Of a stretch of 58,991 bases of DNA, positions 1 to 58,991 are shown one piece after another. The notes under the pieces were generated by a model that was given only the letters and a program-made list of their open reading frames with translations, made no database searches and had not been told where the DNA came from. Made by a program: the position numbers and the translations under genes. The stretch covers positions 1 to 58,991 of the forward strand of contig NZ_JAGQCS010000013.1 in assembly GCF_024346315.1 (NCBI RefSeq), given 5' to 3'. Each line of letters begins with the position of its first letter. Position 1 is the stretch's first letter. The stretch is from Cyanobium sp. ATX 6F1 (GTDB taxonomy: Bacteria; Cyanobacteriota; Cyanobacteriia; PCC-6307; Cyanobiaceae).

Positions 1-2115
1 CTCCACCAGCCTCGGCTTTAGGGCGGGCAGCTGGCGGTAGAGCTGTTGTTCCAGTTGATCGCGCTCCTTCTGCAGCGCCAACCGCTCAGGCTGACCCAAG
101 GAGGCATCGCTCAGCCGCGCCGTCAGCGCCTTGAGCTGTTCACTGAGCGCGCGCTGGGGCCCGGGCGCGCGGGCCAGCAGCGCCTGGCGCCGTTCGATGT
201 CCTGCAACAGACCGTGGCGGTTCAGCCGGGTAAACAGGGCCACCTCAGCACCGCCACCGCCGCTGCCGGCCACCGAGTAATTCACCAACCAACCCTCTCC
301 GAAGGTCTGCAACAGGGGCTGGCGTTGCACCTCCGCCAGCAAGGGCAATTGGCCTTGCAGAAACAGCACCTGGCTGCCCAACGCTTCGCGCAGCAGGGGT
401 TCAGCCTTGATGGCCTGTTGCTGATCGAGGAAGTAAAGAGCCAGGATGAATGATGACTTCACAACATCCGGTAGGAAGGCCGGGTTGCTGGCCGCCAGCA
501 AGCGACGGATCTTCAATGCTTCTTCCATGGGCGGCTGGGCGTCGGAAGGGCGACCCAGCTCTCTGTAACGCATGCCGATGTTGCTGAGGCTGCTGGCCAG
601 ATCACCACGGAAGGCCGGGTTGGTGGTCGCCAACTCGCGGAGGATTGGCAACGATTCTTCCGTGAGTGGCATGGCTTCGGCCCGTCGACCCAGCACGCTG
701 TAAATATTTCCAAGGTTATTCAGGCTCATGGCCAGATCACCGCGGAAAGCAGGATTACTGAGCGCCAGCTCGCGGCGAATCTTCACTGCGGCTTCATTGG
801 GCGGCACAGCTTCGGCGAAGCGGCCTAGGTCGGCAAGAAAGGTGCCCTGGTTGCTGAGGCTATTCGCCAGATTGACGCGAAAAGAAGAGTTGTTGGCCGC
901 CAGCTCGCTGAAGATCCTCACCGCTTCTTGATTGGGCGGCAGGGCTTCGGCGCGGCGGCCGAGCTCTCCATAACGCAAGGCCAGGTTGTCAAGGCTGCCG
1001 GCCAGATCATCGCGGAAGGCTGGATTGCTGGCCGCCAATTCGCGGCGAATCTTCACCGCTTCTTCCGTGGGCGGCAGGGCTTCGGCGCGGCGGCCCAGTT
1101 CGCTGTAACGGTTGCCCAGACTGTTGAGGCTGGCCGCCAGATCACCGCGGGAGGCCGGTTTGCTGTCTGCCAGCTCGCGGCGAATCTTCACCGCTTCTTC
1201 GGTGAGCGGCAGGGCTTCGGCGCGGCGGCCCAGCGCGCTGTAGATGTTGCCCAGGTTGTTGATGGTGGTGGCTAGATCGCCACGGAAAGCCGGGTTGCTG
1301 GCCGCCCGCTCACGGCGGATCTTTACCGCCTCTTCCGTGGGAGGCAGGGCTTCGGCGGAGCGGCCCAGGTCCTGGTAACTAACGCCAAGGTTGTTGAGGC
1401 CGCTGGCCAGATCACCGCGTAAGGTAGGGTTGCTGGCCGCAAGCTCGCGGTAGATCTTCACCGCTTCTTCGCTGGGCGGCAGGGCTTCGGCGCTACGGCC
1501 AAGCTCTTTGTAACCCGTGCCCAGGTTGGAGAGGTTGTCAGCAAGACCGCGACGAAAGGAAGGGTTGCTGGTCGCAAGCTCGCGGTAGTTCTTCACCGCT
1601 TCTTCCGCGGGCCGCAAGGCTTCGGCGTAGCTGCCCAAATCCATGTAAAAAATGACTAGGTTGTTGAGGCTGTTGGCTAAATCGCCGCGGAATGCGGGGT
1701 TGCCGACCGCCAGCTCGCGGCGAATCCTCACAGCTTCTTCCGCGGGTGGCAAGGCTTCGACGAGGCGACCCAGTGCGCTGTTCAAAAACCCCAGGCGATG
1801 GAGGCTGGTCGCGACGAGAGGGTGACGCCCCCCCAGGTTGGCCCTGGCCCACTGCAGCACCTTCTCCTGTAGCAGCAAGGCCTCCTGGTAGGAACCCTTG
1901 TCTTCCAATGCCTTCGCTTGGTCAATCCACTCGCGTACTTGGGGCGGCAGGTTCTCCGCCATCGCCGGCGCCGCCTGGGCCAACACGGTTGGCCCCAGAA
2001 GCGGCATGGCCTGGGCTTGGAAGCAAGCACTGAGGGAAGCGATCCCTGTCGCCGCGATCAGGCCAAGCCGCAGTCCCGACGCCCTGCCTGGTGCCGCAAG
2101 GATCCGGTGGAGCAT
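1..2115 (-). CDS. Secreted TPR-repeat protein, C-terminus beyond window (probable TPR-CHAT protein)
   Basis: The frame is open from an ATG at 2115 to the window edge, so 705 residues are visible and the C-terminus is missing. Residues 1 to about 47 look like a signal peptide (basic start, hydrophobic stretch, then AQA and LAQA). About ten tandem TPR units of 45 residues follow, each with the pattern LGRxAEALPPxEEAVKIxRE then LAASNPxFRGDLAxSLNNLG. After the repeats comes a non-repetitive region ending in LPALKPRLVE, which resembles the linker before a CHAT protease-like domain in cyanobacterial TPR-CHAT proteins. The CHAT domain itself is not visible, so that part is inference. TPRs mediate protein-protein contacts; partner and substrate are unknown. 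Confidence 0.8.
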   Translation of the reverse strand, partial: MLHRILAAPGRASGLRLGLIAATGIASLSACFQAQAMPLLGPTVLAQAAPAMAENLPPQVREWIDQAKALEDKGSYQEALLLQEKVLQWARANLGGRHPLVATSLHRLGFLNSALGRLVEALPPAEEAVRIRRELAVGNPAFRGDLANSLNNLVIFYMDLGSYAEALRPAEEAVKNYRELATSNPSFRRGLADNLSNLGTGYKELGRSAEALPPSEEAVKIYRELAASNPTLRGDLASGLNNLGVSYQDLGRSAEALPPTEEAVKIRRERAASNPAFRGDLATTINNLGNIYSALGRRAEALPLTEEAVKIRRELADSKPASRGDLAASLNSLGNRYSELGRRAEALPPTEEAVKIRRELAASNPAFRDDLAGSLDNLALRYGELGRRAEALPPNQEAVRIFSELAANNSSFRVNLANSLSNQGTFLADLGRFAEAVPPNEAAVKIRRELALSNPAFRGDLAMSLNNLGNIYSVLGRRAEAMPLTEESLPILRELATTNPAFRGDLASSLSNIGMRYRELGRPSDAQPPMEEALKIRRLLAASNPAFLPDVVKSSFILALYFLDQQQAIKAEPLLREALGSQVLFLQGQLPLLAEVQRQPLLQTFGEGWLVNYSVAGSGGGGAEVALFTRLNRHGLLQDIERRQALLARAPGPQRALSEQLKALTARLSDASLGQPERLALQKERDQLEQQLYRQLPALKPRLVE
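470..1830 (-). repeat. About ten tandem 135-bp coding repeats (TPR units)
   Basis: A 135-bp unit recurs about ten times inside the TPR gene. The segment equivalent to atcttcaccgcttcttc recurs near 510, 649, 779, 914, 1051, 1183, 1320, 1455, 1590 and 1728. The units are in frame, and the central copies are very similar at DNA level, which suggests recent duplication or homogenisation. This makes copy number prone to change by recombination and to error in short-read assembly. Confidence 0.85.
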
Positions 2116-2150
2116 GGCCAGCCTCCGAGATGAGCCGCCATGGTATGTGC

Positions 2151-2164
2151 AATCCTTCAGGATT
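2151..2164. promoter_or_regulatory. Palindrome upstream of the TPR gene (possible operator)
   Basis: AATCCT-TC-AGGATT is a perfect 6+6 inverted repeat lying 36 bases upstream of the TPR gene start, where an operator could sit. It could also arise by chance. No regulator is known to me for this site. Confidence 0.2.
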
Positions 2165-2377
2165 TGACCTCGTTGCCAGCAATGGAAAAGTGGGTGGCTG
2201 ATCACGTTGCTACGGGGAGTTTTTTATGCCTGCGTAAAGGAGTAGAGCCCTCGTGGGTTGAGTGATCGATCGCCGTAGGAGAAAGTGCCCATCGCGGCTT
2301 GTTGGCTGGGCTCAATTGCATTCGGCCGCTCGGAAGGATGGTCGTAATTTGCGCACGATTGACAACACCATTCCATG

Positions 2378-2400
2378 AAAAAGGGGGCCCATCGGCCCCC
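2378..2400 (-). terminator. Rho-independent terminator of clpC
   Basis: Read on the minus strand, a perfect 7-bp stem GGGGGCC/GGCCCCC with a 4-base loop is followed at once by TTTTT (AAAAA at 2378-2382 on the plus strand). It lies about 40 bases after the clpC stop codon. Confidence 0.85.
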
Positions 2401-2438
2401 CAAATCTTCTGAATCAGAGGCGCTAAGCGCCCGGCCCC

Positions 2439-5036
2439 TCAGGCACTCGCCCCTGCCAGCTCCGGCAGCGGCGCGGTGATGGTCTGGTGGCGGATCACCA
2501 CCTGCTTCTCCTCATTGACATCCACCAGGGCGGAGTCGCCATCCTTGAGGCGCCCGGTGAGGAACTCCTCGGCCAGGCTGTCTTCCAGCAGGCGCATCAC
2601 GGCGCGGCGCAGGGGGCGGGCCCCATAGCTGGGGTTGTAGCCCTCCTCCACCAGGCGCTCCTTGAACGCCTCGGTGACGGAAAGGGTGATGCCCTTCTCC
2701 TGCATGCGCGCGAACACCTCCCGCAGCATGATCTCGGCGATCAGCTTCACTTCGTCGCGGCTGAGCTGGCGGAAGACGATGATCTCATCGAGCCGGTTGA
2801 GGAACTCTGGGCGGAAGTACTGCTTGAGCTCCTCGTTCACCAGCGAGCGGATGCGGTTGTAGTTCGTGTCTTCGACGCCAGCGCCGGAGAATTCGAAACC
2901 CAGGCCGCCACCACCCTTCTCGATCACCTTCGAGCCGATGTTGGAAGTCATGATGATCAAGGTGTTCTTGAAGTCCACCGTGCGGCCCTTGGAGTCGGTC
3001 AGGCGACCATCTTCCAGGAGCTGCAGCAGCAGGTTGAACACATCCGGGTGGGCCTTCTCGATTTCATCGAACAGCACCACGGTGTAGGGCCGGCGCCGGA
3101 CTGCCTCGGTGAGCTGGCCGCCTTCGTTGAAGCCCACGTAGCCCGGAGGCGAGCCGATCAGCTTGCTGACCGTGTGGCGCTCCATGAACTCCGACATGTC
3201 GAGCCGGATCATCGACTCTTCGCTGCCGAAGAAGTAGGCGGCCAGAGCCTTGGTGAGCTCGGTTTTGCCCACGCCGGTGGGGCCGGAGAAGATGAAACTG
3301 GCGATCGGCCGGTTGGGGTTCTTGAGCCCCACCCGTGCCCGCCGGATCGCCTTCGACACCGCCTTGACCGCCTCGTCCTGACCGATCAACCGCTGGTGGA
3401 GGGTCTCCTCCATGTTCAGCAGCTTCACCGATTCGCTCTCGGTGAGCTTCTGGACGGGCACACCGGTCCAGGAGGCGACGATATGGGCGATGTCTTCCTC
3501 AGTGACCACAGGAATACGGTCGCCGTCGGAATCGATGCTCGCTCCGCCGAAGGCGCTGCCCGCATCACCCGCAGGAGCGACGTCGGCGGAAATGGAAGTG
3601 GTGGCTTCCCCTTCGAGCACGGGAGCGGCGGAGCCGCTGGGCTCCTCATCACGGCGGGCCTGAAGGATCGAGCGGATCTGCTCACGCAGCTCCACCTCTT
3701 TGTCACGCAGCTCGCCGGCCTTGATGTAGTCCTGCTCGCGGACGGAGGTTTCCTTCTGCTTCTGCACCGCCCTCAGCTGCTTGTCGAGCTCCTTGGCGGC
3801 CGGGGGCAGCTTGGAGTTGAGCAGGCGCACACGGCTGCCGGCCTCATCGATCAGATCGATCGCCTTGTCCGGCAGGAAGCGGTCGGAGATGTAACGATCG
3901 CCCAGGGTGGCGGCGGCGACAACGGCCTCGTCGCTGATCTTGAGCCGGTGGTGCTGCTCATAGCGCTCACGCAGACCGCGCAGAATCTCGATCGTGTCCG
4001 CCACCGTGGGTTCGCCCACCATCACCGGTTGGAAGCGACGCTCCAGGGCCGCATCCCGCTCGATGTGCTTGCGGTATTCATCCAGCGTGGTGGCGCCGAT
4101 GCACTGCAGCTCACCCCGGGCCAGGGCGGGCTTGAGGATGTTGGCGGCGTCGATCGCCCCCTCGGCGGCGCCGGCACCGATCAGAGTGTGCACCTCGTCA
4201 ATCACGAGGATCACATTTCCGGCGCTGCGGATCTCCTCCATGATCTTCTTGAGGCGCTCCTCGAACTCGCCCCGGTATTTGGTGCCGGCCACGAGCAGGC
4301 CGATATCAAGGGTCAGGACGCGCTTGTCTTCGAGGATGTCGGGCACCTCGCCCAGGTGGATGCGCTGGGCCAGCCCCTCAGCAATGGCGGTTTTGCCGAC
4401 GCCGGGTTCGCCGATCAGCACGGGATTGTTCTTGGTGCGGCGGCCCAGGATCTGGATCACCCGGTCGATCTCGTTGTGGCGGCCCACCACGGGATCGAGC
4501 TTGGCGTCAGCCGCCAGCTGGGTGAGGTTGCTGCCGAATTCATCAAGGGTGGGGGTCTTGGTGGAGCCCTTGCCGCCACCGCCACCGGAGGTGACCTCAG
4601 CGGTCTCGCCGAGCATGCGGATCACCTGGGTGCGCACCTTGGCCAGGTCAACGCCGAGGTTTTCCAGCACCCGGGCGGCGACGCCCTCACCCTCACGGAT
4701 CAGCCCCAGCAGCAGGTGCTCGGTGCCGATGTAGTTATGGCCCAGCTGGCGGGCCTCCTCGAGGGAGAGCTCCAGCACACGCTTGGCCCGGGGCGTGAAG
4801 GGGATCTCCACGGCCACGAAGCCGGAGCCGCGGCCGATAATCTTCTCCACTTCGACGCGGGCATCCTTGAGGTTGACCCCCATCGACTTGAGCACCTTGG
4901 CGGCCACACCGGTGCCTTCGCCGATCAGGCCCAGCAGGATTTGCTCGGTGCCCACGAAGTTGTGACCCAGGCGGCGGGCCTCCTCTTGGGCCAGCATGAT
5001 CACCTTGATGGCCTTCTCGGTAAACCGCTCGAACAT
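2439..5036 (-). CDS. clpC: ATP-dependent Clp protease ATP-binding subunit ClpC (Hsp100)
   Basis: This is the AAA+ unfoldase that feeds substrates to ClpP-type peptidases in the cytosol; it is essential in cyanobacteria. The product is 865 residues. Two Clp_N repeats occupy residues 1-145. AAA1 has Walker A GEPGVGKT at 209-216 and Walker [15 protein letters not shown]-type middle domain ([15 protein letters not shown]) follows, then AAA2 with Walker A GPTGVGKT and the arginine finger region. The start is set at MFERFTEKA, the conserved ClpC N-terminus; the frame stays open for 87 codons upstream but that part is not ClpC-like. A strong terminator follows. The rimI-like gene lies 191 bases upstream on the same strand. 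Confidence 0.97.
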
Positions 5037-5227
5037 GTGCGGTGCCAAATGCAGGTGACCCCAACCTATCAGGATTGTCGTGGGCCTGCGCAGCTCCCGA
5101 TCGGAATGGCCAGAACCCTTGCCACGCCTAGAGCGACCCAAGCGAAAACAACAACGAATCACCCGGAAATATGGGGGGTGATTGCAACAACAATGGTCGG
5201 CAATCCGTACCTGTCGAACCGTCGGTT

Positions 5228-5716
5228 TCAGACGGCCCTTGGCCCCAGCTGGCGCCATTGGATCAGAGCATCCCGGCCATCGCGGTAGTAATGGCAACGT
5301 CGGCCAGCGGTGTGAAATCCCAGCGACCCGTAAAGCCCCACGGCGGCGGCGTTGTCAGCGGCCACCTCCAAAGTGGCGCGCTCCGCCCCCAGGGCCTGGG
5401 CGCGCCCCAGCAGCACCTCAAGCACCCGCCGGCCCAGCCCGCGGCGCCGCTGGGCGGGATCCACCGCCACCAGGGTGATGTGCAGCTCATCGACGATCAG
5501 CCAGCCGCAGGCCGCCGCCACCAGGGAGTCCTGCTGCCAGAGCCCCAGGCAGGGCCGGCGCGGATCGGCCAGTTCCGTGGCCCACTGGCCCTCGCTCCAG
5601 AAGCCGCCCAGGGCGGACCGATCGAGGGCACGGCAGGCGAACAGGTGGGTCTCCCCAAGCTCGCCCGTTCGAACCTCCAGGGGCCGCCGGTCCCCGTTGG
5701 GGCCTGCGGCGCTCAA
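5228..5716 (-). CDS. rimI: RimI-like GNAT N-acetyltransferase
   Basis: The product is 162 residues and begins at a TTG codon. The GNAT acetyl-CoA site is seen in the stretch [16 protein letters not shown] (the RRRGLGR part matches the Q/RxxGxG/A motif). The end [19 protein letters not shown] is the classic RimI C-terminal signature. RimI-type enzymes acetylate N-termini, classically of ribosomal protein S18, but the substrate here is not proven. It is divergent from lysA and precedes clpC. This gene order is familiar from picocyanobacteria. The TTG start is the least certain part. Confidence 0.85.
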
Positions 5717-5868
5717 GGGAGCCTCAGGCTGGGGCGGGCCGCCTGGTGTGCCATGGGATGGCCGCTGCTGTGGCCCAGGGGGGCACGGGGACGTTCACCG
5801 CTCACCATCGGGTCCGCCGGTCGTTCGTAGATTGGTTCGAATTCAGTCTTCGCTGCGGAGCCCACCCC

Positions 5869-7344
5869 ATGACCACGGCAGTACCGGGTGAAACGACTGT
5901 CGCCAGCGAACAGGAGCATGCCGGTGAAGCCGTGACCACTCAAATCGTGACCTTGAGCGCCACCCAGGCCGGGGGCCGCCCCTATGAGGCCGGCCGAGAC
6001 CTGCTCAGCCCCAACCGCAACCTCACCCCGATCACCACCCAGCTTGACGCCGAAGGTCGCCTGGAGGTGGGCGGTGTGGCCCTCTCGGTGCTGGCCCGCC
6101 GCTACGGCACACCGCTCTACGTGCTCGATGAGGCCAGCCTGCGGGCCACCTGCCGCGCCTACCGCGAAGCCCTGCTCGAGCATTACCCCGGCCCGTCGCT
6201 GGCCCTCTACGCCTCCAAGGCCAACAGCAGCCTGGCGATCAGCGCCCTGGTGGCCTCCGAGGGACTGGGGCTCGATGCCGTCTCCGCCGGCGAGCTGCTC
6301 ACGGCCCTGGAGGGGGGCATGCCCGCCGAGCGCATCGTCTTTCATGGCAACAACAAATCGGAAGCGGAGCTGGCCCTGGCGCTGGTTCACGGTGTCACCG
6401 TGGTACTCGACAACTGGCGCGACATCGAACTTCTCACTGGGTTGGCCCCCGCCTTCGGTGCAAGCCCCGAAGAGCCGGTGCCGCTGTTGCTGCGCTTCAC
6501 CCCCGGCATCGAGTGCCACACCCACGAGTACATCCGCACCGGCCACCTCGACAGCAAGTTCGGCTTCGATCCCGACCAGCTGGAGCCGGTGCTGCGTCAC
6601 CTGGCGGGTTGTTCCTGGGCTCGCCTGCGGGGGCTTCACGCCCACATCGGCTCCCAGATCTTCGAGCTTCAGCCCCACCAGGACCTGGCCGGGGTGATGG
6701 CCGATGCCCTCGCCCTGGCCCGCTCCCTCGGCCACCCCTGCACGGACCTGAACGTGGGCGGCGGCCTGGGCATCCGCTACGTGAGCTCCGATGACCCCCC
6801 GTCGATCCAAGAGTGGGTGCGCACCGTGGCCGAAGCGGTGGCGGCGGCCTGCCGCGAACGCCAGCTGGAGTTGCCCCGGCTGCTGTGCGAACCGGGACGC
6901 TCCCTGGTGGCCACGGCGGGCGTCACCCTCTACGAGCTGGGCAGCCGCAAGGAGATCGCGGGCCTGCGTACCTACCTGTCGGTGGATGGGGGCATGAGCG
7001 ACAACCCGCGTCCGATCACCTACCAGTCGGCCTACACCGCCGTGTTGGCCGACCGGCCCCAGGCCGAGGCCAGCGAAACCGTGACCCTGGCGGGCAAGCA
7101 CTGCGAATCGGGCGACGTGCTCCTCAAGGATCTGGCCCTGCCACCCGCGGCTCCGGGCGATGTGCTGGTGGTCTTCGCCACCGGCGCCTACAACGCCTCG
7201 ATGGCCTCCAACTACAACCGCATCCCCCGACCGGCGACGGTGCTGGTGGGGGGCGGTCTGGCGGAGCTGGTCCAGCGCCGTGAACAGCCAGAGGAACTGC
7301 TGCGCTACGACCTCCTGCCCGAACGGTTCTCGCCGGTAACCTGA
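5869..7344 (+). CDS. lysA: Diaminopimelate decarboxylase
   Basis: This PLP enzyme converts meso-diaminopimelate to L-lysine, the last step of lysine synthesis, and so also draws on the peptidoglycan precursor pool. The product is 491 residues. The PLP lysine lies in YASKAN, HIGSQI is the conserved barrel motif, and CESGD near the C-terminus supplies the active-site Cys from the second subunit. The ATG at 5869 is chosen because GGAG lies about 9 bases upstream; the frame is open earlier but not LysA-like. The first 50 residues are a variable extension. cdaA follows after 25 bases. Confidence 0.96.
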   Translation: MTTAVPGETTVASEQEHAGEAVTTQIVTLSATQAGGRPYEAGRDLLSPNRNLTPITTQLDAEGRLEVGGVALSVLARRYGTPLYVLDEASLRATCRAYREALLEHYPGPSLALYASKANSSLAISALVASEGLGLDAVSAGELLTALEGGMPAERIVFHGNNKSEAELALALVHGVTVVLDNWRDIELLTGLAPAFGASPEEPVPLLLRFTPGIECHTHEYIRTGHLDSKFGFDPDQLEPVLRHLAGCSWARLRGLHAHIGSQIFELQPHQDLAGVMADALALARSLGHPCTDLNVGGGLGIRYVSSDDPPSIQEWVRTVAEAVAAACRERQLELPRLLCEPGRSLVATAGVTLYELGSRKEIAGLRTYLSVDGGMSDNPRPITYQSAYTAVLADRPQAEASETVTLAGKHCESGDVLLKDLALPPAAPGDVLVVFATGAYNASMASNYNRIPRPATVLVGGGLAELVQRREQPEELLRYDLLPERFSPVT

Positions 7345-7369
7345 GCCCACGCAGGAGGGGGCCGCAAAC

Positions 7370-8293
7370 GTGATCTGGCAGCACCTCTGGGACGCGCGCC
7401 TGCTGCTGCTGGATCTTCTGTTCGCCTCCGCCCTGGGGATTCTGTTGCTGTCGCGGGTCAACGAACCCCGCACCCTCTGGCTGCTGCGCGGCTATCTCTT
7501 TCTGGTGGCCCTGGCCTGGTTCGTGCAGCGCTACGCCAACCTCCCGCTCACCAGCAAGCTGGTGGATGCGGTGGTGCTGGCCTGCAGCCTGGCCCTGGCA
7601 ATCCTCTGGCAGGGGGAGCTGCGTCGGCTCATGGAGTTGCTGGGCACCGGTCGGCTCGATGTGCTGTTCGGCAGCAACAGCGCCCAATCCATGGGCGCCG
7701 GCACCGCCGCCCTGCTGGCCGATGCGGCGGGCCGACTCTCGAAAGCGCGCCGGGGTGCCCTGATCGTGCTCGATCTCGGCAGCGACCTTCGCCCGGAAGA
7801 CTTCCTCAATCCCGGCATCAGCCTCGATGCCCAGCTGTCGGTGGATCTGCTGCTCAACCTCTTCGCCGGTGACACCCCCCTGCACGACGGGGCGGTGCTG
7901 CTGAAGGACAACCGCATCGAATCGGCCGGCGTGATCCTGCCGCTCTCGCGCCAGGGTGAGAACCGCTACGGCACCCGCCACCTGGCGGCCCTGGGGCTCA
8001 CCGAGCGCTTTGACCGCTGCCTCTGCGTGGTGGTCTCCGAGGAGACAGGCACCCTTTCGCTGGCCAGTCAGGGGCGGCTGGAGCGGCCGATCACCAGCAG
8101 CCGGCTTCAGGAGCTGCTCAGCGCCGCCCTGGCCGCCGCCACCAGCGCCAAAGGCCCGGCCAAGGCGGCCACCAAACCCCCCCCCAAAGGCGAGACCAAG
8201 GCCCCCGCCAAAACAGTGAGTCCCCCGGCACCGCTGGCGGCCCTTCCCGGGGGTCGTAGCCTGACGCCGGAGAAGCCGGAACCCCGCGAATGA
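7370..8293 (+). CDS. cdaA: Diadenylate cyclase, CdaA type (c-di-AMP synthase)
   Basis: CdaA makes cyclic di-AMP from two ATP at the membrane. The product is 307 residues with a GTG start and a strong AGGAGG at 7353-7358. Three hydrophobic segments (residues 1-75) anchor it. The DisA_N catalytic domain follows, with DGA at 173-175 and the second ATP motif at 202-204, which reads TRHL rather than the classical RHR. The last 50 residues are a low-complexity Ala/Pro/Lys tail. The stop overlaps the uppS start (ATGA). Neighbours lysA and uppS tie it to cell-wall metabolism, as in many bacteria where cdaA sits by glmM. Confidence 0.93.
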
Positions 8294-9096
8294 GTCGCTC
8301 CCTGGCGACCACCGAACCGTTTTCGGCCAAAGGAGCGACGACCGAGCTCCCGGCCCAGCTGGTGCTGCCCAGCGTTCTGGATCCAACGCGGCTGCCCGCC
8401 CACGTGGCCGTGATCATGGATGGCAACGGCCGCTGGGCCCGCCAACGGGGGCTGCCGCGGGTGCTGGGCCACCGGGAAGGGGTGCAGGCGCTCAAGCGCA
8501 CCCTGCGGCTCTGCAGCGACTGGGGCATCGGGGCGCTCACCGCCTATGCCTTCTCCACCGAAAACTGGAACCGGCCCGGAGAGGAGGTGAGCTTCCTGAT
8601 GACGCTGTTCGAGCGGGTGCTGGCTCGGGAAATCGAGGCGCTCGAGCAGGAGCAGGTGCGCATCCGCTTTCTTGGGGATCTGCACCAGCTGCCCACGGGC
8701 TTGCAGGAGCTGATCGCCGACGCCACCGCCCGCACCGCGGCGAACACCGGCATTCACTTCAATGTCTGCACCAACTACGGCGGCCGCCGCGAGCTGGTGC
8801 AGGCCGCCCGCCGGCTGGCGGAGCAGGTGGCCCGGGGCGAACTCGATCCCGCCGCCATTGATGAAGAAACCTTCGCCGCCGGGCTGCACACCGCCGGCGA
8901 GGCCGACCCCGATCTGCTGATCCGCACCAGCGGCGAATTCCGCATCAGCAACTTCCTGCTCTGGCAACTGGCCTACGCCGAGCTCCACGTCACCGACGTG
9001 CTCTGGCCCGATTTCGGCCAGGACGCCCTGGTGGCCGCCCTGCTGGACTACCAGGGCCGCCAGCGCCGTTTCGGCGGCGTCGACCCCTGCCCCTAG
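8290..9096 (+). CDS. uppS: Isoprenyl (undecaprenyl-type) diphosphate synthase
   Basis: This cis-prenyltransferase adds isopentenyl units to farnesyl diphosphate to make the lipid carrier for peptidoglycan and polysaccharide. The product is 268 residues. [17 protein letters not shown] carries the catalytic Asp and the signature of the family. FSTENWNRP and the C-terminal [15 protein letters not shown] are further conserved blocks. It starts within the cdaA stop (ATGA), implying translational coupling. The first 35 residues before HVAVIMDG are variable. Confidence 0.96.
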
Positions 9097-9106
9097 AGCG
9101 CCAGCC

Positions 9107-10099
9107 TTGATCGCCACTTCCATCGCCAGCCCCGCCGCGGTCAGCCTGCGCCACGACTGGAGCGTCGCCGAGATCCTGGCGCTGCTGCAACGGCCGCTGA
9201 TGGATCTGCTGTTCGAGGCCCAGCAGGTGCACCGGGCCGCCAACCCTGGCTACCACGTGCAGCTGGCCTCCCTGCTGAGCGTCAAGACCGGCGGCTGCGA
9301 AGAAGACTGCTCCTACTGCCCCCAGTCGATGCACCACAGCGCCGACGTGGGCGCACGGCCCACATTGGCGGTGGAACCCGTGCTGGAACGGGCCCAGGCG
9401 GCCAAAGATGCCGGCGCCCACCGCTTCTGCATGGGCTGGGCCTGGCGCGACATCCGCGATGGCGCCCCCTTCGAGGCGATGCTGGCGATGGTGCGGGGGG
9501 TGCGGGAGCTGGGGCTGGAGGCCTGCGTCACCGCCGGCATGCTCACCGACACCCAGGCGGCGCGGTTGGCCGAAGCCGGTCTCACCGCTTACAACCACAA
9601 CCTCGACACCAGCCCCGAGCACTACGGGCAGATCATCAGCACGCGCAGCTACCAGGAGCGGCTCGAAACCCTGGGCCGCGTGCGCGCCGCCGGCATTGAC
9701 CTCTGCTGCGGCGGCATCATCGGCCTGGGGGAATCGGTGCGGGACCGCGCCGGCCTGCTGCAGGTGCTCTCAAATCTGGATCCCCACCCCGAGAGCGTGC
9801 CGATCAACGGCCTGGTGGCGGTGGAGGGCACCCCCCTGGAGGATCAGGCCTCCTTTGATCCCCTCGATCTGGTGCGCATGGTCGCCACCGCCCGGATCCT
9901 GATGCCCTTCAGCCGCGTGCGACTCAGCGCCGGGCGCGAGCAGATGAACCGGGAGGCCCAGCTGCTGTGCCTGTTGGCGGGGGCCGATTCGATCTTCTAC
10001 GGCGACACCCTGCTCACCACCAGCAACCCCGCCGTGGAAGCCGATCGGGAACTGCTGGCCGCTGCGGGGGTGAAGACCCTGGAGGTGCCCCCTGGCTGA
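9107..10099 (+). CDS. bioB: Biotin synthase (radical SAM)
   Basis: BioB inserts sulfur into dethiobiotin. The product is 330 residues with a TTG start. The radical-SAM cysteines are in [10 protein letters not shown] (C64, C68, C71). YNHNLDTS and [10 protein letters not shown] are BioB-specific blocks, and RLSAGREQM supports the [2Fe-2S]-binding side. It follows uppS after 10 bases and precedes trhO by 13, so it is probably in the same transcript, although no other biotin gene is visible nearby. Confidence 0.97.
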
Positions 10100-10112
10100 G
10101 GCCGCTCCCCTG

Positions 10113-11048
10113 TTGAGCGCAGCGCCAGCGGCCCAGCAGGTGACGGCCTTCTACCGCTTCGGTGCCCTGAACGCTGGAGTCCTGTCGGCCCTGCGCGAGC
10201 AGCTGCAGCAGCTGGGCCGCGCCAAAGGCGTGCTCGGCACGGTGCTGTTGGCCCCAGAGGGGGTGAACGGCACGATCAGCGGTGAGCCGGAGGCGGTGGA
10301 GGCCCTGCTGAGAGCACTCCGATCGGGCACCGGCCTGGCGGAGCTGGAGCTGAAGACCAGCTGGAGCACCGTGGCCAGCTTCCAGCGGCTCAAGGTGCGC
10401 CTGAAGCGCGAGATCGTGACCCTCGGCATCGAGGGGCTCGACCCAGCCCAGGGCGCGGGCACCAACGTGCCGCCGGAAGCCTGGAATGAGCTGATCGACG
10501 ATCCCACCACCTTGGTGATCGACACCCGCAACGCCTATGAGGTGGCGATCGGCAGTTTCGACGGGGCGATCGATCCCGGCACCGAAAGCTTCCGCGACTT
10601 TCCCGCCTGGGTGGAGCAGGAGCTACGCCCCCTGGTGGCCGAGCGCCAGCCCGAGCGCCTGGCGCTCTTCTGCACCGGCGGCATCCGCTGCGAGAAGGCC
10701 ACCACCTACCTGCGCCAGCAGGGTTTTGAGGGGGTGCACCAGCTGCAGGGCGGCATCCTGCGCTACCTGCAAGACACCCCCGAAGCCCGCAGCCGCTGGC
10801 ACGGCGAGTGCTACGTGTTCGATCGGCGTGTGGCCCTCAACCACCGTCTCCAGCCCGGCACCCACAGCCAATGCCATGCCTGCGGGCTGCCCCTGGGCCC
10901 GGAGGATCGCGCCCTGGAGAGCTACGTGGTGGGGGTGAGCTGCCGCCATTGCCTCAGCCGCTTCAGCCACAGCGATCGCCAGCGGTTTGCCGAGCGCCAG
11001 CGACAGCTGGAGAGGAAGAGGCAGCGCAGCGCCCGGGTGGAGCCATGA
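10113..11048 (+). CDS. trhO: tRNA uridine(34) hydroxylase, rhodanese family (TrhO/YceA)
   Basis: TrhO makes 5-hydroxyuridine at the wobble position of tRNA, a step before cmo5U/mcmo5U type modification. The product is 311 residues with a TTG start. An acylphosphatase-like N-terminal domain is followed by a rhodanese domain with LFCTGGIRCEKA (C187 and C193). A C-terminal cysteine-rich part (CHACGLPLG and CRHCLSRF) looks like a small metal-binding element typical of the longer members. The last codons overlap the next gene (ATGA). Confidence 0.93.
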   Translation: MSAAPAAQQVTAFYRFGALNAGVLSALREQLQQLGRAKGVLGTVLLAPEGVNGTISGEPEAVEALLRALRSGTGLAELELKTSWSTVASFQRLKVRLKREIVTLGIEGLDPAQGAGTNVPPEAWNELIDDPTTLVIDTRNAYEVAIGSFDGAIDPGTESFRDFPAWVEQELRPLVAERQPERLALFCTGGIRCEKATTYLRQQGFEGVHQLQGGILRYLQDTPEARSRWHGECYVFDRRVALNHRLQPGTHSQCHACGLPLGPEDRALESYVVGVSCRHCLSRFSHSDRQRFAERQRQLERKRQRSARVEP

Positions 11049-11401
11049 GCACGACGGCCCTGATCCTGCTGCTGCTGGGCCTGGGCCAGACCGTGGCCGT
11101 GCCGGGCACGACCGCCACCGTCAGGTTGGAGTCGGTGCAGGATCACCGCTGCCCCAAGGGTGTGCAATGCGTCTGGGCGGGCTACGTGGCGGCGACGCTG
11201 GGGGTGCGCGAGGCCCCGGGCCAACCGCTCCGGCAGGTGGTGCTGAGCCAGCCTCCGCTTCAAACCCCAGCGATGACAAGCCGGCTGGTGCTCCAGGGCC
11301 AGGCCCTGACCCTGGAGCGCGTCGAGCCCCAGCGCAGCTTCCAGCCCAAGGGCCCCGCCATGCCCGTGCGCGTGAGCCTTGGCGTCAGCCCCGCGAACTG
11401 A
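11045..11401 (+). CDS. Small secreted protein with DxRCPxxVQCVWAG-type motif
   Basis: The product is 118 residues. It has a short hydrophobic N-terminus consistent with a signal peptide (residues 3-20). The motif DHRCPKGVQCVWAGYVA matches a two-cysteine pattern found in many small periplasmic or lipoprotein-like bacterial proteins of unknown function; the pattern is from memory. The cysteines could form a disulfide or bind a ligand. The start codon overlaps the trhO stop, so the gene is translationally coupled. I do not assign a function. Confidence 0.7.
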   Translation: MSTTALILLLLGLGQTVAVPGTTATVRLESVQDHRCPKGVQCVWAGYVAATLGVREAPGQPLRQVVLSQPPLQTPAMTSRLVLQGQALTLERVEPQRSFQPKGPAMPVRVSLGVSPAN

Positions 11402-11406
11402 TCGCC

Positions 11407-12327
11407 ATGGCCGAGCCCTCCCTGCAGCACTGGCACCCCGAGAGCAGCTTGGAGTTGCCCTCCACTGCGGCGGAGATTGAGGCATTGGTGGTGGCCTTCG
11501 AAGCCGGCACCCTGCCCCGGGCCCGCTGGACCCACGAAGCCCACCTGGTGGTGGCCCTCAAGACCCTGGAGCAGCGCCCGTTCAACGCTGCTCTCGAACA
11601 CCTGCGCACCCGCATCCGCGCCTACAACGAAGCCACCGGCACCGCCAACAGCGATCACTCCGGCTACCACGAAACGCTCACGGTCCATTTCCTGCGCGGG
11701 GTGGGTGGCCACATCGCCCGCCACCCCGGCTGGCCCCTGGCCGATTCCCTGGCCGCCCTGCTCGCTTCCCCCCTGGCGAAGCGCGACTGGCCCCTGGCCG
11801 CCTACAGCCGCGGGCGCCTGGAATCGATCGAGGCGCGCCGTAGCTGGCTGGAGCCCGACCTGGGGCCCAGGGCCCTCTGGGCCGCTGCGGCGCCGCCACG
11901 CCCCCGGGGCAGCCACTACCCCGCCCCATTCGCTGCCCTGATGACGGGCCGGGAGAAACGGGTGCTGGGGGAGAGCTTTGGGCTGCGGAATTTCGGCGTC
12001 AACCAGACGCGGCTGGCGCCGGGTGCCCGCACCGCCCTGCGCCATGCCCACAGCCAGCAGGACGAATTCGTCTACGTGCTGGAGGGCCACCCCACCTTGA
12101 TCACCAATCACGGCGAGCGGGAACTTGCCCCGGGGCTGGCGGCGGGCTTTGCCGCCGGCGATGGCAACGCCCACCATCTGGTCAACCGTACGGCGGTGGA
12201 TGTGGTGCTGCTGGAGATCGGCGACCGCAGCCCCGGCGACGGCGCCAGCTACCCCGACGACGATCTGACGGCAGAGCTGGTGGAGGGAGCTTGGCGGTTC
12301 AGCCACAAGGACGGGCGCCCCTGGTGA
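11407..12327 (+). CDS. Two-domain protein: conserved hypothetical N-domain plus C-terminal cupin
   Basis: The product is 306 residues. Residues 1 to about 150 contain WTHEAHLVVALKTLEQ and YNEATGTANSDHSGYHETLT, the hallmarks of a widespread stand-alone bacterial family of unknown function. From about residue 175 a cupin follows, with metal-ligand-type HAHSQQDEFVYVLEG and a second histidine block AHHLVNRT, as in cupins annotated near the mannose isomerase and auxin-binding types. The join is in frame without a stop. It starts 5 bases after the preceding gene, and its stop overlaps a GTG start (GTGA). Confidence 0.75.
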   Translation: MAEPSLQHWHPESSLELPSTAAEIEALVVAFEAGTLPRARWTHEAHLVVALKTLEQRPFNAALEHLRTRIRAYNEATGTANSDHSGYHETLTVHFLRGVGGHIARHPGWPLADSLAALLASPLAKRDWPLAAYSRGRLESIEARRSWLEPDLGPRALWAAAAPPRPRGSHYPAPFAALMTGREKRVLGESFGLRNFGVNQTRLAPGARTALRHAHSQQDEFVYVLEGHPTLITNHGERELAPGLAAGFAAGDGNAHHLVNRTAVDVVLLEIGDRSPGDGASYPDDDLTAELVEGAWRFSHKDGRPW

Positions 12328-13307
12328 GCCCATGCTTGCCGATCCTCTACAGCTTTCGGCGCTGCCCCTACGCCATCCGAGCTCGGCTGGCGATCGAAGC
12401 CGCTGGGTTGCTGGTGGAGTTGCGGGAGCTGGAGCTGAAGGCCAAGCCCGCCGAGATGCTCGCGGCCTCCCCCAAGGGCACCGTGCCGGTGCTGGTGCTC
12501 CCCACTGGCGAGGTGATCGAGGAGAGCCTGGCGGTGATGGCCTGGGCCCTGGGCCAGCACGATCCCGGCGACTGGCGCCGCGCCGGCGACGGCCCGGCCG
12601 CCGCAAACGAACGGGCACAGATCGCCGCCCTGATCGATGCCAACGATGGAACGTTCAAGGTCCATCTGGATCGCTACAAGTACGCCCATCGCTTCGCCGG
12701 CGCCGATCCCCTGGCCCACCGCCAGGCCACCCTGGACATCCTGCGCGATTGGAACGCCCGGCTGGAGTTGGGGGGCTGGCTTCTGGGGGGGCGCCCCTCC
12801 CTGGCCGACATCGCCCTGCTGCCCTTCGTGCGCCAGTTCCGCCAGGCCGATGCCGGCTGGTTCGATCGCCTCCCCGATCTGGCCCCCCTTCACACCTGGC
12901 TGGGACGCTTTCTGGCCAGCCCCGAGCTGGCGGTGGTGATGGAGCGGGAGCCGCCCTGGGCTCCAGGTGAGTCGCCGCGGCTGTTCCCCAAGGGGCGCTT
13001 GATCCATCACCTGGCCCTGGCCGAGGAGTGGCGAGCCGCCGAACGCGCCGGCGTCTACGAACGCTCCACCCGCGGCCTCTCGCTGGAGCAGGTGGGGTTC
13101 ATCCACGCCAGCTTCGAGCACCAGCTGGCGGCCACCCACGCCCGCTTCTATGTCGATGCCCCCGAGCTGCTGCAACTGGTGATCGACCCGGCCCGCCTGG
13201 CGGTGCCCCTGGCCCTGGAGGCGGCCCCAGGCGGCGTCGAGCTGTTTCCCCACATCCACGGCCCTCTGCCGATCGACGCGGTGGTGGCCGTGGAGTCCTA
13301 CCCATGA
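12324..13307 (+). CDS. Glutathione S-transferase fused to a DUF952 domain
   Basis: The product is 327 residues and starts at a GTG overlapping the previous stop. The N-terminal thioredoxin-like fold has FRRCPYAIRARLAI with Cys14 in a CPYA motif and a conserved PKGTVPVL cis-Pro segment. An all-alpha GST C-domain extends to about residue 205. Residues 222-327 match DUF952: a start IHHLAL, then GFIHASFEHQ and a final FPHIHGPLPIDAVVAV. GSTs with a CPYA cysteine usually act as thiol transferases; the role of DUF952 is unknown. The stop overlaps the next gene (ATGA). Confidence 0.85.
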   Translation: MSPCLPILYSFRRCPYAIRARLAIEAAGLLVELRELELKAKPAEMLAASPKGTVPVLVLPTGEVIEESLAVMAWALGQHDPGDWRRAGDGPAAANERAQIAALIDANDGTFKVHLDRYKYAHRFAGADPLAHRQATLDILRDWNARLELGGWLLGGRPSLADIALLPFVRQFRQADAGWFDRLPDLAPLHTWLGRFLASPELAVVMEREPPWAPGESPRLFPKGRLIHHLALAEEWRAAERAGVYERSTRGLSLEQVGFIHASFEHQLAATHARFYVDAPELLQLVIDPARLAVPLALEAAPGGVELFPHIHGPLPIDAVVAVESYP

Positions 13308-13852
13308 TCGAGGCCGCTGTCGTTGGAGCTCCGCTCACCCTGGAGTCGATCGAGGCCATGGCCGCCGCCCGGGGGCTGCTGCTGCGAATGCGCCCCACGG
13401 GGCCCGCGGCCCTGCGGGGTCTGCGGGTGGTGGTGGCCAGGCCCAGGCCCGCTCAGGCACCCCTGTTGCTGGGGGAGCTGAAGGGCTGGGCCCTGCCCAC
13501 CGCCCGCGGGCTGCACCTGGACACGATGCGGGTGCAGGGCCACGACACCGCCGGGGTGGGACCACTGATCTGGGCCGCCACCTTCGCCTGGGCCCTGGAG
13601 GCCAGCCCCTGCCGCCGCGCCCGTCTGCTGGCGATCCGCGACGACGCACGCCAGCACCTGCGCCTGGTGCGTTACTTCCGGGGGCTGGGCTTTGCGCCCC
13701 TGCGGGAGCTGGGGGCGGGGGTGCTGGACCTGGGGCCACGGCTGATCTGGGGCGGCTCGGGGCTGCTGATGGAGGGCGACTGCCGCGATGGCCTGGGGCG
13801 CTGCGGGCGGCGCCTGGCGGCCCAGGAGCGATCCGAGGCCACAGCCATCTAG
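13304..13852 (+). CDS. Conserved picocyanobacterial protein, possibly GNAT-like
   Basis: The product is 182 residues. The segment LLAIRDDARQHLRLVRYFRGLGFAPLRELG resembles the C-terminal half of a GNAT acetyltransferase, where an Asn/Asp-rich helix precedes YFxxLGF. A clear acetyl-CoA-binding Q/RxxGxG/A motif is not seen, so activity is doubtful. The start overlaps the GST-DUF952 stop, making it the last of a tightly coupled run that begins at trhO. Confidence 0.65.
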   Translation: MIEAAVVGAPLTLESIEAMAAARGLLLRMRPTGPAALRGLRVVVARPRPAQAPLLLGELKGWALPTARGLHLDTMRVQGHDTAGVGPLIWAATFAWALEASPCRRARLLAIRDDARQHLRLVRYFRGLGFAPLRELGAGVLDLGPRLIWGGSGLLMEGDCRDGLGRCGRRLAAQERSEATAI

Positions 13853-13928
13853 GGGCGACGATCCAGGCCTGCCTGAACCTGCCGTTCAGCGGCCTTCCCT
13901 AGGTTGGTTCCTGCCTGCTGCTGTCGCC

Positions 13929-15221
13929 ATGGCACGTCCGTCGGCGCGCCCCCTGACCCTCGCGGCCCTCGGGGGGTTGCTCGCGCTGGGGCCTGCCCCG
14001 ATCTGGGCTCAGCCGATGCCCCCCCCGATTGCCATCCCGCTGCCGACCATCATCAGACCCACCAGTCGGGGCGCGGTGGCTGAAGCAACCCAGGCTCCCC
14101 CCCTGTGGACCCCCGTGGTCGCTCGCGCCCTCACCCCCCTGGCCCCGGCGGTGCCAGGGGTGGATGGGCAACGGCATCTGGTCTACGAACTCGAGCTGCT
14201 CAATGCCACGCGCAGCCCCGCCCGCCTGGAGTCCCTCGAGGTGCGCGATGGGACGCGCCCCGAGCGCGTGCTGGCCAGCTTCACGGGGCCTGAGCTGCTC
14301 CCGCGCCTGCGCACTCTGGGCAACAGCGCCGCCGCCGATCCCGTGATCCCCTTCGACCAGGCCCGGCTGGTGCTGATCAATCTCAGCCTTCCACCCGGCG
14401 GTCCCTTGCCCGCCCGGCTCCTACACCGGCTGAAGGTCAGTGGTTCCACCGGCCCGGCTCCGGGGAAGGCGGGCCCCGTCAGCTACGACGCCGCGCCGAT
14501 CGCCATCGAACCCCAACTGTTCGTGCTCGGACCACCCCTGGGCGGAAAGGGCTGGGTGGCGATCAACGGCTGCTGCCGCTCCGATGTGGGCCACCGCAGC
14601 ACGGGATTGCCGATCGATGGCCGGCTCGCCTTCGCCCAGCGCTTCGCCATCGACTGGATGCGTCTCGATGGCCAGGGGCGCCTCGCCAACGGCGACCTCA
14701 GCAAGGTGGGCAGCTACCCCTCCTTCGGCGCCGAGGTGATCGCCGTGGCCGATGGCACCGTCGTCGATGTCCGCAACGACCTGCCGGAGCAGGTGCCCCC
14801 CAACCTGCCGGCCCCCAGCGCGGTGTCCTTGGCCACGGTGCTCGGCAACCACGTGATCCTGCAGGTGGGCCCTGAGGCCTACGCCGTCTACGCCCACCTG
14901 CAGCCCGGATCGGTGCGGGTGCGCGCCGGCGAGCGGGTCAGGCGCGGCCAGCCCCTGGGCCTGTTGGGCAACAGCGGCAATTCCTCGGCGCCCCACCTGC
15001 ATTTCCACCTGATGCGTGGGCCCAGCCTGGGCTCCGATGGCCTGCCCTACGTGATCGACCAGTTCCAGCTGGCGGGTCAGATCCCAGAAGCACAGGCCGA
15101 CGCCTTCTATGGCTTCAAAGGGGCCTGGAACCAGACGCTGTTGCCCACCCCAGCGCCCCGCGCCAATCAGTTCCCCCTGTTCTTCTCGGTGCTGGATTTC
15201 CCCACCACCCCCGCGCCATGA
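13929..15221 (+). CDS. Secreted M23 (LytM-type) peptidase
   Basis: M23 peptidases cut peptide cross-links in peptidoglycan or act as regulators of amidases. The product is 430 residues. Residues 1-29 are a signal peptide ending APIWAQP. A beta-rich N-terminal half of unknown fold leads to the catalytic domain, with INGCCRSDVGHR, YPSFGAEVIAVADGTVV, NHVILQV and the zinc motif SAPHLHFHLM (HxH). The needed ligands seem present, so it may be active. The ATG at 13929 begins the signal peptide; the upstream open frame has no conserved content. Confidence 0.88.
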   Translation: MARPSARPLTLAALGGLLALGPAPIWAQPMPPPIAIPLPTIIRPTSRGAVAEATQAPPLWTPVVARALTPLAPAVPGVDGQRHLVYELELLNATRSPARLESLEVRDGTRPERVLASFTGPELLPRLRTLGNSAAADPVIPFDQARLVLINLSLPPGGPLPARLLHRLKVSGSTGPAPGKAGPVSYDAAPIAIEPQLFVLGPPLGGKGWVAINGCCRSDVGHRSTGLPIDGRLAFAQRFAIDWMRLDGQGRLANGDLSKVGSYPSFGAEVIAVADGTVVDVRNDLPEQVPPNLPAPSAVSLATVLGNHVILQVGPEAYAVYAHLQPGSVRVRAGERVRRGQPLGLLGNSGNSSAPHLHFHLMRGPSLGSDGLPYVIDQFQLAGQIPEAQADAFYGFKGAWNQTLLPTPAPRANQFPLFFSVLDFPTTPAP

Positions 15222-15306
15222 GCCCTGATTCCCGCTGGTGGTCCACGGCCTCCCTGAGCACGCAGGATGGAGTGCGCACCATGGGCAGCACGAGCCCTCT
15301 TCACCC

Positions 15307-15966
15307 ATGACCGACCCTGGCGAGCAGCGGGTCGCCGCACTGGAGGCCGCCCTGGCGGCTCTCAGCCGGCGGCTGGAGACCACCGAGGCCCAGTTGCGGG
15401 AACACGAGGCCTGTCTGAGCGTTGTCTCCGACGTGGTGCGCTTCGCCAAGCTGAGGGAACTGCTGGCCCAGGGCCGCTTCAACGCTGCCGACCGGGAAAC
15501 GACGCGGGTTCTCTACGACTACCTCGGCAGCACGGTGGACGAGATCACGCCCGAGGCGATCGAAGCCTGCCCCGGCACACCCCTGCAGATCATCGACCGG
15601 CTCTGGCGCGACGCCAGCGGCAGCCACTACGGCTTCAGCGCCCAGCTGCGGATCTACCGCTCCCTGGGGGGCAGCCTCGAGACGCTGATCGCCCAGGATG
15701 GGGCACGCTTTCGGGCCTTCTGCGGGCGGGTGGGCTGGGACCCGAACGGCCTGCTTGCCGATCCCGATGACGCAGCGGAGGCCGAGGCTGAATCCCCGGC
15801 AGCGCCGGAGGCCGATGCCACTGATCTGCCCGAGGGTGCCCTGCCGCGGCGCTGGTGGAGCACCCCCTACGGCATGAAGATCGGCAACATCTTCATGGCA
15901 CGGCTGATCACCGCCGGCTTCGACGACGCGACGACGCCCGTTGCCGCGCCCGCGCCGTCTGGCTGA
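15307..15966 (+). CDS. GUN4-domain protein
   Basis: GUN4 proteins bind protoporphyrin IX/Mg-protoporphyrin and stimulate Mg-chelatase; several cyanobacteria also carry GUN4-like paralogues of less clear role. The product is 219 residues. A coiled-coil-like N-terminus (residues 8-40) precedes LRELLAQGRFNAADRETTRV, which is the GUN4 core signature, then IDRLWRDASGSHYGFSAQLR. An acidic Ala/Glu linker separates a C-terminal GRLPRRWWSTPYG-like end. Whether this is the main Gun4 or a paralogue cannot be settled here. The last 59 bases overlap the opposite-strand 2-TM gene. Confidence 0.82.
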   Translation: MTDPGEQRVAALEAALAALSRRLETTEAQLREHEACLSVVSDVVRFAKLRELLAQGRFNAADRETTRVLYDYLGSTVDEITPEAIEACPGTPLQIIDRLWRDASGSHYGFSAQLRIYRSLGGSLETLIAQDGARFRAFCGRVGWDPNGLLADPDDAAEAEAESPAAPEADATDLPEGALPRRWWSTPYGMKIGNIFMARLITAGFDDATTPVAAPAPSG

Positions 15967-16186
15967 CCACCGCGAAGCCGGCGCCGAAGACCGCCCCCAG
16001 GCCGGCGCCGATCAGAGGGAACCAGTGGTACAAATCCTGGTAGAAGGCGCTCTCAAAACGTGGCTGGCCCAGATCGGGCTGGCCCAGGTAGCGCAGGGTG
16101 AAACCGAACAGGGCTCCGAGGACTGCCGTCATCAGCGCCGCGAACACCACCAGCCTCCCGTTGATGGTGCCGTTACCGCTGGCCAT
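15908..16186 (-). CDS. Small two-TM membrane protein downstream of the RND pump
   Basis: The product is 92 residues with two hydrophobic helices (about 12-30 and 55-74) and an Arg-rich tail. It begins 3 bases after the RND stop codon, so it is very likely co-transcribed with it. It may be a pump accessory, which is inference from position only. Its 3' end overlaps the GUN4 gene tail-to-tail by 59 bases, so the Arg-rich C-terminus is antisense to coding DNA. Confidence 0.65.
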   Translation of the reverse strand: MASGNGTINGRLVVFAALMTAVLGALFGFTLRYLGQPDLGQPRFESAFYQDLYHWFPLIGAGLGAVFGAGFAVVSQTARARQRASSRRRSRR

Positions 16187-16189
16187 GGC

Positions 16190-19100
16190 TCACCCTTTCT
16201 CCGGTGTGGGGGGCGTGCGCAACAGATACTGCCGCTCGAGGCCCTTGATCACCACAAACAGCACCGGCGCCACCCCCAGGCTGAGCACGGTGGCCACCAG
16301 ATAACCGCCGAAGCTCACCGTGCCGATCGACCAGCGGCTGATCGAGCCGGCGCCGGAGGCGGTCATCAGCGGGATGTAGCCCACCAGACCTGAGGCCGCG
16401 GTCATCACGATCGGTTGGAAACGGGCCTTGGCGGCGGCGATGCCGGCTTCGCTCAGGCTCATGCCCAGCCGCAGGTATTCGTTGGCCTGCTCGACGATCA
16501 AGATGGCGTTCTTGCTGGCCATGCCGATCAGCATCAACAGACCCACCTGGGCAAAGATGTCGTTGCTGATCACCGGCCAGCTGCTGCCGGCCTGCAACCA
16601 ATTGGCGCGGCACCAGATCGCCACCATCGCCCCCAGCGTAGCCAGCGGCACCGTGAGCAGGATGATCGTGGGATCCACGTAGCTCCCGTACTGGGCGGCC
16701 ATCACCAGGAACACCAACACGAAGGCCAGCGCGAAGATCGCACCGGTGGCGCCGCCGGCCGAGCGTTCCTCCAGCGACAGGCCACTCCACTCGTAGCCAA
16801 AACCTGGATCCAGCACCTTGGCGGCCACCTCCTCCATGGCCGCCAACGCCTGGCCGGAGCTGTAGCCAGGGGCTGGACCTCCCTGGATCTTGATCGCCTC
16901 GTAGACGTTGTAGCGGGTGATCGTGGGTGGGGCCGAGAAGCGTTCCGTCACCACCACGTCCTTGAGCTGCACAAGGCCACCCTTTCGGGAGCGCACAAAG
17001 AACGAGGAGATGGCATCAGGCTGGTCGCGGAAGGTGCCGTCGGCCTGCACATACACCCGGTACTGGTTCTGCTCGAACACGAAGTCATTCACGTAGCGGC
17101 CACCGAGATAGGCCTGGAGCGTGCCGAACACCTCGTTGATGTCCACATCGAGTGATTTGAGCAGATCCCGATTCACCCGGATCGAAATCTGCTCCACGCC
17201 CGGCGTGAAGGTGGTGGTGACCCCCTGGAGCTCGGGCCGCTCCCGAGCAGCGGCAATCATCGTGTTGAGGTTCTTGAGCAGGGCCTCGGTCGGTAGTCCA
17301 GCGCGGTTCTGCAGCTGGAAATCAAAGCCACCGGTGGCCCCCACCCCGTCGACGGGAGGCACATTGGCAGCAAACGCCCTTGAACCGGTGATCTCCTTCT
17401 TGAGCCGCTGATTGAGGCGCTCAAGCAGGCTGAACACGGATTGATCCTGCGCTGGACGTTGATCCCAGGCCTTGAGCCTGATAAAGAACAGGTATTTGTT
17501 GTAGCTGTTGCCTTCCAGTCCGAAACCGGCGGCACCCAGATAGCTCTCAATGTCGGTGAACTCCGCGAGGATCCCATTCACCTGCTCCACCTGCTTCTGG
17601 GTGTAGCTGAGGGAGGCGGAAGGCGGAGACTCGCCCAGGAGGATCATCAACCCCTGGTCCTCCTCCGGTATGAAGCCGGTGGGCACGATCTTGAGCATCA
17701 GCACCGTGGCCACCAGCCCCACCACGAACACCGTCACGACGACATGGCGGAAGCGCACCAGCGTGCCGATGGTGCGTCCATACCAGGCGAACAGGGCTGC
17801 AAACGCGCGATTGAACGGCCGGAAGATCCAGCCCAGGCCGCCGTTGATCAGCTTGTCGATCGCACCGGGTGGCGTCCCTTCAGGCCGCAGGAACAAGGCC
17901 GCGATCGTGGGCGAGAACGTGAGGGCGTTGAAGGTGGAGAACACGATCGCCGCCGAAAGGGTGATCGCGAACTGGCGATAGACGATCCCTGTGGTGCCCG
18001 GGAAGAAGCAGACCGGAATGAACACGGCCAGCTGCACCAGCGCCGCCGTGATCGAGGGCGTGGCCAGTTCGTTCATGGCATCGAGCGCCGCCTGCATCGG
18101 CCGCATCCCCTGGCCGAGCTTGTCCTTGATCGACTGCACGATCACCACCGCATCATCGGTGACCGTACCGATCGCCAGGATGATGCCGAACATCGTGAGT
18201 TGGTTGATGCTGAAGCCGAAGCCCAGCAACACACCCATGGCGCCGATCATCGCCACCGGCATCGCCAACGCCGGCACGATCGTCGAGCGCCAGTCCTGGA
18301 GGAAGAGCAGGATCGTGAGCACCGCCATCACGATCGCCTGGAACAGATTGGAGGTCACATCCTTCAGGGATGTGGTCACAAACAGGGTGGAGTCGTAGGG
18401 GATCTCGTAGCGCAGGCCCTGGGGGAAATCGGCGGACAGACGCTCCACCAGGGCCTTGACCCGATTCCCGGTGTCCAGGGCGTTGGCGCCTGGAAGCTGA
18501 TAAAGCGCCAGACCGGCGGAAGGCCGGCCACCCAGGGTGGTGCTCAGGTCGTAGTTCTCGGCACCCAGCTCAACGCGACCGAGATCCCGAAGTTTGGCGG
18601 TCTCCCCGTTCGGGCCGACACTCACGACCAGATTTTCCGCATCGGCCACGCTCGTGAACCGGCTTTCAGCCTTGAGCGGAATGGCGAATTGCTGCTTGGG
18701 GTCGATCGGCTCCTGGCCGATTCTGCCGGCGCCCGACTGGATGTTCTGCTCCTTCAGCGCCCGCTCCACATCGAGGGGGGTGAGGTTCTGGGCCGCCATC
18801 TTGATCGGATCAAGCCAGATCCGAAGGGCGAGCTTGCGCTCTCCGATCAGCTTGGCCTGGCCGATCCCCGGGATGCGCTTGATCTCGTTGAGAAGCGTGC
18901 GATCGATGTAGTTGCTGATGAAGAACGTGTCGTAAAGCGGCTGTCCCTGGGCGTCCTTGTCGGCATAGAAGCCATAGGCCAGCAGCAGGCTGGGGGAGGC
19001 GGCCTCCACGGTCACCCCCGTCTGCTTGACGACATCCGGCAAGCCAGGGGTGGCCTGGTTCACCCGGTTCTGCACATTCACCTGGGCGATGTTTCGATCG

Positions 19101-19399
19101 ATCGCCACCGGAAACGACACCACGATGTTGGCGATGCCATCGGAAGAGGTGTTCGAGGACATGTACTTCATCGCCTCGACGCCGTTGATCTCCTCCTCCA
19201 GTGGATTCGTCACCGTGTCCACGGTGGTGCGGGCATCGGCGCCGATGTTCGAGGCCGTGACCTGAATCTGAGTGGGCGCCAGCTGGGGCAGCTTCTCCAG
19301 CGGCAACATCGGCAGGGCGATCGCACCCAGGATCACGATCACCAGGGAGCAGACCGTGGTCAGGACGGGGTTGCGAATGAAGCGATCGGAGAGGCTCAT
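16190..19399 (-). CDS. RND-family multidrug efflux inner-membrane pump (AcrB/HAE1 type)
   Basis: The product is 1069 residues, the normal length. The first TM helix follows MSLSDRFIRNPVLTTV. The periplasmic porter loops and the two TM sets are complete. The proton-relay pair DD is in GTVTDDAVVIVQS, and the partner Lys is in IGMASKNAILIVEQ. RND pumps expel hydrophobic or amphipathic compounds, driven by the proton gradient, and normally need a periplasmic adaptor and an outer-membrane channel; neither is encoded next to it. The start overlaps the stop of the SulP gene (ATGA), so the two are translationally coupled. Confidence 0.95.
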   Translation of the reverse strand: MSLSDRFIRNPVLTTVCSLVIVILGAIALPMLPLEKLPQLAPTQIQVTASNIGADARTTVDTVTNPLEEEINGVEAMKYMSSNTSSDGIANIVVSFPVAIDRNIAQVNVQNRVNQATPGLPDVVKQTGVTVEAASPSLLLAYGFYADKDAQGQPLYDTFFISNYIDRTLLNEIKRIPGIGQAKLIGERKLALRIWLDPIKMAAQNLTPLDVERALKEQNIQSGAGRIGQEPIDPKQQFAIPLKAESRFTSVADAENLVVSVGPNGETAKLRDLGRVELGAENYDLSTTLGGRPSAGLALYQLPGANALDTGNRVKALVERLSADFPQGLRYEIPYDSTLFVTTSLKDVTSNLFQAIVMAVLTILLFLQDWRSTIVPALAMPVAMIGAMGVLLGFGFSINQLTMFGIILAIGTVTDDAVVIVQSIKDKLGQGMRPMQAALDAMNELATPSITAALVQLAVFIPVCFFPGTTGIVYRQFAITLSAAIVFSTFNALTFSPTIAALFLRPEGTPPGAIDKLINGGLGWIFRPFNRAFAALFAWYGRTIGTLVRFRHVVVTVFVVGLVATVLMLKIVPTGFIPEEDQGLMILLGESPPSASLSYTQKQVEQVNGILAEFTDIESYLGAAGFGLEGNSYNKYLFFIRLKAWDQRPAQDQSVFSLLERLNQRLKKEITGSRAFAANVPPVDGVGATGGFDFQLQNRAGLPTEALLKNLNTMIAAARERPELQGVTTTFTPGVEQISIRVNRDLLKSLDVDINEVFGTLQAYLGGRYVNDFVFEQNQYRVYVQADGTFRDQPDAISSFFVRSRKGGLVQLKDVVVTERFSAPPTITRYNVYEAIKIQGGPAPGYSSGQALAAMEEVAAKVLDPGFGYEWSGLSLEERSAGGATGAIFALAFVLVFLVMAAQYGSYVDPTIILLTVPLATLGAMVAIWCRANWLQAGSSWPVISNDIFAQVGLLMLIGMASKNAILIVEQANEYLRLGMSLSEAGIAAAKARFQPIVMTAASGLVGYIPLMTASGAGSISRWSIGTVSFGGYLVATVLSLGVAPVLFVVIKGLERQYLLRTPPTPEKG

Positions 19400-21153
19400 T
19401 TGGCAATCAGCTCGGGGAACCGGGCCCGGAAGGCGGCGACGGCTGTCGGGAGGGTGGGGAAGCAGCGGTCCGCGCCGATCTTCTCGGCCACCCCCGCTCG
19501 GCCGAGCTGCTGGAGCAGATCCTGCTTGGCCCGGGCCAGGGCGAAGACGATGCCCGCATCGGCCAGTTGCTCCCGCAGCTCCTGCAACATGTCCGCGGCG
19601 GTGATGTCGATCTCCACGATCGCTTCGGCGTTGAGGACGAACCAGCGCACCGGCACCGGCTCGGCGGCGATCGCCGCCAGGGCACGGCGACGGAAGTCCT
19701 CGGCGTTCGCGAAACAGAGCGGCGCGTCGTAGCGGTAGAGCACCAATCCGGGGATGGTGGTGGCCCCTTCCCAATCGGACACGTCATGGAGCCCCTCCAT
19801 CTGGGGCACCGCGCCGAGAACCGCATCGTTGGGGCGCACCAGGCGGGCGAACAGTTCGATCACCGACAGGGCGACCGCCAGGCCGACGCCCACCAGGATG
19901 TCGGTGAGCAGAACCCCGGCCAGGGTGACCAGCGCCAGGTGGAACTCGCTCTTCCTGAACCGCCGCATCCGCTGGAATTCGGGAAGGTCGATCAGGCGCA
20001 GGGCCGCATAGATCACGATCGCGCCGAGGGCCGCCTTGGGGAACAGGGCCAGCACCGGTCGCAGGAACAGCAGCACCAGCAGCACCACCGCGAAGGCCAC
20101 CAGCGAGAACAACTGGGAGCGGCTGCCGAGGGAATCACCGATGGCGGTGCGGCTGCCGCTGCTGCTGACCGGGAAGCCCTGCATCAGTCCATTGCCCACG
20201 TTCACCACCCCGAGCGCCAGCAGCTCCTGGTTGGCGTCGATGCGGTAGCCACCACGGGCCGCGAAAGCCCGGGCGGTGAGCACGTTGTCGGAGTAGCCCA
20301 CCAGCGCGATGCCCAGGGCGGTCGCCCCCAGGTACTTCAGCTGCAGCGAGGAAGCGGCGGCCGGCAGAGCGAAGCTCGGCAACCCGGCGGGGATCGCTCC
20401 GATCACGGCGACGCCCCGCTGATCGAGATGCAGGACCGACACCACCGCCACCGCCAACAGCACCGCCAGCAGCGGTCCGGGGGCCGTGGGGAAGCGGCGC
20501 TGGACCAGCAGCAGAAACGCCAGCACCGCGAAGGCCAGGGCCAGGGTGGGCAGATGGATCTCACCGGCCCGACCGGCCAGTTCCCGCAGCTGACCGAGCA
20601 GCGACTCGGCCGCCAGGCTGACGCCGCTGATCTTGCCGATCTGACCGGTGATCATGATCACCGCCACCCCGGCCATGTAGCCCACCAGAATCGGCTTGGA
20701 GAGCAGATCGGCGAGAAACCCGAGCCGGGTCCAGGCTCCCACCAGGCAGATCAGGCCCACGGCCAGGGCCAGCAGGCTGGCGAGGCTGGCATAGGCCAGT
20801 GGATCCCCCCCGGCGATCGGCGCGATCGCCGCCGCCGTCATCACGGCCGTGGTCGATTCCGGACCCACCGAGAGCTGAGGCGAGGAACCGATCAGGGCAT
20901 AGAGGAGCATCGGCGGCAAAATCGCCCACAGACCGGCCACCGGCGCCACACCGGCCAGCTCCGCATAGGCCATGCACTGGGGAATCAGGTAGGCCGCCAC
21001 GGTGAGGCCGGCCAGCAGATCGCCCCGCCACCACTCCGGCCGGTAGAGCTTCCATTGGTTCAGGCCCGGGAGCAGGGCGATCAGGGTTCCGGCACCCGTT
21101 CCAGTGGCGGTGGCGGTGCCGGTTCCCCCCTGAACCTTCCCCTGCTGCACCAT
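19396..21153 (-). CDS. SulP-family anion transporter with STAS domain
   Basis: SulP proteins move sulfate, bicarbonate or related anions. The product is 585 residues. The conserved block AGLTVAAYLIPQCMAYAELAG opens the TM domain (about residues 45-435) and SVGPESTTAVMTAAA is the usual transport-core motif. A C-terminal STAS domain follows, ending near residue 560 (FVLNAEAIVEIDITAADML, where the STAS phosphorylation-type Asp region is). It is closer to SulP sulfate-type permeases than to BicA in its N-terminal block, so I leave the ion open. Its stop overlaps the RND start. Confidence 0.88.
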   Translation of the reverse strand: MVQQGKVQGGTGTATATGTGAGTLIALLPGLNQWKLYRPEWWRGDLLAGLTVAAYLIPQCMAYAELAGVAPVAGLWAILPPMLLYALIGSSPQLSVGPESTTAVMTAAAIAPIAGGDPLAYASLASLLALAVGLICLVGAWTRLGFLADLLSKPILVGYMAGVAVIMITGQIGKISGVSLAAESLLGQLRELAGRAGEIHLPTLALAFAVLAFLLLVQRRFPTAPGPLLAVLLAVAVVSVLHLDQRGVAVIGAIPAGLPSFALPAAASSLQLKYLGATALGIALVGYSDNVLTARAFAARGGYRIDANQELLALGVVNVGNGLMQGFPVSSSGSRTAIGDSLGSRSQLFSLVAFAVVLLVLLFLRPVLALFPKAALGAIVIYAALRLIDLPEFQRMRRFRKSEFHLALVTLAGVLLTDILVGVGLAVALSVIELFARLVRPNDAVLGAVPQMEGLHDVSDWEGATTIPGLVLYRYDAPLCFANAEDFRRRALAAIAAEPVPVRWFVLNAEAIVEIDITAADMLQELREQLADAGIVFALARAKQDLLQQLGRAGVAEKIGADRCFPTLPTAVAAFRARFPELIAK

Positions 21154-21328
21154 GGCCGGCTCACCGTCGAATCTTCAGGACCTGCCGGTTCCCATGAACC
21201 GTTGCCGCCCAAGGCCTTCCAGCGCCAGCAGGCAGCTGAATGACGCCGGAGCCTGGGTTCAGCCTGGCCCTGGAAACCTCCAGCGGCAAGACCCGTTGGC
21301 ATGTCGTCATGGCCAGCTCAACAGGCCG

Positions 21329-22537
21329 TCAGCCGAACAGGTTCAAGAACCGCTGGATCACGACCGCGTTGATGATGTCGACGAAAAAGCCCGACACCAG
21401 TGGCACGACGATGAAGGCCAGTTGGGCGGCGCCGTAGCGCTTCGCCACCGCCGTCATGTTGGCGATCGCCGTCGGGGTGGCCCCCAACGCGACGCCGCCG
21501 AACCCCGAGCAGATCACCGCCGCCTCGTAGTCGCGGCCCATCAGCTGAAACACCACGAACAGGGCGAACAGAAAGGCCACCACGAACTGGGCCACCAGAA
21601 TCGCCAGGATCGGACCCGCCAGCTCGGCGATGGTCCACAGCTGCAGGCTCATCAGCGACATCGTCAGGAAGATCCCGAGCGCCACCTCGCTGACCAGGGC
21701 CAGCGATGCTGATTGCGCTGGCCAGGGGATGGTCGGGGCCAGGCGCGGCACGGTGTTGGTGATCAGGATCGCCCCGAACAGGCAACAGACGAAGCGCGGC
21801 AGGTTGCTGCCGGCGGCCTGCAGCAACTCGTAAATCAGCTCGCCTACCGCCAGGCTCATATTCAGCCAGAACAAGGTCTGCAGGAAGGAAAAGCCGTCGA
21901 TGCCACGGGCCTGGGCGCCCGCGTCCCCCTGGCGCTCCTTTTCTTCCCTGGCGCTGCCCCGGGGTTCAAGCCTGTGGCGCCCGATCAGGATCTTGGCGAT
22001 CGGACCGCCCATCAGCGAGGCCAGCACCAAACCGAGGGTGGCGCAGGCGATCGCAATCTCCAGCGCGTTGGGGATGCCGTGGGATTCAGCGAAGCGGGGC
22101 GCCCAGGCGATGGCCGTGCCGTGCCCCCCCAGCAGCGACACAGAGCCCCCCAGCAGCCCCACCAGGGGATTGAGCCCCAGCAGGCTGGCCACGCCGAGGC
22201 CCGTGAGGTTCTGCAGGATCATGTAGCCGGTGGTGAGGGCCACCAGCAGCGCCAACGGACGACCGCCCGAGCGCAGGGTGCCGAAGTCGGCATTGAGGCC
22301 GATGGCGGCAAAGAAATAGAGCAGCAGGAAATCGCGGGTGGCGAGGTTGAAACTCACCTCCAGCCCCCAGATCCCATGCACCAGCGCCAGCAGCACACAC
22401 ACCAGCAGACCGCTGCTCACGGGCTCGGGGATGTTGTACGCCGAGAGCAAGGCCACGCGCCGGTTGAGCCATTGGCCCGCCGCCAGCACCACGATCGCGA
22501 CGTTGAGGGTGGCAAAGCTCGCCAGTTGAACGCCCAT
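21329..22537 (-). CDS. gltS: Sodium/glutamate symporter
   Basis: GltS imports glutamate with sodium. The product is 402 residues with about 10-12 TM helices. GGHGTAIAWAPRFAE and the mirrored GGVALGATPTAIANM are the two re-entrant hairpins typical of GltS. A polar cytoplasmic loop (residues 192-215) separates the halves. The ATG at 22537 lies just before the lipA stop (22539), so the gene is probably in the recR-lipA transcript. Confidence 0.93.
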   Translation of the reverse strand: MGVQLASFATLNVAIVVLAAGQWLNRRVALLSAYNIPEPVSSGLLVCVLLALVHGIWGLEVSFNLATRDFLLLYFFAAIGLNADFGTLRSGGRPLALLVALTTGYMILQNLTGLGVASLLGLNPLVGLLGGSVSLLGGHGTAIAWAPRFAESHGIPNALEIAIACATLGLVLASLMGGPIAKILIGRHRLEPRGSAREEKERQGDAGAQARGIDGFSFLQTLFWLNMSLAVGELIYELLQAAGSNLPRFVCCLFGAILITNTVPRLAPTIPWPAQSASLALVSEVALGIFLTMSLMSLQLWTIAELAGPILAILVAQFVVAFLFALFVVFQLMGRDYEAAVICSGFGGVALGATPTAIANMTAVAKRYGAAQLAFIVVPLVSGFFVDIINAVVIQRFLNLFG

Positions 22538-22538
22538 C

Positions 22539-23483
22539 TCAGGACTCTGCTCCGGCGTGGTAACTGCTGCGCACCAGCGGGCCACTGCGCACCTGGGCGA
22601 AGCCCAGCTCCCGGGCGATCGCCCCCAGCCGCTCGAAGTCGGCGGGTTCCCAGTAGCACTGCACTGGCAGGTGGGCCAGCGAGGGCCGCAGGTACTGGCC
22701 GAGGGTGAGGCGCTGGCAATCCACGGCGCGCAGATCCTCCAGGGCCTCCACCAGCTCCGCAAAGGTCTCCCCCAGCCCCAGCATCAGCCCCGATTTGGTC
22801 GGAATCTGCGGCGTCAGCTCCCGGGCCGCCGCCAGCAGCCCAAGGGAACGCGCGTAGGTGGCGCCGCGGCGCACCTCTCCCTGCAGCCGGCGCACGGTTT
22901 CCAGATTGTGGTTGAAGCACACCGGCCTTGCGGCCAACACCGCTCCCAGCCGTTGCCGTTGGGCCGCCAACCCCTCCGCCTCGCTCCGGTGCCCCCCCCA
23001 GAAATCGGGGGTGAGCACTTCGATCGCCACCAGCGGGTTGCGGCGGCGGATCGCCGCCATGGTGGCGGTGAACAGGCCGGCGCCATGGTCAGCGAGATCA
23101 TCGCGGGCGACGGCGGTGAGCACCACGTAACGCAGCCCCATCTGCTCCACCGCCTCGGCCACGCGCTCGGCCTCGCCGGCATCGAAGGGCGCCGGCGCCT
23201 GTCCCTTGTCCACCTGGCAGAAGGCGCAGCTGCGCGTGCAGATCGGTCCCCCCAGCAGAAAGGTGGCCGTCCCGGCGGCGTAGCACTCAGCGCGGTTGGG
23301 GCAGCGGCCCTCCTCGCAGATGGTGTGCAGCCGCTGGCCCTTGACGATCCCCTGCACCTTCTCCAGCTGGGAGGCGTTGCCGATCGGCTGGCGCAGCCAC
23401 TCCGGCAGCCGCTCGGCCGGGGGGATGGTGCTGTAGCGGGAGGAGCGTGGGGCCATGGCTGGTTCGGGAAGGGAGCTACTCAT
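22539..23483 (-). CDS. lipA: Lipoyl synthase (radical SAM)
   Basis: LipA inserts two sulfurs into octanoyl groups on lipoyl domains. The product is 314 residues. [12 protein letters not shown] supplies the auxiliary cluster cysteines, CTRSCAFC is the SAM cluster, and the C-terminal VRSSYHAG ends with the conserved RSSY serine ligand. It starts 8 bases inside the end of recR; a second ATG lies 27 bases later. Confidence 0.96.
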
Positions 23484-24078
23484 CCATGCGCCGGCGCCCC
23501 TCCAGGGCCCGGGCCAGGGTGACCTCGTCGGCGAACTCCAGTTCGCCGCCCACCGGCAGGCCGTAGGCGATGCGGCTCACCAGGGTGAAGGGCCGCAGCA
23601 GCCGCGCCAGATAGAGGCTGGTGGTGTCGCCTTCGACGCTGGGGGTGAGGGCCAGGATCACCTCGCTGATGCCATCGCGATCGACGCGCTCCACCAATGG
23701 GGTCACGTGCAACAACTCCGGGCCCACCCCATCCATCGGTGAGATCAGGCCGCCAAGCACGTGGTAGCCGCCCTTGAACTCACGCGTGCGCTCCAGGGCG
23801 AGCAGGTCGCGGGAATCGGCCACCACGCAGAGCACCCCTGTGCGGCGCTCCTCATTGCGGCAGATCTCGCAGAGGGATTCGGCCGAAAGGTGGAAGCAAC
23901 GCTGGCACTGGCCCACCTGGGTGCGGGCCGCCATCAGGGCATCGGCAAAGCTGCGGATCTGCTCCTCCGGCTGGCGCAGCACGTGCAGGGCCAGCCGCTG
24001 GGCCGTGCGCGGCCCGATCCCGGGAAGTCGCTCGAACTGGTCGATCAGGCGGGCCAGGGGCCGGGTGAAGCCGCTCAG
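23476..24078 (-). CDS. recR: Recombination mediator RecR
   Basis: RecR works with RecO (RecF) to load RecA on gapped DNA. The visible protein has the zinc finger [16 protein letters not shown], the Toprim block [17 protein letters not shown], and [12 protein letters not shown]. The conserved N-terminal helix-hairpin-helix [20 protein letters not shown] is encoded upstream of the first ordinary start codon in this frame (GTG at 23982). To include it the start must be non-standard; I set CTG at 24078, giving 200 residues, the usual RecR length. The next stop upstream is TAG at 24103-24105. See findings for alternatives. Confidence 0.85.
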
Positions 24079-24110
24079 GAGCCTGGGGCAACTGGGCGGA
24101 ATCTAGGCGC

Positions 24111-24863
24111 TCAGCCCAGGGCGTGGTCCCCGAGGGCCGCCCCTTCGAGCCGGGTGCCACTGAGCCGAGCTCCTTCGGTGCTGGCTCCAGTGAGAGCGGC
24201 GCCCCGCAGGTCCGCCTCGCTCAGGTCAGCGCCGCGGAGGCTCGCTCCCCGCAGGTCGGCATGGCGCAGGTTGGCGTGGCTGAGGTCGGCCTCGCTGAGG
24301 TCGGCGCCACGCAGATCGGCATCCTCAAAGCAGGCATGGCGCAGGCTGGCGCGGCTCAGGTTCACCTCCCGCCAGCGGCCGCCGGCCGCCTGAAGGTCAT
24401 CCAGGTGGGTGCGGCTCAGGTCGAGACCATCCAGCCAGAGGCCGCCCTCGCTGAGCCGCTCCAGGGCACTGTTGCGGGCATAGCTGAGCTTGGCGCCGGC
24501 CTGCTGGAAGGTGAGGATCACCTCCAGGGCCTCCTGGTTCTCACGCTGACGCCGCTTGCTGCCCTCCAGCACATAGAGGAAAGCCGCGGTGACGATGCTC
24601 AGCGATTCCATGTTGCTGACGCTGATGATGCCGCCGGCATCGCGCAGGACGCAGGCCGCGCTGACGCCGTGATCCCGGCACTGCTCCCAGCGATTGACGG
24701 CGCCGAGTAGCAGGATCGCCGAGCCGACGGCCACCAGCAGTCGGAAACCGAACGAGCGATCCAGCAAGCGGTAAAACCATCGCTGCTGCTTTTCGCGCTG
24801 GATCTGGGCCCAGCTCCTGCGCAGCTGGGGGCGAGGGCCTGGGGTGACTGGGCTGGCGGTCAT
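24111..24863 (-). CDS. Membrane-anchored pentapeptide-repeat protein
   Basis: The product is 250 residues. A TM helix lies about residues 39-56 (FRLLVAVGSAILLLGAV), a second hydrophobic part near residues 86-98, then a helical stretch. The C-terminal half (from about residue 145) has A(D/N)LxxADL pentapeptides forming a right-handed beta-helix. Such proteins are abundant in cyanobacteria and mostly of unknown role. The start at 24863 is chosen because the extra 20 residues from an ATG at 24923 look unconserved, but the longer form is possible. It lies just upstream of recR on the same strand. Confidence 0.78.
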   Translation of the reverse strand: MTASPVTPGPRPQLRRSWAQIQREKQQRWFYRLLDRSFGFRLLVAVGSAILLLGAVNRWEQCRDHGVSAACVLRDAGGIISVSNMESLSIVTAAFLYVLEGSKRRQRENQEALEVILTFQQAGAKLSYARNSALERLSEGGLWLDGLDLSRTHLDDLQAAGGRWREVNLSRASLRHACFEDADLRGADLSEADLSHANLRHADLRGASLRGADLSEADLRGAALTGASTEGARLSGTRLEGAALGDHALG

Positions 24864-24970
24864 CGGTGGCGCTGCGTTGATGGAAACCCCATGCTGGGCG
24901 GGCCGGGCCCTGCGGTCACCCATCGCACCCGGGCTGGAGAATGGCGAAAGCCCTGCCGCCCCTGATCGCC

Positions 24971-25549
24971 ATGGACCCTTTCCGTCATCACCTGCCCGGC
25001 GAGCTTCGGGCCCGGCTCTCGGGTTGGCTGCTGCCCCTGCTGCTGGCCCTGGTGCTGGTGGGCTGCAGCGCCTCGGCGGCGGGGCTGAATGCCTACCGCA
25101 GCCCCGATGGCCGCTATGCCTTCCTCTACCCCACCGGTTGGACCCGGGTTCAGGTGAGTGGCGGCCCCCAGGTGGTCTTCCACGACCTGATCCACACCGA
25201 CGAGACCCTGAGTCTGCTGGTGGCCCCGGTGACCCCCGCCATCGAGGCGGCAGCCGAGGCCGGCGCCCGGGCGGTGGGTGAGCGCCTGATCAGCACGGCG
25301 ATCGCCCCGGCGGGCAGTGACCGCAGCGCCGAGCTGGTGAACGCCCGGGAGCGGCAGCAGGAGGGCCGCACCTTCTACGACCTGGAATACACGGTGCAGC
25401 TGAGCGACCGCCAGCGCCACGAGCTGGCCACGGTGGTGGCCGACCGTGGCCGCCTCTACACCCTGTCCACCAGCACCAACGAGCTGCGTTGGGGCAAGGT
25501 CGAGGGGCTGTTCGAGCAGGTGATCGGCTCGTTCAACCTCACCAGCTGA
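24971..25549 (+). CDS. PsbP-like thylakoid lipoprotein (CyanoP type)
   Basis: The product is 192 residues. The N-terminus is a lipoprotein signal with lipobox LVGC (Cys32), and the body begins GLNAYRSPDGRYAFLYPTGW, the PsbP family start. PsbP-like proteins sit on the lumenal side and assist photosystem II assembly. ELRWGKVEGLFEQVIGSF closes the domain. Upstream is the divergent pentapeptide gene, about 107 bases away; an FAD oxidoreductase follows after 3 bases. Confidence 0.88.
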   Translation: MDPFRHHLPGELRARLSGWLLPLLLALVLVGCSASAAGLNAYRSPDGRYAFLYPTGWTRVQVSGGPQVVFHDLIHTDETLSLLVAPVTPAIEAAAEAGARAVGERLISTAIAPAGSDRSAELVNARERQQEGRTFYDLEYTVQLSDRQRHELATVVADRGRLYTLSTSTNELRWGKVEGLFEQVIGSFNLTS

Positions 25550-25552
25550 GCC

Positions 25553-26599
25553 TTGGCGGACGTGCTCGTGATCGGTGGCGGCCTGGCCGGCGGCCTGCTG
25601 GCCCTGGCCCTGGCCGAGCGCGGCGCCGCCGTGACCGTTCTGAGCGGCCCGGGCCCCTGGGCGACGGACCTGAGTTATGGCGGTGTGCCCTGGTGGGCAG
25701 GCCCCCCAGGGCCGATTGGAGCGCTGATGGCCACCGCCCCGGACTGTTGGCAGGCCCTGGAGCGGCGCCACGGCCCCCTGGGCTGGTGCCCCTGCGCACT
25801 GCTGCTCCATGGCCCGGGCGGCAGCCTGGAGCGGCACCCCTACGCCCGGCTCGATGGCGAGCACTTCGCCCGCGCCCTGCCGGCGGCCCTGGAGCGGGCG
25901 GGGGTGACAACGCACAGCGGCCGGGCCACGGGCCTGCGGCCCAAGGCCGGCGGCGGCTGGGAGGTGACGCTGGCAGGACCTGCACCCCGCGAAGCAGGCA
26001 GCCTGAACGCCGATCAGGTCGTGCTGGCGGCGGGGGCGGGCAACCTGGCGCTCTGGCCAGCCCTGGCCGGCAGGCTGCTGGTGAGCTGGGCCGGGGTGCT
26101 GCAGGCCGATCGATTGCCGCCGGCGGCGGCGCTCCCCTGGCACGGCGCCTCAGGCCCAGAAACCGACGCGATCGTGATGCCCCTGGTGGGCCAGCGCCAG
26201 GCCCTGGAAGCCCGCGCCCCCACGCTCACGGCCGAGGAATGGGTGGTGGATGCGGGCCTGGCCCCCCGGGGCGAAGGCCTGTTGCTGGGGCAGACCACCC
26301 TGGTGCGGCCGGGCGGTGGGCTGGGGGAGCCTCCGGAGCCCACACCGCTGGAGGCCGCCCTGCGCGCTGAGCTGGCCCGGTATTGGCCCGCTCTGGCCGC
26401 CCTGCCGGCTCGCTTCCTGCAGGTGCCCGTGAGCTTCACCGCCTCGGGGCGGCCCTTGGTGGAACCCATCCCAGGCAGCCCGGGGCTGTGGGTGTTCAGC
26501 GGCTTCAGCGGCCCCTTTGCACTGGTGCCGCCCCTGGCGCCCCTGTTGGCCGCGGCCCTCGGCGGCGACACCCAGGCCCTGACCACCCTGACCCGCTGA
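25553..26599 (+). CDS. FAD-dependent amino-acid oxidase-like protein (DadA/ThiO family)
   Basis: The product is 348 residues with a probable TTG start. The dinucleotide-binding motif is ADVLVIGGGLAGGLLALALAERGA (residues 2-25). The C-terminal FSGFSGPFALVPPLA block is the second FAD contact in this family, and SFTASGRPLVEPIP precedes it. Substrate is unknown; glycine oxidase/DadA-like or a cyanobacterium-specific oxidoreductase are options. GTG at 25562 is an alternative start. Confidence 0.78.
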   Translation: MADVLVIGGGLAGGLLALALAERGAAVTVLSGPGPWATDLSYGGVPWWAGPPGPIGALMATAPDCWQALERRHGPLGWCPCALLLHGPGGSLERHPYARLDGEHFARALPAALERAGVTTHSGRATGLRPKAGGGWEVTLAGPAPREAGSLNADQVVLAAGAGNLALWPALAGRLLVSWAGVLQADRLPPAAALPWHGASGPETDAIVMPLVGQRQALEARAPTLTAEEWVVDAGLAPRGEGLLLGQTTLVRPGGGLGEPPEPTPLEAALRAELARYWPALAALPARFLQVPVSFTASGRPLVEPIPGSPGLWVFSGFSGPFALVPPLAPLLAAALGGDTQALTTLTR

Positions 26600-26713
26600 C
26601 AGCTGGGCTATTTGGATCAAGGGTATGGCGATCCCCTGCCGTTCAAGGTCGCAGCGCTCACGAAGATGGGGAGCTCATACCGTTCGCCCAAGGCACCCTG
26701 AGCCCGTGAAGCC

Positions 26714-27145
26714 ATGCCGATGAGCACCGAACTGGACGCCCTGCTGCGCATGGGCCTGGCGGTGGCCTGCGGCCTGGCCGTGGGGCTCAACCGCGCCCAC
26801 ACCCCCACCCACCGCACCAACCGCCTGCGTGTGCATGCGCTGGTGGGGCTGAGCGCCTGCCTGATGGTGCTGGCTGCCGGACACGATCTGCAGGCCCGCA
26901 GCCATGCGATCCAGGGGGTGGCCACCGGCGTGGGCTTCCTGGGCGCCGGCGAGATCCTGGTGGAGCCCCGCAGCGACCGGGCCGGCAACGTGCAGGTGCG
27001 CGGACTCACCAGCGCCGCCTCGATCTGGTTCACCGCCGCCCTCGGCGTCACCGTGGCGGCCTCCACGCCGATCCTGGCGGCGGCGGCGCTGGGGCTGGCC
27101 CTGATCACCCTCTACGTCACCGAGAATGGCTCCAGTCAGCCCTGA
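26714..27145 (+). CDS. MgtC/SapB-family membrane protein
   Basis: The product is 143 residues. Four or five hydrophobic helices carry the MgtC motifs GLAVGLNRA (N-terminal), RVHALVGLSA, and QGVATGVGFLGAGEIL, then RGLTSAASIWFTAALG. MgtC proteins have roles in Mg2+ and phosphate homeostasis or membrane potential; only the N-terminal membrane domain is present here, without the C-terminal ACT-like part. The next gene begins 3 bases after. Confidence 0.88.
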   Translation: MPMSTELDALLRMGLAVACGLAVGLNRAHTPTHRTNRLRVHALVGLSACLMVLAAGHDLQARSHAIQGVATGVGFLGAGEILVEPRSDRAGNVQVRGLTSAASIWFTAALGVTVAASTPILAAAALGLALITLYVTENGSSQP

Positions 27146-27148
27146 GCG

Positions 27149-27391
27149 ATGAGCGTCGAACCGACCGCGGCAGCCAGCCCAGGTGAATCTGCTTCCTTCT
27201 GGCAACTCAAACCCTGGTGGTGCCAGCCCTGGTCGATCCTGCTCACCGGCGTGGTGGCGATGCTCGGCAGCTGGCTGTTGCTGCAGCGCTGGTGGATCAC
27301 CGCTCCGCTCAGCTTGGCGGTACTGCTCTGGTGGCTGCTGTTCCTGGTGCTGGTGCCCGCGAGCTACGCCGATCAGAACAAGAACTTGTAG
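27149..27391 (+). CDS. Small two-TM cyanobacterial membrane protein
   Basis: The product is 80 residues. The block FWQLKPWWCQPWSILLTGVV and two hydrophobic helices resemble a conserved cyanobacterial family (I believe the DUF6737 type, from memory). The last 19 bases overlap the convergent LCP gene. It is closely spaced with the MgtC-like gene. No function is assigned. Confidence 0.7.
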   Translation: MSVEPTAAASPGESASFWQLKPWWCQPWSILLTGVVAMLGSWLLLQRWWITAPLSLAVLLWWLLFLVLVPASYADQNKNL

Positions 27392-28296
27392 CGATTGGAG
27401 CCATCGCCACCGGAACCGCCGCTGGCGGCCTCAGGAGCGCTTTCTGCCTTGGGCCAATCCGCTTCCCAGTAGCTGATGCCGTCACGATCGAAGGGCCGCC
27501 CTCCCAGGCGCTTGGTGTCCAGATGGGTGGTGGCCATGGAGGTGACCAGGCCGCCGATTTCCATCGGCCCGAGATCGGTTTTGAGGTCCTTGCCGGCCGA
27601 GCCGATCAGGCTGGGGAGCTGCAGCAGGTTCTCCGGCCGGATGAGCTTGCTGAACAGGGCATTGAGCAGCAACTTCTGACGTTCAAGGCGGCCGATGTCG
27701 CCCTCCTCATCGTGACGGAAGCGAATGAAACCCTCGAGATCGCGCCCCTTGAGGGTCTGCAGACCCGGCTTGAGATCGATGTAGAGCCCCTGGCTGTTGT
27801 CGGTGTAGTACATGCGCTTGGGCACATTCACCTCCAGCCCCCCGAGTTGGTCGCCGAGGCGGCGAATCGCCGAGAGGTTCACCACCATGTGGTGCTCGAT
27901 CGGCCGGCCCACCTGGCGGGAGAGTTCCCGCTTCACCGCCTCCGTTCCCCCGAGGCTGTAGAGGGCGTTCGCCTTGAGCGGCCCGAAACCATTGGAGTCG
28001 ATGTAGGTGTCCCGGGGCACCTGGGTGAGGCTGGTGACCCCGTTGTGCACCTTCACCAGGTACATCACATCGGTGTTGCCGCCGCCCACGTCGGTGCCCA
28101 GCACCACCAGCTCCTGATCCCCCAGGCCCGTCCAGGCGGCGAAGGGGTTAGCGAGGGCTTGGTTCTTGGTCAGCAGATCTCCCTTGAGCCAACCCGCCAA
28201 TGGGCCCGCCAGCACCAGACCACCGCCGAGCCCCACGGCCGTGGCCAGCAGCACCGGAGCCCAGCTGCTGCGCTTTTTCAAGGCAGAACTTTTCAT
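27373..28296 (-). CDS. LytR-CpsA-Psr (LCP) family protein
   Basis: LCP enzymes transfer polysaccharide from a lipid carrier to peptidoglycan or, in cyanobacteria, to other surface sites. The product is 307 residues. An N-terminal TM anchor (residues 13-34) is followed by the LCP domain, with LGTDVGGGNTDVMYLV, VPRDTYID, GRDLEGFIRFRHDEEGDIGR and the RLERQKLLL region that carry the pyrophosphate-binding Arg/Asp residues. The ABC exporter lies 107 bases upstream on the same strand. Confidence 0.92.
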   Translation of the reverse strand: MKSSALKKRSSWAPVLLATAVGLGGGLVLAGPLAGWLKGDLLTKNQALANPFAAWTGLGDQELVVLGTDVGGGNTDVMYLVKVHNGVTSLTQVPRDTYIDSNGFGPLKANALYSLGGTEAVKRELSRQVGRPIEHHMVVNLSAIRRLGDQLGGLEVNVPKRMYYTDNSQGLYIDLKPGLQTLKGRDLEGFIRFRHDEEGDIGRLERQKLLLNALFSKLIRPENLLQLPSLIGSAGKDLKTDLGPMEIGGLVTSMATTHLDTKRLGGRPFDRDGISYWEADWPKAESAPEAASGGSGGDGSNRYKFLF

Positions 28297-28403
28297 GATC
28301 TGAACTTATTTCATCCCTCTGGCCCCTCTCTTCCATCCCGGTTAAGTCCTAAGCCAGTTCGGGTTCTGACCTTTCCCCTGGCCCGCCCCCGATCCAGGGC
28401 TCG

Positions 28404-30224
<1,821 letters not shown>

Positions 30225-30460
30225 GGGGCGCGGCTGCAGAACGCCATTCAAAAGGCCAGCCCCGAAGGACGGGCCCCTGGTGTCTCCGAGCGAGCGGGCT
30301 GCTGCAGAGACCTGGCGTGTTCGCAGGGTGCCGCCTGCGTCACGCTGCGCGCCCTGCCCATGAGTTCCATCGCTGCTTCGGTGGCAAAGCACACCAAGCG
30401 GGCCTTGGCGATTTCAGTCGGTTGCCTTAGACCGGAAGTGTCTCCACCAAGGAGGTTCCC

Positions 30461-30661
30461 ATGACCCGATCGAGAGCGTTCCATCGCTTCCATCGCTGGA
30501 CAGCCAAAATCCGCCGCCGTCACCTGCGCGCTGCCCTGCCCGAGCCCCGGGAAGGGGAACTGGCCCTGCTCAAGCCCGGGGCCGATCTGCGCCACCACGA
30601 CTGGGAACGGGATCAACGGGCCGATCTGATCGAGACCGAGGAGAAGCTCAGCCTCGCCTAG
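30461..30661 (+). CDS. Small basic protein, unknown function
   Basis: The product is 66 residues, very rich in Arg/His at the N-terminus and charged throughout. It has a near-perfect Shine-Dalgarno AAGGAGGT at 30449-30456, 4 bases before the start, stronger than most in the window, which suggests real and efficient translation. I do not recognise the family. Confidence 0.6.
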   Translation: MTRSRAFHRFHRWTAKIRRRHLRAALPEPREGELALLKPGADLRHHDWERDQRADLIETEEKLSLA

Positions 30662-30748
30662 GGACGCCTCAGCAGCACAGCTTCCTCTCCAGGTGGAACC
30701 ATCCGTGGCATGGCCTGAGCTGAGCTGGTGCTGCTGGCTCCAGGCGGT

Positions 30749-31132
30749 TCACCAGCGGTTACCGCCACCACCGCCGTAGCCGCCACCACCGCCACCGCCG
30801 CCTCCTCCGCCTCCGTAGCCGCCGGCACCAGCGCCGCCGCCACCGCCGTAACCACCACGGCCGCCGCCGCCTCCACCGCCTCCGGTGCGCTCACGGGGGG
30901 TGGCCTTGTTGACGCGGATCATCCGCCCCATCCACTCCACATCCTGGAGGTCGTCAATGGCTTTTTGCTCTTCGGCATCACTTGCCAACTCGACGAAGGC
31001 GAAACCGCGCTTGCGGCCGGTTTCGCGGTCGAGGGGAAGGCTGCATTGACGGACTTCGCCGTATTGGCCGAAAAGATCGACCAGATCCTCCTGTTCAGCC
31101 TGGAACGAGAGGTTGCCTACGTAAATGGTCAT
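30749..31132 (-). CDS. RRM RNA-binding protein with Gly-rich tail (Rbp type)
   Basis: The product is 127 residues. One RRM occupies residues 1-82 with RNP2 IYVGNL and RNP1 KRGFAFVEL; the rest is Gly/Tyr repeats ending NRW. Cyanobacterial Rbp proteins of this form are often cold-induced and influence thylakoid mRNA localisation. The start ATG at 31132 has AAGGA just upstream. The helicase lies further along on the same strand, with two small genes between. Confidence 0.92.
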   Translation of the reverse strand: MTIYVGNLSFQAEQEDLVDLFGQYGEVRQCSLPLDRETGRKRGFAFVELASDAEEQKAIDDLQDVEWMGRMIRVNKATPRERTGGGGGGGGRGGYGGGGGAGAGGYGGGGGGGGGGGGYGGGGGNRW

Positions 31133-31330
31133 TCCTTGATGGGAACCTGGAACTGATTCGCTGATGCTGGGGTTCCTCAAGGAAAGCCCGTCGGAAGTCC
31201 TTACCGAGCAAGCCGATTGGAGCCTGAAAGCCTGTGAATCGGCAGCAACTTTACAGGGTCAGCGCTGGGCGTCCCAAGCGGTCTGGAGCGCCTGGATGGG
31301 GGCCCCGAGAAAAGACCACGAAGCCGGCAT

Positions 31331-31359
31331 TCGAAAATCGAGCCAATCATTGTTAGGAT
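31331..31359 (+). promoter_or_regulatory. Probable sigma-70-type promoter with extended -10
   Basis: TGTTAGGAT at 31351-31359 reads as an extended -10 (TGnTAnnAT form), with TTCGAA at 31331-31336 as a weak -35 and an 18-base spacer. Transcription would start near 31366, and a GGAG and ATG follow by 31383. This position supports the short start of the next gene. Confidence 0.45.
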
Positions 31360-31382
31360 TTCAACACTGTGCTCCCGGAGTG

Positions 31383-31583
31383 ATGGCTGCCCCCGTTCCC
31401 TGGAGTCTGGCCTGGAGCAACGACGGCGAACTCGCCCCCCAGGACCGTTTCGACCTGTTCCAGAGCCTGGTCGCGACCGAGTCGGAGTCCTCTCAGTCCA
31501 CGTTGATCGCCATGATCGAGCGGATGCCCCTTGATCAGGTGTCGATGCTCTCCACAGGCGATGTGACGGGCCTCTGCGCCTGA
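31383..31583 (+). CDS. Small protein, unknown function
   Basis: The product is 66 residues, acidic, starting MAAPVPWSLAWSNDGEL. The chosen start has GGAG 2 bases upstream at 31377-31380 and lies behind a good promoter candidate. An in-frame earlier start at 31164 would add 73 residues, but that would run through the promoter. I recognise no family; the compact form (DRFDLFQSLVATESES, helical) suggests a small regulatory or accessory protein. Confidence 0.55.
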   Translation: MAAPVPWSLAWSNDGELAPQDRFDLFQSLVATESESSQSTLIAMIERMPLDQVSMLSTGDVTGLCA

Positions 31584-31632
31584 GGCGCCGAGGCGCTTTT
31601 CATCCAGCTGAGACGCCTTGCCCTGCAGGGCC

Positions 31633-31923
31633 TCAGCTGAACTTGAAGCGGCTGCTGGCGAGCTTGGTGCAGGTGGCCTGGGCATCGCTCAGGCTGGCGT
31701 TCTGGCTCACCTGATCCACGAAACAGGTGCAGGCATAGGAGGCCATGCCGGCCGGGGGCTCCTTGCCGGAGGCACTCACCACAGCTGAGAAACCGGCCAG
31801 GCAGAGCTGGTTGATGGTCTCAGTGGCGCTGGCGGCAGCCGGCAGGGGCATGGAGCCGAACAGGCCGGCCCCAAACACCGCCAGGGTGGTCTTCAAGGTC
31901 CAGGAAAGGGTCGGCCGTGTCAT
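31633..31923 (-). CDS. Small secreted cysteine-containing protein
   Basis: The product is 96 residues with a signal peptide (residues 9-32, ending PAAASA). The mature part has four cysteines (LCLAGF, YACTCFVDQ, ATCTKL), consistent with disulfides in the periplasm or thylakoid lumen. It begins 5 bases after the helicase stop. An alternative GTG at 31932 overlaps that stop (GTGA) and would add three residues. Family not recognised. Confidence 0.65.
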   Translation of the reverse strand: MTRPTLSWTLKTTLAVFGAGLFGSMPLPAAASATETINQLCLAGFSAVVSASGKEPPAGMASYACTCFVDQVSQNASLSDAQATCTKLASSRFKFS

Positions 31924-31928
31924 GGGGT

Positions 31929-33842
31929 TCACACAGGGGAACGGGTGATCTGGAGCTCCTTGTTCATCACCTTCAGGCGCTTGAGCGACTGAAACACGTC
32001 ATCGGGCATGCCCGTGGGCAGGTCGATGGTGCTGTGGGTGTCGAAGATCTGAATCCGACCGATCGAGCGGCCGGCCAATCCGGCTTCGTTGGCGATGGCC
32101 CCGACGATGTTGCCGGGCTTGACCCGATCGCGCCAGCCCACCTCGATGCGGAAACGGTCCATGTTCTCCTCGCTGGGGCCGTCGCCACCCTCAGCACGCT
32201 GGGGGAAGCGACCACCCACCGAGCGGGCCGGGCGTTCGCCGCGGCGATCGAGCCCGCCGGCGGAGGGACGGTCCCGGTCCCGGGGGGAGGCCATGGACTG
32301 GCGCAGCCAGTTCTCATCACCGTGAACCAGCAGGGGACCCTGGCCCACCGCCAGTTGCAGGGCCGCCAGGGCCAGTTGGTCGGGGCTGGCGTTGATCTCC
32401 TGGGCGACCCGCTGCAGGATTTCCGCCAGCAGGGCCCGCTCTTCTTCGCTGGAGCTCGGTTCCTGAACGGTGGTGGTCAACTTCTGGCGCAGGCGATCGA
32501 GCCGGCTCTGGTTGATGGTGGCGTTGCTGGGCACCTCCATGGGCTCAATCGGGCGCCCGACGGCGCGCTCGAGGCCACCGAGGAAACGGCGCTCACGGGG
32601 GGTCAGAAACAGGATGGCGTTACCGCTGCGGCCCGCCCGGCCGGTGCGGCCAATGCGGTGCACATAGGCCTCGCTGTCGAAGGGGATGTCGTAGTTGATC
32701 ACCAGGCTGATGCGCTCGACATCGAGCCCACGGGCGGCCACGTCGGTAGCAACCAGCACGTCGACCTTGCCGTTGCGCAGGCGATCGATCGTGCGCTCCC
32801 GCTGGGTCTGGGGCACATCGCCATTGAGCACCGCCACGTCGTAGCCGCTCTGCTCAAGGGATTCGGCCACCGTGAGGGTGATCGCCTTGGTGCGGGCAAA
32901 GATGATCACGCCTTCGCTGGTTTCGGCCTCGAGCACACGGCTGAGGGCTTCCAGCTTGTGGGGCGCATTCACCATCAGGTAACGCTGGCGGATGCGGCTG
33001 GCGTCGTCGCCCTTCTGGCGAATGGTGACTTCGGCTGGATCGTTCAGATACTTCTGGGAGATGCGCCGGATCTCCGAGGGCATCGTGGCCGAGAACAGCA
33101 CCACCTGGCGCTGCTCGGGCAGCTGGGTGAGCACCCATTCGACGTCGTCGATGAAGCCCATGCGCAACATCTCATCGGCCTCATCGAGCACCAATGTCTT
33201 GAGGCCGGACAGATCGAGGGTGCCCTGGCGCATGTGGTCCATCACCCGGCCAGGGGTGCCCACCACCACCTGCACGCCCCGCTTGAGACGGGCGATCTGG
33301 TCGCGGAAATCAGCGCCGCCGTAGATCGGCAGGACGCGGATGTGGGGCAGGTTGACGGCGAAGCTGTTGAAGGCTTCGGCCACCTGCAGGGCTAGCTCGC
33401 GGGTGGGGGTCAGCACCAGCACCTGGGGGGTGCGTTGGTGCAGATCCATGCGGGCCAGCATCGGCAGGGCGAAGGCCGCCGTCTTGCCGGTGCCGGTCTG
33501 GGCCTGGCCCACCAGATCACGGCCCAGCATCAGCTCGGGGATGGCGGCTTGCTGGATCGGGGTTGGCTCCTTGTAGCCAAGGCTGGCGACGGCCTGGAGC
33601 ACCTCGGGCACAAAGCCGAAGGAGGCAAAGCCATTGGAGCTGTCGCTGGAGGCTTCAGGGATGGTGCTGGCTGGGGTGTTGAGGGTTGTAGTCGCCGCGG
33701 CAGCGTTGGCGCCGCCATCGCTTGGATCGAGCGGGCCGATCAAGGTGGTGTCGAGTTCGGCGGCGCTGGTGGTCGCGGGAAGTTCAGCCGCGCTGAGATC
33801 AACCGTGCAGCCGAAGCTTTCGCACGCAGGGGTGTTAGTCAC
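31929..33842 (-). CDS. deaD: DEAD-box ATP-dependent RNA helicase (DeaD/CsdA/CrhR type)
   Basis: The product is 637 residues with a GTG start. The Q motif FASFGFVPEVLQAV, motif I AQTGTGKT, motif II VLDEADEML, SAT, and motif VI HRIGRTGRAGR are present. A C-terminal RNA-binding DbpA-like domain (RFRIEVGWRDRVKPGNIVGAI) follows an Arg-rich linker. In cyanobacteria this helicase type unwinds RNA and is often cold- or redox-regulated. The first 70 residues are a low-complexity Ala/Thr tail. A 207-base non-coding leader separates it from the upstream gene, long enough to carry regulation, though I see no defined element. Confidence 0.94.
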   Translation of the reverse strand: MTNTPACESFGCTVDLSAAELPATTSAAELDTTLIGPLDPSDGGANAAAATTTLNTPASTIPEASSDSSNGFASFGFVPEVLQAVASLGYKEPTPIQQAAIPELMLGRDLVGQAQTGTGKTAAFALPMLARMDLHQRTPQVLVLTPTRELALQVAEAFNSFAVNLPHIRVLPIYGGADFRDQIARLKRGVQVVVGTPGRVMDHMRQGTLDLSGLKTLVLDEADEMLRMGFIDDVEWVLTQLPEQRQVVLFSATMPSEIRRISQKYLNDPAEVTIRQKGDDASRIRQRYLMVNAPHKLEALSRVLEAETSEGVIIFARTKAITLTVAESLEQSGYDVAVLNGDVPQTQRERTIDRLRNGKVDVLVATDVAARGLDVERISLVINYDIPFDSEAYVHRIGRTGRAGRSGNAILFLTPRERRFLGGLERAVGRPIEPMEVPSNATINQSRLDRLRQKLTTTVQEPSSSEEERALLAEILQRVAQEINASPDQLALAALQLAVGQGPLLVHGDENWLRQSMASPRDRDRPSAGGLDRRGERPARSVGGRFPQRAEGGDGPSEENMDRFRIEVGWRDRVKPGNIVGAIANEAGLAGRSIGRIQIFDTHSTIDLPTGMPDDVFQSLKRLKVMNKELQITRSPV

Positions 33843-34049
33843 GTATTCGTTAAAGGGCCTTGGCCTGGATGTCCTTCAATGCAGGCCGGCAGTCACACGC
33901 TGAATCCCAAGATGGGAATTCCAAGAAAAACGGCTTGCCCTTAATCAAAGGGTGAAATTCCACCTTAACACCCGGGCTCACCTTTGCCCAGGCGCTCCGA
34001 TCGAGGCTCCCTTGGGTTCGAGGGAAAACCAACCACTCCCCAGCGCCCG

Positions 34050-34394
34050 TCAGCGTCCGTAGTCATCGGAGACCCGCTCGATGTCGTCTTCCCGCAGTGT
34101 TGCTCCGAGCTGCACTTCGACGATCAGCAGATCCTCATCTGCGGCGCTGGCCCGGTGCAGGCTTCCCAGCGGCACCTGGAACGTGCTGCCCACGGCGCAG
34201 GCCTGGCGGCTGCCGTCCAGCTCCAGCCAACCGCTGCCCGCCACCACCACCCAGTGCTCGTCGCGGTGGTGGTGGCGCTGCAGGCTGATGCGCTGGCCAG
34301 CGCGGATCAACAGGCGCTTGACCAGATAGCCAGGGCCTTCGCCCAGGGGCTCGAACCAACCCCAGGGGCGCTCTTCCCGCGTCATCGCCGACAT
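34050..34394 (-). CDS. Cupin, mannose-6-phosphate isomerase type II-like
   Basis: The product is 114 residues. REERPWGWFEPL is the signature beginning of the GMP/PMI type-II cupin domain, and the metal site is in SLQRHHHRDEHWVVVAGSGW, then GSLHRASA. The fold normally isomerises mannose-6-phosphate. Only the isomerase domain is present (no nucleotidyltransferase), as in short stand-alone members. A start at 34385 is possible. The deaD leader is downstream. Confidence 0.82.
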   Translation of the reverse strand: MSAMTREERPWGWFEPLGEGPGYLVKRLLIRAGQRISLQRHHHRDEHWVVVAGSGWLELDGSRQACAVGSTFQVPLGSLHRASAADEDLLIVEVQLGATLREDDIERVSDDYGR

Positions 34395-34949
34395 CGCTCG
34401 GGCTGGGCCATGTTGGCGTGGCCCAGCGGGGTTAGGGATGAACGGATCCAACTGGGACCCTGATGCGGAAGGCTGGGATCACAATCCCACCGGCACCTCG
34501 TTCAGCTCAGCCCGCCAATCGCCCTCGGTGCTGGGTGTGGTGATTGCGGCAAGAATCGATGAACCTGACCTTGTTGCCACCCTCCAGCCCCCGTTCGTCT
34601 TCAGACCATCAAGGGGGCGAGGGTGAAATGTTTCATCAGAGACGCCTGGGGCCGGGTGTTCCAGGTGGCTGCCCTATTTCACCTTCGGGGCACCTCGCTG
34701 ACATCCATCAAGATGCCGGGTCATCGATGCAGAAGGTGGTTCCGGATGGAACCCAAGGGCGCACGTCAGGGGAGACTATTGGAGCAGGGTCTCTGATGGA
34801 AACGACGCCAGCAAGGCTGGCCTCGACCGGGGTTTGGGGTGAACCTCCCTCCGGTGATTGAAGTATGGGTTGGCCGCCAGAGACACTTCCATTCCGTTCA
34901 CTTTTCGTTGGCATGTTGCGCTTCATAGGCCTCTGTGTTCGCGGCTTCA
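34395..34949. other. Unexplained 555-base region upstream of the cupin and downstream of recD
   Basis: I see no gene I can support here. It holds an 8-bp perfect hairpin (34403-34426), a GGGAT/ATCCC hairpin (34472-34485), CCAGC/GCTGG (34809-34821), a TGAAA/TTTCA repeat (34624-34635) and several short open frames. One of these reads like coding DNA (34569-34794 on the plus strand, GC-rich third positions, Cys/Arg-rich product) but lacks a clear start or family. The region could be a decayed gene or a structured RNA. Confidence 0.5.
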
Positions 34950-36638
34950 TCAAGCAGACCTGCCAAGCCCCAGCCAGCTGGGACTTGGCGGCGTGATCAG
35001 CAGGGCCCGCCCGCGGGCGCGGGTCAGACCGGTGTAAAGCAGCCGTGGATCCCAGCGCACCGACTCCGGCACCAGCAGCAACACCTCGCCGTACTGGCTG
35101 CCCTGGGACTTGTGGATCGTCAACGCCAGGGCCGGTTCCGCACCGGGCAGCCGATCGGGATGGATCAGCCGATGCCCCCCCTGGGCCGCTGGGGCGGCGA
35201 ACAGCACCTGACGCTCTCCGGCCCAGTCCACCACCACCCCCACATCGCCGTTGGCCAGCCCCTGCTCCGGCAGGTTGCGCTGGCAGAGCAGCGGCGTACC
35301 GATCGGCCAGAACCGCGGCGGCTGGCTGGCCAGCTCACCGAGCAGGGCGCGATGGATCGCTTCGACGCCCCAGGGGCCCCCGCGCACGGGGGTGAGCAGC
35401 ACGCAGGCCTCCAACTCCTCAAGCAAGGGCTCCACTTGAGCCTCCTTACCCTCGAGCTGGCTCGCCAACTGGCCCAGGCGACGTAGGTGGCGCTCCAGGC
35501 GCTGGCGCAGAACCGGAGGCAGCCGCCCTGGAGCGGCGCTCTGCCATTGAAGGTTGGCCCCTTCGCCAAGCCCCTCTAGGGCTCGCCTCAGCGCCACTGG
35601 ATCATGGTCACCCCGCTCCGCACCACGCAGGACGGCCGCCACCTCCGCCAGGGCCCCGTTGTTGCGGTAGATGGTGATCAGTTCGACGGCGGCGGTCCCC
35701 AGGGCCCGGAGGTTGCCCGGCCGGTGCAGTTCAAGCAGCACTGGCCCAAGGCCCACGGGCGGCAGCTGGGCCGGGTCCCCCACCAGCAGCAACCGCGCCG
35801 GGTCCGGCAGGGCCTCCAGCAGGGCCTGCATCAAGGGCAGATCCACCATCGACAGCTCATCCACCACCAACAGATCAAGGGCGAGGGGATGGCGGCGGTT
35901 CCGGCGGAATGTGTCACCGGTGCTCTCGAGCAACCGGTGCAAGGTGGTGCAGGGTGCCTCGGCCAGCCGGGCGGCGATGGGGGCCGGCACGCGCCCAAGG
36001 CCCTCGCCGATCGCCGCCTTGAGCCGGGCCGCCGCCTTGCCGGTGGGGGCCGCCAGGTGCAGACGCAGGCCAGGTAAGGGACCCTCGGCGTCCTGCTCCA
36101 GGGCCGCCGCCAGCATCTGCACCACGGTGCTGGTCTTGCCCGTGCCGGGGCCGCCCCCCAGCAGCACCAGTCCATGGCCCAGCAGGGCCGCCACCGCCTG
36201 TCGCTGGCGCGGATCGAGGGCGCCACGGCTGCCCGCCCGGTCCACGGCTGCGGCGATCAGCTCCGGCCCCGGTGCCTGCGGCCAGGGGCGGTTGGCCCGC
36301 TCGATCAAACGGCCGATCACCTGCTCCTGCAGCTCGTACCAGCGGCGCCAGGCGAGCTGGTCGCCCCGCAGCACCAGGGGAGACTCGGGGAGATCGCGCG
36401 CCAGGGGGGAGGCGGCCAGGGCCCGGCGGTGGCCGTCGGGCCAGGCCTCGGCCGAGAGGCCCTCCGGGGCAGGGCCCATCAACGCGAGCGCCAACTCACC
36501 CCGCTCCATGGCGCGGGTCAGGGCCGTGATCGCCTCGGCCACCAGCGGATCGGGGGCTGCCCCAACCAGCCGCGGCAGCGCCTCGGCCAGGGCCTGGCCC
36601 AGGGCCCCAAGCCAGGGGGCCTCGCCGGCGAGGCTCAT
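34950..36638 (-). CDS. recD: Exodeoxyribonuclease V alpha subunit (RecD)
   Basis: RecD is the 5'-3' helicase motor of RecBCD. The product is 562 residues. Walker A GGGPGTGKT is at 161-169, LLVVDELSMVDLPL is motif II, and ALTIHKSQGSQYGEVLLL and LLYTGLTRARGRALL are motifs V and VI. The ATG overlaps the recB stop (ATGA). The stop falls close to the unexplained region. Confidence 0.95.
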   Translation of the reverse strand: MSLAGEAPWLGALGQALAEALPRLVGAAPDPLVAEAITALTRAMERGELALALMGPAPEGLSAEAWPDGHRRALAASPLARDLPESPLVLRGDQLAWRRWYELQEQVIGRLIERANRPWPQAPGPELIAAAVDRAGSRGALDPRQRQAVAALLGHGLVLLGGGPGTGKTSTVVQMLAAALEQDAEGPLPGLRLHLAAPTGKAAARLKAAIGEGLGRVPAPIAARLAEAPCTTLHRLLESTGDTFRRNRRHPLALDLLVVDELSMVDLPLMQALLEALPDPARLLLVGDPAQLPPVGLGPVLLELHRPGNLRALGTAAVELITIYRNNGALAEVAAVLRGAERGDHDPVALRRALEGLGEGANLQWQSAAPGRLPPVLRQRLERHLRRLGQLASQLEGKEAQVEPLLEELEACVLLTPVRGGPWGVEAIHRALLGELASQPPRFWPIGTPLLCQRNLPEQGLANGDVGVVVDWAGERQVLFAAPAAQGGHRLIHPDRLPGAEPALALTIHKSQGSQYGEVLLLVPESVRWDPRLLYTGLTRARGRALLITPPSPSWLGLGRSA

Positions 36639-39600
36639 GGCAGGCCCTCCCGCAGCAGCTGGTCCAGTGCCAGGGTGCGCTCCAGCGGCGGCTGATCCAC
36701 CAGCATCCCCGGCACGGGATCGGCCGCGGTGGGGCCCGGCACCCCACGCAGGAACACGTAGACGTAGCCGCCCAGATCGCGTTCGGGCCGGTAGCCCGGC
36801 AGGCGCCAGCGCAGGTAGCGGTGCAGGGCCACCAGGTAAAGGTGCGCCTGCAGCGGGTAGTGGTGATGAAGCATCTGCTCCTCCATCGCCGCCACCGTGT
36901 AGTGGGCCGGCCCGCAGGCCAGCGGACGGTTCTCGCCGTCGCGCAGCCCCAGCCAGTTGCTCTTCCAATCGGCCACCCACCAACGGGGGTGGCCCTGGGG
37001 ATCAGGGGCCGTGAACACCAGATCGATCGAACCGGTGAGAAAACCGCGGCTGGCCACATCCAGCTGGGCGAGCTGCCTGGCGTAGGCCGCTCCGAAGCGG
37101 CCGCCGGGGTGGTGGGCGAACACCTCGGCCAGGCCGCGGGCCCGCACCAGCCGTTGGGGCCCAGGCGGGAGCCGCTGGCCCTCGCCCAGCGGTACCGCCA
37201 GGGGCAGATCGAAGCTGAGTTCGTTGAGGCTCAGGCTCCGCGGCAGATCGGCCAGGGCAAAGCCCCCCAGGGCGCCGCCCATGGGGGTGTGCCGCAGCCA
37301 GTCGAGGCCCTCCAGCACCGCCTCCAACTGCTCGATGGGCAGGCCGGCCCGCCGCAGCTCCCGGCCCACCAGCAGGCGCTGGTCGTCACTGCCGGCGGGC
37401 TGTTGATGGTCGATCTGCTCAAGAATGCGGTGCAGACAATCGCCGGCGGCGGCGCCGCGGGGGAACGCCGCCAGGGGGCCGCGATCGGGCCAGGCCTCGG
37501 GCGCTCCGGGGGCAGCCGTGGCCTCGGAGGCAGCCAGCCCGGTCACCCCCTCTGGCGCCCCTTCTGCCGCCCCATCCGTTTCCCGCCCCTCCTCCAGGGC
37601 GATCGGCCCAAGTCCCTCGGCGGCGGCCTGGGTCCAGCTGGAGTAACTGCTGCGGCCCCAGCGACGATCGAGGGGGCGAAGGGGCACCGGGCCGCACTCC
37701 AGCACCCCCTCAGGCGCCGGAGCCTGCCAGCGATCGGCGGGTGCCCCTGGGGCCGGCAGCTCGAACGGCTCGATCAACTGGAGCGGCAGGCCCGAGGCCT
37801 CCAGCCGTTGCTCCAGCCCCTCCCGCCAGCTGGCAACAGTTGGGGCGCTGCCGAAGCGCTGCTCACCGAACAGCCAGCTGCGCAGGGGGTCGGAGTCGGG
37901 TTCCCCGGCGGCAGCCCAGACCAGCACCAACAGGTCACGGGCCCGGGTGGCGGCCACATAAGTGAGGCGTTCCAGCTCCTGGACCTCGGCGGCACGGGCC
38001 TGGGCCCTGGCGGCCAACCCCTCGGCCCACTGGTGGTTGAGGTGCAGATCCCAGCGGGGAGCGACGCTGTCCGTCGGCGTCCAGCGCCGCCCCAGACCTT
38101 GCTTCGGTCGCTTCGAAAGCCCCCGCCAGAGGCTGGGAGCGATCACCACCGGGTACTCCAGGCCCTTGCTGCTGTGAATGGTCACCACGGCCACGGCGGA
38201 GCCCAGCGCATCGCTGTAGCGCTGATGGGCTTCGGGCACGGGGCGGACCGGCTCCAGCCGCTGGCGCCGCAGCCAGTCGGCGGCGGCGGCCGCCCCCAGG
38301 CCCTCCCGGTGCATCTGTTCCTGCAGCAACCGGGCCACCTGCTGGAGATCAGCGAGCAGGCCACCGGCGAGGGACAGCCCCGCCAGCTCGGCACTGCCCA
38401 GCAGCTGGCCCAGCACCGCCAGCAGCCCGTCACGCTCCAGGGCCGCGGCCAGCTGGCCCACCCTGGCGCCGAGGCGATCAAGGGCGCGCGGATCAGGATC
38501 CGCCAGCTCCGCGGGGCTCCAACCCAGCAGCGGCGAAGCCGCCAGCAGCCGCAGGGCCGAACCCCTGCCGGGATCCGCCAGGGCCTCCAGCAACCGCTGT
38601 AGCACGGTGGCCCCGTCGCTGGCGAACACACTCCCCTGGCTGATCAGCCGACTGGCGATGCCCCGGCGCTCCAGCGCCTGGCGCAGGGCCTCCGCTTCCC
38701 GGTGCTTGTTCACCAGCAGGGCGATGTCGGCGGGAGCGAGGGGGCGGCTGGTGTCGCCTTCGCGCAGGATCAGACCGCGACGCAGCAGATCGAGCACCAG
38801 CTGGGCCACCTGGGCCGGGAGGATGGCATCGATCTCCCCCAGGGTTCCCGACTCGGCCAGGCTGCATTCCCCCGCCAGCCAGAGCAGCTGCAGAGGAGAC
38901 TCCCCCGGCGGCAGCTCCAGGGCATGGCTGGCGGCCTTGGCGGGGTTGGCCCGCACCTGGGGCACAGGCAACTCACTCCGGATCAGCCCTGCCGGCGGCA
39001 TCAGGCCATTGAGACAGGTGATCAGGGCCTCGCTGGAGCGGAAGTTCTCGTTCAGTTCAGTGATCGAATCGACGCGTTTCCGGGCAGCGCGGTATGTGTC
39101 CAGGTCGCCGCCGCGGAAGCGGTAGATCGCCTGTTTGGGGTCGCCCACCATCAGCAGCAGGTGCTCCGGGCCGGTGAAGGCGCGCTGGAGGATGCGCCAC
39201 TGGATCGGATCGGTGTCCTGGAACTCATCCACCAGGGCCACCCGGTAGCGGCGCCCCAGTGCCTCCAGCAACTCAGCGTGGTCGGTGCCCTCCGGGCCGG
39301 GGTCCAGCCCCTCCAGCAACTGGGCATATCCCAGGCGGCCACTGCTCTGGCGCCGGCGGGCCAGCTCCGAGCGGCCCCCATGGGCGGCATGGAGCAGCAG
39401 CGCTTCGGCCGGCCCCTCCACCAGATCGGCGATCGCTCGCAGCAGCGGCGCCTCCGGCAGGGAGGGATCCTCTTCACCCGCCCTGCGGGCCGCGGCGCTG
39501 AAGGGGCCGGGGTGGAAGTAGTCGCGCAGTTCTTTCTGCTCAAGCAGGGCGGCATAGGAGCCTTGCTTCGGCTGGGTCTCCAGCCAGCCCGTCATCAGGC

Positions 39601-40438
39601 CGATCCGATCCTTGGTGGGCTTGGGGACATAGGGCTTTGGATCAGCGCCTTCCGACCTCCATTGGGCCGCAGACGACTTGAAGGATTCTTCGAGGCCTTC
39701 AGCCCGCTCCGCCCACAGCGCCTGAAAACGATTCCAGCGCTCCTCCCAGAGGGCCACCAGCTGGGGGGCCAGGGGCTCGCTGGGATCGAGGCCCTGGGGC
39801 AGGGGATCCAGCTCCAGGGACGGATCGCTCTCCAGCTGGGCAAGCTGATCCTCCAGCGCCCCGGGCGTCACCCCGAGGGAAAGGACCCCCTTCAGCAGCT
39901 CCACGGGCAGGGCCACCACCTGGGCCTGCCAGTAGTCATGGGCCACCTGGCGCACGAGGGTGCGCGCCTCCGGATCGATCTCCAGATCGGGAGCCAGGCC
40001 GGCCTCGAGGGCCTGGCGGCGCAGGCTGCGCTGGCCGAAGCCGTGCAGGGTGGTGATGTCGGCGCGATCGAGGTCATCGAGGGCCAGCAGCAGCCGGCCC
40101 ATCAGCTGGCGACGGCCGGCGCGATCGACCGGTTGACGCGCGAACCAGCGCTCCAACACTGGATCGGGAAAGGTGGGCAGCGCCTGCTGCGCCGGCTCCA
40201 GCGCCGTGAGCGCCTGCTGCAACCTCCGGCCGATGCGATCGCGCAGTTCGGCGGCGGCGGCGTTGGTGAAGGTGACCACCAGCAGCTCAGCTAGAGGCAG
40301 GCCGCGCTCCAGCACCAACCGCAGCACCAGGTGCGCCAGGGCGAAGGTCTTGCCGGTGCCGGCGCTGGCCTCCAGCAGCCGCACCCCGGGTTCAAGGCTG
40401 AAGACGTCGGCATCGAAGACACCCGCCGGAGCGCTCAT
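36635..40438 (-). CDS. recB: Exodeoxyribonuclease V beta subunit (RecB)
   Basis: RecB carries the 3'-5' helicase and the nuclease of RecBCD. The product is 1267 residues. Motif I is ASAGTGKT at 24-31, motif II VALVDEFQDTDPIQW, motif VI YVAATRARDLL. The C-terminal nuclease block has GSIDLVFTAP and the WWVADWKSNWLG motif (the DYK/DWK catalytic residues). It starts within the recC stop (ATGA) and its stop overlaps recD. This is a complete enzyme by eye. Confidence 0.97.
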   Translation of the reverse strand: MSAPAGVFDADVFSLEPGVRLLEASAGTGKTFALAHLVLRLVLERGLPLAELLVVTFTNAAAAELRDRIGRRLQQALTALEPAQQALPTFPDPVLERWFARQPVDRAGRRQLMGRLLLALDDLDRADITTLHGFGQRSLRRQALEAGLAPDLEIDPEARTLVRQVAHDYWQAQVVALPVELLKGVLSLGVTPGALEDQLAQLESDPSLELDPLPQGLDPSEPLAPQLVALWEERWNRFQALWAERAEGLEESFKSSAAQWRSEGADPKPYVPKPTKDRIGLMTGWLETQPKQGSYAALLEQKELRDYFHPGPFSAAARRAGEEDPSLPEAPLLRAIADLVEGPAEALLLHAAHGGRSELARRRQSSGRLGYAQLLEGLDPGPEGTDHAELLEALGRRYRVALVDEFQDTDPIQWRILQRAFTGPEHLLLMVGDPKQAIYRFRGGDLDTYRAARKRVDSITELNENFRSSEALITCLNGLMPPAGLIRSELPVPQVRANPAKAASHALELPPGESPLQLLWLAGECSLAESGTLGEIDAILPAQVAQLVLDLLRRGLILREGDTSRPLAPADIALLVNKHREAEALRQALERRGIASRLISQGSVFASDGATVLQRLLEALADPGRGSALRLLAASPLLGWSPAELADPDPRALDRLGARVGQLAAALERDGLLAVLGQLLGSAELAGLSLAGGLLADLQQVARLLQEQMHREGLGAAAAADWLRRQRLEPVRPVPEAHQRYSDALGSAVAVVTIHSSKGLEYPVVIAPSLWRGLSKRPKQGLGRRWTPTDSVAPRWDLHLNHQWAEGLAARAQARAAEVQELERLTYVAATRARDLLVLVWAAAGEPDSDPLRSWLFGEQRFGSAPTVASWREGLEQRLEASGLPLQLIEPFELPAPGAPADRWQAPAPEGVLECGPVPLRPLDRRWGRSSYSSWTQAAAEGLGPIALEEGRETDGAAEGAPEGVTGLAASEATAAPGAPEAWPDRGPLAAFPRGAAAGDCLHRILEQIDHQQPAGSDDQRLLVGRELRRAGLPIEQLEAVLEGLDWLRHTPMGGALGGFALADLPRSLSLNELSFDLPLAVPLGEGQRLPPGPQRLVRARGLAEVFAHHPGGRFGAAYARQLAQLDVASRGFLTGSIDLVFTAPDPQGHPRWWVADWKSNWLGLRDGENRPLACGPAHYTVAAMEEQMLHHHYPLQAHLYLVALHRYLRWRLPGYRPERDLGGYVYVFLRGVPGPTAADPVPGMLVDQPPLERTLALDQLLREGLP

Positions 40439-43400
40439 CGCCCTCTCTCCTTGCCCGCTTTTCCCTTGCCCGCTTTCGCCTTGATCACATGGTCCAGCAC
40501 GGGGCCGTAGAGGGCCTCCGCCGCCGCCGAGAAGGGCTCGCCGAGCAGCGCCTCGATGGGGGTGTCGGCGCCAAAACAGGCCGCCAGCTCAGGGGTCTGC
40601 CGTTCCCCTGTGGACTGTCCTCTCCCCTGCCAGGCAGCGGCCGCCTCGGCCGGGCCGCTGCCCGGCGCTTTGCGCTCGGCCTCCACGAACGCCCAGCCGG
40701 TCTTGGGGGGCACGGGCCAGCAGGCGCCCCCCAGCTGCTCGCGCAGGGCGAGGAGCGCCTCCAGCTGTCGGCGGGCCTGATCGGCCTCCGGGGCCTCCAG
40801 GCGGAGGATCTCCGCGAAGGTGTCCTCGGTCTTCCCCGGGCGGGCCACCAGCACCCCAGCGGCCGGCGCCTCCCCGGCGGCGGCCGCCAGCAGCAACCTC
40901 AGCCAGAGGTCGAGGCGCTGGGCCACCCCATCCCTGGCGGTGTGGGTGAGCACCAGCCAGGAACCACGCCAATCGAGTTCCAGACTGAGACCTTGCCAGC
41001 GGCTGGTGGCGCTGTGGGGTGTCCCCAGCCCCTCCAGCACCTCAGCGAGGGTGCGCCAGCGGCCCTCCATCAAGGCCGCCTCGAGCCCCCCCCCCGATCC
41101 GGCCGGAACCTGGCTCCGGCCCCGGTCCAAAGCGAGCCAGTCCGGTGGCTCAGCCGCGCGCCGATCAGCGAGGGCCTGATCCTGCAGTTGAGCCCGCAGC
41201 AGCGCCGAACGCTGGAGCTCATTGAGTTCCAGATCTTCCAGGTCATCCACCGGCTCATGCCACTCGCCGGGGTTGATCCCCAGCTGGCGCAACCAGTGCT
41301 TCTGGGGAGCCATCAACCAATCGCGCAGGTCACCGGCGGGATCGCCTGAGCTGCGGGGGGGAGGTTCCCGCAGGGCCAGGGGCAGGGTCATCTGAGCGTC
41401 TCCCTGCTCCAGCAAGCGCAGGGCGTCCAGCAGGCGGCGGTCGCAGCTGGGGGAGGGCCGGGGCGGCTGGGCCAGGAAGTTGGCGCGATCGAGCGGGTTG
41501 GCCGGGTGCGTGATCGTGAGAGCGGAGGCCCCGCCCGCCAGGCGCTGGCCCAGCGTCTCCAGCAGCTGACGCACCGGCGTCGCCGGCATCAGCTCCTCGC
41601 CGCTGCGCTCGTCGCGGTTGCTCCAGCTGATCAGCAGGTGGCGGCGCGCCGAGAGCAGGGCCTCGATCAGCACGTAGCGGTCCTGGTCCGCCGGGCTGGG
41701 GTCACCCAGGCGCCGCTGGCGCTCCAGCAGGTCAAACCCCGGGCGCTCCTTCTGGCGGGGAAAGACGCCGGCGTCGAGGCCCATCAGCACGATCACCTTG
41801 TGGGGGATGGCCCGCATCGGCTCGAGGGCGCTGATGGTCAGCGCTCCGCTGCGATGGCCGAAGCGGCCGCTGTCGACCGAGAGACGTTCCTCCAGCACCG
41901 CCGCCACCACCGGCGCCCCCAGCTCCAGGCTGGTCTCTCCGGCGCTGCGCACCCAGTCGTCGTTGGCGGCCAGGATCGCCTGGCGCTCCCAGCCCCGCTC
42001 GCCGCCCTCACCGAACAGATCGTCGAGCAATTCCACCAGCAGGGTGCCCCAGCTCCCTGAGGTGCGAGGTTGGCGCAGTCGCAGAAGCCAGCGGCGCAGG
42101 CTGAGCAACAGCTGCAGGCCACTGCCCTGGGACTCCAGGCTGCCGGCCACCGCCAGGGGAGCCGCATCCCCCAGGGCCAGGCCCGGCTGATCCGGCAGCA
42201 CCAGGCCCAGCAAAATTCGATCGATCGCCCAGCTGAGGCTGTGCTGACGCCCACCGCCGCGCTCCTGGCCATCGAGCCCCCAGCGGAAGCCCGCCGTCTG
42301 GAGCAGGGTCGTGAGCCGCGGGCCGTCTACGGCGGCGAGCCCGAAACGCTCCAGCAGCGCCCCGTTGCCGAGCAGCACCTCCAGGGCCGTGGCCGTGAGT
42401 CGCTCCCCACCCAGCCGCAGCAGGCCCAGCAGGGCCGTGGCCAGACCGGCCTGGCTTTGCTGGCTGCGGTCGGTGAGGCGCCAGGGCAACGCCACACCCG
42501 TGGCGGCGCTGTCGCCCAACACCGAGGCCACCAGGGGGGCGAAGGTCTCCACCTGGGGGGTCATCACCAGGATGTCCCGCGGTTCGAGCGTGGGATCGGC
42601 CGCCATCAGCTGCAGCAGCCGGTCGCGCAGGATCTGCACCTGGCGCAGATGGCCCGGGCAGGGGTGGAACTCCAGGGAGCTGTCGCCCGCCGCCAGCACC
42701 CAGGGGGGTTGAGCCCTATCGGACTGCCGCTCCGGCTCAGGGGACCCAGGGCCCTCGGCCGGCCCCACCAGATCCTGCTGGATCTGCTCCAGCAGGCTGG
42801 GCTCCCGCCCCTGCTGGGCGCTGACGGCGGCGGGCAGGAAGAACAGATCCCGGCCTTCCCACTGCCCCAGCTGGGCTTCACCGGTGCCCTCCAGTAACTG
42901 CTGGAACTCGGCCCCCAGGCGGCCGAACAGCCCCTCCAGCCGTGGTGCCTCCAGCACCCATTCGCCCGTGAACGGCGTGCGCCAAGCCTCCGCCTCCTGG
43001 AGCTGCTGGCGGCGCGTGCGGCAGCGGCGCCAGAGGTCGCCGCAGGGGGTGAGCAGGTACAGCTCCACATCGACCGTGCCCGAGAGGGCCTGCAGCAGCT
43101 CCACCTGCAGCGGCGCCAGGCTGCTGAGGCCGAACAGCCGCAACGGTTGGTCACTGGCCAGGGGCGCGTGGGTGCCCCGGCGCAGCTGCTCAATCGCCCG
43201 CTTCACCCGCAGGCCGAAGGGCTCGACGCCAAGGCGGTCCCGCAGGCGCCTTAGCAGCAACGGCTGCCAGCGCTGCTGGGCCGGCAGTTCCCCGCCCAGA
43301 CCGTCGCCATCCCCGCCCCGCCACCAGTGCTCCAGCAACTCCGGGCGGTAGAGGGCGTAGTCATCGAAGGCATCGGCGATGGCCCGGCCCAGCTGCCACA

Positions 43401-43845
43401 GGGGCAACCCGAGGCTCTCCCCTCGCCGCCGTTCCAGCCAGCGGCGCAGCAGGGCGGCCTCTGGCTCCTGCACAAGCTCACCGAGCAGCTCCAGCACGGG
43501 CCAGACCAGCTCCGTGGCCCGCCAGGGGTCCACCGCCGGCGGGCTGGTGGTGGAGCAGGCACCCTCCCCCAGCAGCTCCTCCACCAGCTGGCGCAGGCGG
43601 CTGCTGGGAAAGGGAAAGCGCAGATGGGCGGCGATGCCATCGGCGTAGGCCGCCTCAGCGCCGGAGACGCTCTGGTCCGTGCTGCCCAGGTGCAGGGCCA
43701 GTTGCTCCCCGAGCCAGCGGCTGGTGGGCCAGGTGTTCACCACCACCTGGGCCTGCTCAAACGGGCCGGCGGGACTGAGTTGCAGGCGGGCGGCCAGCAG
43801 CCGGGCGAGGAACTCCACCCGGTTGCTGCGATAGACGATCAGCAA
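40435..43845 (-). CDS. recC: Exodeoxyribonuclease V gamma subunit (RecC)
   Basis: RecC recognises Chi and bridges RecB and RecD. The product is 1136 residues from a TTG start at LLIVYRSNRVEFLARLLA, the typical RecC N-terminus. TWPTSRWLGEQLALHLG, FGLSSLAPLQVELLQAL and the late VIVLMGLDAGVFPRQKERPGFDLL are RecC blocks. The frame is open upstream but that extension is not RecC-like, so TTG at 43845 is preferred. It overlaps the phosphatase gene by 7 bases. Confidence 0.92.
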   Translation of the reverse strand: MLIVYRSNRVEFLARLLAARLQLSPAGPFEQAQVVVNTWPTSRWLGEQLALHLGSTDQSVSGAEAAYADGIAAHLRFPFPSSRLRQLVEELLGEGACSTTSPPAVDPWRATELVWPVLELLGELVQEPEAALLRRWLERRRGESLGLPLWQLGRAIADAFDDYALYRPELLEHWWRGGDGDGLGGELPAQQRWQPLLLRRLRDRLGVEPFGLRVKRAIEQLRRGTHAPLASDQPLRLFGLSSLAPLQVELLQALSGTVDVELYLLTPCGDLWRRCRTRRQQLQEAEAWRTPFTGEWVLEAPRLEGLFGRLGAEFQQLLEGTGEAQLGQWEGRDLFFLPAAVSAQQGREPSLLEQIQQDLVGPAEGPGSPEPERQSDRAQPPWVLAAGDSSLEFHPCPGHLRQVQILRDRLLQLMAADPTLEPRDILVMTPQVETFAPLVASVLGDSAATGVALPWRLTDRSQQSQAGLATALLGLLRLGGERLTATALEVLLGNGALLERFGLAAVDGPRLTTLLQTAGFRWGLDGQERGGGRQHSLSWAIDRILLGLVLPDQPGLALGDAAPLAVAGSLESQGSGLQLLLSLRRWLLRLRQPRTSGSWGTLLVELLDDLFGEGGERGWERQAILAANDDWVRSAGETSLELGAPVVAAVLEERLSVDSGRFGHRSGALTISALEPMRAIPHKVIVLMGLDAGVFPRQKERPGFDLLERQRRLGDPSPADQDRYVLIEALLSARRHLLISWSNRDERSGEELMPATPVRQLLETLGQRLAGGASALTITHPANPLDRANFLAQPPRPSPSCDRRLLDALRLLEQGDAQMTLPLALREPPPRSSGDPAGDLRDWLMAPQKHWLRQLGINPGEWHEPVDDLEDLELNELQRSALLRAQLQDQALADRRAAEPPDWLALDRGRSQVPAGSGGGLEAALMEGRWRTLAEVLEGLGTPHSATSRWQGLSLELDWRGSWLVLTHTARDGVAQRLDLWLRLLLAAAAGEAPAAGVLVARPGKTEDTFAEILRLEAPEADQARRQLEALLALREQLGGACWPVPPKTGWAFVEAERKAPGSGPAEAAAAWQGRGQSTGERQTPELAACFGADTPIEALLGEPFSAAAEALYGPVLDHVIKAKAGKGKAGKERGR

Positions 43846-44507
43846 GGGCTGCCGAGCAGGGCCTCGCGGGGCTCCAGCCAGCGGGAGCCGGGTCCGCGTC
43901 GGCCGTGAACCTGGCGCTGGGCGCCGGTTTCCGGGCAGTAGGCGGTGAGCGTGCCGCCGTAGCAGGCACCGGTGTCGATGGTGATGATGTTGTTGGGGCG
44001 GCGGTGCACCCGGGTGCTGGGGGTGTGGCCCACGATCACCTCGCCGAAACGCCCGTCGTAGTGGTCCCAGAAGGGCTCGCGCACGGACAGATCCGGCTCC
44101 CAGGTGTGGGGATCGAAGCCCGCGTGGGTGGCGACCCAGCCGCGGCCCCAGTAGGCCAGGGGCAACTGCTCGAGCCGCTCCAGCCACTGGCGGCAGAGGC
44201 CCTCGCCCAGGTGGCGATAGGTGTCGCAGCCGGCCAGATCCCGCTGGGCTTTCCAGGTGCCCAGGCGCAGGGCCCGAACCAGCTTGAACTCATGGTTTCC
44301 CATCAGCCACACCCCCCGGCCGGAGGTCACCAGCGACCAGGCCAGTTCCATCGACCGCTCGATCTCGGGGCCGCGGTTGATCACATCACCACAGAGGATC
44401 AGCCGGTCGGTGGCGGGCAGAAGCCCCAGCAGATCGCAGAGCGAATCAGCGCATCCGTGGACGTCGCCGATCACCCAATGGCGAAGCGGATGGGGCCGGA
44501 GCGTCAT
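43839..44507 (-). CDS. PPP-family metallophosphatase
   Basis: The product is 222 residues. The metal motifs are GDVHG (residues 14-18), LCGDVINRGP and GNHE, then THAGF and VGHTP near the end. Such PPP enzymes include protein serine/threonine phosphatases and diadenosine-tetraphosphate hydrolases (ApaH); the sequence does not decide. It is the first gene of a tight run with recC, recB and recD, and ends inside recC. The ATG at 44507 starts six residues before the first conserved block. Confidence 0.85.
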   Translation of the reverse strand: MTLRPHPLRHWVIGDVHGCADSLCDLLGLLPATDRLILCGDVINRGPEIERSMELAWSLVTSGRGVWLMGNHEFKLVRALRLGTWKAQRDLAGCDTYRHLGEGLCRQWLERLEQLPLAYWGRGWVATHAGFDPHTWEPDLSVREPFWDHYDGRFGEVIVGHTPSTRVHRRPNNIITIDTGACYGGTLTAYCPETGAQRQVHGRRGPGSRWLEPREALLGSPC

Positions 44508-44633
44508 GCAGAGCACATGCTGGTTTGAGTCTGACCTGAAGGGGGTGAATCTGTCAGCCCCCCCATCGATGAACGTCAACACCAGTTGATGGTGTCCCCG
44601 GTTACCTTGCGGACTGCTGATGCCGTCCGGCCC

Positions 44634-45008
44634 ATGGACCCTCGGTCGCTGCCGGTTGCCCGCCGGGTGCAACTTCTGGTCAAGGCGCTGAACGGCGCCG
44701 AGCGCACCAACGAGGCCCTGGCCCGCTGCAGCGATGGCGACGGCATGGTCGCTGTGCTGGTGGATGCCTCCAACAAGCTGGGGCTGGGACTCAGCCGCGA
44801 GGACCTCCTGGCGACGCCGCCGATCCGCGACTGGATCTGGTGGAAGAACAAAGAGGCCCTGCTGACCCTCGGCGACAACGTGCCGCGCTATCAGCAGGAT
44901 GGCCGCCAGCAGCGGGAACGGCAGCGCCAGCAGGAGCTCCAGCCGCCCGACTCCAGCGATCCCGCCAGCACCGATGGGCCCCGCAAACGCTTCTTCGGGC
45001 TGTTCTGA
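44634..45008 (+). CDS. Small protein, possibly Nif11-like leader domain
   Basis: The product is 124 residues. RRVQLLVKALNGAERTNEAL and the later KLGLGLSREDLLATPPIRDW weakly resemble the Nif11-like leader domain (LL..V..D..L...L then GLxLSxEDL). A Gln/Arg-rich tail ends RKRFFGLF. An in-frame earlier start exists at 44586. Nif11 leaders precede secreted peptides in cyanobacteria, but there is no double-glycine site here. The match is low-confidence. Confidence 0.6.
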   Translation: MDPRSLPVARRVQLLVKALNGAERTNEALARCSDGDGMVAVLVDASNKLGLGLSREDLLATPPIRDWIWWKNKEALLTLGDNVPRYQQDGRQQRERQRQQELQPPDSSDPASTDGPRKRFFGLF

Positions 45009-45048
45009 GGCCTGAACCAGATCCGGGGGCGCGGGTCCCCGAGCGCCC

Positions 45049-45378
45049 TCAGCCCAGGCTGGCCAGAGCCTCGGTCAGGGAGGCGGCGGTGAAACGTCCC
45101 TTGAGCACGAATTCCAGGCGCAGCTTCAGAAATTCAATGAACTTGGCATCGGTGGAGACCACGGCAGCGGCCGGACGGGGCACGGCAGCGGCACTCGCCG
45201 CCAGGGCCGGGCTCTCCAGAAAGGCCGGCCGCTTCACCAGCCAGAAGTCAATCGCCTTGTCCTGCTCGCCGTAGTGGCGCTGCCGCTCCCGGAGCACCTC
45301 CTCCAGCGGTTCCTCCACCGTCAGGAAGGCTTCGCTGGCCGCCACGAAGTGAAAGACGGGGGCGGAGGACTCGCTCAT
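45049..45378 (-). CDS. MgPME-cyclase complex family protein (DUF2488)
   Basis: The product is 109 residues. [20 protein letters not shown], then [18 protein letters not shown] and a final stretch [17 protein letters not shown], is the family pattern. Homologues are reported to associate with the Mg-protoporphyrin IX monomethyl ester cyclase of chlorophyll synthesis. It starts inside the pdxJ stop (ATGA), implying translational coupling. Confidence 0.88.
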
Positions 45379-46124
45379 GGAAAGGGGGCGTTGAACAATG
45401 GTTCCCGGCGGGGATTCTGAACCAGAGCCCGCATCTGCCGCACCGCCGCCTCCAGACCCACCGCCAGGGCCCGGGCCACGATCGTGTGACCGATGTTGAG
45501 CTCCTCGATCCCCTCGATCGCCGCCACCGGCTCCACGTTCTGATAGGTGAGCCCATGGCCGGCGTTGACCCGCAGCCCGAGTTCTCGGGCGCGGACCGTG
45601 GCCTCGATCAGTCGTGCCAGTTCCCTGGGCTGCTCCGCCCAGGCGGCCTCGGCGTAGGTGCCGGTGTGCAGCTCCACCCAGCGGGCACCGCTGCGCTGGC
45701 TCGCCCGCAGCTGATCGGCCTCGGGGTCGATGAACAGGCTCACGGGGATGCCGGCCGCCTGCAGGCGCTCCACCAGGGCACAGAGCGTCGCCTCCTGGCC
45801 GGCGACGTCCAGACCGCCTTCGGTGGTGATCTCCTGGCGCTTCTCCGGCACCAGGGTGACCATGTCGGGGCGCACCCGCAGGGCGATCGCCTCCATCTCG
45901 GCGGTGGCGGCCATCTCCAGGTTGAGGCGGCTGCCCACGGTGGCGCGCAACAACTCCAGATCGCGCAGCTGAATGTGTCGACGGTCTTCGCGCAGGTGCA
46001 CGGTGATGCCATCGGCGCCGCCGAGCTCGGCCAGCAGCGCCAGGGTGACCGGATCGGGCTCGGCGGCGCGGCGGGCCTGGCGCACGCCGGCGATGTGATC
46101 GATGTTGACGCCCAGGCTGGCCAC
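45375..46124 (-). CDS. pdxJ: Pyridoxine 5'-phosphate synthase
   Basis: PdxJ joins amino-acetone phosphate with deoxyxylulose phosphate to make pyridoxine phosphate. The product is 249 residues with a GTG start. [41 protein letters not shown] and [12 protein letters not shown] are the conserved substrate and catalytic blocks. The stop is shared with the start of the DUF2488 gene. Confidence 0.97.
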
Positions 46125-46276
46125 GGTCGCTGCGCCGCAAGGCCACCGATCCTATGGAGCGCCCAGCCGCGGCCGCTGGCACCCCTCGGGCGACGCGGAC
46201 GCCGCCGCAACTGCCCGCCCACGGCCCAGGGCGACCGGGCACGGCCCCTAGCTTGAGGTTTGATCGAGTCCCTTCG

Positions 46277-46981
46277 GTGACGGCGCAGACGGCACTGATC
46301 CAGCGGGAACGCCGGCTCTGCAACGGGGTCAACCCTGTGCTGGCGCCCATCGCCGTGCTGCTCGCCCAGGACGGCCCGCTGTCGTTCTTCTTCAGCTCCC
46401 TGACCGTGCTCGGCCAGGAGCATTTGCCCCAGGGCGGACCGGTGCTGCTGGCCCCCACCCACCGGGCCCGCTGGGATGCCCTGCTGCTGAGCAGCTTCGC
46501 CGGCCGCCGGGCCTGCGGCCGGGACTGCCGCTTCATGGTCACCCTCACCGAGATGCAGGGGATCCAGGGCTGGTTCCTGGCCCGGCTGGGTTGCTTCCCC
46601 GTCGACCAGAGCCGCCCCGGCACCGCCCCCCTGCGCTACGCCGTGGATCTGCTGGCCCAGGGCCAACAGGTGGTGATGTTTCCTGAGGGGCACATCCGCC
46701 GCAGCGACGAACCGATCCGGCTGCACCAGGGCCTGGCACGGGTGGCGGTGCTGGCACAAAGCCAGGGAATCGACGTGCCGGTGGTGCCGGTGGGCCTCGG
46801 CTACAGCTCCAGCCCACCCCGCTGGCGCGGTCAGGGGGCCCTCTGCTTCGGGCCGGCGCTGCGGGTGCAGGGAGAGGGTCGTTCGGCGGTGCGGAACCTG
46901 AACGAACGGCTGGCTCTGGGGATGCAATCAGCTGAAGAAGCGGCCCGGACCGCGGTGGGGCGTCCCTTCGGCAACCCCTAA
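46277..46981 (+). CDS. plsC: 1-acyl-sn-glycerol-3-phosphate acyltransferase
   Basis: PlsC adds the second acyl chain in phosphatidic-acid synthesis. The product is 234 residues from a GTG. The catalytic block HRARWD (HX4D) is near residue 61, and the second block FPEGHIRRS is a variant of FPEGTRS. LGCFPVDQSRPG is also conserved. The frame is open upstream to 46154, but that part is Pro/Arg-rich and not conserved. Confidence 0.92.
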   Translation: MTAQTALIQRERRLCNGVNPVLAPIAVLLAQDGPLSFFFSSLTVLGQEHLPQGGPVLLAPTHRARWDALLLSSFAGRRACGRDCRFMVTLTEMQGIQGWFLARLGCFPVDQSRPGTAPLRYAVDLLAQGQQVVMFPEGHIRRSDEPIRLHQGLARVAVLAQSQGIDVPVVPVGLGYSSSPPRWRGQGALCFGPALRVQGEGRSAVRNLNERLALGMQSAEEAARTAVGRPFGNP

Positions 46982-47007
46982 AGTTCGGCCACCTTGGATG
47001 ATCTGCC

Positions 47008-47541
47008 GTGCGCAGGCCTGTTGTGGCCCTCAGCCTTGTTCTGATGGCGGCCTTGGTGCCACTGGCCCCATCCCTTGCGGTGCGTGCCCAGGGTGAAGCG
47101 CCGAAAGCGCTGGAGGGTTCCGGCGGCGGTTTGAACCTCACGGCTGTCCGCGCCATTCTGGCCAAGGGCGACGCGGCCGCCGCCAGCGGCAACCTCGCCG
47201 AGGCCCGCAAGCAGTACGACCTCGCCCGGGACATCTCCCGCCGCCTGCTCACCTCCTACCGCGACATCAGCGGTGCGTTCCGCGGTCTCGATGCCCGTAT
47301 CCCCCGGGAAATGGACCAGAACGCCCTCGAGTCGCTCGAAACCCTGGCCCAGGCCAACCTGCGGCTGGCGGCGGTGTTCCGTCGCCAGAACCAGCCCGAG
47401 GTGGCCGTTCCCCTGCTGGTGGAGGTGGTCAAGATCATGACCCCCTCCCGTGAGGAAGGCCGCAAGGCCTACCAGAGCCTGATCGAGATCGGTTTCGCCA
47501 CCATCCCCTACAACGGCGGCGTGGCGGTTCCCGGCAGCTGA
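47008..47541 (+). CDS. Conserved secreted cyanobacterial protein
   Basis: The product is 177 residues with a GTG start and a signal peptide (residues 3-28, ending AVRAQ). The mature part is helical, with AKGDAAAASGNLAEARKQYD (TPR-like). It ends PYNGGVAVPGS. It sits directly upstream of bolA-grxD. I recognise it as a picocyanobacterial conserved hypothetical, not by function. Confidence 0.72.
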   Translation: MRRPVVALSLVLMAALVPLAPSLAVRAQGEAPKALEGSGGGLNLTAVRAILAKGDAAAASGNLAEARKQYDLARDISRRLLTSYRDISGAFRGLDARIPREMDQNALESLETLAQANLRLAAVFRRQNQPEVAVPLLVEVVKIMTPSREEGRKAYQSLIEIGFATIPYNGGVAVPGS

Positions 47542-47588
47542 GCCGAGCCGCCTCTAGATTCCCCCCGACGTGAGCGGACCAGCGCCCG

Positions 47589-47822
47589 ATGGTTCAACCG
47601 GAACAGGTGAAGGCGGCGATCATCGAATCCCTGCCCGATGCCCAGGTGGAGGTGGAAGACCTCACCGGTGGCGGTGATCACCTGCAGGTGAAGGTGGTCT
47701 CCAGCGCCTTCGATGGACTGTCCAGGGTGCGCCAACACCAGCTCGTCTACGGCGCCCTGCGCCGGGAACTGGCCAGTGAAGCCATCCACGCCCTTGCCCT
47801 GCAAACCTCCCTTCCCACCTGA
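47589..47822 (+). CDS. bolA: BolA-family protein
   Basis: BolA proteins pair with monothiol glutaredoxins to bind [2Fe-2S] clusters in iron and redox regulation. The product is 77 residues. The start [20 protein letters not shown] and the [12 protein letters not shown] helix with its conserved His are family hallmarks. grxD follows 9 bases later, the usual partnership. Confidence 0.93.
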
Positions 47823-47831
47823 ACTCGAACC

Positions 47832-48155
47832 ATGGATCCCGCCGTTCAGCAACGCATCGACGCGCTCATTGCCAGCAGCCCCGTGGTGGTGTTCATCAAG
47901 GGCACCAAGCTGATGCCCCAGTGCGGTTTCTCCAACAACGTGGTGCAGATCCTCAATTCCCTGGCGGTGCCGTTCGAAAGCTTCGACGTGCTCTCCGACG
48001 GGGAGATCCGCCAGGGGATCAAGGAGTTCTCCGAGTGGCCCACGATTCCGCAGGTCTACGTGAACGGAGAGTTCCTCGGCGGCTCGGACATCCTGATCGA
48101 GCTGTACAACTCGGGCGAACTGCGCGAAACGCTCGCGGTGGCCCTGGCCTCCTGA
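47832..48155 (+). CDS. grxD: Monothiol glutaredoxin, Grx4 type (CGFS)
   Basis: The product is 107 residues. The active site CGFS is in LMPQCGFSNN, FIKGTKLMP precedes it, and EWPTIPQVYVNGEFLGGSD holds the cis-Pro and glutathione contacts. CGFS glutaredoxins bind and pass on [2Fe-2S] clusters. It follows bolA closely. Confidence 0.96.
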   Translation: MDPAVQQRIDALIASSPVVVFIKGTKLMPQCGFSNNVVQILNSLAVPFESFDVLSDGEIRQGIKEFSEWPTIPQVYVNGEFLGGSDILIELYNSGELRETLAVALAS

Positions 48156-48204
48156 ACGGCTCGGCCCCACTCAGCGCCTGCTGCCACTCCGAGCTCGCCA
48201 CTGG

Positions 48205-48471
48205 TCAGTTGCGGCCGCTCTCGTAGAGGCTGCTGAGGCTGCCGTCGGGGCCGATGAAACTGGAGGGATCGAGGATCCAGCGATCAATCAGCTCCTCGAG
48301 CCGCCGCTGGGAAATCGGGTCGAGGATGGCGGTGCGCCGCAGGGCGTGGAGGTAACCATCGGCGTAGAGCCTCAGTTCCGAGGGGCCGTGGTAGCGACTG
48401 GCCAGGTCCTGGCAGGCATCACAGAGGGACTGAAAGTGGCGGATGGCGTCGGTGTTCTGCAGGGCTGTCAT
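48205..48471 (-). CDS. Conserved cyanobacterial protein (DUF6761-like)
   Basis: The product is 88 residues, all-helical by eye. The ATG at 48471 begins MTALQNTDAIRHFQSL, then ELRLYADGYLHALRR and QRRLEELIDRWI. I associate the pattern with a family named DUF6761, from memory. It is divergent from the response regulator, with about 139 bases between that could hold both promoters. Confidence 0.75.
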   Translation of the reverse strand: MTALQNTDAIRHFQSLCDACQDLASRYHGPSELRLYADGYLHALRRTAILDPISQRRLEELIDRWILDPSSFIGPDGSLSSLYESGRN

Positions 48472-48610
48472 GAACGGGCCAGGGAGCCTCTGAAACCATG
48501 GTGAAGCAGTTGGCGCGCAAGGGGAAGGGGGGACAGCTCGAAAGGCATCGCCTGGGACCGGAGAACGCACCGACTGTTCTATAGCGTAGGTAAAAGGCCG
48601 GCTTGAGCGT

Positions 48611-49426
48611 GTGGAACTGCCACCGAAACCCATCCCGATCCAATCGGCCCCTGCCGATGGCACGGCCCTGACCGCCGCCGCCGTGGACGACCCCACCCTC
48701 AAGCGGGTGCTGGTGGTGGATCCCCACCCCACCCTGCGCACGGTGCTGGCCCAGCGGCTGCGCCAGGACGGCCACCTCACCGCCGCCGTGGCCAGCTCCA
48801 TTGAGGCGCTGCAACTCTGTGAAGAGCTCACCCCCGACCTGCTGGTGAGTGCCGAGTTGCTGGAGGAAAGCTCCGCCCTGCGCCTGGCGGGCCAGTTGCG
48901 TTGCCCGGTGATGGTGCTCACGGCCCGCTCCGGGGCCGAGCCGATCGTCGCCCTGCTCGATGCCGGCGCCGACGACGTGCTGCGCAAGCCCTTCGGCCTC
49001 GAGGAACTGGCGGCCCGTTGCCGCAACCTGTTGCGCCGCAATGGCAGCGGCCTGCAGGAGCGGGTCTGCGTGGGCCCCCTGGATGTGCATGTGCTGCTGC
49101 GCCAGGTGACCCTGCGGGAGGAACCGGTGGAACTCAGCCCGCGGGAATTCGCCCTGCTCTGCGCCCTGCTGATGCCCCCTGGGGTGGTGCGCAGCCGTCA
49201 AGAGTTGTTGCGCATGGCCTGGCCCCCGTTCAGCGGCGGCCCCCGCTCGGTGGACACCCAGGTGCTCACCCTGCGGCGCAAGCTGGAGCAGGCGGGTCTG
49301 GGGGAAGGTGGCGGCATCGAAACGGTGCGCCAGCAGGGCTACCGCTTCAGCCTCGAAACCCTGCCGGAGGCCAGCAGCAGCCCAGCCGTCTCAGCAACCC
49401 TGGGTCAACCCGCCGGCGCCAGCTGA
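48611..49426 (+). CDS. OmpR/PhoB-family response regulator with degenerate receiver
   Basis: The product is 271 residues with a GTG start. A receiver (about residues 31-140) precedes a winged-helix DNA-binding domain with ELSPREFALLCAL and the recognition region RSVDTQVLTLRRKLEQ, then IETVRQQGYRF. In the receiver the expected phosphoacceptor Asp is Ala81 (PDLLVSAEL), and the acidic pair is VVDPHP rather than DD. The Thr and the LRKPF Lys remain. It probably does not use His-Asp phosphorelay in the ordinary way. No kinase is adjacent. Confidence 0.88.
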   Translation: MELPPKPIPIQSAPADGTALTAAAVDDPTLKRVLVVDPHPTLRTVLAQRLRQDGHLTAAVASSIEALQLCEELTPDLLVSAELLEESSALRLAGQLRCPVMVLTARSGAEPIVALLDAGADDVLRKPFGLEELAARCRNLLRRNGSGLQERVCVGPLDVHVLLRQVTLREEPVELSPREFALLCALLMPPGVVRSRQELLRMAWPPFSGGPRSVDTQVLTLRRKLEQAGLGEGGGIETVRQQGYRFSLETLPEASSSPAVSATLGQPAGAS

Positions 49427-50004
49427 GCCGGCCAGCCGCCCTTGGCCAGGGCGGCCCCGACCGCCAGCTCCCCCACCAGCAACAAACCACTGAGGATCGC
49501 CAGGAGCTGGTAGGTCCATGGGGGCGTCAGCCGGCCCACAGCAGAGAGATCGAGACCGGTCTGCACCTGAAATCCCGCCAGGAAAACCTCGAAGCGTGCG
49601 ATGCGCTGGGGCAACAGGCGCAGGCTGCGATCGTGGCTGCGCAGGTAGAACACGCGGCCACCCTGGCTGGTGGCAACCGGCAGCAGCGCGTCGATCTGGT
49701 CCCACTCCAGCCGCCAGCCCCGACGCAACAGCCAGGCGCACCAGGGGGGGTGACCCACCGACAGGCCCCTGGGATCGGTGATCACCCGTTCACTGGTGAT
49801 CGCCAGCACCAGCAGAAAACCCAGGGGCAGCGCCGCCAGCATCCAGGGTCTCAGGTCCACCGGGGCCAACAGGGGCAGGGGCAGCACCAGGGCCAGGTAG
49901 AGGCTGAGCAGGGTGAGGCGGATCAGGGGCGCCATCGGGTAGCTGGAGAAGCCGGTCTCAGGCACCTCCGGGCGGCCCTCAACGGCTGTGGCCTCAGAGC
50001 TCAT
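49405..50004 (-). CDS. Picocyanobacterial membrane protein
   Basis: The product is 199 residues with three hydrophobic helices (about 28-44, 50-64 and 168-187). The middle part, CAWLLRRGWRLEWDQIDALLP and GGRVFYLRSHDRSLRLLPQR, is conserved in my memory of picocyanobacteria. It starts within the stop of the upstream gene (ATGA). The 3' end overlaps the response regulator's end by 22 bases, tail to tail. Confidence 0.72.
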   Translation of the reverse strand: MSSEATAVEGRPEVPETGFSSYPMAPLIRLTLLSLYLALVLPLPLLAPVDLRPWMLAALPLGFLLVLAITSERVITDPRGLSVGHPPWCAWLLRRGWRLEWDQIDALLPVATSQGGRVFYLRSHDRSLRLLPQRIARFEVFLAGFQVQTGLDLSAVGRLTPPWTYQLLAILSGLLLVGELAVGAALAKGGWPAQLAPAG

Positions 50005-50285
50005 CGGTCGTCGGGGGAGCCGGGCAGGGGTTCGATCACGGTGCTCGGGGCGTAGCGCCCGCCGAACACCTCCGCCTCGCGCCCCTTCCAGAACTCCCCC
50101 AGGCGCATCAGGTCGGCGTGGGCGTCCTGGATCGACTCCATCATCTGCTCCGGATCCATCGTGGCTCTGGCTTCCCGCAACTTGGCCTGGCGCAGCAGGT
50201 GCCACATCCAGGGCTTACCCAGCTCGCCCCGCTGCTCCAGGTAGAGAGCCAGATCTGCGGAACTCGGAAGCGGGGAAGCGCCCAT
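50001..50285 (-). CDS. Small conserved hypothetical
   Basis: The product is 94 residues. The pattern DLALYLEQRGELGKPWMWHL and MDPEQMMESIQDAHADLMRL is helical and acidic. It is translationally coupled to the membrane protein after it. A GTG one codon upstream (50288) is an alternative. Function unknown. Confidence 0.65.
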   Translation of the reverse strand: MGASPLPSSADLALYLEQRGELGKPWMWHLLRQAKLREARATMDPEQMMESIQDAHADLMRLGEFWKGREAEVFGGRYAPSTVIEPLPGSPDDR

Positions 50286-50463
50286 CACCTGAACCGTGAA
50301 TGTTCAAGGAACAGCCTATGGAGCACGCAGGCAGCGCGTGGCAGGCCCGGGCCCGGAAACCCGAACCAGCCACTGCCCGTCTCGTCGGGGTCAATGAAGC
50401 TCAGGGCGCCTCTCGGCCAGGTTGAGTGGTTCCACCACTGACTTCCCTCAACCAGCCGCCATT

Positions 50464-52029
50464 TCAGTCAGGGAGGGCCCAGGGGTTGAGGCCCAGGTCG
50501 GCGCCGAGGCGATGGGCGCAGGCGAAGCCACTGAAGGCGACGGCATTGAGGCCCTGGCCGGGAAAGCAGGAATCGCCCACGCAATAGAGGCCGGGGATGG
50601 CGGTGCGGTTGAAGGGCATCGGCAGCAGGCCCGGCAGCTGACCGCGGGGGACGGGGCCATAGCTGCCCCGGTGGCGGCCGAGGAAGCGGCGGTGGCTGCG
50701 CGGGGTGCCGATCTCCTGGAGGGTGATGGCGGCCCCCAGGCCAGGGAACACAGCCTCCAGGCGCGCGATCAGTCGCTGGGCGGCCGCCTCCTTGGCCCGG
50801 CGGTAATCGGAAGGGGACAGTCCCTCCCAGGTGGCCATCGAACTGGGGGTGAAGGTGTGCACGATGTGGTGGCCGGCGGGGGCCAGCTCCGGATCCAGCA
50901 AGGTGGGGATGGAGACGAAGGCCGTGCCCTGCTCCGCCTCCATGTCCTCCCAGCGCTCCAGCAGCAGGTGGTGGCAGTGGCTGCCGGCGGGGATCACCCC
51001 TGCGTTCACCCCCAGGTGCAGGCTCAGGAACGACGGCGATTCCTCGTAGCGCTGGCGCCAGGTGCGTTCGGCGCGCGGGGTGTGGGCCTCATCCACCAGC
51101 GATCCGAAGGTGTCCCAGCGGGTGGCATTGGAGACCACCCGCCGGGCGCGGAGACACTCTCCGCCCGCCAGCTCGACGCCTACGGCGCGGCCCCCCTCCA
51201 GCAGCACCCGCGTCACCCGGGCCTTGTAGCGAATCGCGCCACCATGGCGCTCGAGGCCGTGCACCAGCCGCCGGGCGATCGAACCAACGCCTCCCTTGGG
51301 GTAGTTGATGCCGCCGGCATGGCGATCGCTGAACACCATGCCGGCATTGATCATCGGCGTGCGATCGGCAGGCACCACCGACCAGCAGTAGCACTCGATG
51401 TCGATGAAGCGCAGCAGTTCGGGGTCGCGGATGTGGCGCCGGGCCACGGCGCCCACGTTCACCGGCAGCCAGCGGGCCAGCCCCAGGCAGGCCAACGGTG
51501 CTTTGAAAAAAACCTTGGCCAGGTAGGCCGGATCCTCCAGCGACAGCAGCGGCATCGCATCGAGGCAGCGGAACACCCCCCAGCAGGTGTCGTAGAAGGC
51601 GCGGATGCCCCGGGCCTCATGGGGAAAGCGGGCCGTGAGCGTTTCGATGAAGGTCCCGTAGTCGCGATCGACGGCAACGGTGAGCCCACCGGGCAGGTGG
51701 TATTCGAGCTGGCTGGGGTCGGGGATGGTGGGCTGGTGTTCGCCCACGGCGGCCATGGCCCGGGTGAGCAGGTTGGTGTGACCCGTTTCGCCGAAGCCGA
51801 AGATCATCGAGGCGCCCACATCGAAGGTGTAGCCCTCGCGCTCGAAACTGCCGCCGCTGCCACCGGGGATCAGGTAGCGCTCCAGCACCAGCACCTTCGC
51901 CCCCTTGGCCGCCAGCTGGGTGGCGGTCACCAGGCCGCCGAAGCCCGAGCCGATCACGACCACATCCCAGGGATCCGTGGCGTCACCGCTGGGGAGGCCG
52001 GCGGCGATTGAGCTGGGGGCGAGGGTCAC
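50464..52029 (-). CDS. crtH: Carotenoid cis-trans isomerase (prolycopene isomerase)
   Basis: CrtH (CrtISO) converts prolycopene to all-trans lycopene. The product is 521 residues from a GTG. DVVVIGSGFGGLVTATQLAA is the FAD-binding motif near residue 24, followed by YLIPGGSGGSFEREGYTFD. The C-terminus has GLYCVGDSCFPGQGLNAVAFSG. The order is crtH downstream of trmFO and psbY on the same strand; the frame upstream to 52143 would run into trmFO, so the GTG at 52029 is preferred. Confidence 0.92.
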   Translation of the reverse strand: MTLAPSSIAAGLPSGDATDPWDVVVIGSGFGGLVTATQLAAKGAKVLVLERYLIPGGSGGSFEREGYTFDVGASMIFGFGETGHTNLLTRAMAAVGEHQPTIPDPSQLEYHLPGGLTVAVDRDYGTFIETLTARFPHEARGIRAFYDTCWGVFRCLDAMPLLSLEDPAYLAKVFFKAPLACLGLARWLPVNVGAVARRHIRDPELLRFIDIECYCWSVVPADRTPMINAGMVFSDRHAGGINYPKGGVGSIARRLVHGLERHGGAIRYKARVTRVLLEGGRAVGVELAGGECLRARRVVSNATRWDTFGSLVDEAHTPRAERTWRQRYEESPSFLSLHLGVNAGVIPAGSHCHHLLLERWEDMEAEQGTAFVSIPTLLDPELAPAGHHIVHTFTPSSMATWEGLSPSDYRRAKEAAAQRLIARLEAVFPGLGAAITLQEIGTPRSHRRFLGRHRGSYGPVPRGQLPGLLPMPFNRTAIPGLYCVGDSCFPGQGLNAVAFSGFACAHRLGADLGLNPWALPD

Positions 52030-52060
52030 CGGAGAGGGCGCGGCAAGCGATCGGCCGACG

Positions 52061-53431
52061 CTAGGCAACCAGCAGCCAGGGTTCGGCCACCGGCGCGCTG
52101 AACGGCGCCAGATCCGCCAGGGAGCGGTCGCGGTAGGCGCCATAGCGGGCGCGCTTCTCGCGGACGCGCTCGGGCAGCTCGGGCATCAGGCCGAAGTTGG
52201 GGGGCATGGGCTGGAAGCGATCGGAGGGGGCCGAGCTGATGAAGCCGAACAGGGCGCCGGCCATGGTGGTGGGCGGCAGCACCAGGGGCTCCAGCCCCCG
52301 CACCAACCGGGCGGCATTGGTGCCCGCCAGCCAGCCCCCGGCCACGGCGGCGGCATAGCCCTCAGTGCCCGTGAGCTGCCCGGCCGCCAGCAGGCTGGGG
52401 CGGCGGCGGAACTGCAGGCTGGGCTCCAGCAGCTGGGGGGATTCCAGGAAGGTGTTGCGGTGCATCACCCCGAAGCGCACGAATTCGGCGTGCTCCAGGC
52501 CAGGGATCAGGCGCAGCACCCGCTTCTGCTCGCCCCACTTGAGATTGGTCTGAAAGCCCACCAGGTTCCAGAGCTGGCCGGCCTTGTCCTCCTGACGCAG
52601 CTGCACCACGGCATAGGCGCGCTTGGCGCGGCGCAGCTCGCGGTCGTGCAGATCACCCCAGCGGGGATCCCAGAGGCCGATCGGCTTGAGCGGGCCGTAG
52701 CGCATGGTGTCCTCGCCGCGGCGGGCCAGCTCCTCGATCGGCAGGCAGCCCTCGAAGAACGTGGCGCTGTCGCGCTCGAAGTCCTTGAGTTCCGCCTGCT
52801 CGGCCTCCAGCAGCGCCTCGCGAAAGGCCGCGTACTGCTCGCGGTCCATCGGGCAGTTGATGTAATCGGCGTCGCCCTTGTCGTAGCGGCTGGCGCGGAA
52901 GGCCTTCTCCAGATCGATGCTCTCGCCTTCGATGATCGGGCTGGCGGCGTCAAAAAAATGGCAGTCGGCGCGCCCGGTGAAGGCCCGCAGCTGCTCGGCC
53001 AGGGGGGCACTGGTGAGCGGTCCGGTGGCCAGCACCGCCAGATCTTCGGGCGGAGGCAGCTCGGTGAGCTCGCGCCGCTCCACGCTGATCAAGGGATGGC
53101 GCTCACAGGCCTGCGTGAGCGCCTCGCTGAAACGACCCCGGTCCACCGCCAGGGCCCCGCCGGCGGGCACCGCATGGCGGTCGGCCGTGGCGATCACCAG
53201 CGATCCCAGGCGACGCAGTTCCTCCTGCAGCAAGCCCGCGGCCCGATCACTGGAGAGCGCCCCGAAGCTGTTGCTGCAGACCAGCTCAGCGAAATGGGGG
53301 CTGTGGTGGGCCGGGGAGCGGCGCACGGGCCGCATCTCGATCAAGCGAACGGAAATCCCCGCCTCGGCGATCTGCCAGGCGGCCTCCGTGCCGGCCAAGC
53401 CGGCTCCCACCACCCAGACCGATCGGCTCAA
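52061..53431 (-). CDS. trmFO: Methylenetetrahydrofolate-tRNA (uracil-5-)-methyltransferase TrmFO
   Basis: TrmFO uses methylene-THF and FAD to methylate U54 of tRNA. The product is 456 residues from a [24 protein letters not shown] is the FAD motif; [20 protein letters not shown] and the NCPMDREQY block are specific. The psbY gene ends 8 bases upstream of its start. Confidence 0.96.
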
Positions 53432-53439
53432 ATCAGCCC

Positions 53440-53562
53440 TCAGGCGCGGGACCGCTTGAGCAGCAGTTGCACCTGACCGATGGCGGCACGGCCGATGTTG
53501 AACCCAGCCCAGCCCACGGCGAGCAGGATCGGGGCAGCAACCAGCAGCAGCCGAGCATCCAT
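53440..53562 (-). CDS. psbY: Photosystem II protein PsbY
   Basis: The product is 40 residues: a single TM helix with the PsbY pattern [19 protein letters not shown], then [12 protein letters not shown] and a basic end. PsbY is a small PSII-associated membrane protein near cytochrome b559. It is too short for most ORF callers. The ATG at 53562 is used; a second ATG at 53558 is in another frame. It is followed by trmFO 8 bases later. Confidence 0.92.
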
Positions 53563-53672
53563 GGTTTTCAGGTTAAGCGTGATCTGATCCTACGAAACTC
53601 CAGGGCCGGGCCAGGGTCAGGGGGCCGCGTTGATCGAAAACGCATCAATCGGCAGCTGAGCGAAAGGATCCT

Positions 53673-54197
53673 TCAGCCGCTCTCGAAGCCCGTGACGGCG
53701 CTGCGGCCGGCATGGGCCTGGGCGAGCAGGGCATAGCGGCGGGCATGGGCCCGTTGCTCGGCGGCGTCAGCGGGGCTGATCTCCCGGCGGTGCAGGGCCG
53801 GCACTCCCGCCACCAGGGTGCGGGGCGGCACATCGCGGGTGACCACGGCACCGGCCGCCACCAGGGCCCCCTCGCCCACGGTCACCCCGTTGAGAACCAC
53901 GGCGCCGATGCCCACCAGGCAGCCGTCCAACAGGGTGGCCCCATGGACCACGGCCCGGTGCCCCACGGTGACCTCGGCACCGATGCGCACCGGTTGGCCG
54001 GGATCGCCATGGAGCACGGCCCCGTCCTGGATGTTGCTGAAAGCGCCCACATGGATGGCGCAGAGATCGCCGCGGGCCACCGCCAGAGGCCAGAGGCTCG
54101 CCCCCGCCTCAAGGGTCACATCGCCCAGCACGACAGCGCTGGGGGCCACCCAGGCCTCGGGGTGAATGCTGGGCTGAGGCCAGGGCGGCGTGAGCAT
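53673..54197 (-). CDS. Gamma-carbonic-anhydrase-like hexapeptide protein
   Basis: The product is 174 residues. Left-handed beta-helix repeats such as IHPEAWVAPSAVVLGDVTL, and metal-ligand-type histidines in GDLCAIHVG, VLHGD and VGHRAVVHG, place it in the gamma-CA/YrdA family. Whether it is an active carbonic anhydrase is not known. Starts at 54221 and 54251 are possible. tRNA-Lys lies beyond on the other strand. Confidence 0.85.
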   Translation of the reverse strand: MLTPPWPQPSIHPEAWVAPSAVVLGDVTLEAGASLWPLAVARGDLCAIHVGAFSNIQDGAVLHGDPGQPVRIGAEVTVGHRAVVHGATLLDGCLVGIGAVVLNGVTVGEGALVAAGAVVTRDVPPRTLVAGVPALHRREISPADAAEQRAHARRYALLAQAHAGRSAVTGFESG

Positions 54198-54257
54198 GGA
54201 GAGGAGCTCGAATCGCCCCATTCTCCGTGTGATACGTTGCCTCTTGCCCATCCGGGC

Positions 54258-54329
54258 GGGTCGCTAGCTCAGCGGTAGAGCACTCGGCTTTTAACCGATT
54301 GGTCCTGAGTTCGAATCTCAGGCGACCCA
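54258..54329 (+). tRNA. trnK: tRNA-Lys (UUU)
   Basis: A 72-base cloverleaf: acceptor GGGTCGC/GCGACCC with discriminator A, D-arm AGCTC..GAGC, anticodon loop CTTTTAA (anticodon TTT), and T-arm CTGAG TTCGAAT CTCAG. CCA is not encoded. The anticodon stem has one C-T pair at its top. The integrase follows 175 bases after, so this is the likely insertion site of the island. Confidence 0.97.
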
Positions 54330-54343
54330 TCTCAAGCAGGGCA

Positions 54344-54370
54344 GGAGATCTGGGGCAAACCCCAGTCTCC
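54344..54370 (+). terminator. Hairpin after tRNA-Lys (weak terminator or attachment-site structure)
   Basis: GGAGA-T-CTGGGG / CCCCAG-TCTCC forms an 11-bp stem with one bulged T and a CAAA loop, 15 bases after the tRNA. The sequence after it is CCTTTCTC, a weak U-run. It may end tRNA transcription or form part of the recombinase site. Confidence 0.45.
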
Positions 54371-54449
54371 AACAGCCTTTCTCAGTCATCCACCAGCCGG
54401 CTCAACTTGTGCGAGTTGGTGCAGGTTGTGACCAGTTGACGCACTTTTC

Positions 54450-54464
54450 TGTCACTGAGTGACA
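54450..54464. promoter_or_regulatory. Perfect palindrome upstream of the integrase
   Basis: TGTCACT-G-AGTGACA is a perfect 7+1+7 inverted repeat, 41 bases before the integrase start. Nearby, GTGCG and CGCAC form a larger inverted repeat around 54409-54443. This could be an operator for the integrase or an arm site. Confidence 0.35.
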
Positions 54465-54504
54465 AACATTCCTGGCAGACTGGGGCAGCTGCGACGGACG
54501 GTCG

Positions 54505-55953
54505 GTGTACGGGCGGAGGGCTGTTGAACAGGCGATTCAGCGCTTGCGATTGGCGGGCTGCCGCTACCGGCTGCGTGAACGCCAGGGAAGCCCGTACCTG
54601 ACCGTCTACGAGACGAAGAGAGACGGACGGGCGCTCACTGCCAAGGCCTACCTGGCAGATGACGATGAAGCCGTGGAGGCTCTGGCAGGGGTCCTTCTCG
54701 CTGCCAGCAAGGACCTCAAACGAGGTGGCCCAGGTCTCGACTGGAGTCAACTCGATGGCTCAACCAAGGGCGGCCTCTCCAGCCGTGGCCTGAGCTGGGG
54801 GGAGATCCGCCGTGTGATCAAGGACGACATCGCACCTGGGGGACCGAAAGCCCGAGACCGGAACCCCTTCAGTTGCTTCTGTGACAAGGGCTACTTCGGT
54901 GTTGCCTTCAGTGACGACCAAGAAGCAAGGGCTGAGCAGCTGGAGCAGTTCTGCCTCTACACCCCCGCGTCGCTGCTGGCGCACCGCACCGATTCCAGCC
55001 AGCCCCTGGTCTCGCGAACGTTCAACACCAGCGTCTTCTACGGCACGATCCAGATGGCCAACTACCTGGCCAAGAAGGGGATCTCGATCGCCACCCCCGA
55101 GCTTCGCGAGAAGCTGGAGGGCCTCAAGGCTTCTGCCGGCCGTCCGAAGACACCCGCTCCTCGATACATCCCCCGGAGCGAGGAACTCCAGGCCTGGCTG
55201 GACCAGTTGCAACAGATCGATCCCCTGCGGGGGTGGGTGATGGCGATGATCGCCACCTTCGGTCTGCGGCCCCACGAGATCTGGCACATCGAGCAGCTTC
55301 CTGGCCAGTGCTCCGATCCGACCTTCCTGCAGATCAGCGCCTTTGAAGCCGGCGGCGATTCAGCCACCAAGACGGGGCACCGATTCGCCATCGCCCTGCC
55401 CGAGGCTTGGCTGAAGCGCTTCCGCTTGGATGACCTTCAGCACGGCCAGAAGATGCTCAAGGAACTGCGCAAGCGCTACCCCGTCAAGGCAGCCGAAGCT
55501 GCCGATGGGACCCTGCAGTTCTGGAACAACAGCGACCTGGGGCGCATCGTCGCCCACTGGCTCAAGAACAGCGGTCGGGAGGACAGGGAGATCCCTGTGA
55601 AGCTGTACGGCAGCCACCAACCAAGATCTGTTCCGGGCAAGACCAAGCCCAAGGCCAGGCGGGGACGCTGCAAGGCCTACGACCTCCGGCATGCCTGGGC
55701 GATCCGTGCGAGAGAGATGACCACCTGGTCCACCTCTCTCAAGGCCTCCTCCATGGGGCATAGCGAGGCCATCCACGCCAAGCGTTACCTCGCCGAACTG
55801 ACCGCCGAGCAGATGGAGCAGGGCATGGTGCGCCAGAAGGCACTCGACGAAGGAGCCCAGCGCCCAAGCCGTGAAAGCCTGAACCTGGAGGGGATCACGC
55901 CCGAGATCCTGGCCAGAGCCAGGGCGATGGCTGCCCTGAAGAACGTGAACTGA
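54505..55953 (+). CDS. int: Tyrosine recombinase (integrase)
   Basis: The product is 482 residues with a GTG start. An N-terminal arm/core-binding region (about 1-230) precedes the catalytic domain. Catalytic residues seen: Arg255 (TFGLRPHE), Arg395 (YDLRHAWAIR, with Tyr in place of the usual first His), His419 (MGHSEAIH) and Tyr428 (KRYL), with the usual 9-residue H-to-Y spacing. It is placed right after tRNA-Lys, so integration into the tRNA 3' end is the likely reaction. The ORF is complete and looks intact. Confidence 0.9.
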   Translation: MYGRRAVEQAIQRLRLAGCRYRLRERQGSPYLTVYETKRDGRALTAKAYLADDDEAVEALAGVLLAASKDLKRGGPGLDWSQLDGSTKGGLSSRGLSWGEIRRVIKDDIAPGGPKARDRNPFSCFCDKGYFGVAFSDDQEARAEQLEQFCLYTPASLLAHRTDSSQPLVSRTFNTSVFYGTIQMANYLAKKGISIATPELREKLEGLKASAGRPKTPAPRYIPRSEELQAWLDQLQQIDPLRGWVMAMIATFGLRPHEIWHIEQLPGQCSDPTFLQISAFEAGGDSATKTGHRFAIALPEAWLKRFRLDDLQHGQKMLKELRKRYPVKAAEAADGTLQFWNNSDLGRIVAHWLKNSGREDREIPVKLYGSHQPRSVPGKTKPKARRGRCKAYDLRHAWAIRAREMTTWSTSLKASSMGHSEAIHAKRYLAELTAEQMEQGMVRQKALDEGAQRPSRESLNLEGITPEILARARAMAALKNVN

Positions 55954-56281
55954 TCAGGACGCGGTCAGGCCCAAGCGCTCCAGATGCACCTTCACCGTCG
56001 AGGCTGTAGGAGCCCACGGGCTTGCCTGAGCCTGCAATGTGCAAAAAATGCACATTGCTTTCTTCGGGCAGTTCCCTCTCCTTGAAGACGTTGCCCACGT
56101 GGCGAGTGATCACCGAGCGCTCCCAGCCGAACAGCGCCGCCATCTGCGCCTGGCTCAGCCAGACGATGTCCTGCTCCAGGCGCACCTCCACGGCCATCTG
56201 GCCATCGGAGGCCTCATAGACGAGCACGTCTTCACCGGGGGCCTGCGTCTGTGCAGTGCTACGGCCCGACTCCGTCGTCAC
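55954..56281 (-). pseudogene. Truncated RhuM-family gene
   Basis: On the minus strand, from a possible GTG at 56281, the sequence reads EDVLVYEASDGQMAVEVRL, then VWLSQAQMAALFGWERSVIT and RHVGNVFKERELPEESN, which is the N-terminal DNA-binding-like part of the RhuM (COG3943) family. The homology stops at SYSLD (about 55998), where the family normally continues DVIISVGYR. After a one-base shift another frame gives STVKVHLERLGLTAS then a stop at 55954. So the 3' part is deleted or rearranged. The remnant lies in the island. Confidence 0.75.
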
Positions 56282-56760
56282 GGTTGGTCCACCACCGCCG
56301 CCGATCCGTTGGCAGAGCGGGCGAGCAGCAGGGCTGCAGCCATGGAAGGGGAATTGAACGAAGCCGCCTGGAGACTCGAAACCCTGCCCGCTGGCTTGGG
56401 GATCCTTGAGCAGGAGCAGATCGCTGCGCTTCTGGTTGATCGGGCGCAAGGGCTGCTCGAAGATCCGCAGCCCCAGCACCGGGCCGCAAAGCAGCAGCTC
56501 TTCGAGAAAGCCATCGGCCTCGGCTCGGTCCATCTCGGCCAGGGAGATGCTGCGGCCACCCACGGCGTTCTCCAGGCGGCAACGCTTGGCCTCTTGGACG
56601 AGGCGCAACAGCTGGCCCTCCAGGTGCTGGGCGTGGGCCTTGTTGAGGTAGCCGCTTCTGGAGGTGAAGGCATAGGCCGTGGTCCAGAACTCCTTGGCCT
56701 GGTACTGCTTCGGCGGCGGCCGAGTGGATCGGCTGGAAGGTTCTTGCCATGGACTTAGAA
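56282..56760 (-). pseudogene. Remnant of a GIY-YIG/DUF4357-type gene
   Basis: On the minus strand (about 56706-56451) one frame reads KEFWTTAYAFTSRSGYLNKA, HAQHLEGQLLRLVQEAKR and LEELLLCGPVLGLRIFE, matching the middle of GIY-YIG nuclease-like proteins that end in DUF4357. ASGQGFESPGGFVQF further on looks like the DUF4357 start. The catalytic GIY-YIG N-terminus is absent and no start codon fits, so the gene is a fragment. It runs in frame towards the RhuM remnant without a stop. Confidence 0.6.
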
Positions 56761-57161
56761 CCTGAGAACCCAGCTGCGTCGGCGATCTGACATGGCTCTC
56801 TAATGACCTCCATGACAGATCGAGGACGGACTGGGGAAAGGATCAACCTGTCTTGGCAGCACTTGGACCATCGTGGTCTGGTTTTGTATCGGTTCAGTCG
56901 CCGATCGAGACGGGCAACAGGAGGCCCAGCGGGATCCGGATCTCAGGCCTGCTGCCTGCTGCGGACGGGTAATCAGGATGAAACCCTCGGCAAGAACCTC
57001 TGCCGAAGCGTGATCCTGATCTCAGTGATCAGATGCCCTTGACCGCCGCCCTCCCCGACTGGTCGCGACCATCAGCGACGTGCTGGGCAAGGGGGATACC
57101 TGATCAAATCATCACTGGTAGTGGGAGTAAGGGGCTCAAGCCATGGGTCGCCCTCTTGAGC
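56761..57161. other. Gene-free stretch inside the island
   Basis: I see no supported gene in these 401 bases. A short run near 57043-57105 reads DRRPPRLVATISDVLGKGDT then a stop on the plus strand and could be the end of a lost gene, but it is too short to judge. Confidence 0.5.
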
Positions 57162-57806
57162 TCACTCCAACTCGCCGGCCTTGACCTTCTCCTGGATTCT
57201 CCGCAGCAGCTCACGCGCCTGGGGCATGCAGTCGAAATATCCCCCATGGCGATCCTGCCGCGATAAGAAGAACAAGGCGCAGCGCAATTCCGTCAAGTTT
57301 GTGGCGGTGTTGTCGTTGAGGAGAGCAGCACACGCCTCGAAAGACCCAGCAACCTCGTAGCCGTCGATCGTGTGGGCGAACTCCGACCAGTCATGCAGAT
57401 CTCCATCGGGGTCCGGAATTCGGTCAAGCAAGAGCTGAACGTTGTTCAGCCGCATGTCCTCAAGCGAATTACTCCGAGCACGAGCGGCTCGCTTTGCGCG
57501 GGCTTCAGCCTTCTTCCTCAACCCCTCCCACAGCTCTTCAATGTTCAGCAGGATGACCTTGAGTTCCGAACAAAAGTCCGGTTCATTCAGCGCCTCGGTG
57601 CTCATGGCGCTGTGGGTGTCGAGGGCGCCCGTGATCGCGATGCTCAACTCCCTCTGAAGATCGGGAGACTCACTGAACTCCTCTTTCCTCTGGCTGGCGG
57701 CTTGCTGCTGGAGGAGCCTGGATTTGAGCAGCTTGTTCTTGAGCAAGTTGACGTAGACCAGCAGCTCGTCTTCGTCGATCAGATCGCCCTCGCGCAGGTC
57801 ATTCAT
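57162..57806 (-). CDS. DUF6508-like protein with long helical N-terminus
   Basis: The product is 214 residues. The C-terminal part FAHTIDGYEVAGSFEAC, then NLTELRCALFFLSRQDRHGG, resembles DUF6508 (FDGY...LR..LFFxQRR). The N-terminal 130 residues are charged helices (KLLKSRLLQQQAASQRKEEF, LRKKAEARAKRAARAR), possibly a coiled coil. GC content seems lower than that of its neighbours, which fits transferred DNA. The ATG at 57806 overlaps a second in-frame-shifted ATG. It looks intact. Function unknown. Confidence 0.65.
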   Translation of the reverse strand: MNDLREGDLIDEDELLVYVNLLKNKLLKSRLLQQQAASQRKEEFSESPDLQRELSIAITGALDTHSAMSTEALNEPDFCSELKVILLNIEELWEGLRKKAEARAKRAARARSNSLEDMRLNNVQLLLDRIPDPDGDLHDWSEFAHTIDGYEVAGSFEACAALLNDNTATNLTELRCALFFLSRQDRHGGYFDCMPQARELLRRIQEKVKAGELE

Positions 57807-57903
57807 TCAGCCGATAATCCCACGCAGAAGGGCCTTCTGTTGGTCTTCAACCTGGCCTGCGGGACTGTTGAGGTTGGTGGCAAGGGGGAATACCAGCCGA
57901 GCT

Positions 57904-58110
57904 TCAAGGCCGCTGAAGCAGCCAGCTCCTGGCGCTCACGAGCTTGACCGCTTCCTGGACCGCCTCGACGCAGCGCTTGGCCCTGCGCTTGAGGTCGTCC
58001 TGGCCCTGGGCCCGCAGCAGGTAGGCCTCCATTGCTTCTGGGGTTTCGATCACAGCAAGCTGCCCGAGGATGCGATCACTGATGGCGGGATCGATCAGCA
58101 GGCGGCTCAC
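57904..58110 (-). CDS. Small ORF downstream of the membrane protein
   Basis: A 68-residue open frame from a GTG, with GGGAG about 9 bases upstream. The product (SRLLIDPAISDRILGQLAVI, then KRRAKRCVEAVQEAVKLVSA) is helical and reads like coding DNA. It begins 5 bases after the stop of the membrane-protein gene, so it may be co-transcribed. It could instead be a fragment at the island border. Confidence 0.45.
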   Translation of the reverse strand: MSRLLIDPAISDRILGQLAVIETPEAMEAYLLRAQGQDDLKRRAKRCVEAVQEAVKLVSARSWLLQRP

Positions 58111-58115
58111 CAGCT

Positions 58116-58565
58116 TCAGCTCCCAGAGGTTCGCTCCACTGCCGCCGGGGTCAAGGGGTCGTCCAAAAGCGTCCGATGGCCGGGACCACACTTCAGTCGA
58201 TTTCTGAGCAGCCGGCAGGCCAGCAGAAATCCGCCGCAGGCGGCCAGGGAAACGGTGAGCACCTCTCCCCGCCCGGGGATCAGCAGCACGTAGCCCTTCC
58301 CCTTGGTGAGCGCCGCGAAGCTCGACACGCAGAACGGCATCAGGAACAGTCGCAGGGTCTGCCAGCGATCGGTTGGCGAAGCGACATCCCTGGAGACGCT
58401 GAGCATCAGGCCCACGCCGATGATCACGCTGAGGCCCAGGGAGTTCAGCCACAGCAACGGGTCGGGCTCGAACAGCGCGATGGCACTGACCAGGTACCAG
58501 ATCAGATAGCACCAGAGCACCTGCTTGCCCGGGCGCAGCTTGGCGAAGTAGCGCAGCAGGGTCAC
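58116..58565 (-). CDS. Conserved membrane protein
   Basis: The product is 149 residues with a GTG start. LLRYFAKLRPGKQVLWCYLIWYL then WLNSLGLSVIIG and WQTLRLFLMPFCVSSFAALT are familiar blocks of a small bacterial membrane family with about four helices. It starts 6 bases after moaA ends, so it is probably co-transcribed with it. Function unknown; the last 20 residues may be a species-specific tail. Confidence 0.78.
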   Translation of the reverse strand: MTLLRYFAKLRPGKQVLWCYLIWYLVSAIALFEPDPLLWLNSLGLSVIIGVGLMLSVSRDVASPTDRWQTLRLFLMPFCVSSFAALTKGKGYVLLIPGRGEVLTVSLAACGGFLLACRLLRNRLKCGPGHRTLLDDPLTPAAVERTSGS

Positions 58566-58571
58566 CAGCGC

Positions 58572-58991
58572 TCAACCCCCGAGGTAGGCCATCTCGGCCC
58601 GTGGGGCCGCGACTTGGGCGCTGCTCGCGACTCGTTGTTGCTCCTGGCGCTCCTCGCTGTAGCGATCGGTGCGCGCCTCCCACAGGCCCCCCAGGGCGCC
58701 TGCCAGGCCAGTGGAATCGAGGGCGGGCCGCAGCCAGGGTTTCAGATCGGTGCCGCCTGTGGCGAACAGGCAGCCGTAGGCGATCCCATCGGCGGTGACG
58801 CGCAGGCGGTTGCAGTCGCCGCAGAAGGGGGCGCTGATCGAGGCCACCACGGCAACGTGCGCCTCGCCATCGCGGTAACGCCAGCGGCTGGCGGTGCCGT
58901 GGGCGCTGCGGCCAACGGGTTCCAGGGGCCAGCGCTCACCGAGGCGGGCCACCATCTCTGCGGCGCTGAGCACCTGATCGGCTGACCAGCC
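58572..58991 (-). CDS. moaA: GTP 3',8-cyclase MoaA, C-terminal part (5' end beyond window)
   Basis: MoaA starts molybdenum-cofactor synthesis by cyclising GTP with a radical SAM mechanism. The visible 139 residues are the C-terminal half. ASISAPFCGDCNRLRVTADG carries two of the C-terminal cluster cysteines and the conserved Arg-Leu-Arg, and the third Cys is in YGCLFATGG. The N-terminal radical-SAM motif lies past the right edge. Confidence 0.95.
   Translation of the reverse strand, partial: GWSADQVLSAAEMVARLGERWPLEPVGRSAHGTASRWRYRDGEAHVAVVASISAPFCGDCNRLRVTADGIAYGCLFATGGTDLKPWLRPALDSTGLAGALGGLWEARTDRYSEERQEQQRVASSAQVAAPRAEMAYLGG

Follow-up and report, generated by a model that had tools for sequence, protein, structure and literature searches.

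An aspartate-less OmpR-type response regulator conserved in Cyanobiaceae and probably orthologous to NrrA/Rre37

The window analyzed here, a stretch of 58,991 nucleotides on contig 13 of the 2.96-Mb genome of Cyanobium sp. ATX 6F1, carries a gene for a response regulator of 271 amino acids that begins with a GTG codon (Table 1). The protein contains a PF00072 receiver (51.6 bits against a cut-off of 30.2, residues 33-136) and a PF00486 (Trans_reg_C) winged helix (59.5 bits against 26.2, residues 171-246), and with both domains above their curated cut-offs it belongs to the OmpR/PhoB type. A preliminary description of this DNA had called the DNA-binding domain normal, and this is well supported. 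The nearest relative among the genomes searched apparently comes from the same genus, and its regulator is 89% identical. Among solved structures, those most similar in sequence come from ordinary OmpR/PhoB regulators, for example PrrA and MtrA. None of the best 25 of 71 NCBIfam families reached its own cut-off with this protein, and an identity as NblR was rejected, as the score of 73.1 bits with the NblR equivalog fell short of its cut-off of 300.

Table 1. Features at the regulator locus, in window coordinates
Feature	Position	Strand	Basis
BolA-like gene, near neighbor	47589..47822	+	PF01722
Glutaredoxin gene, conserved near neighbor	47832..48155	+	PF00462; synteny
DUF6761 gene, divergent neighbor, conserved pair with the regulator	48205..48471	-	PF20547, 115.9 bits; synteny
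NtcA-like site GCA-N8-GAC (common Cyanobiaceae form GCA-N8-TAC; other cyanobacteria GTA-N8-TAC)	48545..48558	+	Motif counts
-10-like element TAGCGT (TAN3T), 23 bases past the NtcA-like site	48582..48587	+	Consensus match only
OmpR-type response regulator, aspartate-less receiver, NrrA-related	48611..49426	+	ORF, Pfam, alignments, tree
Pseudo-receiver domain, residues 32-143	48704..49039	+	PF00072 and alignments
Altered acidic pair, codons D37-P38	48719..48724	+	Alignment of 110 Cyanobiaceae proteins
Ala81 codon, phospho-Asp position	48851..48853	+	Alignment of 110 Cyanobiaceae proteins
Winged-helix DNA-binding domain, residues 162-248, nearly invariant in Cyanobiaceae	49094..49354	+	PF00486

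Eight of the nine other receivers encoded in the same genome served as the reference for the receiver, and the ninth was judged by eye. In the alignment, the phospho-Asp column holds seven Asp and one Glu in the eight reference receivers, while the regulator has Ala81; the ninth receiver has Asp. The absence of Asp at this site, proposed from the window alone, is therefore borne out by alignment with these receivers. In the motif VVDPHP, which the same description noted in place of the acidic pair, the second acid has become Pro38 and the first is retained as D37. Thr104 and Lys126 are also retained, and the position of the Tyr/Phe switch is occupied by Val123.

These changes are shared by the whole family. 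Cyanobiaceae loci numbered 113 and gave 110 distinct proteins after three identical ones were dropped. Position 81 is Ala in 106 of these, Ser in three, Thr in one and Asp in none; position 38 is Pro in 109 and Ala in one; and position 37 is Asp in 70 and Glu in 40. Glu82, Thr104, Val123 and Lys126 are each present in 110/110 proteins, and His39 was found in 33/33 sequences. Eight additional Cyanobiaceae genomes, inspected by eye, also have Ala at the phospho-Asp site. The regulator is thus not a canonical phosphorylation-activated one, as P38 and A81 break the set of five conserved residues. A receiver in which one or more of the five are missing is termed a pseudo-receiver and one without the Asp is termed aspartate-less (PMC12632262), and the Cyanobiaceae proteins fit both terms. 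Such family-wide conservation of the Asp-less form speaks against a sequencing error or a decaying pseudogene. Furthermore, Thr104, Lys126 and the DNA-binding domain (mean identity of 0.94 in a sample of 11 Cyanobiaceae proteins) are nearly invariant in a set of proteins without a single Asp at position 81, which argues that selection keeps the protein without its phosphorylation site. The earlier claim that Asp phosphorylation cannot serve as the switch is well supported.

The remodeled pocket could itself be the point of control, with a ligand or protein partner acting on it as in the pseudo-receivers of KaiA and CikA or in JadR1 (PMC12632262). Fixation of one particular set of residues (P38, H39, A81, E82 and V123) is what would be expected if the pocket served something. 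However, structural needs would also lead to such fixation, and the gene neighborhood offers no candidate ligand or partner, so that we consider this explanation unlikely.

The gene was present in 30/30 Cyanobiaceae genomes that are at least 90% complete (22 and 8 in two sets). Among less complete genomes of the family, it was not found in three (71-85% complete) and was seen as a contig-end fragment in one (64%). It is retained in genomes of 1.6-1.8 Mb, which we infer to be Prochlorococcus-like, where only five or six related regulators are found. Two public bins (L090 and L091), titled Rubripirellula sp. and Bifidobacterium breve, also carry the Cyanobiaceae gene, with 79% and 86% identity; because of this, the bins are probably contaminated or mislabeled.

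Between 47589 and 48471 of the window, BolA-like, glutaredoxin and DUF6761 genes lie beside the regulator, and linkage with the DUF6761 and glutaredoxin genes recurs in many other cyanobacteria. DUF6761 adjoins the regulator in 33/33 distinct Cyanobiaceae loci. The comparison group consisted of an OmpR-type regulator of non-Cyanobiaceae genomes in the same class, referred to here as the outer group; its residues and gene order were read from 124 loci in 117 genomes, seven genomes having been fetched twice. In the outer stretches, which vary in length, DUF6761 occurs at no fewer than 65 of the 124 loci and glutaredoxin (Grx4) at no fewer than 38, and gene order with respect to these two neighbors is as expected for a single orthologue group.

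The presence of BolA-like and glutaredoxin genes nearby brings up another possible mode of control, in which two invariant cysteines, Cys70 in alpha2 and Cys184 in the DNA-binding domain, sense redox state. Each is found in 110/110 Cyanobiaceae proteins, compared to 1/124 and 0/124 outer loci, respectively, and redox control through other cysteines has precedents in RitR (PMC12632262) and in the thioredoxin-linked RpaA, RpaB and ManR (PMC4361706). The alpha3 cysteine described in PMC4361706 is absent, however, as residues 86-96 of the regulator contain no Cys, and the glutaredoxin neighbor also occurs at outer loci that have neither Cys70 nor Cys184. Both cysteines may be buried, a point on which the AlphaFold2 model, built with 33 close sequences as input, is too poor to tell (mean pLDDT of 51). 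Redox sensing is perhaps even less probable than control through the pocket.

At the protein level, the link to the outer group is carried by the DNA-binding domain and the recognition helix. The best match of the window protein belongs to the outer group in 19 of 23 non-Cyanobiaceae genomes, with 34-41% identity, though the preference is modest (1e-28 to 1e-39 against approximately 1e-30 to 1e-32 for the best other regulators). A profile of 19 outer proteins found an orthologue at E ≤3e-109 in 116 of the 130 non-Cyanobiaceae genomes of the class. In the other 14 its hits were no better than a partial match at about 1e-81 or paralogue-level ones from 1e-70, and in 16 Cyanobiaceae it gave only 1e-49 to 1e-53. 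Identity to the outer group is 0.45 in the DNA-binding domain and 0.65 in the recognition helix, compared to 0.32 and 0.43 with paralogues (own-genome ones for the helix).

These data also bear on the possibility that a separate OmpR regulator displaced NrrA at the same locus and is not an orthologue. Two measures fail to separate the regulator from its paralogues and would agree with displacement: profile scores of 15 Cyanobiaceae proteins (147-180 bits) are not above those of paralogues (68-174 bits for eight from the window genome and 184 for L060), and receiver identity is 0.33 both to the outer group and to the paralogues. Against displacement, the neighbors are the same, the promoter layout is the same and the spacing very similar (mostly 23 bases, against mostly 22 in outer loci), and both groups have an AWP-short-loop-PR(S/T)VDT segment in the alignment as read by eye. 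Furthermore, a tree of 48 rows, nine of them paralogues, joined Cyanobiaceae and the outer group with support of 99/95, apart from L060 and eight paralogues from the window genome. The Cyanobiaceae stem is very long in this tree (4.55 changes per column), so that long-branch effects may contribute to the grouping. Taken with gene order, promoter layout and the common segment, the tree leaves displacement very improbable, and we proceed with orthology to the outer group.

The identity of the outer group follows from its promoters and from published work. Upstream stretches were collected for 116 outer loci, leaving out identical proteins and one locus too near a contig end. The pattern GTAN8TAC-N20..24-TAN3T was present in 94 of them, compared to shuffle means of 1.1 and 1.2, and this is the canonical layout of NtcA-activated promoters (PMC3898017). 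The promoters of Anabaena nrrA and Synechocystis rre37 are both bound by NtcA, and the two genes are orthologues with roles in glycogen and sugar catabolism (PMC4295605; PMC3898017). Homologues of Rre37 have been reported in all thermophilic cyanobacteria studied (PMC9953108). The published forward primer for Rre37 (PMC4361706) encodes MNPVYI, which resembles the VYIQI start of two outer proteins (L191 and L194), and Cys66 of Rre37, listed in the same paper, fits the outer group by counting in L191. The primer itself matched 0/38 genomes of one family, and two outer-group proteins had no NCBIfam family above cut-off among the matches listed. Collectively, the NtcA-type promoter and the published facts point strongly to the outer group as NrrA/Rre37, an activator of glycogen breakdown that is induced by NtcA; the name is assigned by these features rather than by direct comparison with the NrrA or Rre37 sequence. 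By analogy, the outer-group regulator in most cyanobacteria probably helps to manage carbon stores when nitrogen runs out.

The promoter of the Cyanobiaceae gene keeps this layout in a modified form. The region between 48472 and 48610, put forward in the preliminary description as a footprinting target for the regulator on its own promoter, does contain a conserved element, but one that looks CRP/NtcA-type and not like an OmpR-type direct repeat. The element was at first read as a free inverted repeat, a reading replaced by the NtcA-like one on the basis of promoter layout counts; inverted-repeat matches inside the neighboring gene do not enter the final figures. Among 109 Cyanobiaceae upstream stretches, with short or identical ones left out, the canonical GTAN8TAC with spacing and -10 element was found in none, so that the promoter does not belong to the canonical class. 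GCAN8TAC in the same layout was present in 63 of the 109 (shuffle mean of 0.1), and in 79 when the first base of the right half was left free (shuffle mean of 1.1), compared to 0/116 for the GCA form in the outer group. These counts were taken over related, non-independent loci, and the shuffles preserve letter content alone. The remaining 46 Cyanobiaceae loci are without the full GCA form, the window among them, since its site ends in GAC and the right half is therefore altered too. The commonest spacing is 23 bases in Cyanobiaceae (49 loci) and 22 in outer loci (76). Of eight further loci, two carried the GCA form, in one case with GAC, and the six others, each of which comes from a small genome, had neither form. 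A relaxed NtcA core, GT-N10-AC with a -10 element, occurred in 0/109 Cyanobiaceae stretches against a shuffle mean of 4.8.

The glnA promoter was used as a control. GTAN8TAC was present in 7/15 Cyanobiaceae and 13/15 other genomes, and in 5 and 13 with spacing and -10 element, while the GCA form with a -10 element was found in 0/15 of either. By eye at four loci, GTT-N8-TAC stands in three other Cyanobiaceae and GTG-N8-CAC in the window genome (L315), where most other cyanobacteria examined have GTAN8TAC. NtcA sites thus appear somewhat relaxed in the Cyanobiaceae lineage, and weak residual binding of NtcA at the GCA form is therefore possible. A search of the window genome with AAGGCATCGCCTGATACC, allowing up to three mismatches, gave five sites, compared to none in a reversed control; one is the promoter site itself, three lie in coding frames as judged by eye, and one is without a locus, and no regulon is claimed.

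Outer-group proteins show partial stages of the same change. Only 6/124 outer loci have Asp as the second acid. The phospho-Asp position holds Asp in 103, Ser in 12, Glu in five, Ala in two and Asn in two, and the Tyr switch and Lys are retained in 124/124. From these counts, the second acid was presumably lost before the phospho-Asp. By the definition in PMC12632262, most of the NrrA-type family are pseudo-receivers, of which the Cyanobiaceae members are aspartate-less. The 21 outer regulators without the phospho-Asp are L041, L054, L183, L225, L228-L231, L234, L236-L239, L241, L246, L250, L252, L254 and L257-L259. The window genome also encodes an OmpR-type paralogue on contig 4 (L007, 1063-2010; receiver at 333250-333585), placed as the sister of L008 in the tree, in which the phospho-Asp position is occupied by Glu, which might act as a phosphomimetic. 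This paralogue may resemble RpaA.

These observations suggest that the Cyanobiaceae protein is an NrrA/Rre37 orthologue which works independently of phosphorylation and is probably controlled by its abundance, a reading to which we assign a probability of roughly 0.6. First, a histidine kinase could not switch the receiver through phospho-Asp, since Ala81 has replaced the phosphoryl acceptor, Pro38 one member of the metal-binding pair and Val123 the aromatic residue of the switch. Second, a receiver unable to take a phosphoryl group together with a highly conserved DNA-binding domain makes it the simplest model that the regulator is active as made, binding DNA unphosphorylated, and is set by its amount. 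Third, output would be determined mainly by transcript amount from a promoter that descends from an NtcA-activated type and in which GCA has replaced the invariant GTA half-site, and the targets would still lie in carbon-reserve metabolism, as for NrrA. Activity set by amount is one of the mechanism classes listed in the review cited above (PMC12632262). The preliminary description had suggested a ligand, a partner or another modification; its premise that Asp phosphorylation is not the switch stands, but the comparison points first to protein amount, given the NtcA-type promoter of the wider orthologue group, of which many Cyanobiaceae retain a modified form. More tentatively, the NrrA family may be drifting out of phosphorelay control across cyanobacteria, with picocyanobacteria having completed the step: phospho-dead, with an ancestral NtcA box that has become a GCA form, bound weakly by NtcA or recognized by another CRP-family factor, and with carbon-reserve control leaving the 2-oxoglutarate/NtcA signal. 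This broader proposal is speculative.

Pseudo-receivers are common, and a 2025 review describes the on/off switching of bacterial ones as a mystery (PMC12632262). Members of the present family range from Asp-bearing to Asp-less and so form a natural series, in which the promoter changes in parallel. The regulator is also among the few response regulators kept by the small-genome members of Cyanobiaceae, and control by abundance or through the pocket becomes directly testable in culturable Synechococcus strains. Among the matches listed, as titles and starts of abstracts, none described the Cyanobiaceae protein as aspartate-less or assigned it to NrrA by orthology, a survey with most subscription literature outside its scope and thus weak evidence of absence. 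Three papers on marine picocyanobacteria mention Rre37 in the references only, and neither NrrA nor Rre37 is named in the main text of two papers on pseudo-receivers.

Compared to known systems, the Cyanobiaceae regulator is closest to NrrA of Anabaena (all4312) and Rre37 of Synechocystis (sll1330), which are likewise orphan OmpR-type regulators. With the outer group taken as NrrA/Rre37, the locus, DNA-binding domain and promoter layout agree, and the differences are that the outer group has the phospho-Asp in 103/124 loci, the switch Tyr in 124/124 and the canonical GTAN8TAC in 94/116, all of which are absent in Cyanobiaceae. ChxR, HP1043, RitR and FrzS also have receivers without the phospho-Asp; the first three share a DNA-binding output with the Cyanobiaceae regulator, and FrzS shares the Ala at the phospho-Asp site (PMC4395418). 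Unlike these proteins, which belong to other lineages, the Cyanobiaceae regulator carries a change that is fixed across a whole bacterial family, with partial stages in other cyanobacteria. NblR of Synechococcus elongatus is a cyanobacterial atypical regulator reported to be active without phosphorylation (PMC12632262), but it represents a separate family, as the NblR score given above indicates.
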